Of a DNA stretch of 64,000 nt, positions 1 through 64,000 are shown one piece after another. The translations under genes and the position numbers were made by a program. The stretch is from NCBI RefSeq assembly GCF_041355105.1, contig NZ_JBFUPK010000001.1, positions 1,550,001 through 1,614,000 of the forward strand, written 5' to 3'. The number at the start of each line of letters is the position of its first letter. The stretch's first letter is position 1. This stretch comes from Terriglobus sp. RCC_193 (GTDB taxonomy: Bacteria > Acidobacteriota > Terriglobia > Terriglobales > Acidobacteriaceae). Below the pieces are notes generated by a model. It ran no database searches and was not told the DNA's origin. It worked only from the letters and a program-made list of their open reading frames with translations.

Positions 1-22
1 CTCTAACGTCCCCAAAAACACC

Positions 23-181
23 GCAAAGCTCCACCGGTCAAAGACCGTCATCCGCAGCGAAGCTCGTACGGCAAAGACCACCCCGAGCGAAGCTCCTACG
101 GTCAAAGACCATCCCCCAGCGAAGCTCCTACGGTCAAAGACCGTCATCCTGAACGAAGCGAAGCGTAGCTGAAGGACCTGC
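23..181. repeat. Degenerate tandem repeat, about 32-bp unit, ending in a common acidobacterial intergenic repeat
   Basis: Four imperfect copies of a unit that reads GCGAAGCTCCTACGGTCAAA followed by GACC start near 23, 57, 87 and 119, so the period is 30-34 bp. The last copy runs into GTCATCCTGAACGAAGCG and the adjacent CGAAGCGTAGCTGAAGGACC, a sequence type I associate with intergenic regions of Acidobacteriota. No convincing reading frame covers it. Function is unknown; it may be a dispersed repeat rather than a regulatory array. Confidence 0.6.
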
Positions 182-248
182 TTTCCTCCACCCCCTCTAC
201 AACGCACCAGGAAACCCAAAACAAACCACCAGCCAAAGAACCGGGTGC

Positions 249-344
249 CCCAGGTTCGCGAAGCTAACCTGGGTATCGCTCCAAAGGAGCGATCCAACGC
301 GCAAGAGCGCGTCTTCTTTGAAAGGGCACGGCTTCAGCCGTGCC
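249..344. repeat. Cluster of four consecutive perfect hairpins
   Basis: Four inverted repeats follow each other with almost no gap: CCCAGGTT/AACCTGGG (249-273), ATCGCTCC-AAA-GGAGCGAT (275-293), ACGCGC-AAGA-GCGCGT (297-312) and GGCACGGCT-TC-AGCCGTGCC (325-344). The last is a common acidobacterial intergenic hairpin. No gene is supported here. The array could be a composite extragenic palindromic element or a structured transcript end. Confidence 0.65.
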
Positions 345-559
345 ATAAGAAACCCAAACCAAGAAAACCGCGCAGCCAAAAAGACAAACAGGAGCATCAT
401 CTTCAACCCCGCGCGTCCACAGAAGATCATGGCTGGCACCAAGCCGAAGGCATCGAGAACACTGTCAAGCCCCCAAGCCACCCAACCACAACAAACCAAA
501 GGAAATACACTTGGCGGGCTATTTCCCCCAAACCACTAAAATAGAAACAGAGAGAAAAA

Positions 560-580
560 GGGCCGCGCAAAGCGCGGCCC
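560..580. repeat. 9-bp GC-rich hairpin with AAA loop
   Basis: GGGCCGCGC-AAA-GCGCGGCCC is a perfect stem with a three-base loop. It has the same stem-AAA-stem design as the 275-293 hairpin. No T-run follows on the plus strand. The rest of 345-676 shows no supported gene. Confidence 0.5.
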
Positions 581-676
581 TAACCCATTTAGAAAGAAGA
601 TTTTGCCCCTAACCCCAATGGGCAGACGATTTTAGCGACCACCAAAACCGTAACCCACATAAAAAGAGTACTTTAG

Positions 677-708
677 GAAAACAAGGGGGAAGGGGGTACC
701 CCCCTCCT
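677..708 (-). terminator. Possible terminator of the symporter operon
   Basis: Just beyond the stop of the small membrane-protein gene, on its strand, a G/C-rich dyad centred on GGGGGTACCCCC is followed by CTTGTTTTCC. The stem is strong but the loop is poorly defined, so this is a weak call. Confidence 0.35.
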
Positions 709-978
709 TCACCGTCCGCTTCCCGGTCGAAACCGGATGGTATAGAACGCTCCGAAGATCGTCATCAGCAGTCCCCACCAGAATGTCGCATGCAGGTTCG
801 CCAGCACCACCGCAGGCGGATGGGAGAACTCATAGATCCCCACCGGCGTCAGCACCAACCCATACCCCAGGCAAAGCACGCCGACAAAAAGCCAAAGCGA
901 CAGTGGTTCCTTCGGCTTCACAACCCGATCACCGATCGAAGCGTGTACTTGATGAATCTCAGCAGTATTGTGTTCCAT
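709..978 (-). CDS. Small two-helix membrane protein linked to the sodium/solute symporter
   Basis: This encodes an 89-residue protein with a charged N-terminus (residues 1-25) and two predicted transmembrane segments, at about 27-50 and 60-80. The ATG is preceded by AAGGAG ten bases upstream. It starts 15 bp after the symporter stop codon, so the two are probably co-transcribed and translationally coupled. I do not recognise a named family. The arrangement resembles small accessory membrane subunits seen beside some solute/sodium symporters, for example the DUF485-type partners of acetate permeases, but the sequence is not clearly that family. A role in symporter stability or regulation is inferred from context only. 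Confidence 0.75.
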   Translation of the reverse strand: MEHNTAEIHQVHASIGDRVVKPKEPLSLWLFVGVLCLGYGLVLTPVGIYEFSHPPAVVLANLHATFWWGLLMTIFGAFYTIRFRPGSGR

Positions 979-993
979 CGTTTCCCCGCTCCT

Positions 994-2730
994 TTACCAG
1001 AAGAGAATGTTCAGGCCAATAAACACGAGCGATACAACGCCCGCCCAGAAGATCGGCTTCTGCCACAGCGTCCGCGCACCATCATGCGGAATCACCGTCG
1101 CACCATAGACAAGGCCATTCAACTCCTCGTCCGATTTGGGCTTGGTCATCAGGCTCACCGCAACGGTCACAATCACGCAGATGATCCAGCTCCACATCGC
1201 GCGGTACATGTTCTCCGCCATCGGCTGCGCATCGGCAGAGAGCGCGATGCGCGCCAGCGCCTTCGCGCCGCCAAGCTGCACATACGTGAACATGGCAATG
1301 GAACTGAGCGTTCCCGCCAGCAGGCCCCAGAAACCGCCCTGCTTCGTAGCCCGCTTCCACAGCATGCCCAGAATCACCGTGCCGAACAGCGGGGCAATGA
1401 AGAAGGAGAACAGCGCCTGCACGTAATCCATGATGGAACCCGCACGCGCCACAAGGTACGCCGTGCCAATCGACACCAGCATACCCACAACCGTCGACCA
1501 GCGACCCATCGACACATAGTGCTTGTCCGGTGCATTCCGCTTGATGTATGCGCCGTAGATGTCATACGTCCAGACCGTGGAGAACGCCGACACGTTGCCC
1601 GCCATACCACTCATGAACCCCGCAACCAACGCCGTAATGCCCAACCCCAGCAAACCCGGCCCACAGTAGCGGATCAGCATCAGCGGCAACACCTCGTCAT
1701 ACGAGTGCTGACCGGTAGCGCGGGCAATATCACCCGGAACAAGGTGCATCAGCGATCCATCCGGGTTCTTGAGTACCGCCAACGCCAGCAGTCCCGGCAC
1801 GATGACGATCAGTGGCACCGCCATCTTGAACGCCGCACCAATCACGGGCGCCATCTTGGCCGCGCGCAGGTCCTTGGCGCTCAGCACACGTTGCACGACG
1901 AGGAAGTCAGTCGTCCAGTAACCGAAGGAGATGATCGCGCCCAGACCGAAGACGATACCGGTCCAGTGAATCCCCATCGGGTTGCCCTTGAAGGTGCCCA
2001 GCGTGGACCACAGATGCGTGTAGTCGTTGCTACCCACGTTATGAGCAATCTGTGCCTTCAGGTTGGTCCAGCCACCAGCCTCGATCAGGCCAAGGATCGG
2101 GATCAGCGCCGCACCGGCCCAGATCAGGACGAACTGCAGCACCTCATTGATGATGGCCGACCGCAGTCCGCCTAACATGACGTAGATCGCCACAGTGATC
2201 GCGCCAATCCAGATGGAAAAGGTGATGTTCCATCCCAGCACGGTCTGCATGACCACGGCCATGGCATACATGTTCACGCCACTCATCAGGATGGTCATGA
2301 AGCCGAAGCTGATAGCGGCCAGTCCACGCGCGCCCTCACCGAACCGCAACTGCAGGTAGCCCGGCACCGAGTGCGTCTTGGAGATGTAGTAGAACGGCAT
2401 CATCACAATGCCCAGGAACAGCATGGCAGGGATGGCGCCGATCCAGTACCAGTGCGTCGCCAGGATGCCGTACTGGTAAGCGGACCCCGCCCACCCCATC
2501 AGCTCCAGCGACCCCAGATTCGCCGAAACAAAACTGAGACCGGCAATCCAGGCGGTCATCTCACGGCCGGCGAGGAAGAACTCTTCGCTCGTGTTGGTGC
2601 CGCCCTTCACATAGAAGCCGATGAACAGCACCATGACGAAGTACAGCGCGAGGATCACAATGTCGATCCCGGAAAGGTTCGTAAGCTGTGACGCCAGCAG
2701 TGCCGCCGTCACAGGGTGAGCGAAGGGCAT
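994..2730 (-). CDS. Sodium/solute symporter (SSS/SGLT family)
   Basis: This is a polytopic inner-membrane protein of 578 residues with about 13-14 hydrophobic segments, typical of the SSS family (Na+-coupled uptake of sugars, amino acids or carboxylates). Family-like features include the N-terminal FFLAGREM segment in the first loop, the GGLRSAI segment and the long extracytoplasmic loops. I start it at 2730 because AAGGAG lies nine bases upstream; the ATG at 2766 has no comparable ribosome site. Neighbours favour a sugar substrate: a TonB receptor lies divergently upstream and a sugar-oxidation and xylose locus follows. The substrate itself cannot be read from sequence. It is co-directional with the 89-residue membrane protein. 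Confidence 0.9.
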   Translation of the reverse strand: MPFAHPVTAALLASQLTNLSGIDIVILALYFVMVLFIGFYVKGGTNTSEEFFLAGREMTAWIAGLSFVSANLGSLELMGWAGSAYQYGILATHWYWIGAIPAMLFLGIVMMPFYYISKTHSVPGYLQLRFGEGARGLAAISFGFMTILMSGVNMYAMAVVMQTVLGWNITFSIWIGAITVAIYVMLGGLRSAIINEVLQFVLIWAGAALIPILGLIEAGGWTNLKAQIAHNVGSNDYTHLWSTLGTFKGNPMGIHWTGIVFGLGAIISFGYWTTDFLVVQRVLSAKDLRAAKMAPVIGAAFKMAVPLIVIVPGLLALAVLKNPDGSLMHLVPGDIARATGQHSYDEVLPLMLIRYCGPGLLGLGITALVAGFMSGMAGNVSAFSTVWTYDIYGAYIKRNAPDKHYVSMGRWSTVVGMLVSIGTAYLVARAGSIMDYVQALFSFFIAPLFGTVILGMLWKRATKQGGFWGLLAGTLSSIAMFTYVQLGGAKALARIALSADAQPMAENMYRAMWSWIICVIVTVAVSLMTKPKSDEELNGLVYGATVIPHDGARTLWQKPIFWAGVVSLVFIGLNILFW

Positions 2731-3217
2731 TCCCTGTTTCTCCTTGAGACAGACAGTGTGCCCCATAAACGACTCTCTGCGCCAGAGACAGAGAGCAAGC
2801 CACCCCTCCGATTTGTCCCTGGACCGTCAGGTTTTCCGCTTCTCTGTGCTTGAATCGCCTTCAAAAGTCGTTTCAGACGCATCCCCGGCAATAATTCGCT
2901 TCGCTGCAAAAAATACTTTTGAAGGTCATACCACGGGACTATTCTTCGCTCCCCGGAGCCCATTTATCCCAGCCCGAGATGGGTGCCATCGCTGACCAAT
3001 CAGTCGCATTTACCGTCATTCCACCCGATTTTCCCACTGTGGAAATAGTAAATTCCTCATTTTCGTCTTGACAGTCGCATTCATGGTTCCTATATAGTTT
3101 GCGCCGCGTACAAAACCAGTGATTGTCTTGCTCCAGAAAGCTGGAGCTCTATTAGCAACGCTAGTTTCACTTTTCGCGGTGCGCATGCAATACGCGGAAA
3201 GATTTCGAGGGGGTCAC
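2731..3217. promoter_or_regulatory. Divergent control region between symporter and TonB receptor
   Basis: No gene is supported in these 487 bases. On the plus strand TTGACA (3068-3073), a 17-bp spacer and TATATA (3091-3096) form a near-consensus housekeeping promoter for the receptor. The ten-mer CAGTCGCATT occurs at 3001-3010 and again at 3072-3081, the second copy lying inside the promoter. An imperfect dyad around TTTCCCACTGTGGAAA lies at about 3030-3045. The repeated ten-mer and the dyad are candidate operator elements. I see no equally good promoter for the symporter. Confidence 0.75.
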
Positions 3218-6200
3218 ATGAAGCGTGGAATCATCATTCCAATTGTTCTCGCCTGCGTTTCTGCAGGCGTGGCAAGAGGCCAGGTAACCGATAGCCAATC
3301 CATCTCCGGAACCGTGACGGATGCAACCGGCGCGTCCGTTCCTGGCGCGTCCGTCACAGTCACGAACGAAGCAACAAAAATCTCTGTCACGGTGAAGACG
3401 AACGGGGACGGCTTGTATAACGCCCTGAACCTTCCCGTGGGCACATACACCATTTCCACCACGATGGACGGATTCAAGAAGTCTGTTGTTACCGGTGTGG
3501 CTCTGGACGTGGGTGGGAAGCCTGCAGTGCCAGTGCAACTTCAAGTCGGCGGCGTGGGCGAATCCGTCGAGGTAAAGGCCGAAAGCGTAATGATCCAGAC
3601 GACCACCGCGGAAATCGGCGGCGTCGTCACCAGCACGGAAGCTACGCAGATTCAGCTCAACGGACGTAACTACATCCAGTTGATCACCCTGCAGCCTGGC
3701 GTTTCGCAGACGGTGGCCAGCGGCTTTGCCATCTCCGGCACGTATGGCGTCAACGGCAACTCGCAATCCGTAAACGGTATCCGTACAGACTCGATGAACT
3801 TCTTCATCGACGGCGTGGACAACAAGGACAACGGCGGCGGCGGCAACAACTTCGTCAACATCTCGCCGGATTCGTTGCAGCAGTTCCGTAACGTGGCATC
3901 CGCATACGATGCCAGTTATGGCGGCTCGTCAGGTGCGACTGTCTCGGTGGCCATTAAGAGTGGCGGTCAGAGCTTTCATGGCAACGTCTACGAGTACATC
4001 CGTAACGATGCCATTCAAGCCTATCCCTTCCGGGCTCTGAGTTCGTACAGTGTTGCTCCGGTAAAAGCGCCGCTTCGCTATAACGATTTCGGATGGACCC
4101 TGGGCGGACCCATTTATATCCCTGGGCACTTCAACGCCAGCAAGGAAAAGCTGTTCTTCTTCGCCGGACAAGAGTACAAGCGGTTGCGCACCTCTTCGGT
4201 CCAGAACGCAACAGTCCCAACACCTGCAGCAATTGCTGCGGCAATCGCTACCGGGCCAAGCACCGCAACGGGACGCGCAATTGCAGCAAGCGTTCTGCAG
4301 GACCCAAGTGGCAACTTCCGTTACCTGAGTCTTGGGAACAACGATCAATCGGAATGGCTGATCAAGGTTGACTACCACATGAACGAAAAAAATCAGTTCA
4401 GTGGTTCCTACGTTCATGACAATGTGAAGGTCGTCGGTAATCCCACAAACTTTGTTATTTATGATCGCCTCATTCCAGGTTTGACCTCGAATGCGCGCTG
4501 GATTCATACGATCAGTTCGAAGGCAGTAAACACTGCAGTGGGATCTTTTTCTGGGAACGTCATTAACGAAGGTGTTAATATCCGCCCCAATCCGCAACTA
4601 GGGAAAGCTGTCACGCGCGCCGCTTACGGAATGACATACGCGACGCTCTATAACGCATCCACTTACATGCCTCAGACCAGCATCACCGGATATGGCAACC
4701 CGGGAACGACACCGCGCCAGTTTGACAACTATCAGCGCATTTACGCACTGAAGGATGACCTATCGATCGTCGTTGGGAATCACTCGATGAAGACAGGTGC
4801 TTACTTCTGGCGTGCACGTAAAAATCAGACCGCTCCGCCACAATTGAATGGTGCATTCACCTTTGCGAACCTAGCAGGACTTGTGGCGGGTAACTACACC
4901 GCTTACAGCGAAGGTAGCAGCATCCCTCAGATTCAGGCACGTTTTACACAATTTGAAACCTATTTCCAGGATGACTGGACCCTTAGTCGGCGTTTAACGC
5001 TGAATATGGGGCTGCGGTGGCAATACATGCCACCTATCAGCAGCTGGCCAAATAACACCGCCTTCTTCGATCCCAACTTTTTTGATCCTACAAAGGCGGC
5101 CACAGTTAGCCCAACCACTGGCTTTATCACCTCGAACCCAGCCCCTTATAACGGACTTATCCTTCCCGGTTCGGGCTTCTCGGATAAAGCAAAGCAAGTG
5201 GTCGCTCCCAGCGTCTACAACAATCCGCAGGTGACCGCTCTATTCCACGGCCTGCCCGCTGGGCTTATCAACACCGTCTACAACACTTTCGCACCACGTG
5301 TTGGCTTTGCCTATGACCTTACCGGGAAGCAGGACACGGTTATCCGCGGTGGCTACGGAATGTCCTACGAGCGCGTCGAAGGAAATTACATCTATGGTGC
5401 TTCTTCCCAGCTTCCCTTTGTTGCGGTCGCCAGCCTCAGCGCAGGCAATGCCGACTCGCTCGGTTCCAATGGGACACTAACGGCCCCCCAGAACATCGGT
5501 AATTCAGGCGCTCGAAACCTCAACCCTCCTCGCATCAGCAACTACAGCTTGGGAGTGCAACACAAACTATTCAACAATACCTCCCTAGAAATGAACTACG
5601 TGGGATCTCGTTCTACCAACTTGACCTATCGCAAAAACCTGAACCAAGGAGCGCCGGGAACTGAACAAGCGAACCCTACCTGCGCCTCGCAACGCAACGT
5701 ATGCCGTCCCTACACGGGTTACGGAGAAATTTACCAATATACAAACGGTTCTCATTCCAACTACAACTCGTTCCAGACTCGCCTACAGACCCGCTTTACT
5801 CATGGAGGCCTGGTCAGTTTGGCCTTTACGTGGTCGAAGTGCTTAGCAATGGGTTCCAGCTTTGACTATCAGCCACAAGACAGTAACAGCCTTGCAGCAG
5901 ACTATGGTCCGTGCACCTTCAATCAACCGAAGATCTTTGTGGCGAGCTACGTGTATCCACTGCCTTTCTGGCAGCATGAACACGAATGGTACAAAGCGGC
6001 TTTGGGTGGTTGGCAGGTATCCGGCATTACTCGTATTGCGAACGGGCTACCCATCAACATAGTCCAACCCTCAGGCATTTCCGTGGCGGGTAACCTCGTC
6101 ACGACATCCAACGTCGCACAGCGTCCTAATCTCGTTCCTGGAGTTAGTCCGTATGCACACAATGGTAAGCAATATCTCAACTACGCAGCCTTCACACAGC

Positions 6201-6511
6201 CAGCACCCGGGACCTATGGGAACCTTGGTTATGCAGCAATCAAAGGACCGTTATTTAACAATTGGGACGTAGCTCTGCAAAAGAACATTCCGATTCATGA
6301 ATCCATTGGTGCGGAATTCCGTGCTGAAATGTTCAATGCACCAAACCACCTCTCGCCCTTCAGTGTGGGTGGAACATTGGGCACCTTCGCCGGTGGCACG
6401 TACCAGCCGAACTACAGTCCATCGACCGGTGCCTTCCAGAACTCCTTTGGACAGATCACAGGCGCGGCTGATCCACGTACGGTTGAGTTTGTCCTTCGCA
6501 TCAACTTCTAA
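3218..6511 (+). CDS. TonB-dependent receptor, Oar-like, with N-terminal carboxypeptidase regulatory-like domain
   Basis: This encodes a 1097-residue outer-membrane receptor. A signal peptide covers about residues 1-21 (MKRGIIIPIVLACVSAG). A carboxypeptidase-regulatory/CNA-B-like beta domain follows (about 24-110, beginning SISGTVTDATGASVPGA), then a plug (about 120-240, with IQLNGRNYIQL) and a long beta-barrel ending in phenylalanine (VLRINF), as expected for outer-membrane insertion. The start at 3218 is chosen because GAGG lies seven bases upstream and the signal peptide begins there; an upstream in-frame start at 3119 would add an unlikely leader. Family members import large ligands using TonB energy. 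Given the divergent symporter and downstream sugar genes, a carbohydrate ligand is likely but unproven. Confidence 0.9.
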   Translation: MKRGIIIPIVLACVSAGVARGQVTDSQSISGTVTDATGASVPGASVTVTNEATKISVTVKTNGDGLYNALNLPVGTYTISTTMDGFKKSVVTGVALDVGGKPAVPVQLQVGGVGESVEVKAESVMIQTTTAEIGGVVTSTEATQIQLNGRNYIQLITLQPGVSQTVASGFAISGTYGVNGNSQSVNGIRTDSMNFFIDGVDNKDNGGGGNNFVNISPDSLQQFRNVASAYDASYGGSSGATVSVAIKSGGQSFHGNVYEYIRNDAIQAYPFRALSSYSVAPVKAPLRYNDFGWTLGGPIYIPGHFNASKEKLFFFAGQEYKRLRTSSVQNATVPTPAAIAAAIATGPSTATGRAIAASVLQDPSGNFRYLSLGNNDQSEWLIKVDYHMNEKNQFSGSYVHDNVKVVGNPTNFVIYDRLIPGLTSNARWIHTISSKAVNTAVGSFSGNVINEGVNIRPNPQLGKAVTRAAYGMTYATLYNASTYMPQTSITGYGNPGTTPRQFDNYQRIYALKDDLSIVVGNHSMKTGAYFWRARKNQTAPPQLNGAFTFANLAGLVAGNYTAYSEGSSIPQIQARFTQFETYFQDDWTLSRRLTLNMGLRWQYMPPISSWPNNTAFFDPNFFDPTKAATVSPTTGFITSNPAPYNGLILPGSGFSDKAKQVVAPSVYNNPQVTALFHGLPAGLINTVYNTFAPRVGFAYDLTGKQDTVIRGGYGMSYERVEGNYIYGASSQLPFVAVASLSAGNADSLGSNGTLTAPQNIGNSGARNLNPPRISNYSLGVQHKLFNNTSLEMNYVGSRSTNLTYRKNLNQGAPGTEQANPTCASQRNVCRPYTGYGEIYQYTNGSHSNYNSFQTRLQTRFTHGGLVSLAFTWSKCLAMGSSFDYQPQDSNSLAADYGPCTFNQPKIFVASYVYPLPFWQHEHEWYKAALGGWQVSGITRIANGLPINIVQPSGISVAGNLVTTSNVAQRPNLVPGVSPYAHNGKQYLNYAAFTQPAPGTYGNLGYAAIKGPLFNNWDVALQKNIPIHESIGAEFRAEMFNAPNHLSPFSVGGTLGTFAGGTYQPNYSPSTGAFQNSFGQITGAADPRTVEFVLRINF

Positions 6512-6530
6512 AACGCTTATTTCTCCAGGA

Positions 6531-6561
6531 GGCCCCGGGACATCTCGGGGCCTTTTCTTTT
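6531..6561 (+). terminator. Rho-independent terminator after the TonB receptor
   Basis: The stem GGCCCCG/CGGGGCC (6531-6537 with 6546-6552) encloses an eight-base loop and is followed by TTTTCTTTT. It sits 20 bases after the receptor stop codon, so the receptor is probably a single-gene transcript. Confidence 0.85.
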
Positions 6562-6630
6562 CTTCGAACGCAATAAACCGAAGGCTTGCTATTACCCTCT
6601 GTTTACAGGCAATTCAGACATCGATTCCGC

Positions 6631-6660
6631 TTGACACGTGCAACAATACGAACCTATATT
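6631..6660 (+). promoter_or_regulatory. Promoter of the cytochrome / PQQ dehydrogenase run
   Basis: TTGACA (6631-6636) and TATATT (6655-6660) are separated by 18 bp. The start codon of the cytochrome is 112 bp downstream, leaving a leader of about 100 bases. Confidence 0.7.
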
Positions 6661-6771
6661 CTCAGACGAGAAATAAATCTTTTCTATCCTCTTTCCATCT
6701 GCGATTGTCTGGAGACATGCCGGCGATCACTGTCACTGCTGTACGGGATACGCAAGAACGGAAACCTTGTG

Positions 6772-7620
6772 ATGAATCTGTTGACGAAATGTGCTGTTTC
6801 AGCCGGACTGCTGACGATGGCATTTGCTTCCCTTCCAAACCTCACCGCGCAAAACGCCAATGCTCTACGCCCACAGGGGGCACGGCCACAGGTCTCCGTC
6901 GGATCGCAGGGGCCACTGCCGGTACATGCGAAATTCACCGAGCAGCAGATTGAAAACGGTGGAACGCTGTTCCTGCAGAACTGCGCTTTCTGCCACGGCA
7001 AGGATGCCAGTGGCGGCGAGAGCGGACCTGATCTGACGCGATCGAAAGTCGTCTCAGGCGACAAAGAAGGCGAAGGCATTGGCCAGGTGGTGCGCAATGG
7101 GCGGCTCGACAAGGGTATGCCGCGCTTCAACCTTGGCGACTCCGAGATTCTGAGCCTTGTTGCCTTCATCCACTCGCAGCAGGATAAAGCCATGTCGGAG
7201 ACCGGTAACCGCAAAGGTGTGGAAGAGAGCGATCTGCACACGGGCAACGCTGGCGCTGGCAAGAAGTATTTCGAAACGACTGGCGGCTGCGTGAAGTGTC
7301 ACTCCACCACCGGCGATCTCGCCAAGGTGGCATCGCGCTACAGCGGCCTGCAATTGCTGCAGCAGATGCTGTATCCGCGGCAGGCGAAGGCCACCGTATC
7401 CGTGAAGACAGCCAGTGGCCAGACCTACGATGGTCCGCTGGAGTACAAGGATGAATTTCATATCGGCATGAAGGACAGCTTCGGCGTGTATCACTCCTGG
7501 CCTGTCTCCGCGGTGACGCTCAAGATCAGCAATCCCGCAGAGCAGCATGTGGAGATCATGAGCAAGTACACCGATAAGGACATGCATGACGTCCTCGCCT
7601 ACATCCAGACATTGAAGTAA
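6772..7620 (+). CDS. Di-heme c-type cytochrome
   Basis: This is a 282-residue exported protein with a signal peptide over about residues 1-27. Two covalent heme sites are visible, CAFCH (71-75) and CVKCH (173-177), with a candidate distal methionine in KGMPRF (about 116). It therefore has two cytochrome-c modules. The start at 6772 gives a clean signal peptide, although the ribosome site is weak. The next gene, a PQQ-type dehydrogenase, begins 13 bp after its stop. The obvious role is to accept electrons from that dehydrogenase in the periplasm and pass them to the respiratory chain; this is inferred from context and the well-known pairing of quinoprotein dehydrogenases with cytochrome c. Confidence 0.88.
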   Translation: MNLLTKCAVSAGLLTMAFASLPNLTAQNANALRPQGARPQVSVGSQGPLPVHAKFTEQQIENGGTLFLQNCAFCHGKDASGGESGPDLTRSKVVSGDKEGEGIGQVVRNGRLDKGMPRFNLGDSEILSLVAFIHSQQDKAMSETGNRKGVEESDLHTGNAGAGKKYFETTGGCVKCHSTTGDLAKVASRYSGLQLLQQMLYPRQAKATVSVKTASGQTYDGPLEYKDEFHIGMKDSFGVYHSWPVSAVTLKISNPAEQHVEIMSKYTDKDMHDVLAYIQTLK

Positions 7621-7633
7621 TTCAGGGGTTCCC

Positions 7634-9217
7634 GTGAAGCATTGGTTTAAGAGCGTTCGAGTCCTATCGCTGGTTGCGGTGTGTGCATTGGGAGCATCCG
7701 CACAGTCCGTTGATTTCAACATGCTGAAGAATCCGCCGAAGGATAGCTGGCCCGGCTTTCACGGCGATTACAGCGGTCGCCGTCACAGCCCGCTGACGCA
7801 GATTCACACCAGCAACGTGCAGAACATGACGCTGGCGTGGACCTTTCAGACAGGCCAGACACAGCCCCTCAAGGCCACCCCCATTCTTGTGGACGGCATC
7901 CTGTATTTCACACTGCCGGACAACATCTGGGCGATTGATGCGCGCACCGGCCATACCATCTGGCACTTCTCTGCACCGCCAAACAAAGCATTCCACATTG
8001 GCCAGCGTGGCGTCAGCATCCTGAAGGACAAGCTCTACTACATGTCCAGCGACGCGCATGCGATGGCGCTTGATGCGAAGACCGGAAAAGTGCTGTGGGA
8101 TGTCGTGGTAGCCGACTCGAATAAAGGACAGTGGTCCACCATGTCACCACTGATTATCGGCAACCATGTCATCGTGGGGGCTTCGGGTGACTTCGATAAC
8201 CTGCAGGGTTTCATTCGTTCGCTTGATCCAGACACGGGCGCAACGCAGTGGAACTGGGTGGCCACCGATCCGGTTGGCACCAAGGGCAAGACGACCGGCG
8301 GCAACGTTTGGATGACGGGCACGTACGATCCTGATCTGCATTTGATGTATTGGGGGACCGGTAATCCGACGCCGGTACTCAATGGCAAGCCGCGTCCCGG
8401 CGACAACCTGTACACATGCAGCATCGTGGCGCTTGACCCAGATACGGGGACGCTGAAGTGGGCTTTCCAGCCTTCGCCGCATGACACGCATGACTGGGAT
8501 GCAGTTGAAATTCCGGTTCTGGCCGATGTGGACTTCAAAGGACAAAAGCGCAAAGTGCTGATGCAGGCATCGCGCAATGGCTACTTCTTTGTGATTGATC
8601 GCACAAATGGCAAGTCCCTGGTGACTGCTCCGTTTGGCCCGGTGAACTGGTCCAAGGGTGTGGATGAACGCGGCGAACCGATTCCTGATCCCGAGAAGGA
8701 GCCGGCTCCGGATGGACGTCTGATCGCACCGGACGAGGGCGGTTTAACGAACTTCCGTTCTCCCAGCTTCGATCCAAAAACTGGACTGTTCATTGTGAGC
8801 GCGTCACCCAGCTACAGCGTGTATTTCAGCAAACCGGCAGACGGAGCCTACGGTTGGGCAGGCGCGGATTACAGCGTGTGGAGCAAGGGCGTCCTCGAAG
8901 CCATCGACTATCGCACCGGCAAGATTCGCTGGTCGCATGAGCTTGGCCGCCGCGCTGGTTCTGGCGTACTCACGACCGAGGGTGGCCTGACCTTCAGCGG
9001 CGATGCGGACGGCAATTTCCTTGGCCTGGATACAGCCACCGGCAAAACACTGTGGCATGCAGGCACTGGCGGCAACATCTCGTCCACACCCATCACCTAC
9101 GAGCTGGATGGCAAGCAGGTGGTGCTGATGAGCAGCGGCAGCGTGATGTATGCATGGACACTGCCCGGTTCTCCGGCAGCAGCCAAAGGTACGGGCACGA
9201 AGAAAGCGGCGAAATAG
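7634..9217 (+). CDS. PQQ-dependent (quinoprotein) dehydrogenase, periplasmic
   Basis: This encodes 527 residues with a signal peptide (about 1-24) and an eight-bladed PQQ beta-propeller. The tryptophan-docking repeats are clear (TGKVLWDV, TGTLKWAFQ, TGKIRWSH, TGKTLWHA). WGTGNPTP (240-247) and PHDTHDWD (282-289) match the active-site region of alcohol/glucose quinoproteins. There is no adjacent Cys-Cys pair, so the vicinal disulfide of classical methanol/ethanol dehydrogenases is absent. Translation starts at GTG 7634, which begins a good signal peptide. It follows the di-heme cytochrome by 13 bp and precedes the ThuA-like gene by 16 bp. It probably oxidises a sugar, polyol or alcohol; the substrate is unknown. 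No pqqABCE genes are in the window, so the cofactor is made elsewhere or scavenged. Confidence 0.88.
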   Translation: MKHWFKSVRVLSLVAVCALGASAQSVDFNMLKNPPKDSWPGFHGDYSGRRHSPLTQIHTSNVQNMTLAWTFQTGQTQPLKATPILVDGILYFTLPDNIWAIDARTGHTIWHFSAPPNKAFHIGQRGVSILKDKLYYMSSDAHAMALDAKTGKVLWDVVVADSNKGQWSTMSPLIIGNHVIVGASGDFDNLQGFIRSLDPDTGATQWNWVATDPVGTKGKTTGGNVWMTGTYDPDLHLMYWGTGNPTPVLNGKPRPGDNLYTCSIVALDPDTGTLKWAFQPSPHDTHDWDAVEIPVLADVDFKGQKRKVLMQASRNGYFFVIDRTNGKSLVTAPFGPVNWSKGVDERGEPIPDPEKEPAPDGRLIAPDEGGLTNFRSPSFDPKTGLFIVSASPSYSVYFSKPADGAYGWAGADYSVWSKGVLEAIDYRTGKIRWSHELGRRAGSGVLTTEGGLTFSGDADGNFLGLDTATGKTLWHAGTGGNISSTPITYELDGKQVVLMSSGSVMYAWTLPGSPAAAKGTGTKKAAK

Positions 9218-9233
9218 CCGCGGGAGCAGTTCC

Positions 9234-10259
9234 ATGAAGAAGTTCGGAATGGCAATCATGGCCAGCGTATTGTGCGCTGGACAGGCATGGGCAGCACAGC
9301 ACATCCGCGTTCTGATTGTGGATGGTGAAAGCGCCGCTCCGTATCACAACTGGGCCGCCATTACGCCTGTTCTGAAGAAGGAGCTGGATGAGGTCGGCAT
9401 CTTCGATACGGAAGTGCTCACGGCCCCGCCAAAGGGTGCTGACTTCAGCAGCTTCCATCCGGACTGGAGCAAGTATGGCGTCATTGTGCTGAACTATGAC
9501 GCACCGGACGAGCGCTGGCCAGATGACGTCAAGACCAGCTTCGAACAGTACATGAAAAATGGTGGTGGCCTCGTCACCATTCACGCAGCGGATAACGCGT
9601 TTCCGCAGTGGAAGGCTTTCAACCAGATGATCGGCGTAGGGGGCTGGCGTGGACGCAAAGAAGATGCTGGTCCGCATTGGGTCTGGAAGGATGGCAAGAT
9701 GACTCCTCTCGAAGACCCCGGCCATTATGCAACTCACGGCCAGCGCATCCCCTTTGTGGTGACCGTACGAGACACATCGAATCCGGTTATGCGTGGTCTT
9801 CCGAAAACGTGGATGCACATTGGCGATGAACTGTATGCGAACCTCCGCGGTCCCGGCGGTATGACGGTTCTAGCCACAGCCTATTCCGATCCCAAGAATC
9901 ACGGCACCGGCTACGACGAACCAATGGTGATGACCTCGACCTTTGGCAAGGGACGCACCTTCCACACGGCATGGGGACATGATGTCTATGCACAAAGCTC
10001 CACCGACTCCGTCGTGTTGTTTCAGCGCGGTGTGGAGTGGGCGGCTACCGGCAAAGTCACACAGGCTGTGCCAGCCAGCTTCCCCACGGCGAACACCGTG
10101 AGCTTCCGTGCCGATCTGGCTGCGATGGATCCGAACGCGGCAAAAGGTGCCAATCCGCTGGATATGACCCTGCCTGCGCGTCCCATGGGACCTCGTCCGG
10201 TAGGTGCTCCCGGTGCTGCAGCGCCCGGTACGCCGACACAGGCACCTCCGCAACGGTAA
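9234..10259 (+). CDS. ThuA-like domain protein, exported
   Basis: This is a 341-residue protein with a signal peptide (MKKFGMAIMASVLCAGQAWA) followed by a ThuA/class-I glutamine-amidotransferase-like fold (about 24-270). Family features include IRVLIVDGES near the start, GVIVLNYDAPDERWPD, GGGLVTIHAADNAF and GRTFHTAWGHD. A Pro/Ala-rich tail follows. ThuA works with a Gfo/Idh/MocA-type dehydrogenase in the 3-keto-trehalose route of rhizobia, and ThuA-like proteins are frequent in 3-keto-glycoside loci. Here the protein is exported and lies between a periplasmic dehydrogenase and a cytoplasmic isomerase, so a role on an oxidised sugar is plausible. The family has no firmly established general reaction. 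Confidence 0.85.
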   Translation: MKKFGMAIMASVLCAGQAWAAQHIRVLIVDGESAAPYHNWAAITPVLKKELDEVGIFDTEVLTAPPKGADFSSFHPDWSKYGVIVLNYDAPDERWPDDVKTSFEQYMKNGGGLVTIHAADNAFPQWKAFNQMIGVGGWRGRKEDAGPHWVWKDGKMTPLEDPGHYATHGQRIPFVVTVRDTSNPVMRGLPKTWMHIGDELYANLRGPGGMTVLATAYSDPKNHGTGYDEPMVMTSTFGKGRTFHTAWGHDVYAQSSTDSVVLFQRGVEWAATGKVTQAVPASFPTANTVSFRADLAAMDPNAAKGANPLDMTLPARPMGPRPVGAPGAAAPGTPTQAPPQR

Positions 10260-10287
10260 TATTGTCGGGAACGCCGCAGGAGATTTC

Positions 10288-11340
10288 ATGAAGACGATCA
10301 AGGGGCCGGCCATCTTTCTGGCTCAGTTTGCGGGCGATGAAGCGCCCTTCAACAACCTGAACGAGATTGCACAGTGGGCCGCATCACTCGGCTATAAGGG
10401 CGTCCAGATTCCCAGTTGGGATGGACGCCTGTTTGACCTGAAGAAGGCGGCGGAGAGCAAGACCTACTGCGATGAGGTGCTTGGAACACTTGCATCACAC
10501 GGAGTTGCGCTAACCGAGCTTTCCACGCACCTGCAGGGCCAGCTTGTTGCCGTGCATCCTGCGTACGATGCCCTCTTTGACAGCTTCGCCCCTGAGGAAG
10601 TTCATAACAATCCGAAAGCACGCGCGGAATGGGCCGTGCAGCAGCTCACGTACGCAGCAAAGGCCTCGGCAAACCTGGGATTAAAGGCACACGCGACTTT
10701 CTCCGGTGCACTGGCATGGCCGTATCTCTATCCCTGGCCGCAGCGCCCTGCGGGACTGGTAGAAACTGCTTTTGGCGAACTGGCCAAGCGCTGGACGCCG
10801 ATCCTGAACACCTTCGATGAAAACGGTATCGACCTCTGCTACGAGATTCATCCCGGCGAAGACCTGCATGATGGCGCTTCGTTCGAGATGTTCCTGGAAG
10901 CAGTCAAAAATCATCCGCGCTGCAACCTGCTCTTTGATCCAAGCCACTTCGTTCTGCAGCAATTGGATTATCTGGAATACATCGACCTGTATCACGAGCG
11001 CATCCGCATGTTCCATGTAAAGGATGCGGAGTTCCGTCCATCAGGACGACAGGGCGTTTACGGTGGATTCCAGTCGTGGGCGAACCGCGCAGGACGCTTC
11101 CGTTCGCTCGGTGATGGTCAGGTGGATTTCGGCGCCATCTTCTCCAAGCTGACACAGTACGGCTTCGATGGTTGGGCTGTGCTGGAATGGGAATGCTGCA
11201 TCAAGGATTCCGCGCAGGGTGCTCGCGAAGGCGCTCCGTTCATTGCGAAGCACATCATCCAGGCGGTCGATAGAGCGTTCGACGATTTTGCAGGAGCGGA
11301 AACGGACCCCGCCATGCTGCGCAAACTGCTGGGTCTGTAA
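10288..11340 (+). CDS. Sugar phosphate isomerase/epimerase family (xylose-isomerase-like TIM barrel)
   Basis: This is a 350-residue cytoplasmic protein of the AP endonuclease 2 / xylose-isomerase-like TIM-barrel superfamily. Candidate metal ligands lie in CYEIHPGEDLHDG and NLLFDPSHF, followed by RMFHVKDAEF and the C-terminal glutamate in AVLEWECC. AGGAG lies five bases before the ATG at 10288. Members isomerise or epimerise sugars and inositols, and some act as 3-keto-glycoside lyases or hydratases. Placement between a ThuA-like gene and a Gfo/Idh/MocA oxidoreductase (19 bp downstream) is the typical context for 3-keto-sugar chemistry. This assignment is inferred. Confidence 0.87.
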   Translation: MKTIKGPAIFLAQFAGDEAPFNNLNEIAQWAASLGYKGVQIPSWDGRLFDLKKAAESKTYCDEVLGTLASHGVALTELSTHLQGQLVAVHPAYDALFDSFAPEEVHNNPKARAEWAVQQLTYAAKASANLGLKAHATFSGALAWPYLYPWPQRPAGLVETAFGELAKRWTPILNTFDENGIDLCYEIHPGEDLHDGASFEMFLEAVKNHPRCNLLFDPSHFVLQQLDYLEYIDLYHERIRMFHVKDAEFRPSGRQGVYGGFQSWANRAGRFRSLGDGQVDFGAIFSKLTQYGFDGWAVLEWECCIKDSAQGAREGAPFIAKHIIQAVDRAFDDFAGAETDPAMLRKLLGL

Positions 11341-11358
11341 GAGGAGATCGAAAGAATC

Positions 11359-12510
11359 ATGGCAAAGCTGCAACGACGTCTTCGTCTGGGTATGGTGGGC
11401 GGTGGCCCGGGAGCCTTCATCGGCGCGGTGCACCGCATGGCCGCACGCCTGGACGACCGCTTTGAACTGGTGGCTGCGGCCCTCTCCTCCGATCCGGAAA
11501 AGTCAAAGAGTTTCGCAAAAGAAATCCACGTTCCGCGTGCTTACGGAAGCTATCAGGAGATGGCAGAGGCCGAAGCGAAGCATCCGGAGCCCATCGACGT
11601 AGTCGCCATCGTTACGCCGAACAGCACGCATTACCCCGTTGCAAAAGCATTTCTCAACGCGGGTATTCCCGTTATGTGCGACAAGCCCATGACGATGACC
11701 GTGGAAGAAGCGGAGGATCTGGCGGCGATCATACAGAAGACCGGTCTCACCTTCGGTCTGACGCATACGTACTCCGGCTATCCCATGGTGCGCCAGATGC
11801 GCGAGATGATTCTGGACGGTGCGCTGGGTAAGATCCGCATGATCAACGTGGCCTACGTGCAGGGCTGGCTCTCCACTCCGGTGGAACAGACTGGCGCAAA
11901 GCAAGCCGCATGGCGCACAGACCCAACGAAGAGCGGTAAGGGCGGAGCGCTGGGCGATATTGCCACACATGCTTATCACCTCGCTCTTTTCACCACCGGC
12001 CTGAAGGCGGAATCCATCGCTGCTGATGTGACCACCTTCGTCCCGGGCCGCCGCCTCGACGACAACGTACAAGCCATGATCCGTTTTGAAGGGGGAGCCA
12101 AGGCTTCTCTGGTCGCCTCGCAGATCGCCGCAGGCATTGAGAATGACCTCACGCTTCATATCCACGGCGAGCTCGGCAGCTTTGAGTGGCATCAGGAAAA
12201 CCCGAACTATCTTATCCACTCGCCCCTGAACGAAGCACCCCGCACCATTACGCGCGGCGGCCCGGCAGCGGGTCCCTGGGCGGCGTACAGCACACGTGTT
12301 CCCTCTGGCCATCCGGAAGGCTATCTGGAGGCATTCGGTCAGCTCTACAAGGACCTGGCAGAACTGCTGGAAGCCAAACTGGAGAACCGTGAACCGAATC
12401 TGATATCGAAGCTATTGCCAGACGTGCAGGACGGTGTTCGTGGCATGCGTTTCATCGATGCCGTGCTTGCCTCCGCGGAAAACGGTTCAGTATGGACAAA
12501 GCTATCGTGA
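11359..12510 (+). CDS. Gfo/Idh/MocA-family oxidoreductase
   Basis: This is a 383-residue NAD(P)-dependent dehydrogenase. An N-terminal Rossmann fold carries LGMVGGGPGAFIGAVHR as the dinucleotide loop, and VMCDKPMTMT is the family's (E/D)KP motif. The C-terminal alpha/beta substrate domain contains the GDIATHAYHLALF histidine segment. GAGGAG lies 12 bases before the ATG. These enzymes oxidise or reduce sugars and inositols, often at C3. It is the fifth gene in an unbroken co-directional run and is followed 49 bp later by a ROK repressor. Its likely partner is the preceding isomerase. The actual sugar is unknown. Confidence 0.88.
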   Translation: MAKLQRRLRLGMVGGGPGAFIGAVHRMAARLDDRFELVAAALSSDPEKSKSFAKEIHVPRAYGSYQEMAEAEAKHPEPIDVVAIVTPNSTHYPVAKAFLNAGIPVMCDKPMTMTVEEAEDLAAIIQKTGLTFGLTHTYSGYPMVRQMREMILDGALGKIRMINVAYVQGWLSTPVEQTGAKQAAWRTDPTKSGKGGALGDIATHAYHLALFTTGLKAESIAADVTTFVPGRRLDDNVQAMIRFEGGAKASLVASQIAAGIENDLTLHIHGELGSFEWHQENPNYLIHSPLNEAPRTITRGGPAAGPWAAYSTRVPSGHPEGYLEAFGQLYKDLAELLEAKLENREPNLISKLLPDVQDGVRGMRFIDAVLASAENGSVWTKLS

Positions 12511-12559
12511 TGACACCGAGAAAACCGGCGAAATGGCGTAGCATGTTGGAAATACACTC

Positions 12560-13807
12560 ATGAAGCCATCTGCACCCAGGCAAAACGGTACTCGTCCCAT
12601 GCGCGGTGTTCGCAGGATCGACCTTGCCTCGGTACAGCCAGCTTCGAGCGAGATAGCACGCGATATTAATCGCGACATCATCCTGGAACTGATCCGCTTC
12701 AAACAACCCCTGGCCCGGGCAGACCTGTCGCGTCTGTCCGGGTTACGTCCCAGCACGGTCTCCAAGATCGTGGAACAGCTTGTGCAGGAAAACTGGGTAC
12801 AGGAAGGCGCCGTCATCAAGGCAGCGCGCGGGCGCCCATCCACCATGCTCGCCGTCAACAGCGCCATGGTTACATTCGCACTGGACCTGCGACCAGATCG
12901 CGCCATTCTTGCAGTGGTGGATCTCAGCGGGCGTTTTCTTTCACGCGAAACGATTCCCATATATTCCGATCTGGCTCGCACAGTTGCACAGATAGGCAAA
13001 CGCATGCGTGCCCTGCGCGAAGAACATTCCACCAAGTCGTTCGAGGGGGTCGGTGTGAGCCTGCCCGGCCGTATGCATCCCGTTACGCAACGCGTGTTGC
13101 TGGCACCGAACATGAAGTGGCACGACTTCGATCTGAAATCCGCACTCGAAAAAGAATCCGGCCTGCAGGTGGAAATCGACAACGATGCGAATGTCTGCCT
13201 GATCTCCGAGCTCTGGTACGGGCGGCTGGAAGGCGTCACGAACGTGGTACTGGTTGCCGTTGCGGAAGGCGTGGGAGCCGCGATTCTCGCCGGCGGTCAC
13301 ATGCAATCCGGATACAACGGACTTGCCGGTGAATTTGGCCACGTATCGGTTGATCCCGCCGGCCCGCAGTGCCAATGCGGACAAAACGGATGCTGGGAGA
13401 TGGTGTCGTCTTCTCGTGCGGCGATCCGCTATTACAACGCAGGCAGCCGCAAGAAGGTACAGAACATTTATGAGTTGCTGCGCCTGATGGAAGATGGCGA
13501 TGCACTGGCAAGAGAAGCCATCACAGAACAGGCCCGCGCTCTTGGGCGTGGCCTTCGCATGGTCACAGCCACTCTCTCGCCAGAGCTGATTCTTGTTGTC
13601 GGTGACATTACCGCGGCATGGGATCTCTGCGGGCCCATCATTGAACATGAACTTTCCTCGTCCATGCTTGCCGGAGATGCACCACAACTCCGTGCAGCGG
13701 GTGATGCAGAACTGGCACGCCTGAGCGGAGGCGCAGCCATGCTGATGCAGCGTCACGCGGGTTATCACCGTTCTACACACGAACGCGCCCAGACCATACC
13801 TGCATGA
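12560..13807 (+). CDS. ROK-family transcriptional repressor
   Basis: This encodes 415 residues. An N-terminal winged helix-turn-helix (about 35-90, with LARADLSRLSGLRPSTVSKI) is joined to a ROK sugar-binding domain. The ROK zinc site CQCGQNGCWE and the preceding GEFGH segment are present. Such proteins (XylR, NagC, Mlc types) repress sugar genes and release DNA when they bind a sugar. It sits between the sugar-oxidation run and xylB-xylA. The palindrome inside the xylB promoter spacer (13893-13902) is a natural candidate target. A XylR-like role is therefore plausible but inferred. The start at 12560 lies in a region without a strong ribosome site. Confidence 0.87.
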   Translation: MKPSAPRQNGTRPMRGVRRIDLASVQPASSEIARDINRDIILELIRFKQPLARADLSRLSGLRPSTVSKIVEQLVQENWVQEGAVIKAARGRPSTMLAVNSAMVTFALDLRPDRAILAVVDLSGRFLSRETIPIYSDLARTVAQIGKRMRALREEHSTKSFEGVGVSLPGRMHPVTQRVLLAPNMKWHDFDLKSALEKESGLQVEIDNDANVCLISELWYGRLEGVTNVVLVAVAEGVGAAILAGGHMQSGYNGLAGEFGHVSVDPAGPQCQCGQNGCWEMVSSSRAAIRYYNAGSRKKVQNIYELLRLMEDGDALAREAITEQARALGRGLRMVTATLSPELILVVGDITAAWDLCGPIIEHELSSSMLAGDAPQLRAAGDAELARLSGGAAMLMQRHAGYHRSTHERAQTIPA

Positions 13808-13885
13808 TCCAACTGGAACAATAAACGCTGGCATTACTTCTTCTCCGGGAGTAATCTCTCTCGCGGCAGAATGCGGCGTTGCGCG

Positions 13886-13914
13886 TTGACATGGCCTAGG
13901 CCGGAACATATATT
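13886..13914 (+). promoter_or_regulatory. xylBA promoter with embedded palindrome
   Basis: TTGACA (13886-13891), a 17-bp spacer and TATATT (13909-13914) form an almost consensus housekeeping promoter. The spacer contains the perfect palindrome GGCCTAGGCC (13893-13902), where a bound repressor would block RNA polymerase. The start codon of xylB is 93 bp downstream. Regulation by the adjacent ROK protein is inferred. Confidence 0.75.
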
Positions 13915-14006
13915 TTCTGGTATAAACAAAATCGGCTTTCGCTGAAGTTCCAACTTGACGGGAAATCCGCGAACAGCCAGCACGACGCATGAGAGGAAGC
14001 ACACAA

Positions 14007-15506
14007 ATGTACCTTGGAATTGATTGCGGTACCCAGGGCACAAAAGCTCTCCTCATCGACCTACACGGCAAAGCGCATGGCCGCGGCTATGCAAAACACG
14101 CGTTGATCGAGCGCGACAACGGGGCACGCGAACAGGAACCGCGCTGGTGGGTGGATGCTCTTATCGCCTCGGTACAGCAGGCAGTTTCGGCCAACGGCAA
14201 AGACGTTGTTGCGCTCTCCGTTTCTGGCCAGCAGCATGGGCTCGTTATCCTGGACGAACAGAAGAATGTAATTCGTCCTGCGAAGCTTTGGAACGACACG
14301 GAAACTGCCGCTCAGAATGCTGCGTTGATTGAGAAGCTCGGCGGTGCATCGGCTGTTCTGGAACGCTACGGCATTCTTCCACTCACCGGTTACACCGTAT
14401 CCAAACTACTTTGGATCAAAGAAAACGAGCCGGGGAACTTCGCGCGGATTCGTCATATTCTTCTGCCGCATGAATACTTAAACTTCTGGCTGACAGGAAA
14501 CATCGTCGCAGAATACGGTGACGCTTCCGGCACAGCATTCTTCGACGTGCGAACACGCACATGGATCGGGGAAATTCTCGACGCGATCGACGATGGCTCG
14601 GGCCTGCTGCGTGCAGCACTGCCCCCCTTGGTAGGAGCGGACGCTATTGTCGGAATAGTTCGTCCTGATGTTGCCGCGGAACTTGGAATTTCTCCTCAGT
14701 GTGTTGTGGCAAGTGGTGGCGGCGACAACATGATGGGCGCCATTGGCACGGGTAATGTGCGTGAAGGCGTGGTTACGTTAAGCCTGGGCACCTCATCCAC
14801 GGTATATTCCTATCGCGATACTCCACTGGCTGCCACCAACGGCAGCGTAGCTCCGTTCTGTTCGTCTTCTGGTGGCTGGTTGCCACTGGTTTGCACCATG
14901 AACGCCACGAACGTGGTCACGCAAACCTTGCACCTGCTGGGTCTCACCGTAGAAGACATTGACCCCATCCTTGCGGACACGCAACCCGGCGCAGGTGGAC
15001 TAACGTTCCTTCCCTTTCTTAATGGCGAACGCACACCCGATCTTCCCAACGCGCAAGGCAGTTTGCATGGCATCTCCGCGGTGAACTACTCACCTGCCAA
15101 CCTGCTGCGCAGCGCGATTGAAGGCGTTACCTTTGGCATTCTTAACGGTCTTGATCTGATCCTGGACGGTAAGCCTGCAACGAAGATTCTGGTGATTGGC
15201 GGCGGCGCACGATCCAGGCAATGGCGCCAGATGCTGGCCGATGCCACAGGTGCCACAATTCAGGTTCCGCTGGAAGATGAAGCAGGATGCCTTGGTGCTG
15301 CGATCCAGGCTGTGTTCGCAAAATCTATTCAGAACGGCACGCCTGTTTCGTTCGTTGAACTGTGCGAGCGCATGGTCAAAGTTGATGAGTCCAAGACCGC
15401 GGAAGCCCGCGAAAGACATCTTTCTCTGTACCGTGCCGCAAGATATCGCTACAACATGTGCCTTTTTGCGGCCTATCCTGAATTGCAATCCGGCGCATCC
15501 CATTAA
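14007..15506 (+). CDS. xylB: Xylulokinase
   Basis: This encodes 499 residues, the usual size of FGGY xylulokinases. It phosphorylates D-xylulose with ATP to D-xylulose 5-phosphate, feeding the pentose phosphate pathway. The N-terminal phosphate-binding motif is [13 protein letters not shown], followed by [11 protein letters not shown] and LWNDTET in the sugar site, then [14 protein letters not shown] and [10 protein letters not shown] in the ATP domain. I start at ATG 14007 because AGAGGAAG lies about seven bases upstream; an in-frame ATG at 13989 lacks one. Xylose isomerase follows 23 bp later, so the two form a xyl operon preceded by a consensus promoter and a ROK regulator. Confidence 0.93.
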
Positions 15507-15529
15507 CCCCTTCACGATTGGAGAATTCC

Positions 15530-16852
15530 TTGTCTGACACGTTGTTTCATGATCTGCCCACCGTGAAGTATGAAGGTCCCACCAGCACTAACGAGCTTGC
15601 TTATCAGTTCTATGACGCAGAGCGCGTCGTTCTGGGCAAGCCACTGAAGGATCATCTGCGCTTTGCGGTCGCTTACTGGCACTCCTTTGCCATGACCGGC
15701 ACTGATCCGTTCGGCGGTTCAACCATTCATCGGCCCTGGATGGAAGCAGGCGATCCAATTGCGCAGGCAAAAGTTAAGGCTGATGCCGCATTCGAGCTCT
15801 TCCGCGTGCTGGATCTCCCCTTTTTCTGCTTCCATGATGCAGACATTGCGCCAGCAGAAGAGACGCTTGCGGGAACGCTGAAGAATCTGCACACCATTGC
15901 GGACTATCTGGGCGAAAAGATCAGCAAGTCGAACACGAAGTTGTTGTGGGGCACAGCGAACCTTTTCTCGCATCCGCGCTTCATGGCCGGCGCTTCCACC
16001 AATCCTGATCCGGACGTCTTTGCATGGTGCGCAGCCACGGTGAAGAACTGCATGGATGTTACGCAGCAGCTGGGTGGCTCCAACTATGTTCTGTGGGGTG
16101 GCCGCGAAGGTTATGAAACGCTGCTGAACACCGACATGAAGCAGGAACTGGAACAGATGGGCCGCTTTCTGTCGCTGGTGGTGGATTACAAGCACAAGAT
16201 CGGTTTCAAAGGACAGATTCTCATTGAACCAAAGCCGAAGGAACCAACCTCGCACCAGTACGACTTCGATGCGGCAACGGTATACGGCTTCCTGAAGAAG
16301 TTCGGTCTGGAAAACGAAGTTCGCGTAAACCTGGAAGCAAACCATGCCACGTTGGCTGGCCACACCTTTGAGCATGAGATTGCGACGGCGGGTGCGCTCG
16401 GCATTCTAGGCTCACTCGACATCAACCGCGGCGATGCCCTGCTGGGCTGGGACACCGACCAGTTCCCCAACGACCTGTGGACCATGACGATGGCCATGTA
16501 TCAGGTCATCAAGGCCGGCGGTCTGGGCGTGGGTGGCATGAATTTTGATGCAAAGGTGCGCCGCCAGAGCTTTACGCCGGAAGACCTGGTCTATGCGCAT
16601 GTTGGCGGGGTGGATCTGTGCGCACGCGCTTTCCTGAAGGCAGCCAGCATCATTGAAGAAGGCACGTACGATAAGGTGATTACCGATCGTTACGCAGGCT
16701 GGCAGACACCGGAAGCTCAGGCCATGCTTACCGGTAAGAAGACACTGGATGAGATTGCAGAGGATGCCTTGAAGAACAGCATCCAACCGCAGCCGCGTTC
16801 CGGACGCCAGGAGCAGGTTGAAAACCTGCTGGCACGGCGTATCTACTCATAA
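15530..16852 (+). CDS. xylA: Xylose isomerase
   Basis: This encodes 440 residues, the standard length of class II xylose isomerases. It interconverts D-xylose and D-xylulose in the cytoplasm using two divalent metal ions. The signature segments are all present: [23 protein letters not shown] with the catalytic histidine and aspartate, [36 protein letters not shown] with the metal glutamate, and [20 protein letters not shown] with the metal aspartates. I use the TTG at 15530, which lies six bases after GGAG; an in-frame TTG at 15518 would overlap that site. It is second in the operon with xylB and ends before a strong terminator. Confidence 0.93.
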
Positions 16853-16869
16853 TCCCTTTCGGAGCTAAC

Positions 16870-16908
16870 AGAAAGAGGCATAGCGGAAGCTGTGCCTCTT
16901 TCTATTTC
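16870..16908. terminator. Bidirectional terminator between xylA and gabD
   Basis: An 11-bp perfect stem AGAAAGAGGCA/TGCCTCTTTCT (16870-16880 and 16893-16903) has T-rich sequence on both strands. It lies between convergent genes and can terminate both. Confidence 0.8.
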
Positions 16909-16914
16909 CACCAC

Positions 16915-18381
16915 TCAAAGACCGGAGTGGAGAACGTATTTCACCTCCAGATATTCGTCGATACCGAGGTGCGATCCTTCCCTCCCCAGGCCCGACTGTT
17001 TCATGCCGCCAAATGGTGCAGCTTCAGTGGATAGGATGCCGGAATTCACTGCGACCATGCCGTACTCCAAGGCTTCTGACACGCGCCATACGCGTCCGAT
17101 ATCTCGCGTATAGATATACGCAGCCAGCCCGAACTCCGTGTCATTGGCCTGGTGGATGGCATCTTCTTCATTGCTGAAGCGGAAAAGCGGCGCGACCGGA
17201 CCGAACACTTCTTCTTTTGCAATCTTCATATCGAATCGCACATCCCCAATAACAGTTGGCTGAAAGAACCGCCCGCCAAGTTCATGACGATCACCACCGA
17301 CAAGGACTGAAGCTCCTTTCGCAACTGCATCTGCGATATGCGATTCCACCTTGCGAACTGCAGACTCGTTAATGAGCGGACCCTGCATCACATCAGCTTC
17401 TGTTCCAACGCCTACTTTGAGCTTCCGGACCGCGTCGCAAAGCTTCTCTGCAAACTGCTTATAGATAGATTCCTGAACATAGAGGCGATTCGCGCAAACG
17501 CAGGTCTGGCCGGAATTTCGATACTTCGATTGCATTGCGCCTTCCACAGCGGCATCAAGATCCGCATCTTCAAACACCAGAAACGGGGCATTTCCTCCTA
17601 ATTCGAGCGATAGTTTCTTGATGGACGGAGCACACTGGGCCATCAGCAATCGGCCTGTAGCAGTTGACCCAGTAAACGACAACTTGCGTACCGTTGTGTT
17701 GCTGGTAAGTTCTTTACCGATGGCAACAGGATCGCCAGTAATGACGGAAAGGACACCTACGGGAACGCCTGCGCGAGCAGCCAGTTCTGCCATCGCCAGA
17801 GCCGTGAGTGGTGTCGCTTCCGCAGGCTTCACGATGATGGGACAGCCGGCCGCCAAGGCAGGAGCCACTTTGCGCGTGATCATGGCCGCAGGAAAGTTCC
17901 AGGGTGTGATGGCCGCACATACACCTACCGATTCCTTCAACACCACCACGCGGCTTCGTGGCCATGGACTGGGAACCACCTCACCGTAGACACGTTTTCC
18001 TTCTTCGGCAAACCAATCCAGAAAAGAAGCGGCGTATTGAATCTCGCCCTTTGCTTCGGCAAGCGGCTTGCCTTGTTCCGCGGTGAGAATCCACGCAAGA
18101 TCATCTGCGTGCACAAGCATCAGATCGTACCAGCGACGAAGAATCAGCCCGCGTTCTTTCGCAGTTTTGTTTCGCCACATTGGCCATGCAGCGCGAGCAG
18201 CATCAATGGCACGACGTGTCTCCGCTTCAGCCATCTTCGGCACGCTGGCCAGCAGTGTGCCGTCTGCGGGATTGTGCACATCAAACGTTTCACCGCTGTC
18301 AGCATCTGCCCATACGCCGGCGATAAATGCCTTCGTCCGAAAGAGTGAAGCTTCCTTCAGCCCACCAGTGCCGATCACCAT
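16915..18381 (-). CDS. gabD: NAD(P)-dependent succinate-semialdehyde dehydrogenase family
   Basis: This is a 488-residue aldehyde dehydrogenase. It oxidises succinate semialdehyde or a related semialdehyde to the acid. The cofactor loop is FTGSTATGRLL, the general-base glutamate is E260 in LELGG and the catalytic cysteine is C294 in NSGQTCVCANR. GMKQSGLGREG near the C-terminus is typical of the GabD clade. ATG 18381 is preceded by GGAGG at 11 bases; the TTG at 18399 overlaps that site. It lies downstream of the metal efflux operon on the same strand with an 80-bp gap. It may be an independent unit. Other semialdehydes, such as 2-oxoglutarate semialdehyde from pentose oxidation, remain possible substrates. 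Confidence 0.88.
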   Translation of the reverse strand: MVIGTGGLKEASLFRTKAFIAGVWADADSGETFDVHNPADGTLLASVPKMAEAETRRAIDAARAAWPMWRNKTAKERGLILRRWYDLMLVHADDLAWILTAEQGKPLAEAKGEIQYAASFLDWFAEEGKRVYGEVVPSPWPRSRVVVLKESVGVCAAITPWNFPAAMITRKVAPALAAGCPIIVKPAEATPLTALAMAELAARAGVPVGVLSVITGDPVAIGKELTSNTTVRKLSFTGSTATGRLLMAQCAPSIKKLSLELGGNAPFLVFEDADLDAAVEGAMQSKYRNSGQTCVCANRLYVQESIYKQFAEKLCDAVRKLKVGVGTEADVMQGPLINESAVRKVESHIADAVAKGASVLVGGDRHELGGRFFQPTVIGDVRFDMKIAKEEVFGPVAPLFRFSNEEDAIHQANDTEFGLAAYIYTRDIGRVWRVSEALEYGMVAVNSGILSTEAAPFGGMKQSGLGREGSHLGIDEYLEVKYVLHSGL

Positions 18382-18461
18382 ATGTACCCGCGCCTCCAAT
18401 GGTCCGCTTCACCATTGTGATGCAAGACGCGACGCGTGAGTCTGCACAAGATGAGGTCAGC

Positions 18462-21400
18462 TTATGAAACGCAGGGTGCTGCTCCCTGCACGTGATCCTC
18501 ATCTTCTGATGACAAAGGCACGTCCTTTCCCTCGAACAGGGGGTACACAACGGGCACCAGCAGAAGCGTTAGAGCTGTAGAAGTAACCAGTCCACCGATA
18601 ACAACGATTGCGAGGGGCCGCTGAATCTCCGATCCCGGGCCTGTCGCAAACAGGAATGGCACAAGTCCCAGCGCCGCCACAGTGGCCGTCATCATGACGG
18701 GGCGAAAACGCAAAGCAGTGCCTTCGCGAATTGCCTCAGCCTGGGATCGCCCTTCGTAACGGAGCTTCTTGATGTAGCTAACAAGAACGACTCCGTTCAA
18801 TACTGCGATGCCCCAAAGCGCAATGAAGCCTACGGATGCCGGAACGGAAAGGTATTCACCCGTGACGAACAGACCGATAATGCCACCGATGGACGCCAGA
18901 GGCAGGACGGTAATGATCAGCGCCGCGTATCGCACGGACTTAAAGAGCACGAAGAGTAGAAAGAAAATGGCTGCAATCGTGATGGGGACAATAATCATCA
19001 AGTGATGCAGGGCACGTTCCATGTTATGGAACTGTCCTCCCCACTCAATGAAATAACCGGAAGGCAGCGGCACCTGCTGATCCACCTTCTGCTGCAACTC
19101 CTTCACATATCCGCCAAGGTCACGTCCCTGTACGTTCACACCCACGACGATGCGGCGTTTGCCCATGCTGCGGTTAATCAGAGCAGGGCCTTCCATCACC
19201 TTTACATCTGCGAGTTCCTTCAAGGGGAGGTGAGGCCCATCCGGCGAACTGATAAGTAGCTCTCGTACGTCTTCCACGCTGTCGCGCAGCCGCGCAGGAA
19301 GTCGTACCACTCCAGAAAATCGCCGCTCACCTTCGTAGATCTGCGTAGCGGACTTTCCTGCAATTGCTGTTTCAATCACTTCATTTACGTCCGATGCGTT
19401 AAGGCCGTAACGTGCGATCGCACCACGATTGATCTGGATCGTTAAGTACTGCTGGCCACCGACACGATCCACACGCGTATCCTGCGTGCCCGTAATGCTG
19501 CTCGCCACACGCGCGATATCGCCGGCTTTTTTCACCAACAAATTGAGATCGTCGCCATACAACATTACCGCTACATCTGCACGGACACCGGAAACCATTT
19601 CATCCACACGATCACTAATGGGTTGCGACATTACCAAGTTAATGCCGGGGAGTGTGGCAAGCTTTTCCCGTATCTGCTCTGCAATCCGATCCTGCGTCAT
19701 CCCGCGTGGTCTTTCATCAAACGGCGTCAGGGATGCAAGTACGTCTGCTTCATTGGGGCCTGCAGGATCGGCCGGAGATTCACCACGTCCCACACGGCTG
19801 ACAACATTCTCCACCCCCGGAACCTTGAGCATGAGGGCCTGCATCTGCTTTTCCATTCGCAGCGATTCATCCAACGAGATATTGGGAACACGATCCGCGT
19901 TGGGTGAGAGTGTCCCTTCCTGCATCTCCGGGATGAACGATGTGCCCAGGAATGGGAACAGGCACAATGACGCCACGAACAACGCAACGACACCGGCGAT
20001 CATCCACCTGCGGTGGCGAGTGGCCCAATGAAGTAAAGACTGGTAGGGGCGACGCAGGATGCGCACTAGCCATGTGTCGTTTTCTGTTCCGCCTTTCAAC
20101 AGATAGGAACACAGTACGGGCGAAAGTGTAAGCGAAAGCACCAGAGAAATGGCAAGCGCGATGGCGATGGTATACGCCAATGGCGCAAACATTTTTCCTT
20201 CCATCCCCTCCAGAGTCATCAGTGGGAGAAAGACGAGGATGATGATGGTAACGCCGAATACTGTGGGAGTCGCAACATCTCCAACCGCCTGCAGAACTAT
20301 GTCGCACTTCCCGCGACGGCTCATTGGACGACCACCATGTGATGCATGGCTCAATGTTGCAAACACATTCTCCACCACCACGACAGAACCATCCACCATA
20401 AGACCAATGGCAATTGCCAGACCACCAAGCGACATCAGATTCGCTGAGATATGGAGATAGTTCATAGCCATAAACGTCAGCAGTGGCGTCAACACAAGAT
20501 TGGCACTGACGATGAGACTGGAACGTAAATCGCCAAGGAAGAGGAAGAGAATAACAACGACCAGAACAATTCCCTCTCCCAGCACTTCAGTCACGGTATG
20601 TATCGCCGCATCCACAAGTTGCGAACGGTCGTAGTACGGAACAATCTGGAGGCCGTCAGGAATCATATGCCGCGTATTGATTTCTGCCACACGCTCTTTG
20701 ACTCGACTGACAATTTCCTTTGCGTTACCACCACTGGTCATCAGAACGACGCCACCTACCGCCTCTGAATATCCGTTTTTCATCATGGCGCCATATCGAA
20801 CTTCTGTTCCGATACGGACATCTGCCACATCACGGATATAAACCGGCGTTCCGCCTGTCTCTTTCAGAACGATATTGCGGATGTCATCGAGATCGCGAAT
20901 TAGTCCCACACTACGGATCAGATATTGTTCTGCGTGTTGCGGCAGAACGCCCCCGCCTTCATTCGCATTGTTGTGCGATAGAGCGGAACTCACATCATGA
21001 ATCGTCAGGTTGTAATAATGCAATTTCTGAGGATCGACAAGAGTTTCATACTGCTTGACGAATCCTCCGGTGGAGTTAATTTCTGCAACACCGGATATGG
21101 AGCGCAGCAACGGTCGAACAATCCAATCCTGGAGAGTACGCCGCTGGATGAGTTCCTCTTGTGTCAGCACATGCTTGGCTTCCGCTTCACCTGGAACTTC
21201 CAACGTGTATTGATACACCTCACCCAATGCATTTGTAATGGGGCCGAGCACCGGAGTTACACCCTCCGGCATACGATCTCGCAATTCCGCGAGGCGCTCA
21301 GAGATCATCTGGCGTTCACGAAAGAGATCACTCTCATCACTGAAGACCAGCGTAATCAGCGAGAGTCCCGGCTTATTCAGCGAACGCATGTCCGTCATAC

Positions 21401-21632
21401 CTGGCAACCCAGTCATGGCGATTTCGATAGGTACCGTAACAAAGCGTTCTACTTCCTCAGGACTTTTCCCAGTAGCCTCAGTCGCAATCTGAACCTGTAC
21501 ATTTGCAACATCCGGAAAAGCATCCACAGAAAGATGCTTTGCCGCATTCAGGCCAAAGCCAAGCAGAACGCATGTGACGACAACCAGGATGAGACGCTGC
21601 CGCAGAGCGCCTGCGATAAGGCGTTGCAGCAT
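18462..21632 (-). CDS. Heavy-metal-type RND efflux permease (CzcA/CusA family)
   Basis: This is a 1056-residue inner-membrane RND pump with 12 transmembrane segments and two large periplasmic loops, which exchanges cytoplasmic or periplasmic metal ions for protons. The TM4 motif reads AIAIGLMVDGSVVVVEN. This is intermediate between the CzcA form (with DFG and DGAV) and the CusA form, so I do not assign the metal. The C-terminal half contains GFIALWGIAVLNGVVLVSYI and RFRPVMMTATVAALGLVPF, as in heavy-metal RND pumps. It is the last gene of a three-gene operon; the adaptor stop is only 2 bp upstream. Expression is probably driven by the sigma-54 promoter at 24097-24114. Confidence 0.9.
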   Translation of the reverse strand: MLQRLIAGALRQRLILVVVTCVLLGFGLNAAKHLSVDAFPDVANVQVQIATEATGKSPEEVERFVTVPIEIAMTGLPGMTDMRSLNKPGLSLITLVFSDESDLFRERQMISERLAELRDRMPEGVTPVLGPITNALGEVYQYTLEVPGEAEAKHVLTQEELIQRRTLQDWIVRPLLRSISGVAEINSTGGFVKQYETLVDPQKLHYYNLTIHDVSSALSHNNANEGGGVLPQHAEQYLIRSVGLIRDLDDIRNIVLKETGGTPVYIRDVADVRIGTEVRYGAMMKNGYSEAVGGVVLMTSGGNAKEIVSRVKERVAEINTRHMIPDGLQIVPYYDRSQLVDAAIHTVTEVLGEGIVLVVVILFLFLGDLRSSLIVSANLVLTPLLTFMAMNYLHISANLMSLGGLAIAIGLMVDGSVVVVENVFATLSHASHGGRPMSRRGKCDIVLQAVGDVATPTVFGVTIIILVFLPLMTLEGMEGKMFAPLAYTIAIALAISLVLSLTLSPVLCSYLLKGGTENDTWLVRILRRPYQSLLHWATRHRRWMIAGVVALFVASLCLFPFLGTSFIPEMQEGTLSPNADRVPNISLDESLRMEKQMQALMLKVPGVENVVSRVGRGESPADPAGPNEADVLASLTPFDERPRGMTQDRIAEQIREKLATLPGINLVMSQPISDRVDEMVSGVRADVAVMLYGDDLNLLVKKAGDIARVASSITGTQDTRVDRVGGQQYLTIQINRGAIARYGLNASDVNEVIETAIAGKSATQIYEGERRFSGVVRLPARLRDSVEDVRELLISSPDGPHLPLKELADVKVMEGPALINRSMGKRRIVVGVNVQGRDLGGYVKELQQKVDQQVPLPSGYFIEWGGQFHNMERALHHLMIIVPITIAAIFFLLFVLFKSVRYAALIITVLPLASIGGIIGLFVTGEYLSVPASVGFIALWGIAVLNGVVLVSYIKKLRYEGRSQAEAIREGTALRFRPVMMTATVAALGLVPFLFATGPGSEIQRPLAIVVIGGLVTSTALTLLLVPVVYPLFEGKDVPLSSEDEDHVQGAAPCVS

Positions 21633-21634
21633 AC

Positions 21635-22792
21635 TTATTCGCCCCCTTTAATGGCCGCCTGCTTGCGCTGATTGTTGAGATGGAAGGCTCCATCCAGAAC
21701 CAGAGAATCTGCTGCGGTAATGCCACTGACAACAGCGCGACGGTCATTTTCCTCCGCACCAAGCACCACTTCGCGAAGGATGTAGCGTCCCTTCCCGATG
21801 CGCACGAAGACATGATCTTTGTCTTCTTCACGCACCACCGCAGTGTTGGGTATTGTCAATTGCTTTTGACTCTTGCCAGTAAAAGCCATGCTGGCAAGCT
21901 GATCGGGCTTCAGGATTCCCGCAGTATTTGCAACGTCCATCCGCACGGCAATGGTCCTGGTATTGGGATCCACAATCGGCGATACGAAACTAAGCTGGCC
22001 GTGGATATCTTCCGTCTGCAGCGCAGGGATACGAACGACCACTTCCATCCCCTGCTGCAGCACAGCACCCTCTTCTTCAGGAACATTGGCTACGATCCAG
22101 ACACTGGAAAGATCGGCAATCGTAAAGGCTGGGTCAGCAGGCTGCACTACCTGTCCTACCGTCACGTCGCGTTTCAACACCGTGCCTGAACGCGGAGACA
22201 CGATCGGATAATCAGCACTCAGTCTGCGATTCGTCTCCACTTGATGAATTTGTGCCTCGGTCATTCCAAAACCACGCAACTGTGTTCGATATGCAGCAAC
22301 TTCGGTCGCAGCCTGCAACTGTTCTGCACGCCTACGTTCCAGTTCTGCACGACCGATGACATCCGCTGCAACAAGTTGTTCCGCACGCAAAACTCCGGCT
22401 GCTGCCAGTCCTTGCTGCGATTCCGCCTTGATCAGTTGCATCTGTGCATCGGAAAGGTCTGTGCTGTGAAGTGTGGCTAGAACTGCGCCGGCATTGACCT
22501 TCTGCCCCTCAAAGACAATCAGCCGAAGAATTCTTCCGGCAACCGGCGACCCAACACGCGCAATGCGCCGCGCATCTGTTTCCACATGCGCTGCCACTTG
22601 AAGTGTTCCAGTTGAGTCTGTGATTTGCGCCGTACCCACCTTCAGGTTGTTTGCCAGTTCCGCGCTCACCGTGACGATGTTAGGGTCCTGTGGCTGCGCT
22701 ACATTTTTTTCTTGGATCTTTTGTTTGCATCCCGCGATGAACGCAAGAGAACACAGACACATCAACTGAAATTTTGAAAAGCTTACTTTCAC
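21635..22792 (-). CDS. RND periplasmic adaptor (membrane fusion) lipoprotein
   Basis: This encodes 385 residues. The signal peptide ends in a lipobox (IAGC) with the acceptor cysteine at residue 22, so it is probably lipidated. A barrel-sandwich/lipoyl half-motif (VGSPVAGRILRLIVFEGQKV), a coiled-coil hairpin (about 110-185) and beta-barrel segments follow, as in CzcB/CusB adaptors that bridge pump and outer-membrane channel. It has no obvious His-rich extension for metal sensing. It overlaps the TolC-like gene by 4 bp and is 2 bp from the pump gene, so the three are translationally coupled. Confidence 0.88.
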   Translation of the reverse strand: MKVSFSKFQLMCLCSLAFIAGCKQKIQEKNVAQPQDPNIVTVSAELANNLKVGTAQITDSTGTLQVAAHVETDARRIARVGSPVAGRILRLIVFEGQKVNAGAVLATLHSTDLSDAQMQLIKAESQQGLAAAGVLRAEQLVAADVIGRAELERRRAEQLQAATEVAAYRTQLRGFGMTEAQIHQVETNRRLSADYPIVSPRSGTVLKRDVTVGQVVQPADPAFTIADLSSVWIVANVPEEEGAVLQQGMEVVVRIPALQTEDIHGQLSFVSPIVDPNTRTIAVRMDVANTAGILKPDQLASMAFTGKSQKQLTIPNTAVVREEDKDHVFVRIGKGRYILREVVLGAEENDRRAVVSGITAADSLVLDGAFHLNNQRKQAAIKGGE

Positions 22793-24084
22793 GGCGTAAC
22801 TCCAGACGGCGCTACCGCACCGAGTTCTTCTAAGTCGACCAGCGCTGATTGGCGTGCGTATCGGGCGTCCAACAAATCACCTCGAACACTCTGGAGAACG
22901 CGCTGTGCGTCCAGCACCTCCACGATGCCTCGCTCGCCAAATCGATACGCCGATTGCGCAGCCTGCACGGCACTTTCTGCAGCATGCAGTGGGCCCGCTT
23001 CAAGGCTTGAGACCTGCTCATCGGCCAATTGATATTGCTCATAGGAACGTTCCAATGCCGCCGTAATTTCAATCTGACGTTGCTCCTGAACCGCATCCGT
23101 CCGCGCAATGGTCGCCTTCGCTTCTTCAATCGTGCCTCTTCTACGGTCAAAAAGTGGCAGCGGCACGGTGATGCCGGCTCGCCAATAACGAAGGTCTGGT
23201 TGATTTTCGAACTCCGCAAATGCCGTAGGCTGCGGGATACGAAGCGCGCGCTCCCGCTCCAACGAAGCCTTTGCTGCCTGTCGCTCCTCTGCAGATTGCA
23301 AAAGTGCAGGATGACTCCGGAAAATGTCGCGCCGAAGATCAGCAAACGATGGCAATGCCAGTCTCGGTTCCAGGCTCCCCTGCGGATTCAGATTCACTTC
23401 CGCGGGCGCAGCAATTACCGCCCTGAGATTCGCGATTGCCTGCGCGTATTCCAACTGCGCACTGGTTACCGCAAACTGCGCGCGTGCCAGTTCCGCAGTT
23501 GCACGCGTCAACTCCAGCTTGCCCTTTTCCCCTGCGTTTACCTCGACCGTGACGCGCCGATGCAGATCATTCACCAACTGAAGGCTCTCCATGGCATTGG
23601 CGGCCCCCTCTCTTCGATGGAGGGCTTCATAAAACGCATGCCGTGTATCTGCATCCACGGACCGAAGGACACCCTGTCCAGCCCAATGGCTCGCCTCACT
23701 TGCATGCTCCGCAACACGTTTGCGCGCACTACGTTCCGATGGAATTTCAATAGTCTGTGATCCGGCATAGTGCTGCAGCAGCCCCGGGACGCCTGGCGTT
23801 GCAATGGGTCGCGCATACTGTCGTCCTGCAAATATCTCTACGCTGGGATTACTGTAAGCGCGCGCCGTCTTGATTCCAGCCTTTGCTGCCGCCACATCTG
23901 CCTCTGCCTCCTTGAGGTGAGGACTGTTCGCATGTGACATGGCAAGAGCCTGATCCAGAGTAAGTGAGAGACTAGCCTTGGAATCCGAACTCACAGTGCC
24001 TCCGCCAGACGATAGAGATTGTGCTGACAGCAGAGAACAGACGGAGAACAATGTTCCAGTTATAGCTATGCAAAAACGCTTCAC
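22789..24084 (-). CDS. Outer-membrane efflux channel (TolC family, CzcC-like)
   Basis: This encodes 431 residues with a signal peptide (MKRFCIAITGTLFSVCSLLSAQ) and the duplicated alpha-helical TolC core (for example ALAMSHANSPHLKEAEADVAAAKAG). It provides the outer-membrane duct of the tripartite pump. It is the first gene of the operon, and its stop overlaps the adaptor start by 4 bp. The predicted sigma-54 transcription start at about 24086 leaves almost no leader. This means either a nearly leaderless mRNA or a start used further upstream or downstream than predicted. Confidence 0.87.
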   Translation of the reverse strand: MKRFCIAITGTLFSVCSLLSAQSLSSGGGTVSSDSKASLSLTLDQALAMSHANSPHLKEAEADVAAAKAGIKTARAYSNPSVEIFAGRQYARPIATPGVPGLLQHYAGSQTIEIPSERSARKRVAEHASEASHWAGQGVLRSVDADTRHAFYEALHRREGAANAMESLQLVNDLHRRVTVEVNAGEKGKLELTRATAELARAQFAVTSAQLEYAQAIANLRAVIAAPAEVNLNPQGSLEPRLALPSFADLRRDIFRSHPALLQSAEERQAAKASLERERALRIPQPTAFAEFENQPDLRYWRAGITVPLPLFDRRRGTIEEAKATIARTDAVQEQRQIEITAALERSYEQYQLADEQVSSLEAGPLHAAESAVQAAQSAYRFGERGIVEVLDAQRVLQSVRGDLLDARYARQSALVDLEELGAVAPSGVTP

Positions 24085-24384
24085 ATTTGAAGTGATGGCA
24101 ATTCCATTGCCAAATCGATATCGCCGGAAACAGCAACGTTTAAACCCATTCCGAATACGCCGGCTGTTCCATTTGGGACAGCAGTGTCCCGTAAAGCGCA
24201 GCGGCTGATCACGGTCACATCACTCAAACCTTGGGAAATTAAGCGTTGCAGCCTTGGCTATTGAATTGCACTTACCAGGCCGGTGTTTTACTCAAACCAC
24301 TTCGCATATCACGCATCTCTGCCATCGGCACGGCTCGCTGGGATAGGAGCGGGGCGCCTGGACAATGCGTGGGACAATAGGCCT
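24085..24384. promoter_or_regulatory. Divergent sigma-54 control region with central enhancer
   Basis: Minus strand: TTTGGCAATGGAATTGC (24098-24114) has GG and GC separated by exactly ten bases, the -24/-12 spacing of sigma-54 promoters, and faces the efflux operon (predicted +1 near 24086). Plus strand: TTGGCTATTGAATTGCA (24254-24270) has the same spacing and faces the kinase/regulator genes (+1 near 24281). Between them alternating half-sites TGTTCC, GGGACA and TGTCCC lie at 24165, 24175 and 24185, ten bases apart. The perfect dyad GGGACA-GCAG-TGTCCC is centred at 24182, about 97 bp from both starts. It suits the NtrC-type regulator encoded here. No gene is present. Confidence 0.8.
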
Positions 24385-25506
24385 ATGAAGCCCATGGAGA
24401 GTATGCGCACCAGCAAGATGAAAGCAGCACTGATCGTCTGCCTCGTTATCTTGCTGGCCGTTTTCACATGGTTTATCCCGCCCCGTGCAGAGTGGCTTCA
24501 TAACATTCTCCATCACCTGAATATTCTTCCTTTTATGCTTGCTGGATTGTTCTTCGGCTGGCGTGGAACACTGAAGACAATCCTGTTTGCAATCGTCCTA
24601 CAAACACCTTCCATTTACCGCCACTGGCGCGCCGCACCGACCGATGCGCAGGACCAGATTGTCGAACTGAGTACATTCGGAGCCGCAGGTATCATCGCTG
24701 GTGTTTTGTCAGATCGTGAACGAACACTCCGCATGCGTGTGGAAGCGACTAAGCGCGAGTTGGAAACAGTGCACTCCGAATTGCAGCAGAATATTGAGCA
24801 TCTTCGAAAGACTGAGAGATTAACCGCCGCTGGGCAGCTTTCGGCAAGTCTGGCCCACGAGATTCGCAACCCGCTGGCGAGCATAAGTGGTGCCGCCGGA
24901 ATTCTGTCCCGCGGACATGCCTCCGAAAGCAGCCAGAGAGAGTGTCTGGAAATTCTTACGAAAGAGTCTCAGAGGCTGAATAAGTTACTGACAAATTTTC
25001 TTATCTTTGCAAGACCGCGGCTTCCACGGCTTCAACAGGTGGAAGCGAATGACCTGTTGCGATCTGTGGCTACCCTTGCGCAACATGCGACTGCGGAACG
25101 TAATATCAAGCTACAACTGAATTTGATTGCGATCCCGCAGAAGATTACCTGTGATCCAGAGCAGATTCGGCAATTGTTGCTGAATCTACTTTTGAATGCG
25201 ATCCAGGCATCACCAGAGGATGGCATCGTGAACATGACAACATCTCTCACCGCAACCGATCTTGTGATTGAAGTAAGCGACGAAGGTGAAGGAATCACTG
25301 GACAGGTTGCGGAACGGATCTTCGATCCATTCTTCACAACAAAGGCAAATGGTACGGGTCTAGGTCTGGCGATTGCAGCGACAATCGCATCGCAGCATGC
25401 TGGAGCTCTCACGTACAAATCTAATCTGCCACAAGGCGCCTGCTTTCTTCTTCAACTTCCGTTGACCGCGACGCATATCCCGTCCAATCTTGTGGGAGCC
25501 GCATAA
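24385..25506 (+). CDS. Membrane sensor histidine kinase, NtrB/ZraS type
   Basis: This is a 373-residue sensor. Two or three hydrophobic segments lie in the first 110 residues (LIVCLVILLAVFTWFI and the segments after it), with only short periplasmic loops. A coiled coil (about 120-150), a HisKA domain with the H-box LAHEIRNPLASI, and a HATPase domain with NLLLNAIQAS, DEGEGI and GTGLGLAIA follow. No PAS or HAMP domain is obvious. Its stop overlaps the regulator start by one base (TAATG). The start is uncertain: ATG codons at 24385, 24394, 24403 and 24418 are all in frame. It is divergent from the efflux operon, whose regulation it probably senses. Confidence 0.85.
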   Translation: MKPMESMRTSKMKAALIVCLVILLAVFTWFIPPRAEWLHNILHHLNILPFMLAGLFFGWRGTLKTILFAIVLQTPSIYRHWRAAPTDAQDQIVELSTFGAAGIIAGVLSDRERTLRMRVEATKRELETVHSELQQNIEHLRKTERLTAAGQLSASLAHEIRNPLASISGAAGILSRGHASESSQRECLEILTKESQRLNKLLTNFLIFARPRLPRLQQVEANDLLRSVATLAQHATAERNIKLQLNLIAIPQKITCDPEQIRQLLLNLLLNAIQASPEDGIVNMTTSLTATDLVIEVSDEGEGITGQVAERIFDPFFTTKANGTGLGLAIAATIASQHAGALTYKSNLPQGACFLLQLPLTATHIPSNLVGAA

Positions 25507-26903
25507 TGAAGCCGAATCATATTCTCGTGGTAGATGATGACAGCAGTCTTCGTCGTGTCATGCAGATACAGCTTGAAGAAGCTGGCTATGAAGTCACACT
25601 GGCAAGTGATGGTGGCGAAGCCTGCAAGTTATTGGCGTCAGAAAAACCTCCGCTCGTCATCACTGATCTCCGAATGCCTACAAGTGGAATGGAGCTTCTC
25701 AGTTTCATTCAACGCGAAAATCTGATGACCACGGTCATTGTCGTAACCGCCTTTGGAACTGTGGAAAGCGCTGTCGAGGCAATGCGAAGTGGTGCGTACG
25801 ACTATGTGACCAAGCCTCTGGATTTTGATGCACTACTGCTGGTCGTACATCGCGCTATGGAACGGCAGAACCTTCTGGAAGAGGTTCGAACGCTGCGCTC
25901 TGCATTAGACCAGCGTTACGAGTTCAGCGGTATCATCGCCCAGTCAAAGAGCTTTCTCCGCGTACTTGATCAGGCAGCACGTGTCGCAGAACGAGATGCC
26001 ACGGTCCTGATTCAGGGTGAGACAGGAACAGGCAAAGAGCTGATTGCGCGCGCGATTCATCACAACAGTCGTAGACATAGCCGTCCGTTTGTCGCCATCA
26101 ACTGCGGGGCGATTCCCCGCGATCTTGTGGAGTCAGAACTCTTTGGCTACCGTCGTGGCGCCTTTACAGGCGCCGTCAGTGATCGCCTTGGACGCGTGGA
26201 AGCAGCCGATGGTGGAACGCTGTTCCTGGATGAAATCGGGGAACTTCCACTGGATGCACAGGTAAAGCTTTTGCGCTTACTACAGGAAGGTGAAATCTCT
26301 AAAATCGGCGCAAATAAACCCACGCACGTGAATGTGCGCGTGATTGCTGCCACACATCGAAATCTGCAGGCCATGGTGGAGGATGGGGCCTTTCGCGAAG
26401 ATCTTTACTATCGCCTCGCTGTCGTGCCGCTTTTCATTCCGCCCCTTCGAGAGCGTCGCGAGGATATCCCGTTATTGCTGGCGGAACTGTTTGAACGTTC
26501 TCGCCAACGCCACGGACTTTACGACATCAGCCTTTCGCAAGGGACACTCAAACGGCTCGTTGCGTATCGGTGGCCAGGAAATGTACGTGAGATGGAAAAT
26601 GTTCTGGAGCGTTTGATCGTGCTGGCAACCCATAGTCTGATCACAGAAGGTGATTTACCAGAAGAGATTGCGCGGCCATCGCAACATGCGCCACCACTGT
26701 GGCCCGATCTGCCAGAAGAAGGGATCAGCCTGGAAGCGGTGGAGAAAGACCTAATCAGCCGTGCCCTCGAGAAATTTCATGGGAACCAGACACACGCTGC
26801 ACGATACCTCGATATCAGCCGTCGCACACTGATTTATCGCATGGAGAAGCATGGTTTGACTTCGGGACAGGATGCGGATGCTGTGCGCGATATTCGTGCC
26901 TGA
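25506..26903 (+). CDS. Sigma-54-dependent response regulator (NtrC/ZraR type)
   Basis: This encodes 465 residues with a receiver domain (1-120, phosphoacceptor D54 in VITDLRMP), an AAA+ domain (about 140-375, Walker A GETGTGKE, sigma-54 contact loop [15 protein letters not shown]) and a C-terminal Fis-type helix-turn-helix ([18 protein letters not shown]). Phosphorylated proteins of this class bind upstream enhancers and drive open-complex formation by sigma-54 polymerase. The matching promoters and a dyad enhancer lie at 24085-24384, supporting control of both the efflux operon and its own genes. It is translationally coupled to the kinase. Confidence 0.92.
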
Positions 26904-26928
26904 GCGCCATGTAAGCAAAACTGGATAA

Positions 26929-27354
26929 TTGCATCTCGTTCTGGATCATGCTCTACTGTGGCCATTGCGTAAGCTTCTTGCATTGGCGTTGCTGATCATT
27001 TTTGGATTCAGCTTTGTTCCGCCGCTCCTGGCTGCGACCGGTAGCGAATCGACGTTGCCTGCCTGCTGCCGCAAAACTGCGAAGCATCATTGCATGGCAA
27101 TGCAGGATGATTCCGATCCCACGGCACATGCTTCACATACAGAGTTACGTTCACGCATGGATCATTGCCCATGCTGCGGTGTGCTGGGGTCAACCGCTGT
27201 CCATGTGGATGCCTTTGCTTCCACTACATTTTCCGGCAACGTCACGCCGCGCTCTACGCGCTCGGGTTTATTCCCGCAGATCTCGATCTACTCTCTCGCA
27301 GATCCGGTCTATAGCCATGGTAAACGTGGTCCCCCTTCCCATCTCCAGGCCTGA
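26929..27354 (+). CDS. Small exported Cys/His/Met-rich protein next to metal-efflux regulators
   Basis: This encodes about 129-141 residues. A signal-like segment, RKLLALALLIIFGFSFVPPLLA, spans about 16-37 and is given here in two parts: RKLLALALLII and FGFSFVPPLLA. Two metal-ligand clusters follow: ACCRKTAKHHCMAM and, 22 residues later, HCPCC. The clustered Cys, His and Met suggest periplasmic binding of a soft metal such as copper or zinc. The start is unclear: TTG 26929 or TTG 26965, neither with a good ribosome site. It lies 25 bp after the NtrC-type regulator and 69 bp before a TonB receptor. I know of no described family function, and a metal-sensing or chaperone role is inferred. Confidence 0.6.
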   Translation: MHLVLDHALLWPLRKLLALALLIIFGFSFVPPLLAATGSESTLPACCRKTAKHHCMAMQDDSDPTAHASHTELRSRMDHCPCCGVLGSTAVHVDAFASTTFSGNVTPRSTRSGLFPQISIYSLADPVYSHGKRGPPSHLQA

Positions 27355-27423
27355 TTCACACACGTTTTGACTTCATCAGAAGGGGCGTGTGTAAGACACG
27401 TTTCCTTTTCCATGGAGATTTTC

Positions 27424-30306
27424 ATGCTTCAGTCCGCACGCACATCCGTGCTCGCTGCGCTTCTTCCTTTAGCCGCAGTGGCTATCTCATATCCTGTATT
27501 TTGCCAGGAGAGTCTTACCAGCAGCTCCCTCACTGGCCGCGTCGTCGATAGTACCGGCGCACTTATTCCGTCGGCCCAAGTGTCTGTTGTCGCTTCCTCA
27601 ACACGACTTCGATTTAACGCAACTACAGATAACCGTGGTCGTTTTCGAATCCCTTATCTCGCCCCCGGAAACTACGTCATCACCTCGCAAGCTTCGGGAT
27701 TCAATACGGCATCTACTTCAACACAATTGACCATTGGTGGCTCCTTCGACGTCACCTTGCAAATGACGGTAGGAACCGAAACCACGACCTTGTCCGTCAT
27801 CGCGGAATCTCCGATTCTCGAACAGAATCGCAGCCAGATTTCAGAGACCGTAAGCCAGGCCGAAATAACACAACTTCCCTTTAGTGGACGAAATTATCTG
27901 GACCTTGCGTTACTGACACCGGGCGTAAGTCCCACAAACACGGCCAGCGTGCAAACCTTCGCCGAAACATCCCCAGTGATCGGACAAGGCTATTCCATCA
28001 ATAGTCAACGGAATTTTTCCAACAGCTTTGTTGTTGATGGTCTATCTGCGAACGACGACGCTGCTGGCCTTGCAGGCAATTCCTACAGCATGGACGTTGT
28101 GCACGAGTTCCAGGTGGTTACATCTGGCGGACAAGCCGAGTTTGGCCGTGCTATGGGCGGCTATTTCAACATTGTCACTCGCAGCGGAGACAATGACCTG
28201 CATGGAACGGTATACGGCTTCCTCCGCAATCAGCGCCTCAACGCTTCCAATGCACTCTCACGAAGCAAGCTTCCGCTGACACAAGGCCAATACGGTGCAA
28301 GCCTTTCGGGTCCGCTCAAAAAAGATCATAGCTTTTTCTTTGGCAACTATGAGGGGCGACGACTGAATACCAATGGAGTAGTTACGATTAACCCGGCACA
28401 GGCTGCAGCCGTGAATGCTCGTTTGGATGCCATTGGCTTCACTGGCCCGCGGCTTACCGTGGGCACCGGGCCAACAACGCTGTACCCAACAACAGGCCAC
28501 ACTGATAACGCGTTTGTTCGGTTTGATCATCGATTTAGCGATGCAGACCAGTTCATCGCACGCTATAGCTACTATCGTTTGAATGCAATCAATGCTCGCG
28601 GGGTGGGTGCGCTTGCCGATGTGAGTTACGGCACGGCCGTAATGGATACCAACCATACTGTCGCCATCAGCAATGTGGCTATGCTTTCGCCGCGTACGTT
28701 CAACGAGACGCGTGGCCAGTTCACATGGGATAGTTTGAATGCTCCATCAAATACTCAGAACAGCCCTGCGGTTGTCATCAGTGGTGTGGCAACATTTGGC
28801 CGCTTCTCTTCTTCACCAACAGCGAGGAAGAATCTTCTTTACGAAGTAGTGGACAACCTTGTACTGCAACGAGGAGAACATACCTTCAAGACAGGAATTG
28901 ATTTTCTGTTTAACGATGACACGATTACATTTCCCATGTCGATCGCGGGCTCTTATACCTTCGCATCTCTGAGCGCATTTCAATCTGGCGTCACCACATA
29001 TTCGTCGTACGCACAGAATTTCGGAACGCCCTTCGTACGGCAGAACAATCCCAATACCGGCTTTTATGCGCAGGATGAATGGAAGGCAACGCCGGCGCTC
29101 ACAGTGAATCTAGGCATTCGCTATGATCTACAGTTTCTGAGAACCATTCAGACGGACACAAACAACGTATCTCCTCGAGTGGGTTTTGCATGGTCTCCCT
29201 TTCGCAGCCGCACTACAGTGATCCGCGGAAGCTACGGCTTGTTTTACGACCGCGTTCCACTGCGCGCACTTGCGAATGCACTGCTCTCTGCAAATAATAC
29301 GACCGACCCCTCGCAAGGACGGCTTCTGCAATATAGCTACGTTCCCACTGACACGGGTGCGCCGGCATTTCCCAATGTTTCCACCACGCCTAACCCGGGT
29401 TCGAAAATCAGCTATGCCCTGATGAACCGTAGTATTTCCAACGCTTATTCCGAACAGGAAAGCCTCGGAGTTGAGCAACAACTATCACGCACAGGATCGT
29501 TTGGTATCAGCTATCAACATGTGCGGGGATTGCATCTTCTATCGTCGTACAACACGAACATTAACCTCGATGGAAGCCGCCCTGACAGCACGCGCGGCAA
29601 TATCAAACCCTATGATGGACGCTTCGACTCCACTTACGACGGACTTGCCGTATCGTTTGTCGAGCGTCCCGTTGCGTGGGGCAGCTTACGCGTTTCGTAT
29701 ACATGGTCGAAAGCGACGAACAATGTCGGCGAGTTCTTCTTCAGTTCTCCCAGCAACAACTTCGACTTCAACGTAGATCGCGGTCGCTCAGACGATGATC
29801 AGCGCCATCGAGTTGTTTTCGACGCAACGCTAAATTCGCCAACCTCCCCTGCACACGGCACATGGGATCATGTGACGCATGGCTGGAAGTTAGGTGGCAT
29901 CCTGCAGTACTACTCACGTTTGCCGTTCAACATTGTGACCGGAGGGCAGACAAAACAACAAACAACGCAGCGCCCTTGCGCATTGGGGTACAGCCTAACG
30001 GCCAATGCTGGCACTAATCCTTGTACCGAGGCCCTTAAGGGAGCCATGATTGGGCGCAATGCGGGTGTTGGCTTTGATTTCTTTAACCTGAATACACGGC
30101 TTAGCCGCACCTTTGCACTGACAGACCGGTGGCGGTTAGAGACAATCGCCGAAGCTTTTAATGCACTGAACCATCGCAATGACATGATCCCCAACGCAAC
30201 CTGGGGAACAAATCCCTATCCTACAACTGCAAACGCTTCCTTCGGGCAAGCAACGGCCGTAGGCGATCCACGCAGTGTGCAGCTTGCGCTGCGCATCAGC
30301 TTTTAA
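27424..30306 (+). CDS. TonB-dependent receptor, Oar-like, with N-terminal carboxypeptidase regulatory-like domain
   Basis: This is a 960-residue outer-membrane receptor. A signal peptide covers about 1-28 (MLQSARTSVLAALLPLAAVA), followed by a carboxypeptidase-regulatory-like domain (about 33-120, SSLTGRVVDSTGALIPSA), a plug with ITQLPFSGRNYLDLALL and a beta-barrel ending LALRISF. ATG 27424 has GGAG six bases upstream; ATG 27412 is an alternative. It shows the same architecture as the 3218 receptor but is a clearly different sequence. It follows a metal-efflux regulatory cluster and the Cys-rich protein, so its ligand might be a metal complex. That is context only. Confidence 0.9.
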   Translation: MLQSARTSVLAALLPLAAVAISYPVFCQESLTSSSLTGRVVDSTGALIPSAQVSVVASSTRLRFNATTDNRGRFRIPYLAPGNYVITSQASGFNTASTSTQLTIGGSFDVTLQMTVGTETTTLSVIAESPILEQNRSQISETVSQAEITQLPFSGRNYLDLALLTPGVSPTNTASVQTFAETSPVIGQGYSINSQRNFSNSFVVDGLSANDDAAGLAGNSYSMDVVHEFQVVTSGGQAEFGRAMGGYFNIVTRSGDNDLHGTVYGFLRNQRLNASNALSRSKLPLTQGQYGASLSGPLKKDHSFFFGNYEGRRLNTNGVVTINPAQAAAVNARLDAIGFTGPRLTVGTGPTTLYPTTGHTDNAFVRFDHRFSDADQFIARYSYYRLNAINARGVGALADVSYGTAVMDTNHTVAISNVAMLSPRTFNETRGQFTWDSLNAPSNTQNSPAVVISGVATFGRFSSSPTARKNLLYEVVDNLVLQRGEHTFKTGIDFLFNDDTITFPMSIAGSYTFASLSAFQSGVTTYSSYAQNFGTPFVRQNNPNTGFYAQDEWKATPALTVNLGIRYDLQFLRTIQTDTNNVSPRVGFAWSPFRSRTTVIRGSYGLFYDRVPLRALANALLSANNTTDPSQGRLLQYSYVPTDTGAPAFPNVSTTPNPGSKISYALMNRSISNAYSEQESLGVEQQLSRTGSFGISYQHVRGLHLLSSYNTNINLDGSRPDSTRGNIKPYDGRFDSTYDGLAVSFVERPVAWGSLRVSYTWSKATNNVGEFFFSSPSNNFDFNVDRGRSDDDQRHRVVFDATLNSPTSPAHGTWDHVTHGWKLGGILQYYSRLPFNIVTGGQTKQQTTQRPCALGYSLTANAGTNPCTEALKGAMIGRNAGVGFDFFNLNTRLSRTFALTDRWRLETIAEAFNALNHRNDMIPNATWGTNPYPTTANASFGQATAVGDPRSVQLALRISF

Positions 30307-30313
30307 CAGAAAC

Positions 30314-30355
30314 GAGAAGGCCGATGGCGCACTACTCGCCATCGGCCTTCTCTAA
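30314..30355. terminator. 16-bp hairpin terminator between convergent genes
   Basis: GAGAAGGCCGATGGCG (30314-30329) pairs perfectly with CGCCATCGGCCTTCTC (30337-30352) around a seven-base loop. It serves the TonB receptor and, on the other strand, the PqqD-like gene. The T-tracts are short. Confidence 0.75.
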
Positions 30356-30361
30356 TTACGA

Positions 30362-30673
30362 CTAAGCTGTGGTTGATGCCTGAACGGTAACGCCACCCTC
30401 TTTTAGTAGCCGCTCGAGAAACGTCAGGACATCGGCCCGAACCTCATCATCTGAGGCACCATATTCCTCTGCCAACTCATTGACTAGAGCATCCAGCTTT
30501 CGCGGCTCTTCCAACAACTCCCATGTGCGACCGCCAGTAGGTGAAAGGCTGATACACGTTCCTGTATCCGCACTCATCATCACAAGCTCTTCTCCTACCC
30601 ACGCACTGAGCCATCCCTCAGCACGACCAATCACACTGTCACCGCGAATTTCCGTCGCCATAGCCTTCAGCAT
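30362..30673 (-). CDS. Orphan PqqD-like protein (RiPP recognition element fold)
   Basis: This is a 103-residue protein matching the PqqD family: a winged-helix-like domain with MSADTGTCISLSPTGGRTWE, LLEEPRKLDALVNELAEEYG and a C-terminal helix DVLTFLERLLKEGG. PqqD-like domains bind leader peptides of ribosomally made peptides and present them to a modifying enzyme. No radical-SAM enzyme, precursor peptide or other PQQ gene is visible nearby. It is the third gene after a response regulator and histidine kinase on the same strand (36-bp gap), so it may be a regulatory accessory. The start could be 30673 or the ATG at 30661. Confidence 0.8.
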   Translation of the reverse strand: MLKAMATEIRGDSVIGRAEGWLSAWVGEELVMMSADTGTCISLSPTGGRTWELLEEPRKLDALVNELAEEYGASDDEVRADVLTFLERLLKEGGVTVQASTTA

Positions 30674-30709
30674 AACGCAGCGCCGTCAGCACGACGCAAT
30701 CTGGCGACT

Positions 30710-32134
30710 TCATACCGCTGATGGCGCTTTTGGGAGCCGGATCACACATCTGGCGCCAGCCTCTACGTGGTCGTCAAAGTGAATTGTTCCCCCCATGCGT
30801 TCAATCACCAGCTTCGAAACCGAGAGCCCCAACCCGGTTCCTGTGTGCGCAACACTATCCCGTGCACTACTGGTGAAGAAGCGATCAAATACACGTTCGT
30901 GTTCTCCATTTGCAATCCCTGGTCCCGCATCCTCTACGGAAACTTGAATGGTTTGAGCGTTGGCATCGCATAGGGAATAGCAAATGCTCAGAGTTCCATC
31001 GCGTGGAGAAAACTTAACTGCATTGTGAATCACATTCATCAGAGCAATCCGAAGCAAACCTCGATCGGCTCTCACTCTCTTGTTACCAATTGATTCACCG
31101 TCCTGATGAACGAGAAGCCCTTTTTCTTCTACTAGAACTTCAAGCAGGTTCAGAACTTCATCCACTAAAGCTTTCAATGGCCACGCTTCAGACTCTTGTC
31201 CTCTCTGTGTAGTCTCGGCTCGCGCAAGAAGAAGCAGGGCATCGATAGTCTCACTTAGCCTGGAGGTCTCTTCCAGAATGCTGCTGAGTGCCTCCTTGCA
31301 ATCTGCGTCTCCTGTCTCATCTTCAAGCGCTACTTCACCAATTGTTCTCAGTGCCGCGATAGGAGTCCGCAATTCGTGGGCTGCATCTGCGGTAAAGCGC
31401 TGCAACTGTTCAAACGATTGCTCTAATCGATCCAGCAGATGATTAAAAACAAGGGCGAGCTGTCCCAATTCATCCTCTGGATTCGCGACCTCCAGTCGAT
31501 CATGCAGGTTCTTCGCCGTAATTCCCTCTGCACGCGCCGCCATTTCTTCCACTGGTCGCAGAGCACGCCTTGCGATAGCCTGCCCCGCTGCTCCCGCGAT
31601 TAATAAAGCAATCGGAATCGCAATCACCAACACCACAAGGAACTGGATCATGCGCGCTCGGAGGGGTGCCAGACTGTAAGCAAGGCGGATAAGAACCTGC
31701 TGACCATTCATACCGTGAATATGGCTAATCAAAAGCACATGTGTTCCGTTTTCAAGACGGATCAGACGTTCATTGAAATCGGCATCGCCCTCACCCGGAC
31801 GAGTAGGCCCTCCCAGGCTCATATTTCCAAGTGTGGGACTGCGATACAGCACCTTTCCATTGCTATCGCGCACCTCCATCAATCTGTCGACTAATAGCCG
31901 CGATTGAGGGCGCGAATAGTAATCCTGACGAAGCTGCAATACTCCAGCATGATCGAAGTAAAGAAGCCCTTCGGCAGTTACAACATCCTGGATTTCATCA
32001 TGGACAATCTGCTTGGTCAGGACTGCATATTGAAACGCAAAGACAAGCGCCGCGTATACAACGAGAAGCACTGCCAAAACACCGACATACCAGAACGTCA
32101 GCCTGGTTCGGAGGTTGGATGGAAGCCATCGCAT
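30710..32134 (-). CDS. Sensor histidine kinase, HAMP type (CusS/QseC-like)
   Basis: This is a 474-residue kinase with TM1 (about 10-35), a periplasmic sensor domain of about 125 residues, TM2 (about 160-185), HAMP (ALRPVEEMAARAEGIT), HisKA with the H-box AAHELRTPIAAL, and HATPase with NVIHNAVKFS, DAGPGI and GTGLGLSVS. It is preceded by an OmpR-type regulator whose stop overlaps its ATG by one base (TGATG), and followed by a PqqD-like gene. It is divergent from a tripartite RND pump, the usual place for a sensor of exported toxic compounds or metals. The signal is unknown. Confidence 0.9.
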   Translation of the reverse strand: MRWLPSNLRTRLTFWYVGVLAVLLVVYAALVFAFQYAVLTKQIVHDEIQDVVTAEGLLYFDHAGVLQLRQDYYSRPQSRLLVDRLMEVRDSNGKVLYRSPTLGNMSLGGPTRPGEGDADFNERLIRLENGTHVLLISHIHGMNGQQVLIRLAYSLAPLRARMIQFLVVLVIAIPIALLIAGAAGQAIARRALRPVEEMAARAEGITAKNLHDRLEVANPEDELGQLALVFNHLLDRLEQSFEQLQRFTADAAHELRTPIAALRTIGEVALEDETGDADCKEALSSILEETSRLSETIDALLLLARAETTQRGQESEAWPLKALVDEVLNLLEVLVEEKGLLVHQDGESIGNKRVRADRGLLRIALMNVIHNAVKFSPRDGTLSICYSLCDANAQTIQVSVEDAGPGIANGEHERVFDRFFTSSARDSVAHTGTGLGLSVSKLVIERMGGTIHFDDHVEAGARCVIRLPKAPSAV

Positions 32135-32835
32135 CAGGGCAGAGGCTCCCGAAGACTAAAGCCTAATCCGCGAATGGTTTGTAGCAGCTTCACCGAAAAG
32201 GGATCGTCCACCTTGCGGCGCAAACGTGCAATCTGCACGTCGATCACATTGTCAATTGGCGTAAACCGCGACATTTCTCTCCACACATCCCGAGCCAGCA
32301 TTTCTCGCGACACTGTGCGTCCTCGATTCTCTGCAAGGTACAGCAGGAGATCGAACTCGCGTGCCGTAAGATCAAGGATATCTCCGCCACGGGATGCGGT
32401 TCTTGCTTTTCGATCCACGCAAAGATCACCGATGGATAGAGCAGAAATCTCTTTCGATGGAAGAAAGCGTCGCAGTAAGGCATCGATACGGGCAAGCAAT
32501 TCAGGAAATGAAAACGGCTTGCCAAGATAATCGTCCGCCCCGGTATTCAAACCCGCCACGCGATCTTCGACAGAATTGTGCGAGGTAAGGATTAGTACCC
32601 GCAGGTCTATTCCGTCTTTGCGTAGTTGGCGCAGAATATCCAGACCGTTACGCTGTGGAAGCGTCAGGTCTAACAGAAGCAAATCCGGGTGTTCGCTGTG
32701 GACCAGGAAAAAGCCTTCCTCTGCGGAACCTGCGGCAATCACCTCATAGCCAGCCGCCTGAATACCCGATACAAGGGCATCTGACATCTTTCGATCGTCT
32801 TCAATAATCAGAATTTTCGAAGATGGCTGCGCCAT
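32134..32835 (-). CDS. OmpR-family response regulator
   Basis: This encodes 233 residues with a receiver domain (phosphoacceptor D56 in LLLLDLTLPQRNG, conserved K in GKPFSF) and a C-terminal winged helix (about 135-230, LTAREFDLLLYL, GFSLREPLP). It is the first gene of the kinase/PqqD-like operon. A pair of TGTCAG half-sites 11 bp apart (32899-32915) in the upstream divergent region fits binding by an OmpR-type dimer, so control of the pump operon and itself is likely. This is inferred. Confidence 0.92.
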   Translation of the reverse strand: MAQPSSKILIIEDDRKMSDALVSGIQAAGYEVIAAGSAEEGFFLVHSEHPDLLLLDLTLPQRNGLDILRQLRKDGIDLRVLILTSHNSVEDRVAGLNTGADDYLGKPFSFPELLARIDALLRRFLPSKEISALSIGDLCVDRKARTASRGGDILDLTAREFDLLLYLAENRGRTVSREMLARDVWREMSRFTPIDNVIDVQIARLRRKVDDPFSVKLLQTIRGLGFSLREPLP

Positions 32836-32898
32836 TCCCTACCCTCAGTTCACATCATTTCGCAACGTGGAACAGGGACACAAGTGCCCATTTAGAAA

Positions 32899-32915
32899 TG
32901 TCAGAAAGTTGTCAG
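32899..32915. promoter_or_regulatory. Putative OmpR-type direct-repeat box
   Basis: TGTCAG occurs at 32899-32904 and again at 32910-32915, an 11-bp period (one helical turn), as bound by OmpR/PhoB-type dimers. It lies 64 bp before the divergent regulator gene and 155 bp before the efflux operon. No other structure was recognised in 32836-33069. Confidence 0.6.
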
Positions 32916-33069
32916 GCTTTGTAAGGGAAGATAGTGGTCCACTCCGGTTGAGCACATCTGCTCCGGAGCGTACGCGTCCATGCGCCAAATCTCCACGACT
33001 TTGGTCGTCCAGCCGCCTGGAGTTGCCACCGCCACCCTATTTGCATTCCGCGGAGGCTGGTAACGACAG

Positions 33070-34377
33070 ATGTTCTTCCGAAATTTACTTGCAGCAAGCT
33101 GCCTCCTCTTTTTACCCGCTCCCATATGGACTCAAATTACAGCAGCGCCATCGCCACAGGGTCCGTTGAGCTTATCTCAGGCGGAAAGCATTGCCGTAGC
33201 GAATCAACCTCGCCTGCTTGCCGCGCAACTTCGCGCACGGGCTTCCGCACAGCGCATACGTGAGACTCGCTCTGGACTTCTACCCATCATTGCATTCAAT
33301 GCAACCGGAGCGGTCGTCGCCGATACCGGCAGTTCCACCGCCGCCGGCAATATCACCACATCGGCAGTATCTGATCGCTTTGCGTACGGCGGAAATCTTT
33401 CACAGTTGGTTACAGATTTTGGCCGCACCAGCGCATTAATACGTTCGACACGTTATCAATCCGCGGCCCAAAGTGACCTGGCGACTCTAACGCGTGCACA
33501 AGTTCGGCTCAATGTTCGAGAAGCTTATTTTGGCGTGCTTGGTGCAGAGGCTGTCCTTCGAGCCGCGCAGGCGGCACAACAGAACCGGCAGCTTATTTCT
33601 CATCAGTTAGAAGCATTGGCACAGAGCGAACTTCGCTCCACGCTGGACGTGAACTTTGCGAAAGTATTGGAGAGTGAAGCGGAACTAGCTGTCGTTCGCG
33701 CACAGAGCACCGTTTCACAACAACGTTCCCGCCTCGCGACAGCCATGGGAGAGTCACAAACGATTCACGCCTCGCTGGCTGAACCGACAACTCCAGATGC
33801 GCTCCCCACAACACCGGAAGACCTGCTGCAACAAGCGGACACTCAACGCGCGGACCTTAGTGCCATGCACGCACAGCAATTGGCAGCAGAGCAGTTCGCA
33901 CAATCGGAAAAGCGACTCAGCTATCCCACACTGAATGTTTTGGCGGCAGCGGGGCAGGTTCCCTATCACGATCACACACTGCACGACAGCTATGCCGCAG
34001 CGGGCTTCAACCTCAACATCCCTGTCTTCAATGGTGGCCTGTTTGCAGCGCGGCGTGCAGAAGCACAACTGGAAGCCACAGCGCGCGCGCACGACACAGA
34101 AGTAGTGCAACTACAGGTGAACGAACAGGTACGCAATGCATGGTATCGCGCCGATGAAGCCTATCGCAGCCTCGACGTGACGGCGCGCCTTGTGCAACAA
34201 AGCAAGGAAGCGCTGAGATTGGCACAGAACCGCTATGACGCAGGTCTGGGCAGCATTGTTGAACTAAACGAAGCACAACTGAACGAAACTTCGGCTGAAA
34301 TCAGTGCTGCCGATGCGACCTACACGTATTTGTCGCGGCACGCCGAGCTTGATTTCGCAGCAGGACTCCTGAACTAA
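33070..34377 (+). CDS. TolC-family outer-membrane efflux protein
   Basis: This is a 435-residue protein with a signal peptide (MFFRNLLAASCLLFLPAPIW) and the TolC repeat with long helices. The family segment NRYDAGLGSIVELNEAQLNE marks the second repeat. It forms the outer-membrane duct of the pump encoded downstream; the adaptor begins 13 bp later. It is distinct from the TolC-like gene at 22789. Expression is presumably controlled by the divergent two-component system. Confidence 0.88.
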   Translation: MFFRNLLAASCLLFLPAPIWTQITAAPSPQGPLSLSQAESIAVANQPRLLAAQLRARASAQRIRETRSGLLPIIAFNATGAVVADTGSSTAAGNITTSAVSDRFAYGGNLSQLVTDFGRTSALIRSTRYQSAAQSDLATLTRAQVRLNVREAYFGVLGAEAVLRAAQAAQQNRQLISHQLEALAQSELRSTLDVNFAKVLESEAELAVVRAQSTVSQQRSRLATAMGESQTIHASLAEPTTPDALPTTPEDLLQQADTQRADLSAMHAQQLAAEQFAQSEKRLSYPTLNVLAAAGQVPYHDHTLHDSYAAAGFNLNIPVFNGGLFAARRAEAQLEATARAHDTEVVQLQVNEQVRNAWYRADEAYRSLDVTARLVQQSKEALRLAQNRYDAGLGSIVELNEAQLNETSAEISAADATYTYLSRHAELDFAAGLLN

Positions 34378-34390
34378 GAGGGCGACTATC

Positions 34391-35593
34391 GTGAGAAACA
34401 AAAGTGGCTTGATTATGGCCGCCTTGGCCACACTGGCAACGACACAGGGCTGCAAATCGACAACTGCACCTACAGCAGTAACACCGACGGTTCCCGTAGC
34501 CATCGCTGCGCCAGCCAGCCTGGAAAACAACCTCGTACTCTCCGCGGAGTTTCGTCCGTTTCAGGAAGTGGACGTGATGGCAAAGATCGCAGGCTATGTG
34601 CGATCTATCAACGTCGACATAGGAAGTCACGTCGGACAGAATGCCGTCCTCGCGATGCTTGACGTACCTGAAATTCAGGATGACGTCGCGAAGGCAAAAG
34701 CAGGCGTATCTGCTGCGGATGCAAACATCGCTACGGCCCAGGCCGCCGTACAACGGGCTGAGGCAAACTCCAACATCGCAACGCTATCTTTCAAACGCAT
34801 CAGCGACGTTGCCAAGCGCGATCAGGGCCTGGTGCCACGGCAGGAAATTGATGTCGCCCAAGCGAAACAGCTGGAAGCAGTAGCGCAGCTGGCCAGCGCA
34901 AACTCGTCCCTGCAAGCAGCAAAACAGGGTAAGGCACAAGCGCAGTCAGAATATTCACGTGCACAAGCTATGTTGCAGTACGCAACCATTCGCGCTCCGT
35001 TTACCGGCGTTGTGACCAAGCGTTATGCCAACACCGGCTCAATGATCCAGGCAGGCATCTCATCGCAAACGCAGGCGATGCCTGTTGTGCGACTTGCGCA
35101 GAACAATCTATTACGACTTGTTCTTCCTGTTCCAGTCAATGCAGTCGCAGAGATTCGGAATGGGCAAACGGTAGATGTAGAAGTCACCAGCACGGGCCGT
35201 AAGCTGCAGGGAAAAGTCACTCGCTATGCCGACTCTGTACAAACAGCCACACGAACCATGGATACCGAAGTCGATGTGCCCAACCCTGATGGCGCCTTGG
35301 TTCCGGGTATGTATGCAGAAGTCCATCTTCATCTCGCGAACCATCCCGCTGCATTGAGCGTGCCACTTGATGCAGTAGATGGATTAGGAACAAGCGTGCA
35401 GCAGGCTTATGTAGTACGCGATGGCATTGTGCATCTTGTCACAGTGCAGGTTGGATTGCAGACAGCGAATCGCGTAGAGATTCTTTCCGGACTCGATAAA
35501 GGTGACAAGGTCATCGTAGGACGACATACGGGAATTTCAGATGGTCAGCGCGTGGATGCACAACCTGCTGCTTACGAAACCAAAGGCAACTAA
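34391..35593 (+). CDS. RND periplasmic adaptor subunit
   Basis: This is a 400-residue membrane-fusion protein starting at GTG. The signal segment ends in TTQGC with cysteine 21 as a possible but non-canonical lipidation site. The order is a lipoyl half (VMAKIAGYVRSINVDIGSHV), a coiled-coil hairpin (about 95-195), a second lipoyl half (ATIRAPFTGVVTKRYANTGS) and beta-barrel segments. It couples the pump to the TolC-like channel. It sits between them with 13-bp and 21-bp gaps, so the three are one operon. Confidence 0.88.
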   Translation: MRNKSGLIMAALATLATTQGCKSTTAPTAVTPTVPVAIAAPASLENNLVLSAEFRPFQEVDVMAKIAGYVRSINVDIGSHVGQNAVLAMLDVPEIQDDVAKAKAGVSAADANIATAQAAVQRAEANSNIATLSFKRISDVAKRDQGLVPRQEIDVAQAKQLEAVAQLASANSSLQAAKQGKAQAQSEYSRAQAMLQYATIRAPFTGVVTKRYANTGSMIQAGISSQTQAMPVVRLAQNNLLRLVLPVPVNAVAEIRNGQTVDVEVTSTGRKLQGKVTRYADSVQTATRTMDTEVDVPNPDGALVPGMYAEVHLHLANHPAALSVPLDAVDGLGTSVQQAYVVRDGIVHLVTVQVGLQTANRVEILSGLDKGDKVIVGRHTGISDGQRVDAQPAAYETKGN

Positions 35594-35614
35594 CAGAGAG
35601 GCGAGCGAAAGCCG

Positions 35615-38600
35615 ATGTCATCCTTTTCCATCCGCAATCCTTACCTCATCGTAGTGCTGTGCCTTGTGATGATGCTCCTTGGTGCCGTCAGCATTGGCGA
35701 CATGCCCGTGGACATGTTTCCCGCGGTGAATCTTCCTGTTGTGGCTGTTGCAACGTTTTATTCCGGCATGCCACCGCAGCAGATTGAGGCCAACATCACC
35801 TATCATCTGGAACGCCAGTTCACACTCGCGTCTGGTATTGATCACATGGAGTCGCGTTCGCTTCCCGGCGTGTCTCTCATAAAGGTGTACTTCCGTGCGG
35901 GTACGGACCCGGACGCGGATGCCGCCAGCATCTCCTCGCTTGCAAGCAGCGATCTTCGCGACATGCCGCCAGGCACATATCCTCCCATCGTTCTGAAACA
36001 GGATGCTGCCAGCACACCGGTTGCACTGGTTACACTCAGTGGCTCCGGGTTAAACGAAAGCAAACTTAAAGACATAGGCCAGAACTTCGTACGTAACCAA
36101 TTGGCAAGCGTCGCGGGTGCGTCGGTAACGCAGCCGTTTGGCGGACGGTGGCGGCAGATCATGCTCTATGCCGATCCGTACAAGCTAGAGGCCAATCAAC
36201 TCAGCCCCATGGATATGGTTCGGTCTGTGAACGAAGCCAATGTCATCCTTCCTGCGGGTGATGTTCAGATTGGCCGATATGACTACAACATCTATACCAA
36301 CTCCATGCTGAAGGGCGCCGAAGACATCGCTCAGGTGCCGCTGAAGATGGTAGGCCAGGCCCCTGTCCGCGTAGGTGATGTGGCAACACCACAAGACTCC
36401 TTCGGTCTGCAATACAACATCGTGCGCGTGAATGGCCAACGTGGTGTTTATCTCCCCATCTTCAAGCAAGGTGGTGATTCCAACACCATCGCCATCGTCA
36501 ACGGCGTAACTGACACTCTGAAGAAGCTCGTGGATGTTCCGGCTTCTCTCAAAACAGATGTCGAGTTCGACCAATCCCGTTTTGTAAAAACCGCGATTGA
36601 AACACTTGTTCACGAAGGTGGTGTTGGTCTATTCCTCACCTGCTTGATGATTCTCATCTTCCTGGGAAGCCTCCGTGCAACGGTGGCTGTATTTTTCTCT
36701 ATTCCGTTGTCGTTGCTGACAACCTTCTTTGTTTTGAAGATGACTGGAAGTTCTATCAACAGCATGGTCCTCGGAGGATTAGCGCTTGCGCTCTCGCGCC
36801 TGATTGATAACTCGGTCGTCGTTCTTGAAAATATCTTCCGGCATCTTGAAGAGGGGGAATCACCCGAAGTCGCCGCAGAAAACGGTGGCAAAGAAGTCGC
36901 CCTCCCCGTATTGGCCGGAACGCTCACCACAGTGGTGGTCTTCTTCCCCGTCACCATGCTGTACGGTGTCAGCAAGTTCCTCTTCTCCGCTCTGGCTCTT
37001 GCGGTTGTCATCTCACTCTTTGCTTCATACTTTGTAGCGTTGACCGTAGTTCCTCTCTTCTGCGCACGATTCATCAAGAGTCCGCATGGTGAGGTTGTCC
37101 ATGAATCATCAGAGTTCGAAGCGGAAATTAATGCCTATGCCAAGAGCACGCATCATGGTCCCTGGGCGCGCTTCAATATGGCTTTTGCACACGGATTTAA
37201 CGCACTCCTGCATCGTTATGATCGGCTTGTCGAACGAGTCCTTGGGCGTCCATGGCGGACGCTGGCGGCGGCCGGACTACTGCTGGTTGTCTCGCTCTGC
37301 CTCTTTCCGCTCCTTGGACTTTCCTTCTTCCCACGCATAGATGCAGGCCAGTTTGTCATCAGCTTCAAGGCTCCTTCCGGAACAAAACTGGAAGCAACTG
37401 AAGGTGAAGCAGAACGCATTGAAGCGATTGTTCGTCGCATTGTTTCCAAGCATGACCTCGGAATGGTCGTCACAAACATTGGTGTTGACCCTGGCTTCTC
37501 TGCCCTCTTCTCTCCCAACGCGGCAATGCATACGGGATTCACACAGGTCGCTCTTGCGGACAATCACACGATCAGCAGTTTCCGCTATATCGATGAAGTA
37601 AAGGCGGCTATTGCAAAGGAAATTCCTGAAGTTCAAACGTTCTACTCTTCCGGAAGCCTGGTGGACGGCGTTCTAAATATGGGGTCTCCTGCGCCCATTG
37701 ATGTCCGCATTACTGGTAACGATGTAACTGCTGACTTTGGATTGGCGCAGAAACTCGCATCACAGATCCGTCAGATCCATGGCATTGCTGACGTATATAT
37801 CCCACAAGACATCGACTATCCTTCGCTCCGCATCTCCGTAGATCGCACACGCGCCAGCCAGCTTGGTTTAACAGAAAAGGAGGTTGTCTCCAACATCATC
37901 ACCGCGCTGACATCGAACCAGATGATTGCCCCTTCCATCTGGATCGATCCCAACAGCGGGAATAATTATTTCCTTACCGTCATGTACAAGGAAGGTCAGA
38001 TCAGATCACTTGAAGATCTGAAAGCGATTCCCCTTCATGGCACAAACATCTCGCAACCCACGCGACTCGACATGGTGGCGAAGATCGAACAGTTCAATGC
38101 TCCCACGGAGATGGATCACACACAGATTCGTCGCAATCTGGATATCTACGTGCGGCCACAGGAAGAAGATTTGGGCAAGATCACGGCAGCAATTCAGAAG
38201 ATCGTGGACGGAGCCAATCCCCCGCGCGGCATCAACGTGACGCTTGCAGGCAGTGTGACTTCTATGAACGCTTCCTTTCACAGCTTTGCCATCGGCCTAA
38301 CGCTTTCCGTGGTTCTTCTTTATCTGATTCTCGTTGCGCAGTTCCGTTCATTCCTGGATCCGTTCATCATCCTGCTGGCATTGCCTCCGGGAATTACGGG
38401 CGTCATTCTTGCCCTGTTGCTATGGGGCACCACGCTCAATGTCATGTCCCTGATGGGTGTCGTCATGCTTGCCGGCATTGCACTCTCCAACAGCATTCTG
38501 ATTGTGGAATTTGCACATCATCTGCGTGCACAGGGGATGCAGGTGAAAGAAGCGATTACACTCTCCTGCCGCGTGCGTCTTCGCCCCATTTTGATGACTT

Positions 38601-38785
38601 CCCTTGCCACACTCATTGGACTTCTTCCCATGGCGCTGAAATTGGGTGAAGGCAGTGAGTCGTATGCACCGCTGGCCCAGGCACTCATCGGAGGATTAAC
38701 GCTGTCCGTACTGCTAACGATCTTCCTGGTGCCTGCTGGTTTTTATCTTGCCTATGGACGACAGGACTCAACGAAGCACGCATAA
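35615..38785 (+). CDS. RND efflux permease (hydrophobe/unknown-substrate type)
   Basis: This is a 1056-residue inner-membrane pump of the AcrB superfamily. The N-terminus (SSFSIRNPYLIVVLCLVMML) leads TM1. TM4 contains LALALSRLIDNSVVVLENI, where the usual VDDAIVVVEN is replaced by a serine-arginine form with a single aspartate. TM10-12 include LMGVVMLAGIALSNSILIVE and RLRPILMTSLATLIGLLPMA. One of the two proton-relay aspartates of classical AcrB is therefore substituted. The substrate is unknown. It is the last gene of a TolC-adaptor-pump operon under a divergent two-component system. Confidence 0.9.
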   Translation: MSSFSIRNPYLIVVLCLVMMLLGAVSIGDMPVDMFPAVNLPVVAVATFYSGMPPQQIEANITYHLERQFTLASGIDHMESRSLPGVSLIKVYFRAGTDPDADAASISSLASSDLRDMPPGTYPPIVLKQDAASTPVALVTLSGSGLNESKLKDIGQNFVRNQLASVAGASVTQPFGGRWRQIMLYADPYKLEANQLSPMDMVRSVNEANVILPAGDVQIGRYDYNIYTNSMLKGAEDIAQVPLKMVGQAPVRVGDVATPQDSFGLQYNIVRVNGQRGVYLPIFKQGGDSNTIAIVNGVTDTLKKLVDVPASLKTDVEFDQSRFVKTAIETLVHEGGVGLFLTCLMILIFLGSLRATVAVFFSIPLSLLTTFFVLKMTGSSINSMVLGGLALALSRLIDNSVVVLENIFRHLEEGESPEVAAENGGKEVALPVLAGTLTTVVVFFPVTMLYGVSKFLFSALALAVVISLFASYFVALTVVPLFCARFIKSPHGEVVHESSEFEAEINAYAKSTHHGPWARFNMAFAHGFNALLHRYDRLVERVLGRPWRTLAAAGLLLVVSLCLFPLLGLSFFPRIDAGQFVISFKAPSGTKLEATEGEAERIEAIVRRIVSKHDLGMVVTNIGVDPGFSALFSPNAAMHTGFTQVALADNHTISSFRYIDEVKAAIAKEIPEVQTFYSSGSLVDGVLNMGSPAPIDVRITGNDVTADFGLAQKLASQIRQIHGIADVYIPQDIDYPSLRISVDRTRASQLGLTEKEVVSNIITALTSNQMIAPSIWIDPNSGNNYFLTVMYKEGQIRSLEDLKAIPLHGTNISQPTRLDMVAKIEQFNAPTEMDHTQIRRNLDIYVRPQEEDLGKITAAIQKIVDGANPPRGINVTLAGSVTSMNASFHSFAIGLTLSVVLLYLILVAQFRSFLDPFIILLALPPGITGVILALLLWGTTLNVMSLMGVVMLAGIALSNSILIVEFAHHLRAQGMQVKEAITLSCRVRLRPILMTSLATLIGLLPMALKLGEGSESYAPLAQALIGGLTLSVLLTIFLVPAGFYLAYGRQDSTKHA

Positions 38786-39286
38786 ATTCTCTGGCGCGCT
38801 TAATGTTGTCGCACGCAGACATAGCCGGGCTGGCTTCGCATAAAAGCAGAAGCCAGCCCTTGCATCAGCGTTTTGCAATGCGAAGATGGCCGTGCTGCAA
38901 AGCACCCGCCTTCGCCGTCGCTATCAGTGGCTATTTACTGAACCAGTTCCAGGCGCGTATGTGAAGCTACCACCCACGCTGTTCCATTTAAGTGCGTCGC
39001 ACTTTGTGCTGAGCTGTAAACGATGTTCGATGGAGCCATCCACGTGATCGTTCACCGACACAAGATCACTGATGCCAATCCTGTCGCCCCTCTGTCTACA
39101 CCCACAAATCGATGCATAACGTATTGATCGAATCATGCTGGAGCTTGATGTCCGGTACAAGTCGTCACGTCCCCCTGACATACGCACATACTGTTAGAAA
39201 TCTGCGTAGACGCTCTGATAAGAACCGAGTAGAGTGATTGGCTCAATACGTATTGGATGGGTAATTCACGTCATGCTGAGGTAGGA
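38786..39286. promoter_or_regulatory. Intergenic region with hairpin terminator and two palindromes
   Basis: No gene is supported here. GGGCTGGCTT/AAGCCAGCCC (38827-38836 and 38850-38859) is a probable terminator of the pump operon with a weak T-tail. AAGTGCG-T-CGCACTT (38990-39004) is a perfect dyad. CAATACGTATTG (39244-39255) is a perfect 12-bp palindrome, 31 bp before the next start codon, and its half ACGTATTG recurs at 39119-39126. The last two could be an operator for the following genes. Confidence 0.55.
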
Positions 39287-40756
39287 ATGGCAAAATCGAA
39301 GGAAGTTCCCGCGAAGAAATCCTCACGGCCTCTCCCGAAGTCGGCAGGTTCACCAAGGAAGACCAAAGTAACTGTCCCTGAACCTCTTATCCCCTTTGCA
39401 GGAGACCGCCCCCTTAACGAACGCCGATCCACCGGCAAGGCTTTCCGTATCAAACTGCCGCGTGAGACGCACGCCAACTGGGTTCGCCAATCGGACTTCC
39501 CCGGTGCAGTTGAAATCGTAATGGAGGGCAACAAGGGGCGCCTTGAGAAGTATGTTCCCTTGCGTCTGGCTCGGATGGCCGCATCCCCTTTCTCGTTCTA
39601 TCGCGGGGCGGCGGCTGTAATGGCCACTGATCTCGCATCAACGCAGATCACGGGAGTCATGGCCGTTATTGATGGCGATGCACACATCAATAACTTTGGC
39701 CTTTATGGCACACCGCAACGGGACATCATCTTCGATCTCAACGATTTCGATGAGGCCGTGATCGGCCCGTGGGAATGGGATCTGAAACGCCTTGTCGCCA
39801 GTGTCAACCTGGCCGGGCGTGAAAACGGTCTCAACGCCCGGGAACGCGCCACGGCCGTCCGCCGCACCGTGCGAGGCTATCGCGCCAATCTCAATCGCCT
39901 GGAGAAACTTGGTGTTTTGGAGACCTGGTACCTTCACGCTTATCCGGGCCGCGAGAATCCTCTGGGTAAGGTCGATCCGAAATCAAAAGCGATCTGGGCC
40001 AAGGCCGTAGGCAAAGCGGAACGTCAGACGAATCAAACGTTGCTCGGCAAAGTTGCTGAAAAGGTTAATGGACACTGGCGATTCCGAGAGGATCCCCCCA
40101 TATTGACCCGGGTCGACTCATCCACCCGCAACGCCGTTGAGAAGGCACTTGTCGAATACGCTGACACGTTGCACCGCGAACGAAAGTTTATGCTCTCACG
40201 CTACAGAATTGCCGACGTCGCGCATCGGATAGTAGGAGTCGGCAGCGTTGGAACCAGAGCTTATCTGGCTCTACTCTTCGGAAATGGGGATAATGATCCG
40301 CTCTTCTTGCAGGTAAAGGAAGCCATTGTTCCAGCCCTTGCGCCTTTTATCGAACGCCGCGCAGACGGGCAATTTTCTCACGAAGGAAAACGCATCGTCA
40401 CCGGGCAGCGGGCTCTGCAAGCATCGACTGACGTGATGCTCGGCTGGACCCAAATTAACGGTCGCCCGTTCTTTGTTCGTCAAATGAAGAACATGAAGGG
40501 CTCTATCCCCATCGAGTGGCTTTCTGGGGATGCCTTTTACTTCTATGTATGGGCCTGCGGTGCAATCCTTGCCCGTGCACACGCACGTACCACGGACTCT
40601 GCTTTACTTGCTGGCTATTGCGGTAATTCTGGCGTTCTCGATGATGCGCTTGCCACTTTCGCCGAATCCTATGGCGATCAGACGGTGCGCGATCATGCTG
40701 CCCTCGTCCAGGCAGTCAAAAACGATCGGGCAGTACAGCAGATGATGGGCAAATAA
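39287..40756 (+). CDS. DUF2252 family protein (kinase-like fold)
   Basis: This encodes 489 residues. After a basic, proline-rich N-terminus (about 1-40) it matches DUF2252, whose members have a protein-kinase/aminoglycoside-phosphotransferase-like core. The key segment is VIDGDAHINNFGLYG, then IIFDLNDFDEAVIGPWEWDL, resembling the catalytic HGD..N and metal D motifs of that fold. The function of the family is not established. ATG 39287 is preceded by a GAGG-containing site; an in-frame ATG at 39257 is less likely. A membrane-protein gene begins 25 bp after its stop, suggesting a two-gene unit. Confidence 0.88.
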   Translation: MAKSKEVPAKKSSRPLPKSAGSPRKTKVTVPEPLIPFAGDRPLNERRSTGKAFRIKLPRETHANWVRQSDFPGAVEIVMEGNKGRLEKYVPLRLARMAASPFSFYRGAAAVMATDLASTQITGVMAVIDGDAHINNFGLYGTPQRDIIFDLNDFDEAVIGPWEWDLKRLVASVNLAGRENGLNARERATAVRRTVRGYRANLNRLEKLGVLETWYLHAYPGRENPLGKVDPKSKAIWAKAVGKAERQTNQTLLGKVAEKVNGHWRFREDPPILTRVDSSTRNAVEKALVEYADTLHRERKFMLSRYRIADVAHRIVGVGSVGTRAYLALLFGNGDNDPLFLQVKEAIVPALAPFIERRADGQFSHEGKRIVTGQRALQASTDVMLGWTQINGRPFFVRQMKNMKGSIPIEWLSGDAFYFYVWACGAILARAHARTTDSALLAGYCGNSGVLDDALATFAESYGDQTVRDHAALVQAVKNDRAVQQMMGK

Positions 40757-40781
40757 AGCACAGAACAAATAGGGGGAAGCC

Positions 40782-42008
40782 GTGGAACCACAGACCAACA
40801 TGATTCCAGACCTGAACACCATACCCGACCCGAATCAGATGCCCAGGTCACGCCCTTTCCTTTTGATGGAAGGCGGTCCACTCTATCGAATCGAGACCCG
40901 TGTCGGGTTAGTGCGTGCCAATGCTCCACTGACAATACGTCGCGCTTTTGTGGCGATCTGCCTGACCTGGCTGCCGTTACTCATCTTTACCCTTTTGCGA
41001 GGCACGGCATTCAGTGGGGTACGAATTCCTTTCCTGCAGGACTTCAGCGCCTACGGCCGCTTTCTCCTCAGTATTCCATTGCTACTGATCGTTGAACTCA
41101 TCCTGGCACCCCGAATTGCCGAGGCTGCCGAGCAGTTCCTCCTCTCCGGAATCGTCACACCCAAAGATTACAAACGGTTCGACACAGCAGTCGAAGATGG
41201 TCTTCGACTGCGCGACTCTGTCCTCGCCGAAATCGTAATCGCTATCCTCGCCTACGGTTTCACTTTCACGACCTACCGCACATTGGCTGTCCACACTTCC
41301 ACCTGGTACTCCACAGCAAAACCGGATGGGAGTTACGGACTTACAGGAGCTGGATGGTGGGAACTCATAGTCTGCGTTCCCCTGCTACAGTTCCTACTTT
41401 TGCGTTGGTTATGGCGAATCTTTCTTTGGTTTCGCTTCCTGGGACATGTCAGCAAATTTGATCTTCAACTTTTCGGCCCCCATCCGGATGCCGCTGGAGG
41501 ACTTGGCTTCGTGGGTGAAGCCCAACGCTTCTTTGGACTACTCTTCTTCACCTATTCCTGCGCAGTCACCGGGGTAGTGGCCAACGAGATCCTTTACGGC
41601 GGCATAAAGCTCCAACACTATGGACCTGCCATCGCCGCCTATGCGATCTTCTGTCTTCTATTCGCTGCTCTCCCGCTTATCGTTTTTACTCCCAAGCTGC
41701 TCGTGACGAAACGACAGAGCCTTCATCAATATGGCGCACTCGCCACCCTCTACACGGGCTCCTTTCATCGGCGGTGGATTCAGGGTATTAACCCGGGAAA
41801 AGAAGTATTACTTGGCAGCTCCGACATCCAATCCCTCGCAGACTTAGGCAACAGTTTCAACTTTATCGAGAACATGAAGCCACTGCCGATTGCCCCTAAG
41901 GATCTCATCAAGCTAATCCTCATGGCTCTACTCCCCATGGCATCTCTTCTTCTTTCCATCATGTCACCCAAGGAGATTATTCAACTACTCATGAAGGTCA
42001 TGGTGTGA
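40782..42008 (+). CDS. Integral membrane protein of unknown function
   Basis: This is a 408-residue protein with about six transmembrane segments (near 55-75, 95-115, 145-165, 195-220, 260-285 and 295-320) and another hydrophobic stretch near 380-398. Translation starts at GTG 40782 after AGGGGGAAG. I do not recognise a named family; conserved-looking polar segments include FGPHPDAAGGLGFVGEAQRF. It follows the DUF2252 gene by 25 bp and may be co-expressed. The downstream junction with mobile-element debris begins soon after its stop, so this is the last gene of the core region before the accessory zone. Confidence 0.82.
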   Translation: MEPQTNMIPDLNTIPDPNQMPRSRPFLLMEGGPLYRIETRVGLVRANAPLTIRRAFVAICLTWLPLLIFTLLRGTAFSGVRIPFLQDFSAYGRFLLSIPLLLIVELILAPRIAEAAEQFLLSGIVTPKDYKRFDTAVEDGLRLRDSVLAEIVIAILAYGFTFTTYRTLAVHTSTWYSTAKPDGSYGLTGAGWWELIVCVPLLQFLLLRWLWRIFLWFRFLGHVSKFDLQLFGPHPDAAGGLGFVGEAQRFFGLLFFTYSCAVTGVVANEILYGGIKLQHYGPAIAAYAIFCLLFAALPLIVFTPKLLVTKRQSLHQYGALATLYTGSFHRRWIQGINPGKEVLLGSSDIQSLADLGNSFNFIENMKPLPIAPKDLIKLILMALLPMASLLLSIMSPKEIIQLLMKVMV

Positions 42009-42272
42009 TTTCGCTTGCATAGTCTTGTCTTACTGCGCATATCCCGTTGTCAACGGTTGGTAACGCGACAGGCGACAATCGTCAGTTTGTCATCAGGCTA
42101 TCGTCCGCGGATGAGCTGGAACATTTGGCTTCGGTAACTGAGGTTAGGTTAGCGAGAGATCAATTTGTCAGTGGCGCTAAATGCTTTCCAACCCTTCAGC
42201 GCCAACGCCGACTGCCGCAGTCTTATAAAGGCATCGCGCAAGACCCCTTCGTGCCAGAAACCGGCACACAAG

Positions 42273-42554
42273 ATGTCTTCTCCCGATGACTTTATCTTCC
42301 CGAACGCCGATGGTGGATTCATGGACACGGCGAACTACCGCACCCGCGTCCTCCAACCGATTGCGGACGACTTGAAGATTCCCAAGCTTAACTTCCAGAT
42401 CCTCCGGCGGACCATCGCCACGCGAGCACAGAAGCTGGGATCAGTGAAGGATATTCAGTCACACCTGGGGCACTCGCGGGCCGACACGACGGCCAACGAG
42501 TACATGCAGGAGCTGCCGGAGAGCGTGCAGCAAATGGTAGGAAGCCGCGCCTGA
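42273..42554 (+). pseudogene. C-terminal fragment of a tyrosine integrase
   Basis: About 93 residues align with the last third of the intact integrase at 52613 (shared NFQILRRT, GSVKDIQ, ADTTANEYMQELPESVQ). It keeps the box II arginine, the third-box histidine (SHLGHS) and the nucleophile tyrosine. The N-terminal two thirds are missing, and no integrase-like sequence is visible in 42009-42272. The tail after MVGS is also lost. It is a relic of an earlier related element, not a working recombinase. Confidence 0.85.
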
Positions 42555-43020
42555 TTGCGGCGGGTGAAGGCGGCTTGCACTACACAATCGAGCCACTGAA
42601 CATTCCAACCGGGAAGGGTGAGATGCAAACAACCCGCGTTGTGTGGGAGATTCGATCCGTGGCAATGCACGTGAGATCCTATCAAGCATCGAAGGCGACG
42701 CCGAAGGTAGAAAGCCGCTCAACCGCGTAGAGGAAGCAGCCCAATTCCTACCCGCGGAGCTGGCCAACGGGCCAGTGCCAGCGCGTGAATTGATAGAACG
42801 TGCCAAGCGTGATTTAGGCGTCAATGAACGGAGCTTGCAACGAGCACGCGAGCGGCTGGGAATCGAAGCAACGAAGACGGGCTTTCAAGGCGCGTGGGTA
42901 TGGAGCTACCTAATCAGTCCCGTCTCCCAGGCGAACGAGCAATCAATTAGCCCGATGGAAGTTCAGATAGGGAGCCATCTTGTTCGTCAACAAAGGAAGG
43001 TTCTCATTGATCCAAGCTAG
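42543..43020 (+). pseudogene. Frameshifted C-terminal fragment of a mobile-element AAA ATPase/RepA-like protein
   Basis: Frame one reads LIAAGEGGLHYTIEP and MQTTRVVWE up to about 42650. A one-base frame change then continues as SIRGNAREILSSIEGDAEG, then FLPAELANGPVPARELIE, RSLQRARERLGIEA and GFQGAWVWS. Joined, these resemble the C-terminal tail of the AAA/RepA-type ATPases carried by plasmids and integrative elements (the segment ending in GGWVWSL). The catalytic N-terminus is absent. It abuts the integrase relic, so both are fragments of a decayed element. The frame change is seen; the family match is from memory of such proteins. Confidence 0.65.
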
Positions 43021-43449
43021 CCCGTTGCTGAACTTGTCGAACTCCCGCATATAAAGCTCCGGCCCGATCTTGTCGCTGCTGAGATTGCCCTTCTTCATCT
43101 GAATGATGTGAAACGCTTTATCGCTGAACTCTCTGAGGAAGGCATAGATGCCGGACTTCTCATCGAAGAGAAATTGCGATTCCTGCAATGCCACGGTGAA
43201 GCGCTGGCTCGACGCCTCAGTTTCAGGATCATTCTTCCAATCACCCAAAACGACCTTCATGTAGAAGTCGAGGGCAGTTTTGAAGATGGCAAACCGCCTA
43301 TCGTAGAGGTCAAGTCTTAGCTTGTCGCGCGCGGTCTTCCACTGCTGGTAAGCCACTACGCCAACCGCCAAGGCGACGAGCGGGCTTGCGAATGGTGTGA
43401 CATAAGTCAAGACGAAATTGCTGGGATTCGCAGCTGCGTCGAAAATCAT
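42943..43449 (-). CDS. Hypothetical protein with one N-terminal membrane segment
   Basis: This is a 168-residue protein with a hydrophobic segment at about 13-35, followed by the conserved-looking segment YQQWKTARDKLRLDLYDRRF that I associate with a widespread uncharacterised family, and then a soluble helical domain. Its 3' end overlaps the RepA-like relic on the other strand by about 78 bp. No function is known. It may be cargo of the older element. Confidence 0.7.
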   Translation of the reverse strand: MIFDAAANPSNFVLTYVTPFASPLVALAVGVVAYQQWKTARDKLRLDLYDRRFAIFKTALDFYMKVVLGDWKNDPETEASSQRFTVALQESQFLFDEKSGIYAFLREFSDKAFHIIQMKKGNLSSDKIGPELYMREFDKFSNGLAWINENLPLLTNKMAPYLNFHRAN

Positions 43450-43682
43450 GTGGTTTCCTCACGCCTCTAAAGACACCATTACATATATGTGTTGCCTTTG
43501 GATATCTATGGGAGTCTATGGTCGGGATTGTGACGACAAGACGACCGAAGGCAACGTGTAACAGAGGAGTAGAGGAGATATTGTCTTTGCGGAAATCCAT
43601 TCAAACCGGGCTTGTGTCGGACTTAAAAAGAGCTTGATTTCCCGCTCGACTCTGGCAATCCCAGCAGAAACCCGGGTCTGAC

Positions 43683-43943
43683 TCAATCCAATCTCAGGAG
43701 AAGTGGCGCTCTACAAGCCCGCGCCGCCTCAGACTCCAATGCAGGAGAGCGATAGTAGATTAGCGCTCGAAATGCGAGCAGACAAAGCAAGGCTGCGGCG
43801 ACCGCGACGAGCGGTTCCCAGGGCTTACTCCGCCATGAGTGGAAGTCCTGTGCGCACGCTATGACAACTACTCCAAGAACGGCGCTTGAGAAGCCGAGTG
43901 CGACCTTCTTGATGGCTCGACCGACATACGTTTCCACGTGCAT
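43683..43943 (-). CDS. Small two-helix membrane protein, uncertain
   Basis: This encodes 86 residues with two hydrophobic stretches (about 13-30 and 44-63), basic at the N-terminus. No clear ribosome site lies before the ATG and no family is recognised. Composition resembles a real membrane protein more than a chance frame, but support is weak. Flanking 43450-43682 and 43944-44074 hold no recognised gene. Confidence 0.4.
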   Translation of the reverse strand: MHVETYVGRAIKKVALGFSSAVLGVVVIACAQDFHSWRSKPWEPLVAVAAALLCLLAFRALIYYRSPALESEAARACRAPLLLRLD

Positions 43944-44001
43944 AAGGATAGCGCCACGTGCTACCTACGCCGGTTGATTCACACGTGTCAGACAAGCTCT
44001 A

Positions 44002-44038
44002 TGTCACGCCAGTGTCACGTCATGCGCATGTCACGCAA
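44002..44038. repeat. Three TGTCACG repeats outside the island boundary
   Basis: TGTCACG occurs at 44002, 44013 and 44029 in one orientation. The last copy continues into TCACGCAA, the reverse complement of TTGCGTGA, which is also found twice in the 44301-44345 array inside the island. It may be a protein-binding array near the attachment site. Confidence 0.45.
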
Positions 44039-44074
44039 TGCGCGATTGCTAAATTGCTGATTTTATTGATTTAT

Positions 44075-44124
44075 TTGGTGGGCACAGCAGGATTCGAACC
44101 TACGACTTCCACCGTGTGAAGGTG
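44075..44124. repeat. Left attachment site: 50-bp copy of the tRNA-Val 3' half
   Basis: These 50 bases are identical to 53828-53877, the 3' half of the intact tRNA-Val gene including the encoded CCA and the anticodon loop. Identity stops abruptly at both ends (GGTG|TCCG here versus GGTG|GCAC there). This is the displaced half-tRNA expected when an element integrates into a tRNA gene, and it marks the left end of the island. Confidence 0.92.
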
Positions 44125-44204
44125 TCCGAAATATGGCCGGACGTTCATTCTAAAGGCTTCATAAGCCGGTGGAGTGGTCAAAAACCGGCCTAAAAGGCCC
44201 CCAT

Positions 44205-44226
44205 TGCAACAAGAATGCAACAAGAA
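44205..44226. repeat. Tandem 11-bp repeat, candidate integrase arm sites (left)
   Basis: TGCAACAAGAA occurs twice in direct tandem at 44205-44215 and 44216-44226 (the first with T before it), about 80 bp inside the left attachment core. The related GCAACAAA pair lies at 53773-53790 near the other core. Paired direct repeats flanking an att core are typical arm-type integrase sites. The assignment is inferred. Confidence 0.6.
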
Positions 44227-44300
44227 TCCGATGTGGGCAAGGGCTGACCGTGAGGGATCAGCCCCATCTCTTTTTCTCCTGTACCGCTGCTCACACAGGA

Positions 44301-44345
44301 TTGCGTCACACAGTTTTGCGTGATACAACTTTGCGTGATGGATAA
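44301..44345 (+). repeat. Three 15-bp tandem repeats at the start of the ATPase gene
   Basis: TTGCGT recurs at 44301, 44316 and 44331, exactly 15 bp apart, with partly conserved fill (CACACAGTT, GATACAACT, GATGGATAA). The third copy overlaps the ATPase start codon at 44338. A regulator bound here would block translation or transcription of the gene. Confidence 0.65.
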
Positions 44346-45537
44346 TCCTTTTGAGTTCGGCAGAGAGCTTGGCACCGACGAGCTGGTGGACCGCCAGGCC
44401 GAGGTGACCGCCGTCATCGAAACTCTCCGCCAAGGAACCAAGCTCTTCCTCATCGGCCCCCGCCGCTTCGGCAAGACATCGATTCTTAAGACGGCTGAAG
44501 ACCGTCTTGTGGGCAAGAATTCCGTCGTCCTCCGCTTCGATGCGGAGAGCTTTCCCTCGCTCGATCTTCTGGTCTCCGCTCTCATTGCAGCAGCGGCGAA
44601 GAGCCTCAAGGGGAAGGTCGAGCGGGTCGGAGACCAGATCACGAAATTCTTTTCCAAGCTCCGACCGGAGCTGAGCTTCAGCATCACCCAGGACGCATGG
44701 AACGCGAAGTTGGGCGTGAATGTCGCCTCAAGCCAGGAGGCTCATGTCGGCCTTTTGGTCGAGGCTCTCAACGGCCTAGAAGCACTCGCCGCCGACCAGC
44801 CCGAAGGTCGCACTGTGGGCCTGATCATCGACGAATTCCAGAAGGTCATTGAGATTGGTGGCTTGCAAGCCGAATCGCAGATTCGCGCTGCAATCCAAAG
44901 ACATAAGCGCGTGGGTTATGTCTTTGCCGGCTCCAAGACTCGGATGCTTACCGACATGACAATGGACGCGACGAGGCCCTTCTACCGGCTCGGCCAAATC
45001 CGTTTCATCGGCCCGGTTCCCAGCGAAGACTTCGAGGTCTTTCTCAAGGGAAAGTTTCGCGCCGGGGGCTTCCGAGTCGACGATCCAGACGCGATCACCC
45101 GCATCCTGCAATTGGCTGAAGATGTCCCCTACAACGTGCAGCTTTTGGCACACACTTGCTGGTACGAATTACGGAACCAATCGGCCACGAATCCAGCCTC
45201 TCTGACACCCGAAATTGTCGATGCTGCGATGCTCCTCATCGCCCGACAATATGACCCCTTTTACACCCAGATCTGGTCGGCTCTGACGGCCATCCAGCAG
45301 AAGACTTTGCTCGCCGTCATCAGCGAGGCCGGGGCGGGTCTACAGTCCCGCAAAGTCTCCCAATTCGTCGGGCGAGGGGCATCCACTGTCCAAAGGTCGG
45401 TGGGGTCGCTGATCGAGAAGGACATCTTGCGCGAAGAAGAACACGAGGGTGCCACGAGACTTCGCTTTGAAGACCCGTTCTTCTCACAATGGATTCGCGC
45501 ATTTCCGGCGAGAGCTGCCGGGCTGATTCAAGCTTAG
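44338..45537 (+). CDS. AAA-type ATPase of the ATPase_2/STAND-like group
   Basis: This is a 399-residue cytoplasmic ATPase. Walker A is GPRRFGKTS (40-48) and Walker B is VGLIIDEFQ (D165, E166), followed by a sensor-like segment GYVFAGSKTRML. The C-terminal part (about 300-390) looks like a winged helix (SQFVGRGASTVQRSVGSLI, IEKDILREEE). This is the layout of ATPase_2 (archaeal-type) proteins. Bacterial members occur on mobile elements and some related STAND ATPases act in defence, but no role is established here. The start ATG 44338 has no ribosome site; GTG 44320 is an alternative. It overlaps the convergent XRE gene by 4 bp and is the first gene of the island. Confidence 0.85.
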   Translation: MDNPFEFGRELGTDELVDRQAEVTAVIETLRQGTKLFLIGPRRFGKTSILKTAEDRLVGKNSVVLRFDAESFPSLDLLVSALIAAAAKSLKGKVERVGDQITKFFSKLRPELSFSITQDAWNAKLGVNVASSQEAHVGLLVEALNGLEALAADQPEGRTVGLIIDEFQKVIEIGGLQAESQIRAAIQRHKRVGYVFAGSKTRMLTDMTMDATRPFYRLGQIRFIGPVPSEDFEVFLKGKFRAGGFRVDDPDAITRILQLAEDVPYNVQLLAHTCWYELRNQSATNPASLTPEIVDAAMLLIARQYDPFYTQIWSALTAIQQKTLLAVISEAGAGLQSRKVSQFVGRGASTVQRSVGSLIEKDILREEEHEGATRLRFEDPFFSQWIRAFPARAAGLIQA

Positions 45538-45800
45538 TCTTCCAAAAGATAGCTGGGAGGTTTCCCGTAGAGTTCCGCCAACAGCATCAGCTCCATCACA
45601 TCGAGCCGCCTGTCTCCAGACTCCGTCTTGGATATCCATGAATGAAACATGCCCAGTTGTTCGGCCACATCCCTCTGCGTGAGGCCAGCTTCTTCACGAG
45701 CTTTAATCAGTTTTGAGAGGAATTTGTCGTAACGTGGCTGATACGGGACCGTTCTCGCCTTGCGTGATCTCCGAGTTTCACCATCCGCAGGCTGGGCCAT
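45534..45800 (-). CDS. XRE-family helix-turn-helix regulator
   Basis: This is an 88-residue protein with a basic N-terminal extension and a Cro/CI-type helix-turn-helix (about 30-85: AREEAGLTQRDVAEQLGMFH, SWISKTESGDRRLDV). A perfect 17-bp palindrome lies 29 bp upstream of its start, between it and a small divergent gene, and is its likely operator. Its 3' end overlaps the ATPase gene by four bases in convergent orientation. An ATG at 45800 is used here; a TTG precedes it at 45803. Confidence 0.88.
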   Translation of the reverse strand: MAQPADGETRRSRKARTVPYQPRYDKFLSKLIKAREEAGLTQRDVAEQLGMFHSWISKTESGDRRLDVMELMLLAELYGKPPSYLLED

Positions 45801-45828
45801 CAAACTAGTGTGGGGAGGCCCTTGCGCT

Positions 45829-45845
45829 GTTTCCTAATAGGAAAC
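45829..45845. promoter_or_regulatory. Perfect palindromic operator between XRE gene and small divergent gene
   Basis: GTTTCCTA-A-TAGGAAAC is a perfect 8-bp inverted repeat around one base. It is centred in the 71-bp gap between two divergent start codons. It suits a Cro/CI-type dimer and implies that the XRE protein controls both itself and the small gene. Confidence 0.75.
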
Positions 45846-45871
45846 AAGATAGAGACTGAAGGAGACGCGAC

Positions 45872-46087
45872 ATGTCGACGGAAATCTTGGACTGCCCTGA
45901 AGTCGTCGGTAAGACAGTGAAGTCTCTCAAGCTCTTTATGACCGGGTCGGTCTCTAGCGAAATCCAGCTTGAATTCGCCGATGGCACCACCTTCTCGGCT
46001 TCTTGTGAGAGCCGTCAGGCCGTCAAAGCGGCCCTGATTCAGACCGGCGTTGGAGAGCCGGAAGTCCTAAAGACGTACGCCGAATAA
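45872..46087 (+). CDS. Small protein of unknown function, divergent from XRE regulator
   Basis: This encodes 71 residues with a strong ribosome site, AAGGAG seven bases before ATG. It appears to be a single beta-rich domain (VVGKTVKSLKLFMTGSVSS, then EIQLEFADGTTFSASCESRQ). The alternating hydrophobic pattern suggests a soluble fold. No family is recognised. Sharing a palindromic operator with the XRE gene suggests it is regulated by that protein and could be its partner. Confidence 0.75.
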   Translation: MSTEILDCPEVVGKTVKSLKLFMTGSVSSEIQLEFADGTTFSASCESRQAVKAALIQTGVGEPEVLKTYAE

Positions 46088-46201
46088 CTGCCGTTATTCC
46101 TGTCAGAAATAGCTCTCATACCCGAAGTTATTGGACTTCGCTCGCTGACGGACTTAGTTTTTGCGCCATGCTGACTTGCTCAAGTCGGCGGAGGTGCAAA
46201 C

Positions 46202-46459
46202 GTGACTCGTCCCTACCCCATACTCCGATCAGATGAAGGCTCGCTTCGGCTGCCTGTTCGTCTCGGTTCCCCCCAGCGTGTTCGCGCGGTGCGTACTGCC
46301 AATCGTGCGATCGTCAAGGAGCGGATTCTCCGTGTCGTTCGAATCCTCTTCCCCAGCCTTTTCGCTCTCTCTCTCACCGCCGTAGCGCACGCGCAAGGGA
46401 CGATGGACTTCTCCGGGGCTCAGACCCTGATGGGGACGTTCAAGACAAGCTCCCAGTGA
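46202..46459 (+). pseudogene. 5' fragment of a VirB2/TrbC-like pilin gene
   Basis: A GTG start with GGAGG eight bases upstream is followed by a basic leader and a signal-like segment (ILFPSLFALSLTAVAHAQ). Next comes GTMDFSGAQTLMGTFKT, which I recognise as the beginning of acidobacterial TrbC/VirB2-type conjugative pilins. The two hydrophobic helices that should follow are missing, and the frame ends in SSQ inside sequence belonging to the convergent VOC gene. This is therefore a truncated relic of a conjugation system. The family call is from memory and moderately sure. Confidence 0.6.
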
Positions 46460-47211
46460 AGGAGTCGGGCGTCTTGTGCCGAGGCAATAGGGGAACCTGC
46501 TGCCCACACGTTGAGCCCAACGTAATGGTGATATCCGCCAGCCGCGATGAACAAAGCGCTCTGCAGGCTCCACGTCATGATCGTGAAGCCCAGCACTTCG
46601 TGGTAGAAGCGAGCGGCCTCACGCAGATCACCAATGTAGAGATGCACGTGTCCAACGGTGGTACCTGTAGGCGCCCCCGACCACGGCCCGGAACTCGCTG
46701 CCGACAACCCCGCGAGATCGAGCTGGACTCCGCCGCCGATCAACTCATTGCCTTCGACCCGCCAAGTGTTGCGCGGTCGATCTGCATAGACCTCGATGTT
46801 CAAACCATCTGGGTCGACCAGATAGAGAGCTTCACTGAAAAAGTGGTCGCTCGATCCGTAGCGGATCTTCATGGAATGCAGATGGTTCACGAAACTACCT
46901 AACGCTCCACGATCTGGCAGAAGGAATGCCGCGTGATAGAGACCGAGACGACTGCGAGGAACCAAAGGAAGGATGCCGGGAAGTTGTCGCAGTTCGAGCA
47001 GAACCTTCCCGTCTACACCCAACTCCGCCACTTCGCTTCCAGCGTTGATCGGTGCCAGGCCGATCACATCCTGATAAAAACTCAAGGAACGTTCGAGATC
47101 GGATACAGCAAGGGTCACACGTCCAACATGAATCTCGTCCGGCAGACGGTACGACGGAGGTTGAATGCCAACCGTGGCAGCAGCGACATAAGAGTGAGTA
47201 GCAGTAGACAT
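46420..47211 (-). CDS. VOC-family (glyoxalase/extradiol dioxygenase) protein, 3'-truncated
   Basis: This encodes 263 residues with two vicinal-oxygen-chelate modules (about 28-145 and 165-255), related to CatE-type catechol 2,3-dioxygenases. Candidate metal ligands are the histidines in IHVGRVTL and VGHVHLYI and the acidic residue in DGLNIEVYAD. GGAG lies eight bases before ATG 47211. The C-terminus runs normally to WELVL and then continues as NVPIRV, encoded by the pilin relic on the other strand. The true end is therefore replaced at a recombination junction near 46442. It may still fold, as only the last few residues are lost. It probably shares the strand and transcript of the TetR gene. 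Confidence 0.8.
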   Translation of the reverse strand: MSTATHSYVAAATVGIQPPSYRLPDEIHVGRVTLAVSDLERSLSFYQDVIGLAPINAGSEVAELGVDGKVLLELRQLPGILPLVPRSRLGLYHAAFLLPDRGALGSFVNHLHSMKIRYGSSDHFFSEALYLVDPDGLNIEVYADRPRNTWRVEGNELIGGGVQLDLAGLSAASSGPWSGAPTGTTVGHVHLYIGDLREAARFYHEVLGFTIMTWSLQSALFIAAGGYHHYVGLNVWAAGSPIASAQDARLLHWELVLNVPIRV

Positions 47212-47266
47212 GAAGCAATCTCCAAAAAGCTCTGGCCTCCGCGAGGCGAAGGCCAGGGCGTCAGGT

Positions 47267-47944
47267 TCATTTTTTCCGTTTGATCGGCTTCCGTATGGAA
47301 CCGATTCGACGTCGAGCGAGCTTTTTTGCGGTACTGGAAGAGCGAACCTCTGGCCAGCTACGCATAGCGATTGTGATGGAGTTGTGGAGCTGTTCCGTGG
47401 AGATCCCGCTGACAGCTTGTACAGAGATGCCGTGAGACACGGCGTTGAAGTAGAGCGCAAGCTGATCGATGTCTGTGTTGCGGGGCAGTTCACGTTGCTT
47501 GATCGCGCGTTCCAGCAAACTACGGATGATTCCGAACCCTTGCTCGCGGCTATCGCAGAGGGCTTTCGACACGCGGTTCGATTCTTCACTGCCGACAAGC
47601 GCGCCTTGCACAAGGAGACAACCTTGTGGTGTCCCAGCAGCGCTCTGGAACGTGGCCAGTCCACGAAGATAATGCTCCAGGCTTCCCCGTGCCGAAGGCA
47701 AAGCGAACGCAGGAGACACCGCTGCGCCCAAGCGTTCCTTGTAGCGATCAAGGGCTTTTAGAAACAATTCTTCCTTGCTGCCAAAGGCAGCATAGAGGCT
47801 CGGCTTCAACACTCCGATGGACTCAATCAAGTCCATCAATGTTGTGCCTTCATAGCCCTTGCTCCAGAAAAGGTTAAGCGCTTGGTCCAAAGCCTTCTCT
47901 GTATCGAATTCTCTTGGCCTGCCGATCGCCGTAATCCCTTCCAA
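47267..47944 (-). CDS. TetR/AcrR-family repressor
   Basis: This encodes 225 residues. The N-terminal helix-turn-helix (about 10-55, GYEGTTLMDLIESIGVLKPS) and the LYAAFGSKEELF segment are diagnostic of TetR proteins. The tail is lysine/arginine-rich. Two nearly identical 16-bp dyads (TTGACC-ATCGG type) lie between it and the divergent SDR gene and are its likely operators. It probably represses both the reductase genes and its own transcript with the VOC gene, and responds to a small electrophile or aromatic. That is inferred. Confidence 0.9.
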   Translation of the reverse strand: MEGITAIGRPREFDTEKALDQALNLFWSKGYEGTTLMDLIESIGVLKPSLYAAFGSKEELFLKALDRYKERLGAAVSPAFALPSARGSLEHYLRGLATFQSAAGTPQGCLLVQGALVGSEESNRVSKALCDSREQGFGIIRSLLERAIKQRELPRNTDIDQLALYFNAVSHGISVQAVSGISTEQLHNSITIAMRSWPEVRSSSTAKKLARRRIGSIRKPIKRKK

Positions 47945-47956
47945 TCAGATGAATAG

Positions 47957-47972
47957 TTGACCTATCGGTATA
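47957..47972. promoter_or_regulatory. TetR operator copy 1
   Basis: TTGACCTATCGGTATA matches the reverse complement of 48025-48040 (TTGACCGATCGGTAAA) at 14 of 16 positions. It lies 13 bp before the TetR start codon. Confidence 0.7.
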
Positions 47973-48024
47973 GTACGCCATTGACACCAGAGAGTCTACC
48001 CCACATAATTGGCTAGCGGGGTAG

Positions 48025-48040
48025 TTTACCGATCGGTCAA
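48025..48040. promoter_or_regulatory. TetR operator copy 2
   Basis: TTTACCGATCGGTCAA contains the perfect palindrome ACCGATCGGT (48028-48037), as in NemR-type TetR boxes. It lies upstream of the SDR gene and 68 bp from copy 1, in opposite orientation. Confidence 0.75.
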
Positions 48041-48176
48041 CAACGGGAATGGAAGAGGTGTTTCATGTCCTCGGAAATTCGATATTTCAAACCAAGGAGA
48101 TGAAATGCGCTTCAGCTTGTTCGGTCTGTTCGGGCGCAATAAATCCCGTACGCAAGAGAAAGGCAATGGAGGAAAC

Positions 48177-48923
48177 ATGGCAGGAAGACTTAATGGCAAG
48201 GTAGCGCTGGTAACGGGCGGAAGCTCGGGTATTGGCTTGGCAACCGCGAAGCGCTTTATCGCGGAAGGCGCAACCGTCTACATCACGGGTCGCAAGCAGG
48301 AAGCTTTGGACGCGGCGGTTCGCTCGATTGGCGGCAACATCACCGCAGTGAAGGCAGATTCCAGCAATGTTGCTGACCTGGATCGCGTGTACTCGACGAT
48401 CAAGAACAAGAGCGGCCATCTGGACGTTCTCTTTGTCAACGCCGGAATCGCGGCTTTCGCTCCGCTTCCCGGCGTGACTGACGAGCATTTCGACAGCATC
48501 GTCAACACCAACCTCAAGGGTGTTGTGTTCACCGTGAAGCAGGCGCTTTCCGTCCTCGCTCCCGGAGCCTCGATCATCATCAACTCCTCAACTGCAGCTT
48601 TCAAGCCGATGGCAGCATTCGGTATCTACAGCGCGACCAAGGCTGCGGTAGCTCAGTTGGCTCGTGTATGGCTCCTTGAACTGAAGGAACAGAAGATCCG
48701 TGTCAACGTCGTGAGCCCCGGCATGGTCGATACCCCCGCCATCGACGGCCTTGCTGGTGAGCAGGCGGCTGGCATGAAGGCCCACGTGGGTTCTCTGAAC
48801 CCCCTTGGCCGCATTGCGAGCCCGAATGACATCGCATCCGTCGCTCTCTTCCTCGGTTCCGATGATGCTGAATACGTCAACGGCGTGGACATCGTCGTTG
48901 ATGGTGGAGCGAACCTGGTCTAA
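48177..48923 (+). CDS. Short-chain dehydrogenase/reductase (SDR)
   Basis: This is a 248-residue classical SDR: TGGSSGIGLA for NAD(P) binding, NAGIAAFAP, active-site serine in IIINSSTAAFK and YSATK for the catalytic tyrosine/lysine pair. GGAGG lies four bases before ATG 48177. ATG 48105, with AAGGAG five bases upstream, would add 24 residues (MRFSLFGLFGRNK and onward) and cannot be excluded. It is divergent from the TetR gene and followed by a strong terminator. It reduces an aldehyde or ketone; the substrate is unknown. Confidence 0.9.
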   Translation: MAGRLNGKVALVTGGSSGIGLATAKRFIAEGATVYITGRKQEALDAAVRSIGGNITAVKADSSNVADLDRVYSTIKNKSGHLDVLFVNAGIAAFAPLPGVTDEHFDSIVNTNLKGVVFTVKQALSVLAPGASIIINSSTAAFKPMAAFGIYSATKAAVAQLARVWLLELKEQKIRVNVVSPGMVDTPAIDGLAGEQAAGMKAHVGSLNPLGRIASPNDIASVALFLGSDDAEYVNGVDIVVDGGANLV

Positions 48924-48928
48924 CCATC

Positions 48929-48968
48929 TCTCCCGTGGCGTTCGTGCGCCACGGGAGATTTCTTTTGT
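48929..48968 (+). terminator. Rho-independent terminator after the first SDR gene
   Basis: TCTCCCGTGGCG/CGCCACGGGAGA is a 12-bp perfect stem with the six-base loop TTCGTG, followed by TTTCTTTT. It lies between the two SDR genes, so the second needs its own promoter or read-through. Confidence 0.85.
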
Positions 48969-49002
48969 TGCAGTTCATGGGCCTGCTTGGAGGGCGACCG
49001 GC

Positions 49003-49752
49003 GTGGGAAACAGACTAGATGGAAGAGTAGCGATTGTTACCGGGGCTTCGAAAGGAATCGGCGCTGGCATCGCGCGTGCGCTCGCGCTTGCAGGTGCATC
49101 TGTCGTCGTCAACTACGCCTCAGACAAGGAAAAGGCCGAAGCCTTGGTCACCGAGATCAAAGCTGCTGGAGGGAACGCTGTCGCCGCCCGCGCAGACATC
49201 TCCAAAGCGGCCGAGGCACAGACTCTGGTCAATACGGCAATCGTGCAGTTCGGCAGGCTGGACATTCTCGTCAACAACTCCGGTGTCTATGCCTTCGCTC
49301 CACTGGGTTCCATCAGCGAAGAGCACTTCCACCGCCACTACGATATCAACGTCCTGGGACCGATCCTTGTGACGCAAGCTGCGATCAAGCACTTGCCCGC
49401 AGGCGGAAGCATCATCAACATCGGCTCCGGCGTGAGCCGCATCACGCCGCCGCATTCGACGGTGTACACCGGCACCAAAGCCGCGATTGATGCCCATACC
49501 GGAGTCTGGGCGCGCGAGCTGGGCCCACGTCAGATTCGCGTCAATTCCATCAATCCCGGCCTCGTCGAGACGGAGGGCACACATGCGGGTGGCTTCATTG
49601 GTTCAGAGCACGAGACATTCATCGCTAATCAGGCTCCTCTTGGCCGTACTGGCAAGGTTAGCGACATAGCCCCACTCGCGGTCTTTCTGGCCTCTGATGA
49701 GTCCGGCTGGCTGACCGGCGAAGTCCTGATAGCCAGCGGCGGAGTGCGTTGA
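49003..49752 (+). CDS. Short-chain dehydrogenase/reductase (SDR)
   Basis: This is a 249-residue classical SDR with TGASKGIGAGIA, NNSGVYAF, IINIGSGVS (catalytic serine) and the YTGTK tyrosine/lysine motif. Translation starts at GTG 49003, nine bases after GGAGG; no ATG is suitably placed. It is related to, but clearly different from, the preceding SDR (probably an old duplication or separate acquisition). It lies downstream of the terminator at 48929 and 99 bp before the aldo/keto reductase. The substrate is unknown, with carbonyl reduction likely. Confidence 0.9.
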   Translation: MGNRLDGRVAIVTGASKGIGAGIARALALAGASVVVNYASDKEKAEALVTEIKAAGGNAVAARADISKAAEAQTLVNTAIVQFGRLDILVNNSGVYAFAPLGSISEEHFHRHYDINVLGPILVTQAAIKHLPAGGSIINIGSGVSRITPPHSTVYTGTKAAIDAHTGVWARELGPRQIRVNSINPGLVETEGTHAGGFIGSEHETFIANQAPLGRTGKVSDIAPLAVFLASDESGWLTGEVLIASGGVR

Positions 49753-49851
49753 TTTCAACGTTTTCTCCCCGCTCCAACTCTCAATTTGCCTTCCGGACTG
49801 TGGCTCATCCGCAGCCGCGGAAGTCCTAACCGGTAAATCCAAGGAGCAGCA

Positions 49852-50898
49852 ATGCGCTACAAACTGTTAGGCCAACACACTGGCATACGGCTTTCGGAAA
49901 TCATTCTCGGCGCGGGCATGTTTGGCCTGAAGTGGGGCCACGGTGCTGACATCGAGGAATCACGGAAGATCTTCGACGGATATGTCGAAGCGGGCGGAAA
50001 CTTCATTGACACGTCCGACACCTATCAGTTCGGCGAGTCAGAAGAGTTTCTTGGCGAGTTCATCAAGCCCCGCCGCGAAGAGCTCTTCGTAACGACCAAG
50101 TTCACGATGAGCGTTGACCCGAAGGGCGGCATTCTCGCCACCGGCAACAGCCGTAAGGCGATGGTTCACTCGCTCGAACAAAGCCTCAAGCGTCTCAAGA
50201 CGGATCGGCTCGACCTCTACTGGGTTCACTTCCCAGACGCGCTGACGCCCATCGATGAAATCATGCGCGGGCTCGACGACCTCGTCCGTGCGGGAAAGAT
50301 TCTCTATATCGGTCTTTCGGATTTCCCAGCATGGCGCGTCTCCGCAGCGTCCGTCTTGGCCGAGTTGCGCGGCTGGACGCCCGTCGCCGCTCAACAGATC
50401 GAGTACAGCCTCATCGAGCGCACCCCGGAGCGCGATCTACTCCCGATGGCTGCGGCACACGGCCTCGCTACCGTTGGCTGGTCGCCACTCGGCGGCGGTG
50501 TGCTAACTGGCAAGTATCGGAAGGGCGAGAAGGGCCGCAACGAAGGTATGGGCGGCCGCGTGTTCCAGCCGGAAAACACTCCGCAGCGTACCGCCATCAT
50601 CGACGCCTTGGAAGCTATCGCGGCGGAGATCGGTTCCAATCCCGGCCGCATTGCGATCGCTTGGGTCAACACCAAGGGAGTCTGGCCAATCATCGGGCCC
50701 CGCACACGTGAACAACTGGATGACAACCTCGGTGCATTGGAGCTGACGCTTTCACCTGAGCACATCCAGAAGCTCGATGAAGCCAGCGCCATCACCTTGG
50801 GCTTTCCTCACGATCTGCTGTCCACTCCATCGATGCGAAATCGTATGACGGGCGGCAAGCTCGATTCGTTCATTCAGCCATCGGAATTGGCTCGCTAA
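49852..50898 (+). CDS. Aldo/keto reductase
   Basis: This is a 348-residue NADPH-dependent (alpha/beta)8 barrel reductase. Visible features are the catalytic aspartate/tyrosine segment FIDTSDTYQFGESEEFLG, the lysine in LFVTTKF, DLYWVHFPD and the cofactor-binding IIGPRTREQLDDNL. AAGGAGCAGC precedes the ATG. It ends the TetR-linked group of reductases and probably acts on toxic aldehydes or quinone-like carbonyls. It is followed by a LysR gene after 239 bp. Confidence 0.92.
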   Translation: MRYKLLGQHTGIRLSEIILGAGMFGLKWGHGADIEESRKIFDGYVEAGGNFIDTSDTYQFGESEEFLGEFIKPRREELFVTTKFTMSVDPKGGILATGNSRKAMVHSLEQSLKRLKTDRLDLYWVHFPDALTPIDEIMRGLDDLVRAGKILYIGLSDFPAWRVSAASVLAELRGWTPVAAQQIEYSLIERTPERDLLPMAAAHGLATVGWSPLGGGVLTGKYRKGEKGRNEGMGGRVFQPENTPQRTAIIDALEAIAAEIGSNPGRIAIAWVNTKGVWPIIGPRTREQLDDNLGALELTLSPEHIQKLDEASAITLGFPHDLLSTPSMRNRMTGGKLDSFIQPSELAR

Positions 50899-50946
50899 CC
50901 TCTGAGGGCACTCTCGGACATCGATCACCTATCACACCAAACACAA

Positions 50947-51017
50947 GACTGCCACGACATTGATCCTAGTGGGTATATGTTCCATGCACATCGATTAGGA
51001 GCCAAATCGTGGCAGTC
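50947..51017. repeat. 11-bp inverted repeat separated by 49 bp
   Basis: GACTGCCACGA (50947-50957) and TCGTGGCAGTC (51007-51017) are perfect reverse complements in the gap between the aldo/keto reductase and LysR genes. They could form a long-loop hairpin or be two spaced operator halves. Confidence 0.55.
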
Positions 51018-51137
51018 GCAAAATGTAGTTTTTCGAATCAAGCTCTGGCCTTCAAAATCGAGCCGAGCTGAACCAATCTAGCATTCCCCGGTCATTCAAA
51101 GTGGAGCACCAATACATGTCTCAGGGGGCCACTGAAT

Positions 51138-52079
51138 TTGTCTCTGCCAGAGGTTCGATTACAAATCGCTGCCGTTACCCTCGCGGAAGAATTGAGCTTC
51201 ACCAGGGCTGCCGAAAGGTTGAACATCACGCAACCCGGCCTCAGCAAACAAATTGCGGAGCTTGAGAGCCGCATAGGATTCGCCGTATTCGTGCGTGACC
51301 AGAAGAGGGTCGAACTAACCGAAGCAGGCCATGTCTTTGTACGCGGCTGCAAGGATGCGCTTGCTTTGCTGGAGAAGGCGGTCCGCACGGGCCGTGCCAC
51401 GCAGGAGGAGATTCAGCCACTTGTCACCATCGGGCACAGCCCTTATGTGGACCCGGTCCTCGTATCCGCTTTGTTGGGGGTTCATCTGCCTCTCTATGCC
51501 AACCTTCGCCTTCGAGTTGAGAGTATGTTCGCGCAGGATCTCGTACACAGTGTGCTCTCCGCAGAGGTCGATATGGCGATCATCGAAGAGCCCGCGGACA
51601 GTCCACTTCTCACACTCGTTCCATTGGTGACGGAGCCCTTGTACGTGCTTCTATCCACCGATCATTCTGCGGCTCATCTTGCATCCGTTTCGTTCGAAGA
51701 TTTTGGCAAGGTTGGATGGATGATGTTTCCGAAACGTGCGAACCCAACCCTCTATGAAAAGGTGATGGAGGCGGGCAAGCGGGCCGGTGCCGTGCCAGTC
51801 GAAGTGCATCACTATGTGACGCCGCATGAAGTCATTCAACTCATCTCCGAAAACTTCGGCGTCGCAATCATGTTCAAGGGAATTGCCCAACAGCTTGAGC
51901 GGAACGATTTGGTGGCGCGTCCGCTTACAGCGGCAGGGCTTCAAGTGAACATCCGCCTTGTGCTTCGTGCCGACCAATCCTCGCGCCTCGTCAACGAGTT
52001 CGGTCGGGCCTTCCTAAAGCGGGTCATTCCCCAAGGCCAGCAGGCAGAAATCTCAGGGCAGCTTCTGCTGAAACTCTGA
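51138..52079 (+). CDS. LysR-family transcriptional regulator
   Basis: This encodes 313 residues with an N-terminal winged helix-turn-helix (about 8-65, LSFTRAAERLNITQPGLSKQ) and a periplasmic-binding-protein-like effector domain (about 90-295). No ATG is available in frame; TTG 51138 follows AGGGGG by nine bases. LysR proteins usually regulate an adjacent gene. Here the upstream aldo/keto reductase is on the same strand, so the target is not obvious. Its effector is unknown. Confidence 0.87.
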   Translation: MSLPEVRLQIAAVTLAEELSFTRAAERLNITQPGLSKQIAELESRIGFAVFVRDQKRVELTEAGHVFVRGCKDALALLEKAVRTGRATQEEIQPLVTIGHSPYVDPVLVSALLGVHLPLYANLRLRVESMFAQDLVHSVLSAEVDMAIIEEPADSPLLTLVPLVTEPLYVLLSTDHSAAHLASVSFEDFGKVGWMMFPKRANPTLYEKVMEAGKRAGAVPVEVHHYVTPHEVIQLISENFGVAIMFKGIAQQLERNDLVARPLTAAGLQVNIRLVLRADQSSRLVNEFGRAFLKRVIPQGQQAEISGQLLLKL

Positions 52080-52219
52080 ATCGACACTCCGCGCAATTGG
52101 TGGGTCATTCCTCGCAGGAATAACTCACATACCAATTGGAATTGGACTCGGGGCATCGAGCTAGTCAATCCTCTTCCGCACAGCGGTACTAAAAACGGTG
52201 TGCCGCCGCAGGAGAGGAC

Positions 52220-52564
52220 ATGTCAGCCATTGGATCGATTCCAGAGCAAGACCCAGATGTCATCTCTGAGCTGCCGAAAGCACAGCTCAGCATCGTGCCC
52301 CCAACTCGCCGCAAGGGGCCACACCGCGCGCTCACTCCGAACCCCGCCATGTCCGATCCGTTGCTGACCGTCGAGGATGTAGGACGGCGGTTGAATGTCA
52401 GTAGGGATTGGGTTTGGGATCACTGCTCCCGCAAGAAACCAAGACTGCCATTCATTCGGATGGGAGACGGAGCATTGCGATTCCGCGCCAGCGCAATCGA
52501 AGCATTCATCAACGAGCGCGAACGACTCTCAGCAATGCATACAGGTGGCCGACGCAAAGCGTAA
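52220..52564 (+). CDS. Excisionase-like helix-turn-helix protein
   Basis: This is a 114-residue protein with an unstructured N-terminus and a MerR-type HTH_17 domain (about 46-105: LLTVEDVGRRLNVSRDWVWD, FIRMGDGALRFRASAIEAFI). AGGAGAGGAC precedes the ATG. It lies 48 bp upstream of the integrase on the same strand, the usual place for the recombination directionality factor (Xis/AlpA type). It could bend att DNA for excision or regulate integrase expression. The role is inferred from fold and position. Confidence 0.85.
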   Translation: MSAIGSIPEQDPDVISELPKAQLSIVPPTRRKGPHRALTPNPAMSDPLLTVEDVGRRLNVSRDWVWDHCSRKKPRLPFIRMGDGALRFRASAIEAFINERERLSAMHTGGRRKA

Positions 52565-52612
52565 AATTGAGGCTGCCCACCACTCTTTTCCCTCACAGAA
52601 AACGAGCGCTCG

Positions 52613-53872
52613 ATGGGTAAAACAAATCAGGCAGGCTGGGTCGGCCTGCGCGGAAAAAAGTGGTACGGATACTTCCGCCGGACGGTCCTAGACCCAACAA
52701 CCGAACAGCCCAAGGTGGACATTGTTTGTGTCCCTCTTGGCCTCAAAACCCAGGTTACGAAGTCCGCCGCGCGTGAAGCGTTGCGAATGGAAGTAGCCAA
52801 ACAGACAGGTCAAAATCTCGCAGGCGGCCGGCTCCTAAAAGACAGTGCCACCACCTTCGAGTGGTTCGTTCGGAACCGTTATTTTCCGCTTCGACAGGGA
52901 GACTGGCGACCCGAGACAGCCAAGGAAAAGATGGCTCAGATTGAGATCGATCTGATCGACAAGTTCGGGATTTTCTCTCTCGAATCCATCGACAGATTCA
53001 TGCTGCAAACGCATGTCAATCAGCTCGCGGATCGCTACAACCAGGACCGGGTAAAACAGGCCCGCTCTTACTTGAGATCGATCTTCGATGAGGCCATCGA
53101 GCAAGAGTTCCTGATGAAGGACCCGAGCCGGAAGCTGAAGATTCCCAAGAATCTCCGGCCCAAGGACAAGCAGGTTCTGAACTGGGATCAACTCTGGCTC
53201 ATCCTTGCCAGCACGAACAGGCGTGATCGACTCCTGTTGATGTTGGATATGACCGCCGCTCTCCGGCCAAGCGAGCTCTTCGCGCTACGCTGGAAGTCCT
53301 TCGACAGCCGCAATACGCTGTCGATCACCGAAACCGTCTACCGAGGGGTCATCCGTCCCTTTGGCAAGACCAAGAAGAGTTTGGGGAAGATGCACCTTCC
53401 AGACGGGCTGGCTCACGAGCTCCTCCTTTGGAAGACAGAATGCCCAGATTCATCGCCCGACGCTTTCATCTTCCAGAACTCAGACGGAGGCGTGATGCGC
53501 GTCGATAACTACCGGGAGAGGGTTATGAAGCCCCTCGCTCTGCGGCTTGGTATCCCGCGACTGAACTTCCAGATCCTGCGCCGGACGATGGCCACGCAGG
53601 CTCAGAACATGGGGTCGGTCAAGGACATTCAGGCGCACCTGCGGCACGCGAAGGCAGACACCACCGCCAACGAGTACATGCAGGAATTACCAGAGAGCGT
53701 GCAGGCGATGGTTGGTTCCGTCTACCTCATGCTAGATAAGGGAACGCGGCAAAAACGTAGTCCTGACGAAATGCAACAAAACGCAACAAAGCCCGTCCGC
53801 CGGAGCAACGCTAAGTTGTTGAAAGGATTGGTGGGCACAGCAGGATTCGAACCTACGACTTCCACCGTGTGA
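52613..53872 (+). CDS. Tyrosine integrase of the tRNA-Val island
   Basis: This is a 419-residue site-specific recombinase with an arm/core-binding N-terminal half and a C-terminal catalytic domain. Visible active-site residues are R218 in TAALRPSEL, a lysine near 254-256, R323 in NFQILRRT, H345 in AHLRHAK and nucleophile Y355 in ANEYMQELPE. The box II histidine is replaced by Q320, and the same substitution is seen in the relic at 42273. The last 15 or so codons (VGTAGFEPTTSTV) are encoded by the tRNA-Val 3' half on the other strand, so the attachment core is part of the gene. Its relic homologue and the flanking 50-bp repeats show repeated use of this site. Confidence 0.93.
   Translation: MGKTNQAGWVGLRGKKWYGYFRRTVLDPTTEQPKVDIVCVPLGLKTQVTKSAAREALRMEVAKQTGQNLAGGRLLKDSATTFEWFVRNRYFPLRQGDWRPETAKEKMAQIEIDLIDKFGIFSLESIDRFMLQTHVNQLADRYNQDRVKQARSYLRSIFDEAIEQEFLMKDPSRKLKIPKNLRPKDKQVLNWDQLWLILASTNRRDRLLLMLDMTAALRPSELFALRWKSFDSRNTLSITETVYRGVIRPFGKTKKSLGKMHLPDGLAHELLLWKTECPDSSPDAFIFQNSDGGVMRVDNYRERVMKPLALRLGIPRLNFQILRRTMATQAQNMGSVKDIQAHLRHAKADTTANEYMQELPESVQAMVGSVYLMLDKGTRQKRSPDEMQQNATKPVRRSNAKLLKGLVGTAGFEPTTSTV
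53773..53790. repeat. GCAACAAA pair, candidate integrase arm sites (right)
   Basis: GCAACAAA occurs at 53773-53780 and 53783-53790, about 40 bp inside the right attachment core and within the integrase reading frame. It matches the GCAACAAG pair near the left core. The arm-site role is inferred. Confidence 0.55.
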
Positions 53873-53877
53873 AGGTG
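53828..53877. repeat. Right attachment site (50-bp core)
   Basis: These bases are identical to 44075-44124. They cover the 3' half of the intact tRNA-Val gene and the stop region of the integrase. Confidence 0.92.
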
Positions 53878-53903
53878 GCACTCTACCGCTGAGTTATGCG
53901 CCC
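53829..53903 (-). tRNA. tRNA-Val (anticodon CAC)
   Basis: This is a 75-nt cloverleaf with CCA encoded. The acceptor arms GGGCGCA/TGTGCCC pair with one G-T wobble, the D stem is ACTC/GAGT, the anticodon stem CCACC/GGTGG encloses loop TTCACAC with anticodon CAC, and the T arm is GTAGG-TTCGAAT-CCTGC. It reads GUG codons. It is the integration target of the island, and its function is restored by the 50-bp identical copy brought by the element. Confidence 0.95.
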
Positions 53904-54056
53904 CATTTCGGGATCCCTATAAATCCGCAACTGCTTTGATTGCAGATACATGGGTTGGATTTGTTCCATCGCCAACCCGAATTGGGATATTAACTTTATA
54001 CCACAGTCTTACTCTTGTGGTGTACAGACCAGATGAGCGGTCGATCTGTCTCGAAA

Positions 54057-55499
54057 TCAGTTTTTATGAATCGGCAACGTGAAGCTGAACACTGATCCAT
54101 AACCTCTTTGGCTCGTGACGGTGAGGTTCCCTTGATGCGATTCGATGATGGCACGACTGATAGGGAGCCCCATCCCGGTACCTGGCTTTTTCTGGCTGTG
54201 TTCACGTGAGCGGTACAGGCGGTCGAAGACAAGCCCCTGTTCCAACGGATCGATACCGATACCACGATCCGCAACCGTTGCCACAATCATTCCCCCCTTC
54301 TGCTCCGCTGAAATACGTATGGGCGATTGAAGCTCTGAATACTTCGCCGCATTCTCCAGGAGATTGCACAACACTTTTGCAATCATGTTCGGATCTGCAT
54401 CCACTTTCGGCAATGGAGGAATGGATATCTCCACAGGATGGCTCATCCAAACCCAGGCACTATTTTCCTTTGCTTCAGCCACAATATCTTTGAAATCGAC
54501 AGGCTGAAAGTCCATGTGCACTTCTTTCGCTTCAAGCTGAGCCATCTCCACAGCCTGGCCTATCAACTGATTGATTCTGTCAGCTTCTTCATCAATGATT
54601 TTGAGTAGCGATCCCTGATCCTCTGCACTCACTTGCCCCATCAGCAACGTTCCCGCTGCCCCTTTGATCGAAGTTAACGGTGTCCTCAATTCGTGGGTAA
54701 TCGAATCAAGAATTAGATTGCGTAGGCGTTCGCTTTCCTTATTAGCTTCGCTTCGAGCAATCTCTTCCAGTGCCTGAACGCGATCCAATGCGATCGCGGC
54801 AAGTCCTCCAATCGCTCGTAAAGTCTCTTGTGAAAGTTTCAGGCCCACCATTTCCAGCAGACCCCGTGGCCGAACGCCGGCTCGTATCGGAACATGAACC
54901 GTTCCGTCAGATAACACTTCTGGCTCGGACAGACTCAACGCGAGTTGCCTGAAATGTGGAATCTCAATTCCTGATATTTGCTGCTCTCCTGCTTGAAATA
55001 CCCGATCTCCATCCAGCAGGTAGAGCGTTGAACCTTGTGCGTGGGCAGCGATGTTAATGAGCGACGGAAGAGCTTCCGTAATGTCAGCCAGTTTGTCCGT
55101 CCTCAGGAATTCGCGACTGAGTGAGAACAACACTTCCAGTTCTCGCTGACTTGCCTTTGCCTGATCCGCTTCGTCTCGCGCTGTCTGCGAGAGACGGCTC
55201 CCAATCACGCTGGTGGAAAGAAATGTAAGCAGAGTCAGCCAGTTTTGGGGATCCGCAATGGTAAACGTTCCAACCGGTGGGAGAAAGAAAAAGTTATAAC
55301 AAGCGGTTGCAACCACAGACGCGACGACGGCATATCGCAACCTCAACTGGGCTGCCACAATCAGCACATACAGCACCAGCGTGAGAGCCACGGTAGTCGG
55401 ATTTACGTGAAGCCATAAGCCGTATATGAGTAGAATGACGGCCAGAGCGCCAAACGTCGATAGCCAGTATGTTATCGTCACCAAGCGTCGTGAGTTCAT
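54057..55499 (-). CDS. kdpD: KdpD C-terminal half: membrane sensor histidine kinase
   Basis: This encodes 480 residues. Four membrane segments of the DUF4118 type lie at about 10-110 (including RYAVVASVVATACYNFFFLP). A GAF-like region (about 130-245), HisKA with the H-box SITHELRTPLTSIKGA and HATPase with NLLENAAKYS, DRGIGI and GTGMGLPIS follow. This is exactly the C-terminal half of KdpD, without the cytoplasmic KdpD/USP domains, which are encoded by the divergent gene at 55517. The two start codons are only 17 bp apart. It would autophosphorylate and pass phosphate to KdpE. It lies next to the tRNA-Val integration site. Confidence 0.88.
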   Translation of the reverse strand: MNSRRLVTITYWLSTFGALAVILLIYGLWLHVNPTTVALTLVLYVLIVAAQLRLRYAVVASVVATACYNFFFLPPVGTFTIADPQNWLTLLTFLSTSVIGSRLSQTARDEADQAKASQRELEVLFSLSREFLRTDKLADITEALPSLINIAAHAQGSTLYLLDGDRVFQAGEQQISGIEIPHFRQLALSLSEPEVLSDGTVHVPIRAGVRPRGLLEMVGLKLSQETLRAIGGLAAIALDRVQALEEIARSEANKESERLRNLILDSITHELRTPLTSIKGAAGTLLMGQVSAEDQGSLLKIIDEEADRINQLIGQAVEMAQLEAKEVHMDFQPVDFKDIVAEAKENSAWVWMSHPVEISIPPLPKVDADPNMIAKVLCNLLENAAKYSELQSPIRISAEQKGGMIVATVADRGIGIDPLEQGLVFDRLYRSREHSQKKPGTGMGLPISRAIIESHQGNLTVTSQRGYGSVFSFTLPIHKN

Positions 55500-55516
55500 G
55501 CGGGGAATTGTACAGC

Positions 55517-56659
55517 GTGCCTGAGACGGATGAACCCGGAAGGAAGTCTCCTGAAGACTGGCTCCACTCCAGCGAGACAGAAAAGGAGCGTGGCCGACTC
55601 AAAATCTTCCTGGGCTATGCGCCCGGTGTCGGCAAAACGTTCAGCATGTTGAGCGAAGGAATCCGGCGGCGCAGCCGCGGCGAAGATGTTGTCATAGGCA
55701 TTGTAGAAACACACGGTCGTGTCGGTACTGCCGAACTGACAGACAAGCTTGAGCAAATTCCTCGCCGCCTGATGGAATATAAAGGCACCATATTTGGCGA
55801 AATGGATGTCGATGCCATTCTCGCCAGACTTCCCCAGGTTGTTCTGGTTGATGAGCTGGCGCATACGAACATTGAAGGCAGCCGTTTTGCCAAACGATAT
55901 GAAGATGTTCTCTTCCTACTGGAAAACAAAATCGATGTCCTATCGACCGTAAATATCCAGCATGTAGAAAGTTTGACGCCTCGCGTGCAGGCTCTTACGG
56001 GCGTCACCGTTCGTGAACAGGTGCCGGATTGGGTTTTGGATCGAGCCGACGAGATTGTCATCAGCGACGTTACACCAGAGGCTCTCGTTACGCGTATGCA
56101 GCGAGGCGACATCTATCCGCAGGACCGCATTGAACGATCGCTTGCGAATTTCTTTCGGCGGGGAAATCTGATTGCACTTCGAGAGATGGCGCTGCAACGC
56201 GTTACGCGCGCAGTGGATCGCACACTCGACGAGTACGTCAAACGGAAAAAACTGGGATCGCATTGGCTGGTGGCGGAAAAGGTTGCCGTCTGCATCAGTG
56301 CTGGACCACAGGCTCGTGATCTCATTGCTCGCGGAGCGCGATTGGCAGATGCTCTCGATGCGGAGTTTTATGTGCTTCATGTCGGCAATGATGGAGACGC
56401 AGAAGAGGAGCGGCAACGGATGCTCGAAAGCAGCCTTTCTTTCGCGCGTCATCTCGGGGCGCAAATCGTCAGTCTTCCAGCCGGGGATACAGCGAAAGTC
56501 ACAGGGGCATACATTCGAGATCAGCGAATAACCCAAGTCATCGTCGGCCGTTCGGCAACACATGGTTTACGTTCTTATCTCTACTATTACGCATTGCAGA
56601 AATTTATGGCAGAAGCTCCTAATGTTGATCTCCACATCATCACGCGAGAGGCACAATGA
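55517..56659 (+). CDS. kdpD: KdpD N-terminal half: KdpD sensor plus USP domain
   Basis: This is a 380-residue cytoplasmic protein with no kinase core. The KdpD domain (about 20-230) has Walker A GYAPGVGKTFSML and the Walker-B-like VVLVDELAHTN. A universal-stress-protein domain (about 235-375, with VIVGRSATHG) follows. In full-length KdpD (about 890 residues) these regions precede the membrane kinase; here they form a separate gene divergent from it. Translation probably starts at GTG 55517, ten bases after GGGGA. It overlaps kdpE by four bases. It must act on the kinase in trans or work without it, as with the short KdpD of some cyanobacteria. Confidence 0.88.
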   Translation: MPETDEPGRKSPEDWLHSSETEKERGRLKIFLGYAPGVGKTFSMLSEGIRRRSRGEDVVIGIVETHGRVGTAELTDKLEQIPRRLMEYKGTIFGEMDVDAILARLPQVVLVDELAHTNIEGSRFAKRYEDVLFLLENKIDVLSTVNIQHVESLTPRVQALTGVTVREQVPDWVLDRADEIVISDVTPEALVTRMQRGDIYPQDRIERSLANFFRRGNLIALREMALQRVTRAVDRTLDEYVKRKKLGSHWLVAEKVAVCISAGPQARDLIARGARLADALDAEFYVLHVGNDGDAEEERQRMLESSLSFARHLGAQIVSLPAGDTAKVTGAYIRDQRITQVIVGRSATHGLRSYLYYYALQKFMAEAPNVDLHIITREAQ

Positions 56660-57351
56660 AACGAATTCTCGTAGTGGACGACGAACGGCAAATCACTCTG
56701 ATCCTTCGCACCTCGCTACAAAGCAGCGGATACCTCGTTGAAACTGCAAGCAACGGATTAGAAGCTTTTGAAAAATTCGAGGCACACGCGCCAGACCTTA
56801 TCATCACGGACCTTTCCATGCCAGAGATGAGCGGTCTGGAATTAACTCAGGCTGTTCGTCGTTTAGCCACAACACCTATTCTGGTGCTGAGTGTGCGCGA
56901 CAGCGACAGCATGAAAGTGAAGGCACTGGATGAAGGAGCGGATGACTATCTCACCAAGCCTTTCAGCATGAACGAACTGCTTGCTCGCGTTCGGGCTTTA
57001 CTTAGGCGTAATACTCCTCCCTCGCCTGCGGAAAACGCTCTACACGAAGGTGATTTTGAAGTCGATCTTGCGGCACACCGAGTCATGCTGAAGGGAGTCG
57101 AGCTTCATCTCACGCCCAAAGAGTTTGAACTGCTCGTTGTCCTCCTTCAAAATGCCGGCCGCGTGATGACACATAAAGCCCTGCTCCGGCATATCTGGGG
57201 CCCAGCCGGAGAGTCGCAACCGGAATACATTCGTGTCCTGATTGGCCAGTTAAGAAAGAAGCTGGACCGAGGTTTGGGAATACGCTATATCCAAAGTGAG
57301 CCCTGGATTGGCTATCGACTGGTAGCCGAAGGCACTACTGCCTCCGATTAA
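56656..57351 (+). CDS. kdpE: KdpE response regulator
   Basis: This is a 231-residue OmpR-family regulator with a receiver (phosphoacceptor D52 in LIITDLSMPEMSG, TKPFSM lysine) and a winged helix (about 130-225: LTPKEFELLVVLL, IWGPAGESQPEYIRVLIGQL as in KdpE). Its start overlaps the sensor gene by four bases (ATGA). Four 11-bp-spaced boxes immediately follow its stop, before the kdp structural genes, and are its probable target. It activates kdpFABC under potassium limitation. Confidence 0.92.
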   Translation: MKRILVVDDERQITLILRTSLQSSGYLVETASNGLEAFEKFEAHAPDLIITDLSMPEMSGLELTQAVRRLATTPILVLSVRDSDSMKVKALDEGADDYLTKPFSMNELLARVRALLRRNTPPSPAENALHEGDFEVDLAAHRVMLKGVELHLTPKEFELLVVLLQNAGRVMTHKALLRHIWGPAGESQPEYIRVLIGQLRKKLDRGLGIRYIQSEPWIGYRLVAEGTTASD

Positions 57352-57357
57352 ACCGGC

Positions 57358-57415
57358 TTTACAACTTCTTTACGACTTCCCTACGGACTTTCTACGCACC
57401 TGTCGCCTTCAATAG
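57358..57415 (+). promoter_or_regulatory. kdp control region: four 11-bp-phased KdpE-type boxes
   Basis: TTTACA (57358), TTTACG (57369), CCTACG (57380) and TCTACG (57391) start exactly 11 bp apart, each one helical turn, as expected for tandem OmpR-family dimers. The known KdpE target also has TTTA(T/C)A direct repeats. A possible -10 element, CAATAG, lies at 57410-57415 with no consensus -35, which fits an activated promoter. Confidence 0.75.
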
Positions 57416-57429
57416 TCAGGGAGGCAGGT

Positions 57430-57741
57430 ATGAAGTTCCGCATGAAAGAGTCGATACGTCCGATGGTGCTGGCATCGACTACCGTGCTTTCAGCACAGAC
57501 GACGATCGTGGACGCCCGTCCCGCGCCGCTATGCACGCATTCAAAAAAGCGGACTCGCTTACTGAATCACACCTGCGCCCTCTGCTTCATCACATGCGCA
57601 GAATCTCGCCACACCTGGTTCAATCAACTCCACCTTCTCGGTGATACCGCAGACTCTGTGCCCCATGCACTGGTAACCGCCTCATCGGTGGCGGATATGC
57701 TGCTGGGGCACAAAGCAAGGAAGTTGGTAAGGAGACACTGA
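57430..57741 (+). CDS. Putative 103-residue protein at the head of the kdp operon
   Basis: An ATG with the strong ribosome site GGGAGGCAGGT opens a 103-residue frame whose TGA overlaps the next small gene's ATG by one base (TGATG), which argues for real translation. The protein contains a Cys-containing middle (CALCFITCAE) and no clear membrane segment or known domain. It may be a true accessory or a translated leader that couples to the downstream small genes. No function is known. Confidence 0.45.
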   Translation: MKFRMKESIRPMVLASTTVLSAQTTIVDARPAPLCTHSKKRTRLLNHTCALCFITCAESRHTWFNQLHLLGDTADSVPHALVTASSVADMLLGHKARKLVRRH

Positions 57742-57839
57742 TGCTCGATCTCGTTGCAATAGTTTCACTCACATTCGTCTTCAGTCTTGCTGTGGCCTAT
57801 ATCCACGGCTGTAACCGCCTCAAAGGAGTGCGCTCATGA
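57741..57839 (+). CDS. 32-residue membrane peptide of the kdp operon
   Basis: ATG 57741 follows AAGGAG. The peptide begins MLDLVAIVSLTFVFSLAVAY and ends IHGCNRLKGVRS, one transmembrane helix with a positively charged tail. Its stop overlaps the kdpF start by four bases (ATGA). I have seen comparable peptides (MLDLLL...YVRGCDRL type) just before kdpF in other bacteria, so it is probably a conserved but usually unannotated component. A role in stabilising the Kdp complex is a guess from similarity of form to KdpF. Confidence 0.7.
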   Translation: MLDLVAIVSLTFVFSLAVAYIHGCNRLKGVRS

Positions 57840-57922
57840 TTCTCAATGTGATTCTGCTTGCCCTGTCAGCATTGCTGATGGTTTACCTTGTCTACGCTTT
57901 ACTTCGCCCGGAGAAGTTCTAG
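57836..57922 (+). CDS. kdpF: KdpF small subunit
   Basis: This is a 28-residue hydrophobic peptide (MILNVILLALSALLMVYLVY, then ALLRPEKF) with the single helix and the LLRPEKF tail typical of KdpF. KdpF stabilises the KdpABC potassium pump in the membrane. AAAGGAG lies eight bases before the ATG. It overlaps the preceding peptide gene by four bases and is 2 bp before kdpA. Confidence 0.88.
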   Translation: MILNVILLALSALLMVYLVYALLRPEKF

Positions 57923-57924
57923 TC

Positions 57925-59688
57925 ATGACTCTGAACGGCTGGCTACAAATCGTGATCTTCATCGCAGCAGTACTGTTGCTGGCAAAGCCAGTGGGCAGTT
58001 ATATGACAGCAGTTTTTGAACGTCGCAAAACTTTTCTTGACCCCATACTGGCACCGTGCGAACGCATTCTTTACCGGGTTTCAGGGATCAATCCGGAAGA
58101 AGAGATGCACTGGACAAGGTATGGTCTGGCCATGCTGATCTTCAGCGCCGCGACCCTGCTTCTTACTTACGTTATCCAGAGAGTGCAAGCGTTCCTTCCA
58201 TGGAACCCGCAACATCTGCATGGTGTCGAATCATCACTCGCCTGGAACACCGCAATCTCGTTCACAACCAATACCAACTGGCAGTCCTATACACCAGAAA
58301 CGACCATGAGCTACCTCACGCAGATGCTCGCACTGGCGACTCATAACTTCTGGTCTGCTGCTGTGGGTCTCGCACTTGCCCTGGCATTCGTTCGCAGCAT
58401 CGCACGTAAGGAAAGCAAGACCATTGGCAACTTCTGGTTTGATCTCACACGCGGCACGTTGTGGATTCTGCTTCCTCTTTCCCTTGTTCTTTCACTTCTG
58501 CTCGTCTCTCAGGGCGTCGTCCAGAACCTGAAGCCGTATGACACGGTGAAACTTGTGGAATCGCAAACAATCACCGGCAGCGATGGCAAAACATTCACGG
58601 TCACGACACAGAATATCGCGCAGGGACCAGTTGCTTCGCAGGAAGCCATTAAGATGCTTGGCACAAATGGCGGCGGCTTCTTCAATGCCAACAGCGCCCA
58701 TCCATTTGAAAACCCAACCCCTCTCTCAAACTTCTTAGAGATGTTGGCAATCTTCTTATTGCCTGCCGGGCTTTGTGTCACGCTGGGCCAGATGGTCAAA
58801 GCTCCGAAGCATGGATGGGCGATCCTGGGCGCGATGACAGTGCTATGGTTTGCCGGAACATTTACTACCTATTGGGCCGAGTCCCACGGCAATCCGCTTA
58901 TTCACAATGTCGATGCCAAAGTCTCGCAACTGCAATCCGGTGGCAACATGGAGGGCAAAGAAGTACGTTTCGGCATCACAAATTCCGCTCTGTTTGCTGC
59001 TGTCACAACCGATGCAAGCTGCGGCGCCGTGAACAGCATGCATGACAGCTTCACACCGCTTGGTGGTTTGGTACCGATGACAAACATCCTGTTAGGTGAA
59101 GTTGTCTTCGGAGGTGTGGGAGCGGGCCTATATGGCATGTTGGTGTTTGTCGTTCTAGCGGTCTTCATAGCAGGACTCATGGTGGGCAGAACGCCGGAGT
59201 ATCTCGGGAAAAAAATCGCAGCCTTCGATGTGCAGATGGCCATGCTCTATCTGCTGATCTTTCCGCTGATCATTCTGGGATTTGCCGCAGTCTCCGTCCT
59301 GACGCCCAATCTGGGCCTGAGCAGCCTGGCAAATCACGGGCCGCATGGCCTGAGCGAAATCCTCTATGCCTACGCATCCGCAACCGGCAATAACGGATCT
59401 GCCTTTGCGGGCTTGAGCGCCAATACCCACTGGTACAACTACACGCTCGGCATCGCGATGTTCTTCGGCCGCTTCATGATGATCATTCCGATGTTGGCCC
59501 TTGCCGGGAATCTTGCGAATAAGAAGATCGTCCCTGCATCTTCAGGAACGTTTCCAGTGACCACACCGCTGTTCACCATTCTTCTTATTGGCGTGATCCT
59601 GATCGTGGGCGCACTCACCTTCTTCCCTGTCCTTTCGCTTGGCCCCATCCTTGAACATTTGTTGATGCGTGCCGGCCAACTCTTCTAG
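57925..59688 (+). CDS. kdpA: Potassium-transporting ATPase, channel subunit KdpA
   Basis: This is a 587-residue inner-membrane protein with about ten membrane segments. It forms the potassium-selective pathway and has selectivity-filter-like segments [41 protein letters not shown] and [19 protein letters not shown], the four pore regions of KdpA. The start ATG 57925 lies 2 bp after kdpF. It imports K+ using ATP hydrolysed by KdpB. It is part of kdpFABC. Confidence 0.95.
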
Positions 59689-59708
59689 CTGAGAAAGAGA
59701 TACGAAGT

Positions 59709-61751
59709 ATGCCTAGTCAAGCAAAACGTCGCTCCTTGTTCGACCCACATATCATGCGTCGTGCGGTACGGGATGCGCTTGCGAAGCTCCATCCGCGCGT
59801 TATGATGAAAAACCCGGTCATGTTCGTTGTGGAACTGGGTAGCATCCTCACCACCGTACTGCTCTTCGTCAGTATGTCCACACATGATGGCCACTTTCGT
59901 TTCAACTTACAAATCACGCTTTGGCTGTGGTTCACCGTGCTATTCGCGAATTTTGCAGAAGCTATGGCGGAAGGTCGCGGCAAAGCACAAGCAGACGCTT
60001 TGCGTCAGGCTAAGTCAGAGACAACGGCTCATCGAATTTCAAAATCAGGCGTTCTCGAAGAAGTTCCCAGCTCTCATCTACGGTCAGGTGATGTCGTCCG
60101 AGTTAAAGCGGGACAGATGATTCCTGGCGATGGCGAAGTCACAGAAGGTGCAGCCTCCGTCGACGAATCTGCTATCACGGGCGAATCCGCACCGGTGATT
60201 CGAGAAGCTGGCGGAGACCGATCCGCCGTAACCGGAGGCACCCGTGTACTGTCAGACATCCTCACCGTCCGCATTACATCCAACCCAGGCGAGACGTTTA
60301 TCGATCGCATGATTGCGCTCGTAGAAGGTGCGGAACGTCAGAAGACACCGAATGAAATCGCATTGAACATTCTACTTGCAGGACTCACCATCACCTTCCT
60401 GCTTGCGGTCGTTACTCTGCAACCATTCGCGATCTATTCCAGTGCGCCGCAGACGGCTTTCGTGCTTATTTCACTTCTGGTCTGCCTTATTCCCACCACG
60501 ATTGGCGGCCTGCTTTCCGCGATTGGCATTGCCGGTATGGATCGTCTGGTACAACACAACGTACTGGCAACATCAGGCCGGGCGGTGGAAGCGGCTGGCG
60601 ACGTGAACACCCTGCTGTTGGATAAGACCGGCACGATCACCATAGGCAACCGGCAGGCGTCCGAATTTGTACCGGCACCCGGCGTTACTGCGGAACAACT
60701 TGCAGATGCGTCCCAGCTTTCTTCTCTCTCCGACGAAACTCCGGAAGGACGTTCTATCATTGTACTTGCGAAAGAGCAGTACAACCTTCGCGGCCGTGAA
60801 CTAAGTGAACTGCACGCAGAGTTCGTTCCCTTCTCCGCAATGACGCGTATGAGCGGCATCGAAGTGGAAGGCCGCTCCATTCGCAAGGGTGCTGTGGATG
60901 CGATTACCCGCTATCTCTCCGAACACAATTCCTCCATGCCGGAGCCCGTTCGTGTTGCGGTGGAAGAGATCGCGCGAAAGGGTGGAACTCCACTTGTCGT
61001 GGCTGAAAACGGCCGCGCACTTGGCGTCATTCATCTGAAGGATGTGGTCAAAGGCGGCATGAAGGAGCGCTTTGATCACCTGCGAGCCATGGGTATTCGC
61101 ACCATCATGATTACCGGTGACAATCCTCTAACAGCAGCCGCGATTGCGCGGGAAGCTGGTGTCGATGACTTTCTTGCCGAGGCAAAGCCAAAAGACAAAA
61201 TGGACCTGATCAAGCGCGAGCAATCTGAAGGCAAGCTCGTTGCAATGACTGGTGATGGGACAAACGACGCACCTGCACTCGCTCAGGCAGACGTAGGTGT
61301 TGCCATGAACACCGGAACGCAGGCTGCAAAAGAAGCTGGCAACATGGTCGATCTGGATTCCAACCCAACGAAGCTCATCGAAATCGTCGGTATCGGAAAG
61401 CAGTTACTCATGACGCGTGGCGCACTTACCACCTTCTCTATCTCGAACGATGTGGCAAAATACTTCGCGATTATTCCGGCGATGTTTGCTGGCGTGTTCC
61501 CTGTATTGAATGCACTCAACATTATGCATCTGCACAATGCGGAATCGGCTGTTCTATCTGCCGTGATTTTCAATGCGCTGGTCATTGTCGGATTGATCCC
61601 GCTCGCCTTGCGTGGTGTGAAGTATCGTCCCATGTCGGCAGCGGCTCTTCTTCAGCGCAATCTCATCGTCTATGGCCTGGGCGGAATCATCGTTCCGTTC
61701 ATCGGAATCAAGCTGCTGGATATGGTCATCGTTGCACTGCACCTGGCGTAG
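59709..61751 (+). CDS. kdpB: Potassium-transporting P-type ATPase subunit KdpB
   Basis: This is a 680-residue P-type ATPase. The phosphorylation motif is DKTGTIT (D305). The actuator loop TGES (157-160) carries the serine that is phosphorylated for inhibition in E. coli. [20 protein letters not shown] is the hinge motif, and TM segments flank [20 protein letters not shown]. It hydrolyses ATP to drive K+ uptake through KdpA. It is preceded by kdpA (20-bp gap) and followed by kdpC (21 bp). Confidence 0.96.
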
Positions 61752-61772
61752 TGCCAGAGACTGGAATCGCTC

Positions 61773-62339
61773 ATGAAACTCGTACGCATCGCATGTATCT
61801 ACACCGTGGTTACGGCATTTCTTCTTGGCATTGCATACCCCCTTGCCATCACCGCCATCGCTCAACTCATAATGAAGGGAAAAGCGAACGGGCAGATGGT
61901 GACACGGAATGGTGAAACCATCGGCTCGGCAATCATTGGACAACCCTTCACTGGCGATAACTACTTTCACAGCCGCCCTTCTGCAGCGGGTACCGGCTAT
62001 GATGCGACTGCTTCCTCCGGATCAAACTATGGCCCTACCAATAAGTCATTAACGGATCGAGTCGCAGCAAGTGTCAAGACTGAGTCCGCGGGCTATCCCA
62101 TACCAGTGGATCTGGTGACAGCTTCGGCGTCGGGCCTGGATCCCGATATCACTCCCGCCGCCGCGTATTATCAGGCTCCGCGTATTGCGCAACAACGTCA
62201 CATCTCACAGGACATGATCAGCGCCCTGATCGCGCGACAGATTCAGCCACGGCAGCTTGGCATTCTGGGAGAACCACGAGTCAATGTTCTTGCATTGAAT
62301 TTGGCTCTTTCGCAGATCCCTGGAAATGCCGCTCGGTAA
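61773..62339 (+). CDS. kdpC: Potassium-transporting ATPase subunit KdpC
   Basis: This is a 188-residue protein with one N-terminal membrane helix (about 8-30) and a periplasmic/extracytoplasmic domain with GQPFTGDNYFHSRPSAAG, SNYGPTNKSL and SASGLDPDITPAAAYYQ, all KdpC signatures. It completes the KdpFABC complex and affects its ATP affinity. It is the last gene of the operon and is followed by a 13-bp hairpin. Confidence 0.95.
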   Translation: MKLVRIACIYTVVTAFLLGIAYPLAITAIAQLIMKGKANGQMVTRNGETIGSAIIGQPFTGDNYFHSRPSAAGTGYDATASSGSNYGPTNKSLTDRVAASVKTESAGYPIPVDLVTASASGLDPDITPAAAYYQAPRIAQQRHISQDMISALIARQIQPRQLGILGEPRVNVLALNLALSQIPGNAAR

Positions 62340-62350
62340 TCGTGTTACAG

Positions 62351-62380
62351 GTGCGTGGCCCTGTTTCCAGGGCCACGCAC
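62351..62380. terminator. 13-bp hairpin between kdpC and a convergent gene
   Basis: GTGCGTGGCCCTG/CAGGGCCACGCAC pairs perfectly around loop TTTC. Neither strand has a strong T-run, but the position between two convergent stops supports a bidirectional terminator. Confidence 0.65.
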
Positions 62381-62386
62381 AGAAGA

Positions 62387-63643
62387 TTAGAAGTAAGTAG
62401 GCACGGCTTCCAGGACGTTATAACTTTCGTCCACCATCGCGACATAGCGCCACTTATCAAAAGTAAGACAGGGATGCGATATCTCAAACCCAAGCATGTC
62501 TCCTACCTTGATATCGGCATCCTCCGGTATTTGAAGATACGCATGCTGATCCATTAGCTTGATGGTCTCCCATGCGGAAGAAGCGCGTACCGGATCCTGA
62601 TGCGTACCAGGACGGAAATGCCAAACGGCTACAGGTAATCCCGCGTCAAACGCAACATCGCGTTTCCCCATCCCTACAATGGCAAGCCCCGGCTCCGGCA
62701 CCGACTGCACATAGGCCCATACTTCAAGTGCGGATTGCAGCGTCGCACCGCGCTCAGCATCCACCTCTCTCGCAATGCTATTTCGCTGCCCGATCTCCTG
62801 CTGCGCAACGCGATAAATACCCGCGTCTGAGGTCAGATAACATCCGGGCCGCAGAACGACATCGACCTCGTCTCGCACAGGTGCAAAGACATCCGCAACC
62901 ACGTCATACCAGGCAGACCCTGCGCCGCTCAGGATTACTCGTTCCCCCTGCGCAAAGGCTTCCTGCTTCTGCAATTGCTTCACAGTGTCCACAGCCCGGC
63001 CAAGATATTCCCGGATACCAGCTTCGTCCTTCAACACACCTTCGTAGACCTCAACACCGCAAAGCAGCAGGCTCCCCTGCCATTGCGCAATAGCATCCAC
63101 CACAGCCTGCGTCTGTTCGTCCGTTCGAGTACCGGTTCGGCCACCATTGACACCCAGTTCCACTAGCACACGAAGCTGCTGCCCTTTGCCCTGAAAAAAC
63201 AAGCCGAGTTGATGGACCAGATCCGGTGAATCCACCAACGTATAGAAGATCGCCCCCTCGGCTATGATGTCGCTTACAAATTCGAAATTGGCGCGCCCCA
63301 CCAGCTCATTCGCCATCAGAATGCGCCGCACGCCATGAGCATGAGCAACCACACACTGCTGCGCCGTGGCCAGCGTAATGCCCCATGCGCCGGCATCCAT
63401 CTGGCGGCCGAACAGCTTGGCAGCCATGGTCGTTTTGCCATGCGGCGCCAGAGATACGCCGTATTTCTGCACAAATTCCACCATCCAGCGGAGGTTGTGC
63501 TCCATCCGAGGCTTCACCAAAACCGCGGCAGGCAGGCTCAGATCCTCGCGCAGAACGTTCCATCCGCGCGCCCCCACCGCTTCAATCTCTTCCGTGGTCC
63601 TTAGACCACCAAACCCTTTAGGGAAAATCTGTTCGCTGGCCAA
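62387..63643 (-). CDS. D-amino-acid deaminase (DSD1/D-threonine-aldolase-like, PLP)
   Basis: This is a 418-residue protein with an alanine-racemase-like TIM barrel and a C-terminal D-serine-dehydratase-like beta domain. The PLP lysine is K70 in LAPHGKTTM. The C-terminal ISHPCLTFDKW provides the His/Cys pair that binds zinc in eukaryotic-type D-serine dehydratases. Proteins of this group deaminate D-amino acids or cleave D-threonine. The divergent neighbour is a D-aminoacylase, so the pair would release and then break down D-amino acids from N-acyl or peptidoglycan-derived material. Exact substrate is unknown. Confidence 0.88.
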   Translation of the reverse strand: MASEQIFPKGFGGLRTTEEIEAVGARGWNVLREDLSLPAAVLVKPRMEHNLRWMVEFVQKYGVSLAPHGKTTMAAKLFGRQMDAGAWGITLATAQQCVVAHAHGVRRILMANELVGRANFEFVSDIIAEGAIFYTLVDSPDLVHQLGLFFQGKGQQLRVLVELGVNGGRTGTRTDEQTQAVVDAIAQWQGSLLLCGVEVYEGVLKDEAGIREYLGRAVDTVKQLQKQEAFAQGERVILSGAGSAWYDVVADVFAPVRDEVDVVLRPGCYLTSDAGIYRVAQQEIGQRNSIAREVDAERGATLQSALEVWAYVQSVPEPGLAIVGMGKRDVAFDAGLPVAVWHFRPGTHQDPVRASSAWETIKLMDQHAYLQIPEDADIKVGDMLGFEISHPCLTFDKWRYVAMVDESYNVLEAVPTYF

Positions 63644-63727
63644 GCTGCCTCCACATTTGCGATGCTTTATCTGTGACTAACTTTGAGCATATCGTCGACG
63701 ACCAGATCCAGACCAGCAGAGGCCACC

Positions 63728-64000
63728 ATGCCAGAATGTGATCTGTTGATTCGTGGCGCACTTCTGATCGACGGCAGCTGCGACGCTGCCCGCGAAAGCG
63801 ACATTGCAGTACACGCAGGACGCATCGCGTGCATCGACGCAGATAGTACATGGCGCTCCGAAAACACGGTCGATGCGAAAGGACTCGTGTTGTCGCCCGG
63901 CTTCATCGATACGCACACTCACGACGACACCAGCGTCATTGAGACGCCCGCCATGCTACCAAAGCTGACACAGGGAGTCACCACGGTTGTCGTCGGCAAT
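63728..64000 (+). CDS. N-acyl-D-amino-acid deacylase family, partial (runs off the window)
   Basis: ATG 63728 after AGAGG opens a frame with no stop to base 64000 (91 codons). It begins MPECDLLIRGALLIDGSCDA and contains GFIDTHTHDDTSV, the HxH metal motif of D-aminoacylase-type amidohydrolases, then LTQGVTTVVVGN. This is the first fifth of a protein that is usually about 500 residues. It removes the acyl group from N-acyl-D-amino acids. It is divergent from the PLP deaminase across an 84-bp gap, and the two probably work in one pathway. Confidence 0.82.
   Translation, partial: MPECDLLIRGALLIDGSCDAARESDIAVHAGRIACIDADSTWRSENTVDAKGLVLSPGFIDTHTHDDTSVIETPAMLPKLTQGVTTVVVGN

Follow-up and report, generated by a model that had tools for sequence, protein, structure and literature searches.

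The intergenic region between a metal-efflux-type operon and a two-component gene pair in Terriglobus sp. RCC_193 very probably belongs to an autoregulated module, in which an enhancer made of tandem sites serves two divergent sigma-54 promoters, each coupled to a start codon and each predicted to give a leaderless message. The window (the whole 64,000-nucleotide stretch that was analysed) comes from a genome of 4.2 Mb with one match to rpoN and 13 matches to sigma-54 activator domains, nine of them strong. The coupling of both promoters to start codons was missed in the preliminary description of this DNA, which had centred on the symmetry of a single dyad.

On the minus strand, the efflux operon begins with an outer-membrane efflux protein of the OEP family (22789-24084, PF02321), followed by a periplasmic adaptor (21635-22792; HlyD_D23, RND_mfp), whose gene overlaps that of the outer-membrane protein by 4 bp, and by a heavy-metal RND pump of the CusA/CzcA family (18462-21632), which scored 1111.7 bits in TIGR00914 against a cut-off of 701.45 and whose best solved relative by sequence comparison was ZneA. 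A 4-bp overlap was likewise stated for adaptor and pump, whose listed ends are 21635 and 21632 (window 21632-22792). With overlapping genes, translation of the pump may depend on the predicted leaderless GTG at the head of the operon. On the plus strand lie a membrane sensor histidine kinase (HisKA, HATPase_c), with a long form at 24283-25506 and a short form starting from 24385, and a response regulator at 25506-26903 (Response_reg, Sigma54_activat, HTH_8). The earlier assignment of this neighbouring regulator to the NtrC type held, as Pfam domains revealed a receiver, a sigma-54 AAA+ domain, an AAA lid and a Fis-type HTH, and the GAFTGA motif could be read directly. The membrane sensor part of the kinase contains the motif HNILHHLN (window 24385-25503), whose three histidines make it a possible metal site and which was invariant in an alignment of 10 sequences. 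Further downstream, a small Cys/His-rich protein (window 26929-27354) matched DUF2946 slightly below the cut-off and is followed by a CarboxypepD_reg/outer-membrane barrel protein (window 27367-30306); both were matched only at L036 and L037 among 20 fetched loci.

A search for the regulator in 61 genomes supplied 20 stretches for a layout check, of which 11 had the full divergent arrangement of pump, kinase and regulator, one (L047) had a weak, distant version and eight lacked it. Searching a species collection with a kinase alignment returned 80 loci, the first 37 of which (L167-L203) were checked for layout; L204-L246 (43 of the 80, matching mainly in the kinase core) and L247-L268 fell outside this check. 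After removal of three duplicates and L047, the final set consisted of 27 loci of distinct sequence, including the window, with the common gene order outer-membrane protein (-), kinase (+) and regulator (+). Their outer-membrane proteins formed 24, 18, 14 and 6 clusters at 90, 80, 70 and 60% identity, and owing to shared ancestry the loci do not amount to 27 independent trials. The nearest named kinase loci were from Acidobacteriota (Terriglobus roseus, Granulicella, Bryocella elongata, Edaphobacter modestus, Acidipila rosea and Bryobacterales MAGs), and the kinase was present at E <= 1e-100 in 20 of 200 genomes drawn from the family. Among 13 more distant kinase relatives, one (L182) had a good coupled site together with a perfect dyad, and L186 and L191 offered weaker candidates. 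Comparison of the window with L036 and L037 revealed a one-codon indel, which spoiled a test by codon position.

Direct reading of the window upheld the claim of two facing GG-N10-GC sites with exact spacing. The promoter of the pump operon (TGGCAATGGAATTGCCA / TGGCAATGGAATTGCC) lies at about 24096-24112 on the minus strand with a predicted +1 near 24086, and that of the kinase and regulator genes (TGGCTATTGAATTGCA) at 24255-24270 on the plus strand with a predicted +1 near 24281. TTGGC-N7-TTGC matched 80 times in one genome, compared with 45 matches for the reversed control, indicating that chance is not negligible for sites in a single genome; both promoters are convincing because they are conserved in relatives. 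GG-N10-GC in a TGGC/TTGC context was found on both sides of the window, and in 27/27 loci on the pump side and 24/27 on the kinase side, a few with CGG or a weak context, and the pump-side counterpart was the top-scoring sigma-54 site on its side in every locus. The minus-strand promoter does have, in the window, the palindromic form that had been pointed out, but this is not a conserved property, since palindromic ends occurred in only 6 of the 27 loci.

The position of the pump-side start codon is tied to this promoter. In the window, the GTG of the outer-membrane component (24082-24084, minus strand) begins 13 nt after the -12 GC, and among the 27 loci the arrangement was GC-N12-GTG in 18 and GC-N13-GTG in nine, the codon being GTG without exception. 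Counting the C as -12 puts this GTG at about +2 or +3. The N-terminus that it opens looked signal-peptide-like by eye in the 27 loci, and the next commonest in-frame start codons were TTG at N45 (seven loci) and at N27 (five loci). On the kinase side, the GTG of the long form (24283-24285, plus strand) also lies 13 nt after the -12 GC, and an in-frame RTG (ATG or GTG) occurred at N11-16 in 24 of the 27 loci. By the spacing from -12, the start codon is predicted to fall within 5 nt of +1 in 27/27 loci for the pump and 24/27 for the kinase. Coupling was absent from the kinase side in L169 (N29), L179 and L180, and L181 combined a weak promoter with an SD-like AGGAG. The kinase-side count is less clean than that for the pump, because it involved choosing sites from as many as three candidates and adding L167 manually.

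Because each predicted +1 falls some 0-5 nt from a start codon, leaderless messages are to be expected on both sides. SD-like 4-mers were found in 3 of 27 pump leaders and 1 of 24 kinase leaders, and at neither start in the window; as a crude baseline, they preceded the first RTG in 83 of 252 genes sampled from the window's genome. The alternative that ordinary leadered transcripts come from sigma-70 promoters further upstream, with the GTG/ATG spacing incidental or due to another constraint, can appeal to other sigma-54-like sites of the genome that stand at N25 or N42 from a start codon. We consider it improbable, because it has to account for exactly N12 or N13 before the same codon in all 27 loci, spread over 14 clusters at 70% identity, as well as for the scarcity of SD-like sequences. 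Conservation is seen in the promoter motifs and in their coupling to start codons, and the 5' ends of the messages are predicted from the motifs.

The stretch between the first RTG and the second ATG of the kinase, 17-35 codons long, contained no stop in 597 codons from 22 loci, compared with 12-20 stops per frame in the remaining five, indicating that the kinase extension is very likely translated. Near its end in the window lies the conserved motif TGGGACAAT (24370-24378, plus strand), 6 nt before the ATG of the short kinase form (24385-24387), which can be taken as a putative extended -10 of sigma-70 type, basal and leaderless, or as coded Trp-Asp-Asn. A TGGGANAAT-like motif preceded a kinase ATG in 23 of the 27 loci, at N6 in 20, at N9 in L174 and L177 and at N7 in L179. 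Our preferred but uncertain reading is that TGGGANAAT acts as an extended -10 that would drive a leaderless basal message, and such a putative promoter would meet a logical need, as a sigma-54 promoter has no way of becoming active first if it requires what it itself produces. The idea that TGGGANAAT is solely a -10 element was weakened by the reading frame that is open upstream of it, and we keep it at reduced confidence.

It is plausible, if on balance doubtful, that TGGGANAAT-N6-ATG instead encodes a motif conserved in the long kinase protein (Trp-Asp/Glu-Asn...Met) and is no promoter. In most loci the motif can be read in frame as W-[DEK]-[ND], it varies in the third base (GAC/GAA/GAG), and the two N9 variants keep the frame, all of which a coding constraint would explain. 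Such a constraint explains less well why the motif ends in AAT in 22 of 23 cases, in GAT once and never in AAC, when the kinase genes use AAC 200 times and AAT 163 times, why TGGGAAAAT-N7-ATG is retained in L179, where it is out of frame and preceded by a stop, and why L046 has TATTCT-N6-ATG in place of the motif. Signals of the leaderless type do exist in this genome, in 464 kb of which TANAAT was found eight times at 6-7 nt before ATG/GTG candidates, compared with about 0.3 per position elsewhere.

The preliminary description had taken the perfect dyad GGGACA-GCAG-TGTCCC (24175-24190) as the enhancer, about 97 bp from each start and extended by a third half-site, TGTTCC. The distances proved accurate, the centre at 24182.5 being separated from the two predicted +1 positions by 96.5 and 98.5 bp, and the exact GGGACA-N4-TGTCCC occurred at only one place in the 4.2 Mb genome, with six more places at one mismatch. 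Comparison with relatives pointed to another unit. GGGACA-N4-TGTCCC was found within two mismatches in only 5 of the 27 loci, whereas TGTCCC-N4-GGGACA reached this level in the intergenic regions of 25 of the 27 loci and in 0.9% of shuffled regions. The conserved unit, enhancer site 1, is represented in the window by TGTTCC-ATTT-GGGACA at 24165-24180, so that the TGTTCC half-site (24165-24170) is present as claimed but belongs to this better site. A weaker site 2 (TGTCCCGTAAAGCGCA, 24185-24200) lies 20 bp from site 1, and the perfect dyad consists of the right half of site 1 and the left half of site 2.

Second matches with at most five mismatches were present in 25 of the 26 loci having site 1, at offsets of 20, 21 or 31-33 bp, that is, two or three helical turns, in 25/25. 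These second matches are singly weak, as 16 of 26 had four or five mismatches, counts that are common in shuffles; matches with at most three mismatches occurred in 9 of 26 loci, compared with 3% of shuffles. It is in the sequence of site 1 and in the phasing of the pair that conservation is seen. Measured from the pump +1, the chosen dyad was 72-109 bp away in all loci but L179 and L180, which lacked a proper site (25 of 27); measured from the kinase +1, it was 65-378 bp away in the 23 loci computed; in L036 and L175 the chosen dyad was the second site. Since these distances vary, symmetry is not the point.

That the symmetric dyad, placed midway, is itself the enhancer and that its symmetry is functional is hence very improbable in our judgement, however striking its perfection, uniqueness and nearly equal distances in the window: the varying kinase-side distances and its rarity among the loci both speak against it. 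The notion of a single shared enhancer between two outward sigma-54 promoters survives in so far as sites and dyad recur in relatives, and loses its midway symmetry. In the comparison with related genomes, which had been proposed as a check, the promoter sites recurred and the enhancer unit, its midway placement and the palindromic promoter had to be reinterpreted. NifA-type enhancer sites are TGT-N10-ACA and belong to an activator with a Fis-type HTH. In the available part of one report, the GlrR-type site is given as TGTC-N10-GACA (PMC4987338). The sites described here resemble both in their inverted TGT...ACA half-sites and differ in being TGTCCC-N4-GGGACA arranged in tandem at two or three helical turns, and we infer that the adjacent regulator binds them. 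TGTYCC-N4-GGNACA matched six places in the genome (control, three forward and one reverse), and no wider regulon is claimed. This search also turned up TGTTCCACGTGGAACA, two identical palindromes 1.5 kb apart on contig 2 (L059 and L060; G000:C2:684760 and 686241), which resemble parS sites.

In the module as we envisage it, the membrane kinase would sense a putative signal, possibly a metal, and pass it to the NtrC-type regulator, which would bind the two sites resembling TGT-N10-ACA that lie in tandem on the same face of the DNA. Looping in either direction would then activate the two divergent sigma-54 promoters, one for the efflux operon and the other for more kinase and regulator. The pump message would be leaderless from its invariant GTG, and the kinase RTG would add 17-35 residues to the sensor. 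Before this sigma-54 loop operates, basal amounts of the short kinase and of the regulator may come from the vegetative extended -10 (TGGGANAAT) ahead of the second kinase ATG.

Signs of similar coupling were found outside this operon. Sites around eight other activators had both short (N12, N13, N15) and longer (N25, N42) spacings to a start codon. A UDP-sugar dehydrogenase gene (L285:11908-13303, G000:C1:481936), located within a polysaccharide cluster that has its own sigma-54 activator, follows a sigma-54-type site with GC-N13-ATG, and GC-N13/14-ATG was kept in 7/7 close orthologues (83-100% identity). Reading 22 more distant homologues gave no clear counterpart; there was a weaker candidate in L340, at N15, and a strong site in L335, with spacing of N40 and beyond, and sigma-54-like sites in these relatives (L340, L335) also stood at N23 or at N40 and more. 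With short and longer spacings both found, start coupling appears recurrent and not universal. In the same polysaccharide cluster, a second sigma-54-like site (L285:4873-4888, minus strand) precedes a 217-codon frame by GC-N12-ATG, with another ATG at N30, and in a genome of another genus (L300) a sigma-54-like site is followed, with GC-N13-ATG, by the start of a 501-codon frame. A search of the genome for the coupling pattern with an N7 spacer gave 25 matches versus 13 for the reversed pattern, and the off-spacing control with N8 gave 31 versus 20, counts too noisy to prove genome-wide coupling. Across 61 genomes, TTTGGC-N7-TTGC-N12/13-RTG had 70 matches versus 19 for the reversed control (hand sums), which is weak support because, of the 29 loci read out of 30 fetched, six were merely this pump operon again and many of the rest lay inside coding sequence. 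We raise only tentatively, and with more doubt than belief, the wider proposition that in Acidobacteriota sigma-54 transcription is often coupled to leaderless translation, with the -24/-12 element dictating the start codon. On this proposition, the present divergent region would hold three leaderless starts: a sigma-70 basal one for the short kinase, a sigma-54 induced one for the longer kinase, and the invariant GTG that would set the translation rate of the pump under stress.

The general outline had been presented as unusual, but it is already known from zraP/zraSR (PMC4987338, partial text). In the parts of two sources at hand, ZraR controls the divergent sigma-54 promoters of zraSR and zraP (PMC4987338, PMC8743547). 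As in ZraSR/zraP of E. coli and Salmonella, target and two-component genes here diverge, with sigma-54 sites, their own NtrC-family regulator and a metal response, the latter features being predictions in our case. The target differs, being a CzcA-type RND operon instead of zraP, and so do the starts, which here lie near the sigma-54 +1, with a -10-like element before the second kinase start, a contrast drawn with the general outline of the zra genes. The regulator scored 476 with the AtoC model, 446 with NtrC and 382 with ZraR, below all three cut-offs; the ZraR and ZraS equivalog models gave 382 of the 760 bits and 207 of the 479 bits required. The three-gene pump, with a CusA/CzcA member above the curated cut-off and ZneA as the nearest solved structure, places the operon with HME-RND efflux systems (CzcCBA, CusCBA, ZneCBA), and unlike those systems as compared here it adjoins a gene for an NtrC-family regulator.

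Leaderless genes, in which the start codon is at or a few nucleotides from +1, are described for Deinococcus-Thermus, Actinobacteria and Acidobacteria, and the accessible text gives a predicted average of 13.3% for three acidobacterial genomes (PMC3160421). The present genes resemble the bacterial leaderless genes of that excerpt in their predicted starts near +1 and in their few SD-like sequences (PMC3160421). In Bradyrhizobium, the excerpted source describes the leaderless motif as an extended -10, TGnTA (PMC4842269), unlike the -24/-12 signal found here, where the pump codon is always GTG. The S. meliloti map, as far as its text was available, lists only AUG among leaderless starts and calls non-AUG starts inefficient in E. 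coli, which counts against reading the GTG here as leaderless (PMC3616915). The same portion of the map assigns sigma-54 motifs to start-site classes, so isolated sigma-54 leaderless cases are possible there (PMC3616915). Divergent sigma-54 control, leaderless genes and CzcA pumps are thus each known, and the predicted conservation of sigma-54-linked leaderless starts is apparently new; among the matches listed from open-access literature, there was no report of it.

Textbooks present sigma-54 promoters as the example of tightly controlled transcription that depends on an activator, and the promoters usually associated with leaderless translation are of the -10 type. If true, a deeply conserved design in which the start codon is tied to the sigma-54 +1 would bring sigma-54 control and leaderless translation together, and in a phylum that has received little study promoters could be used to predict start codons and N-termini. 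The reason for pairing signal-induced transcription with leaderless GTG initiation would become testable, and the coupling suggests in addition that the sensor kinase may switch between two forms that differ at the N-terminus.
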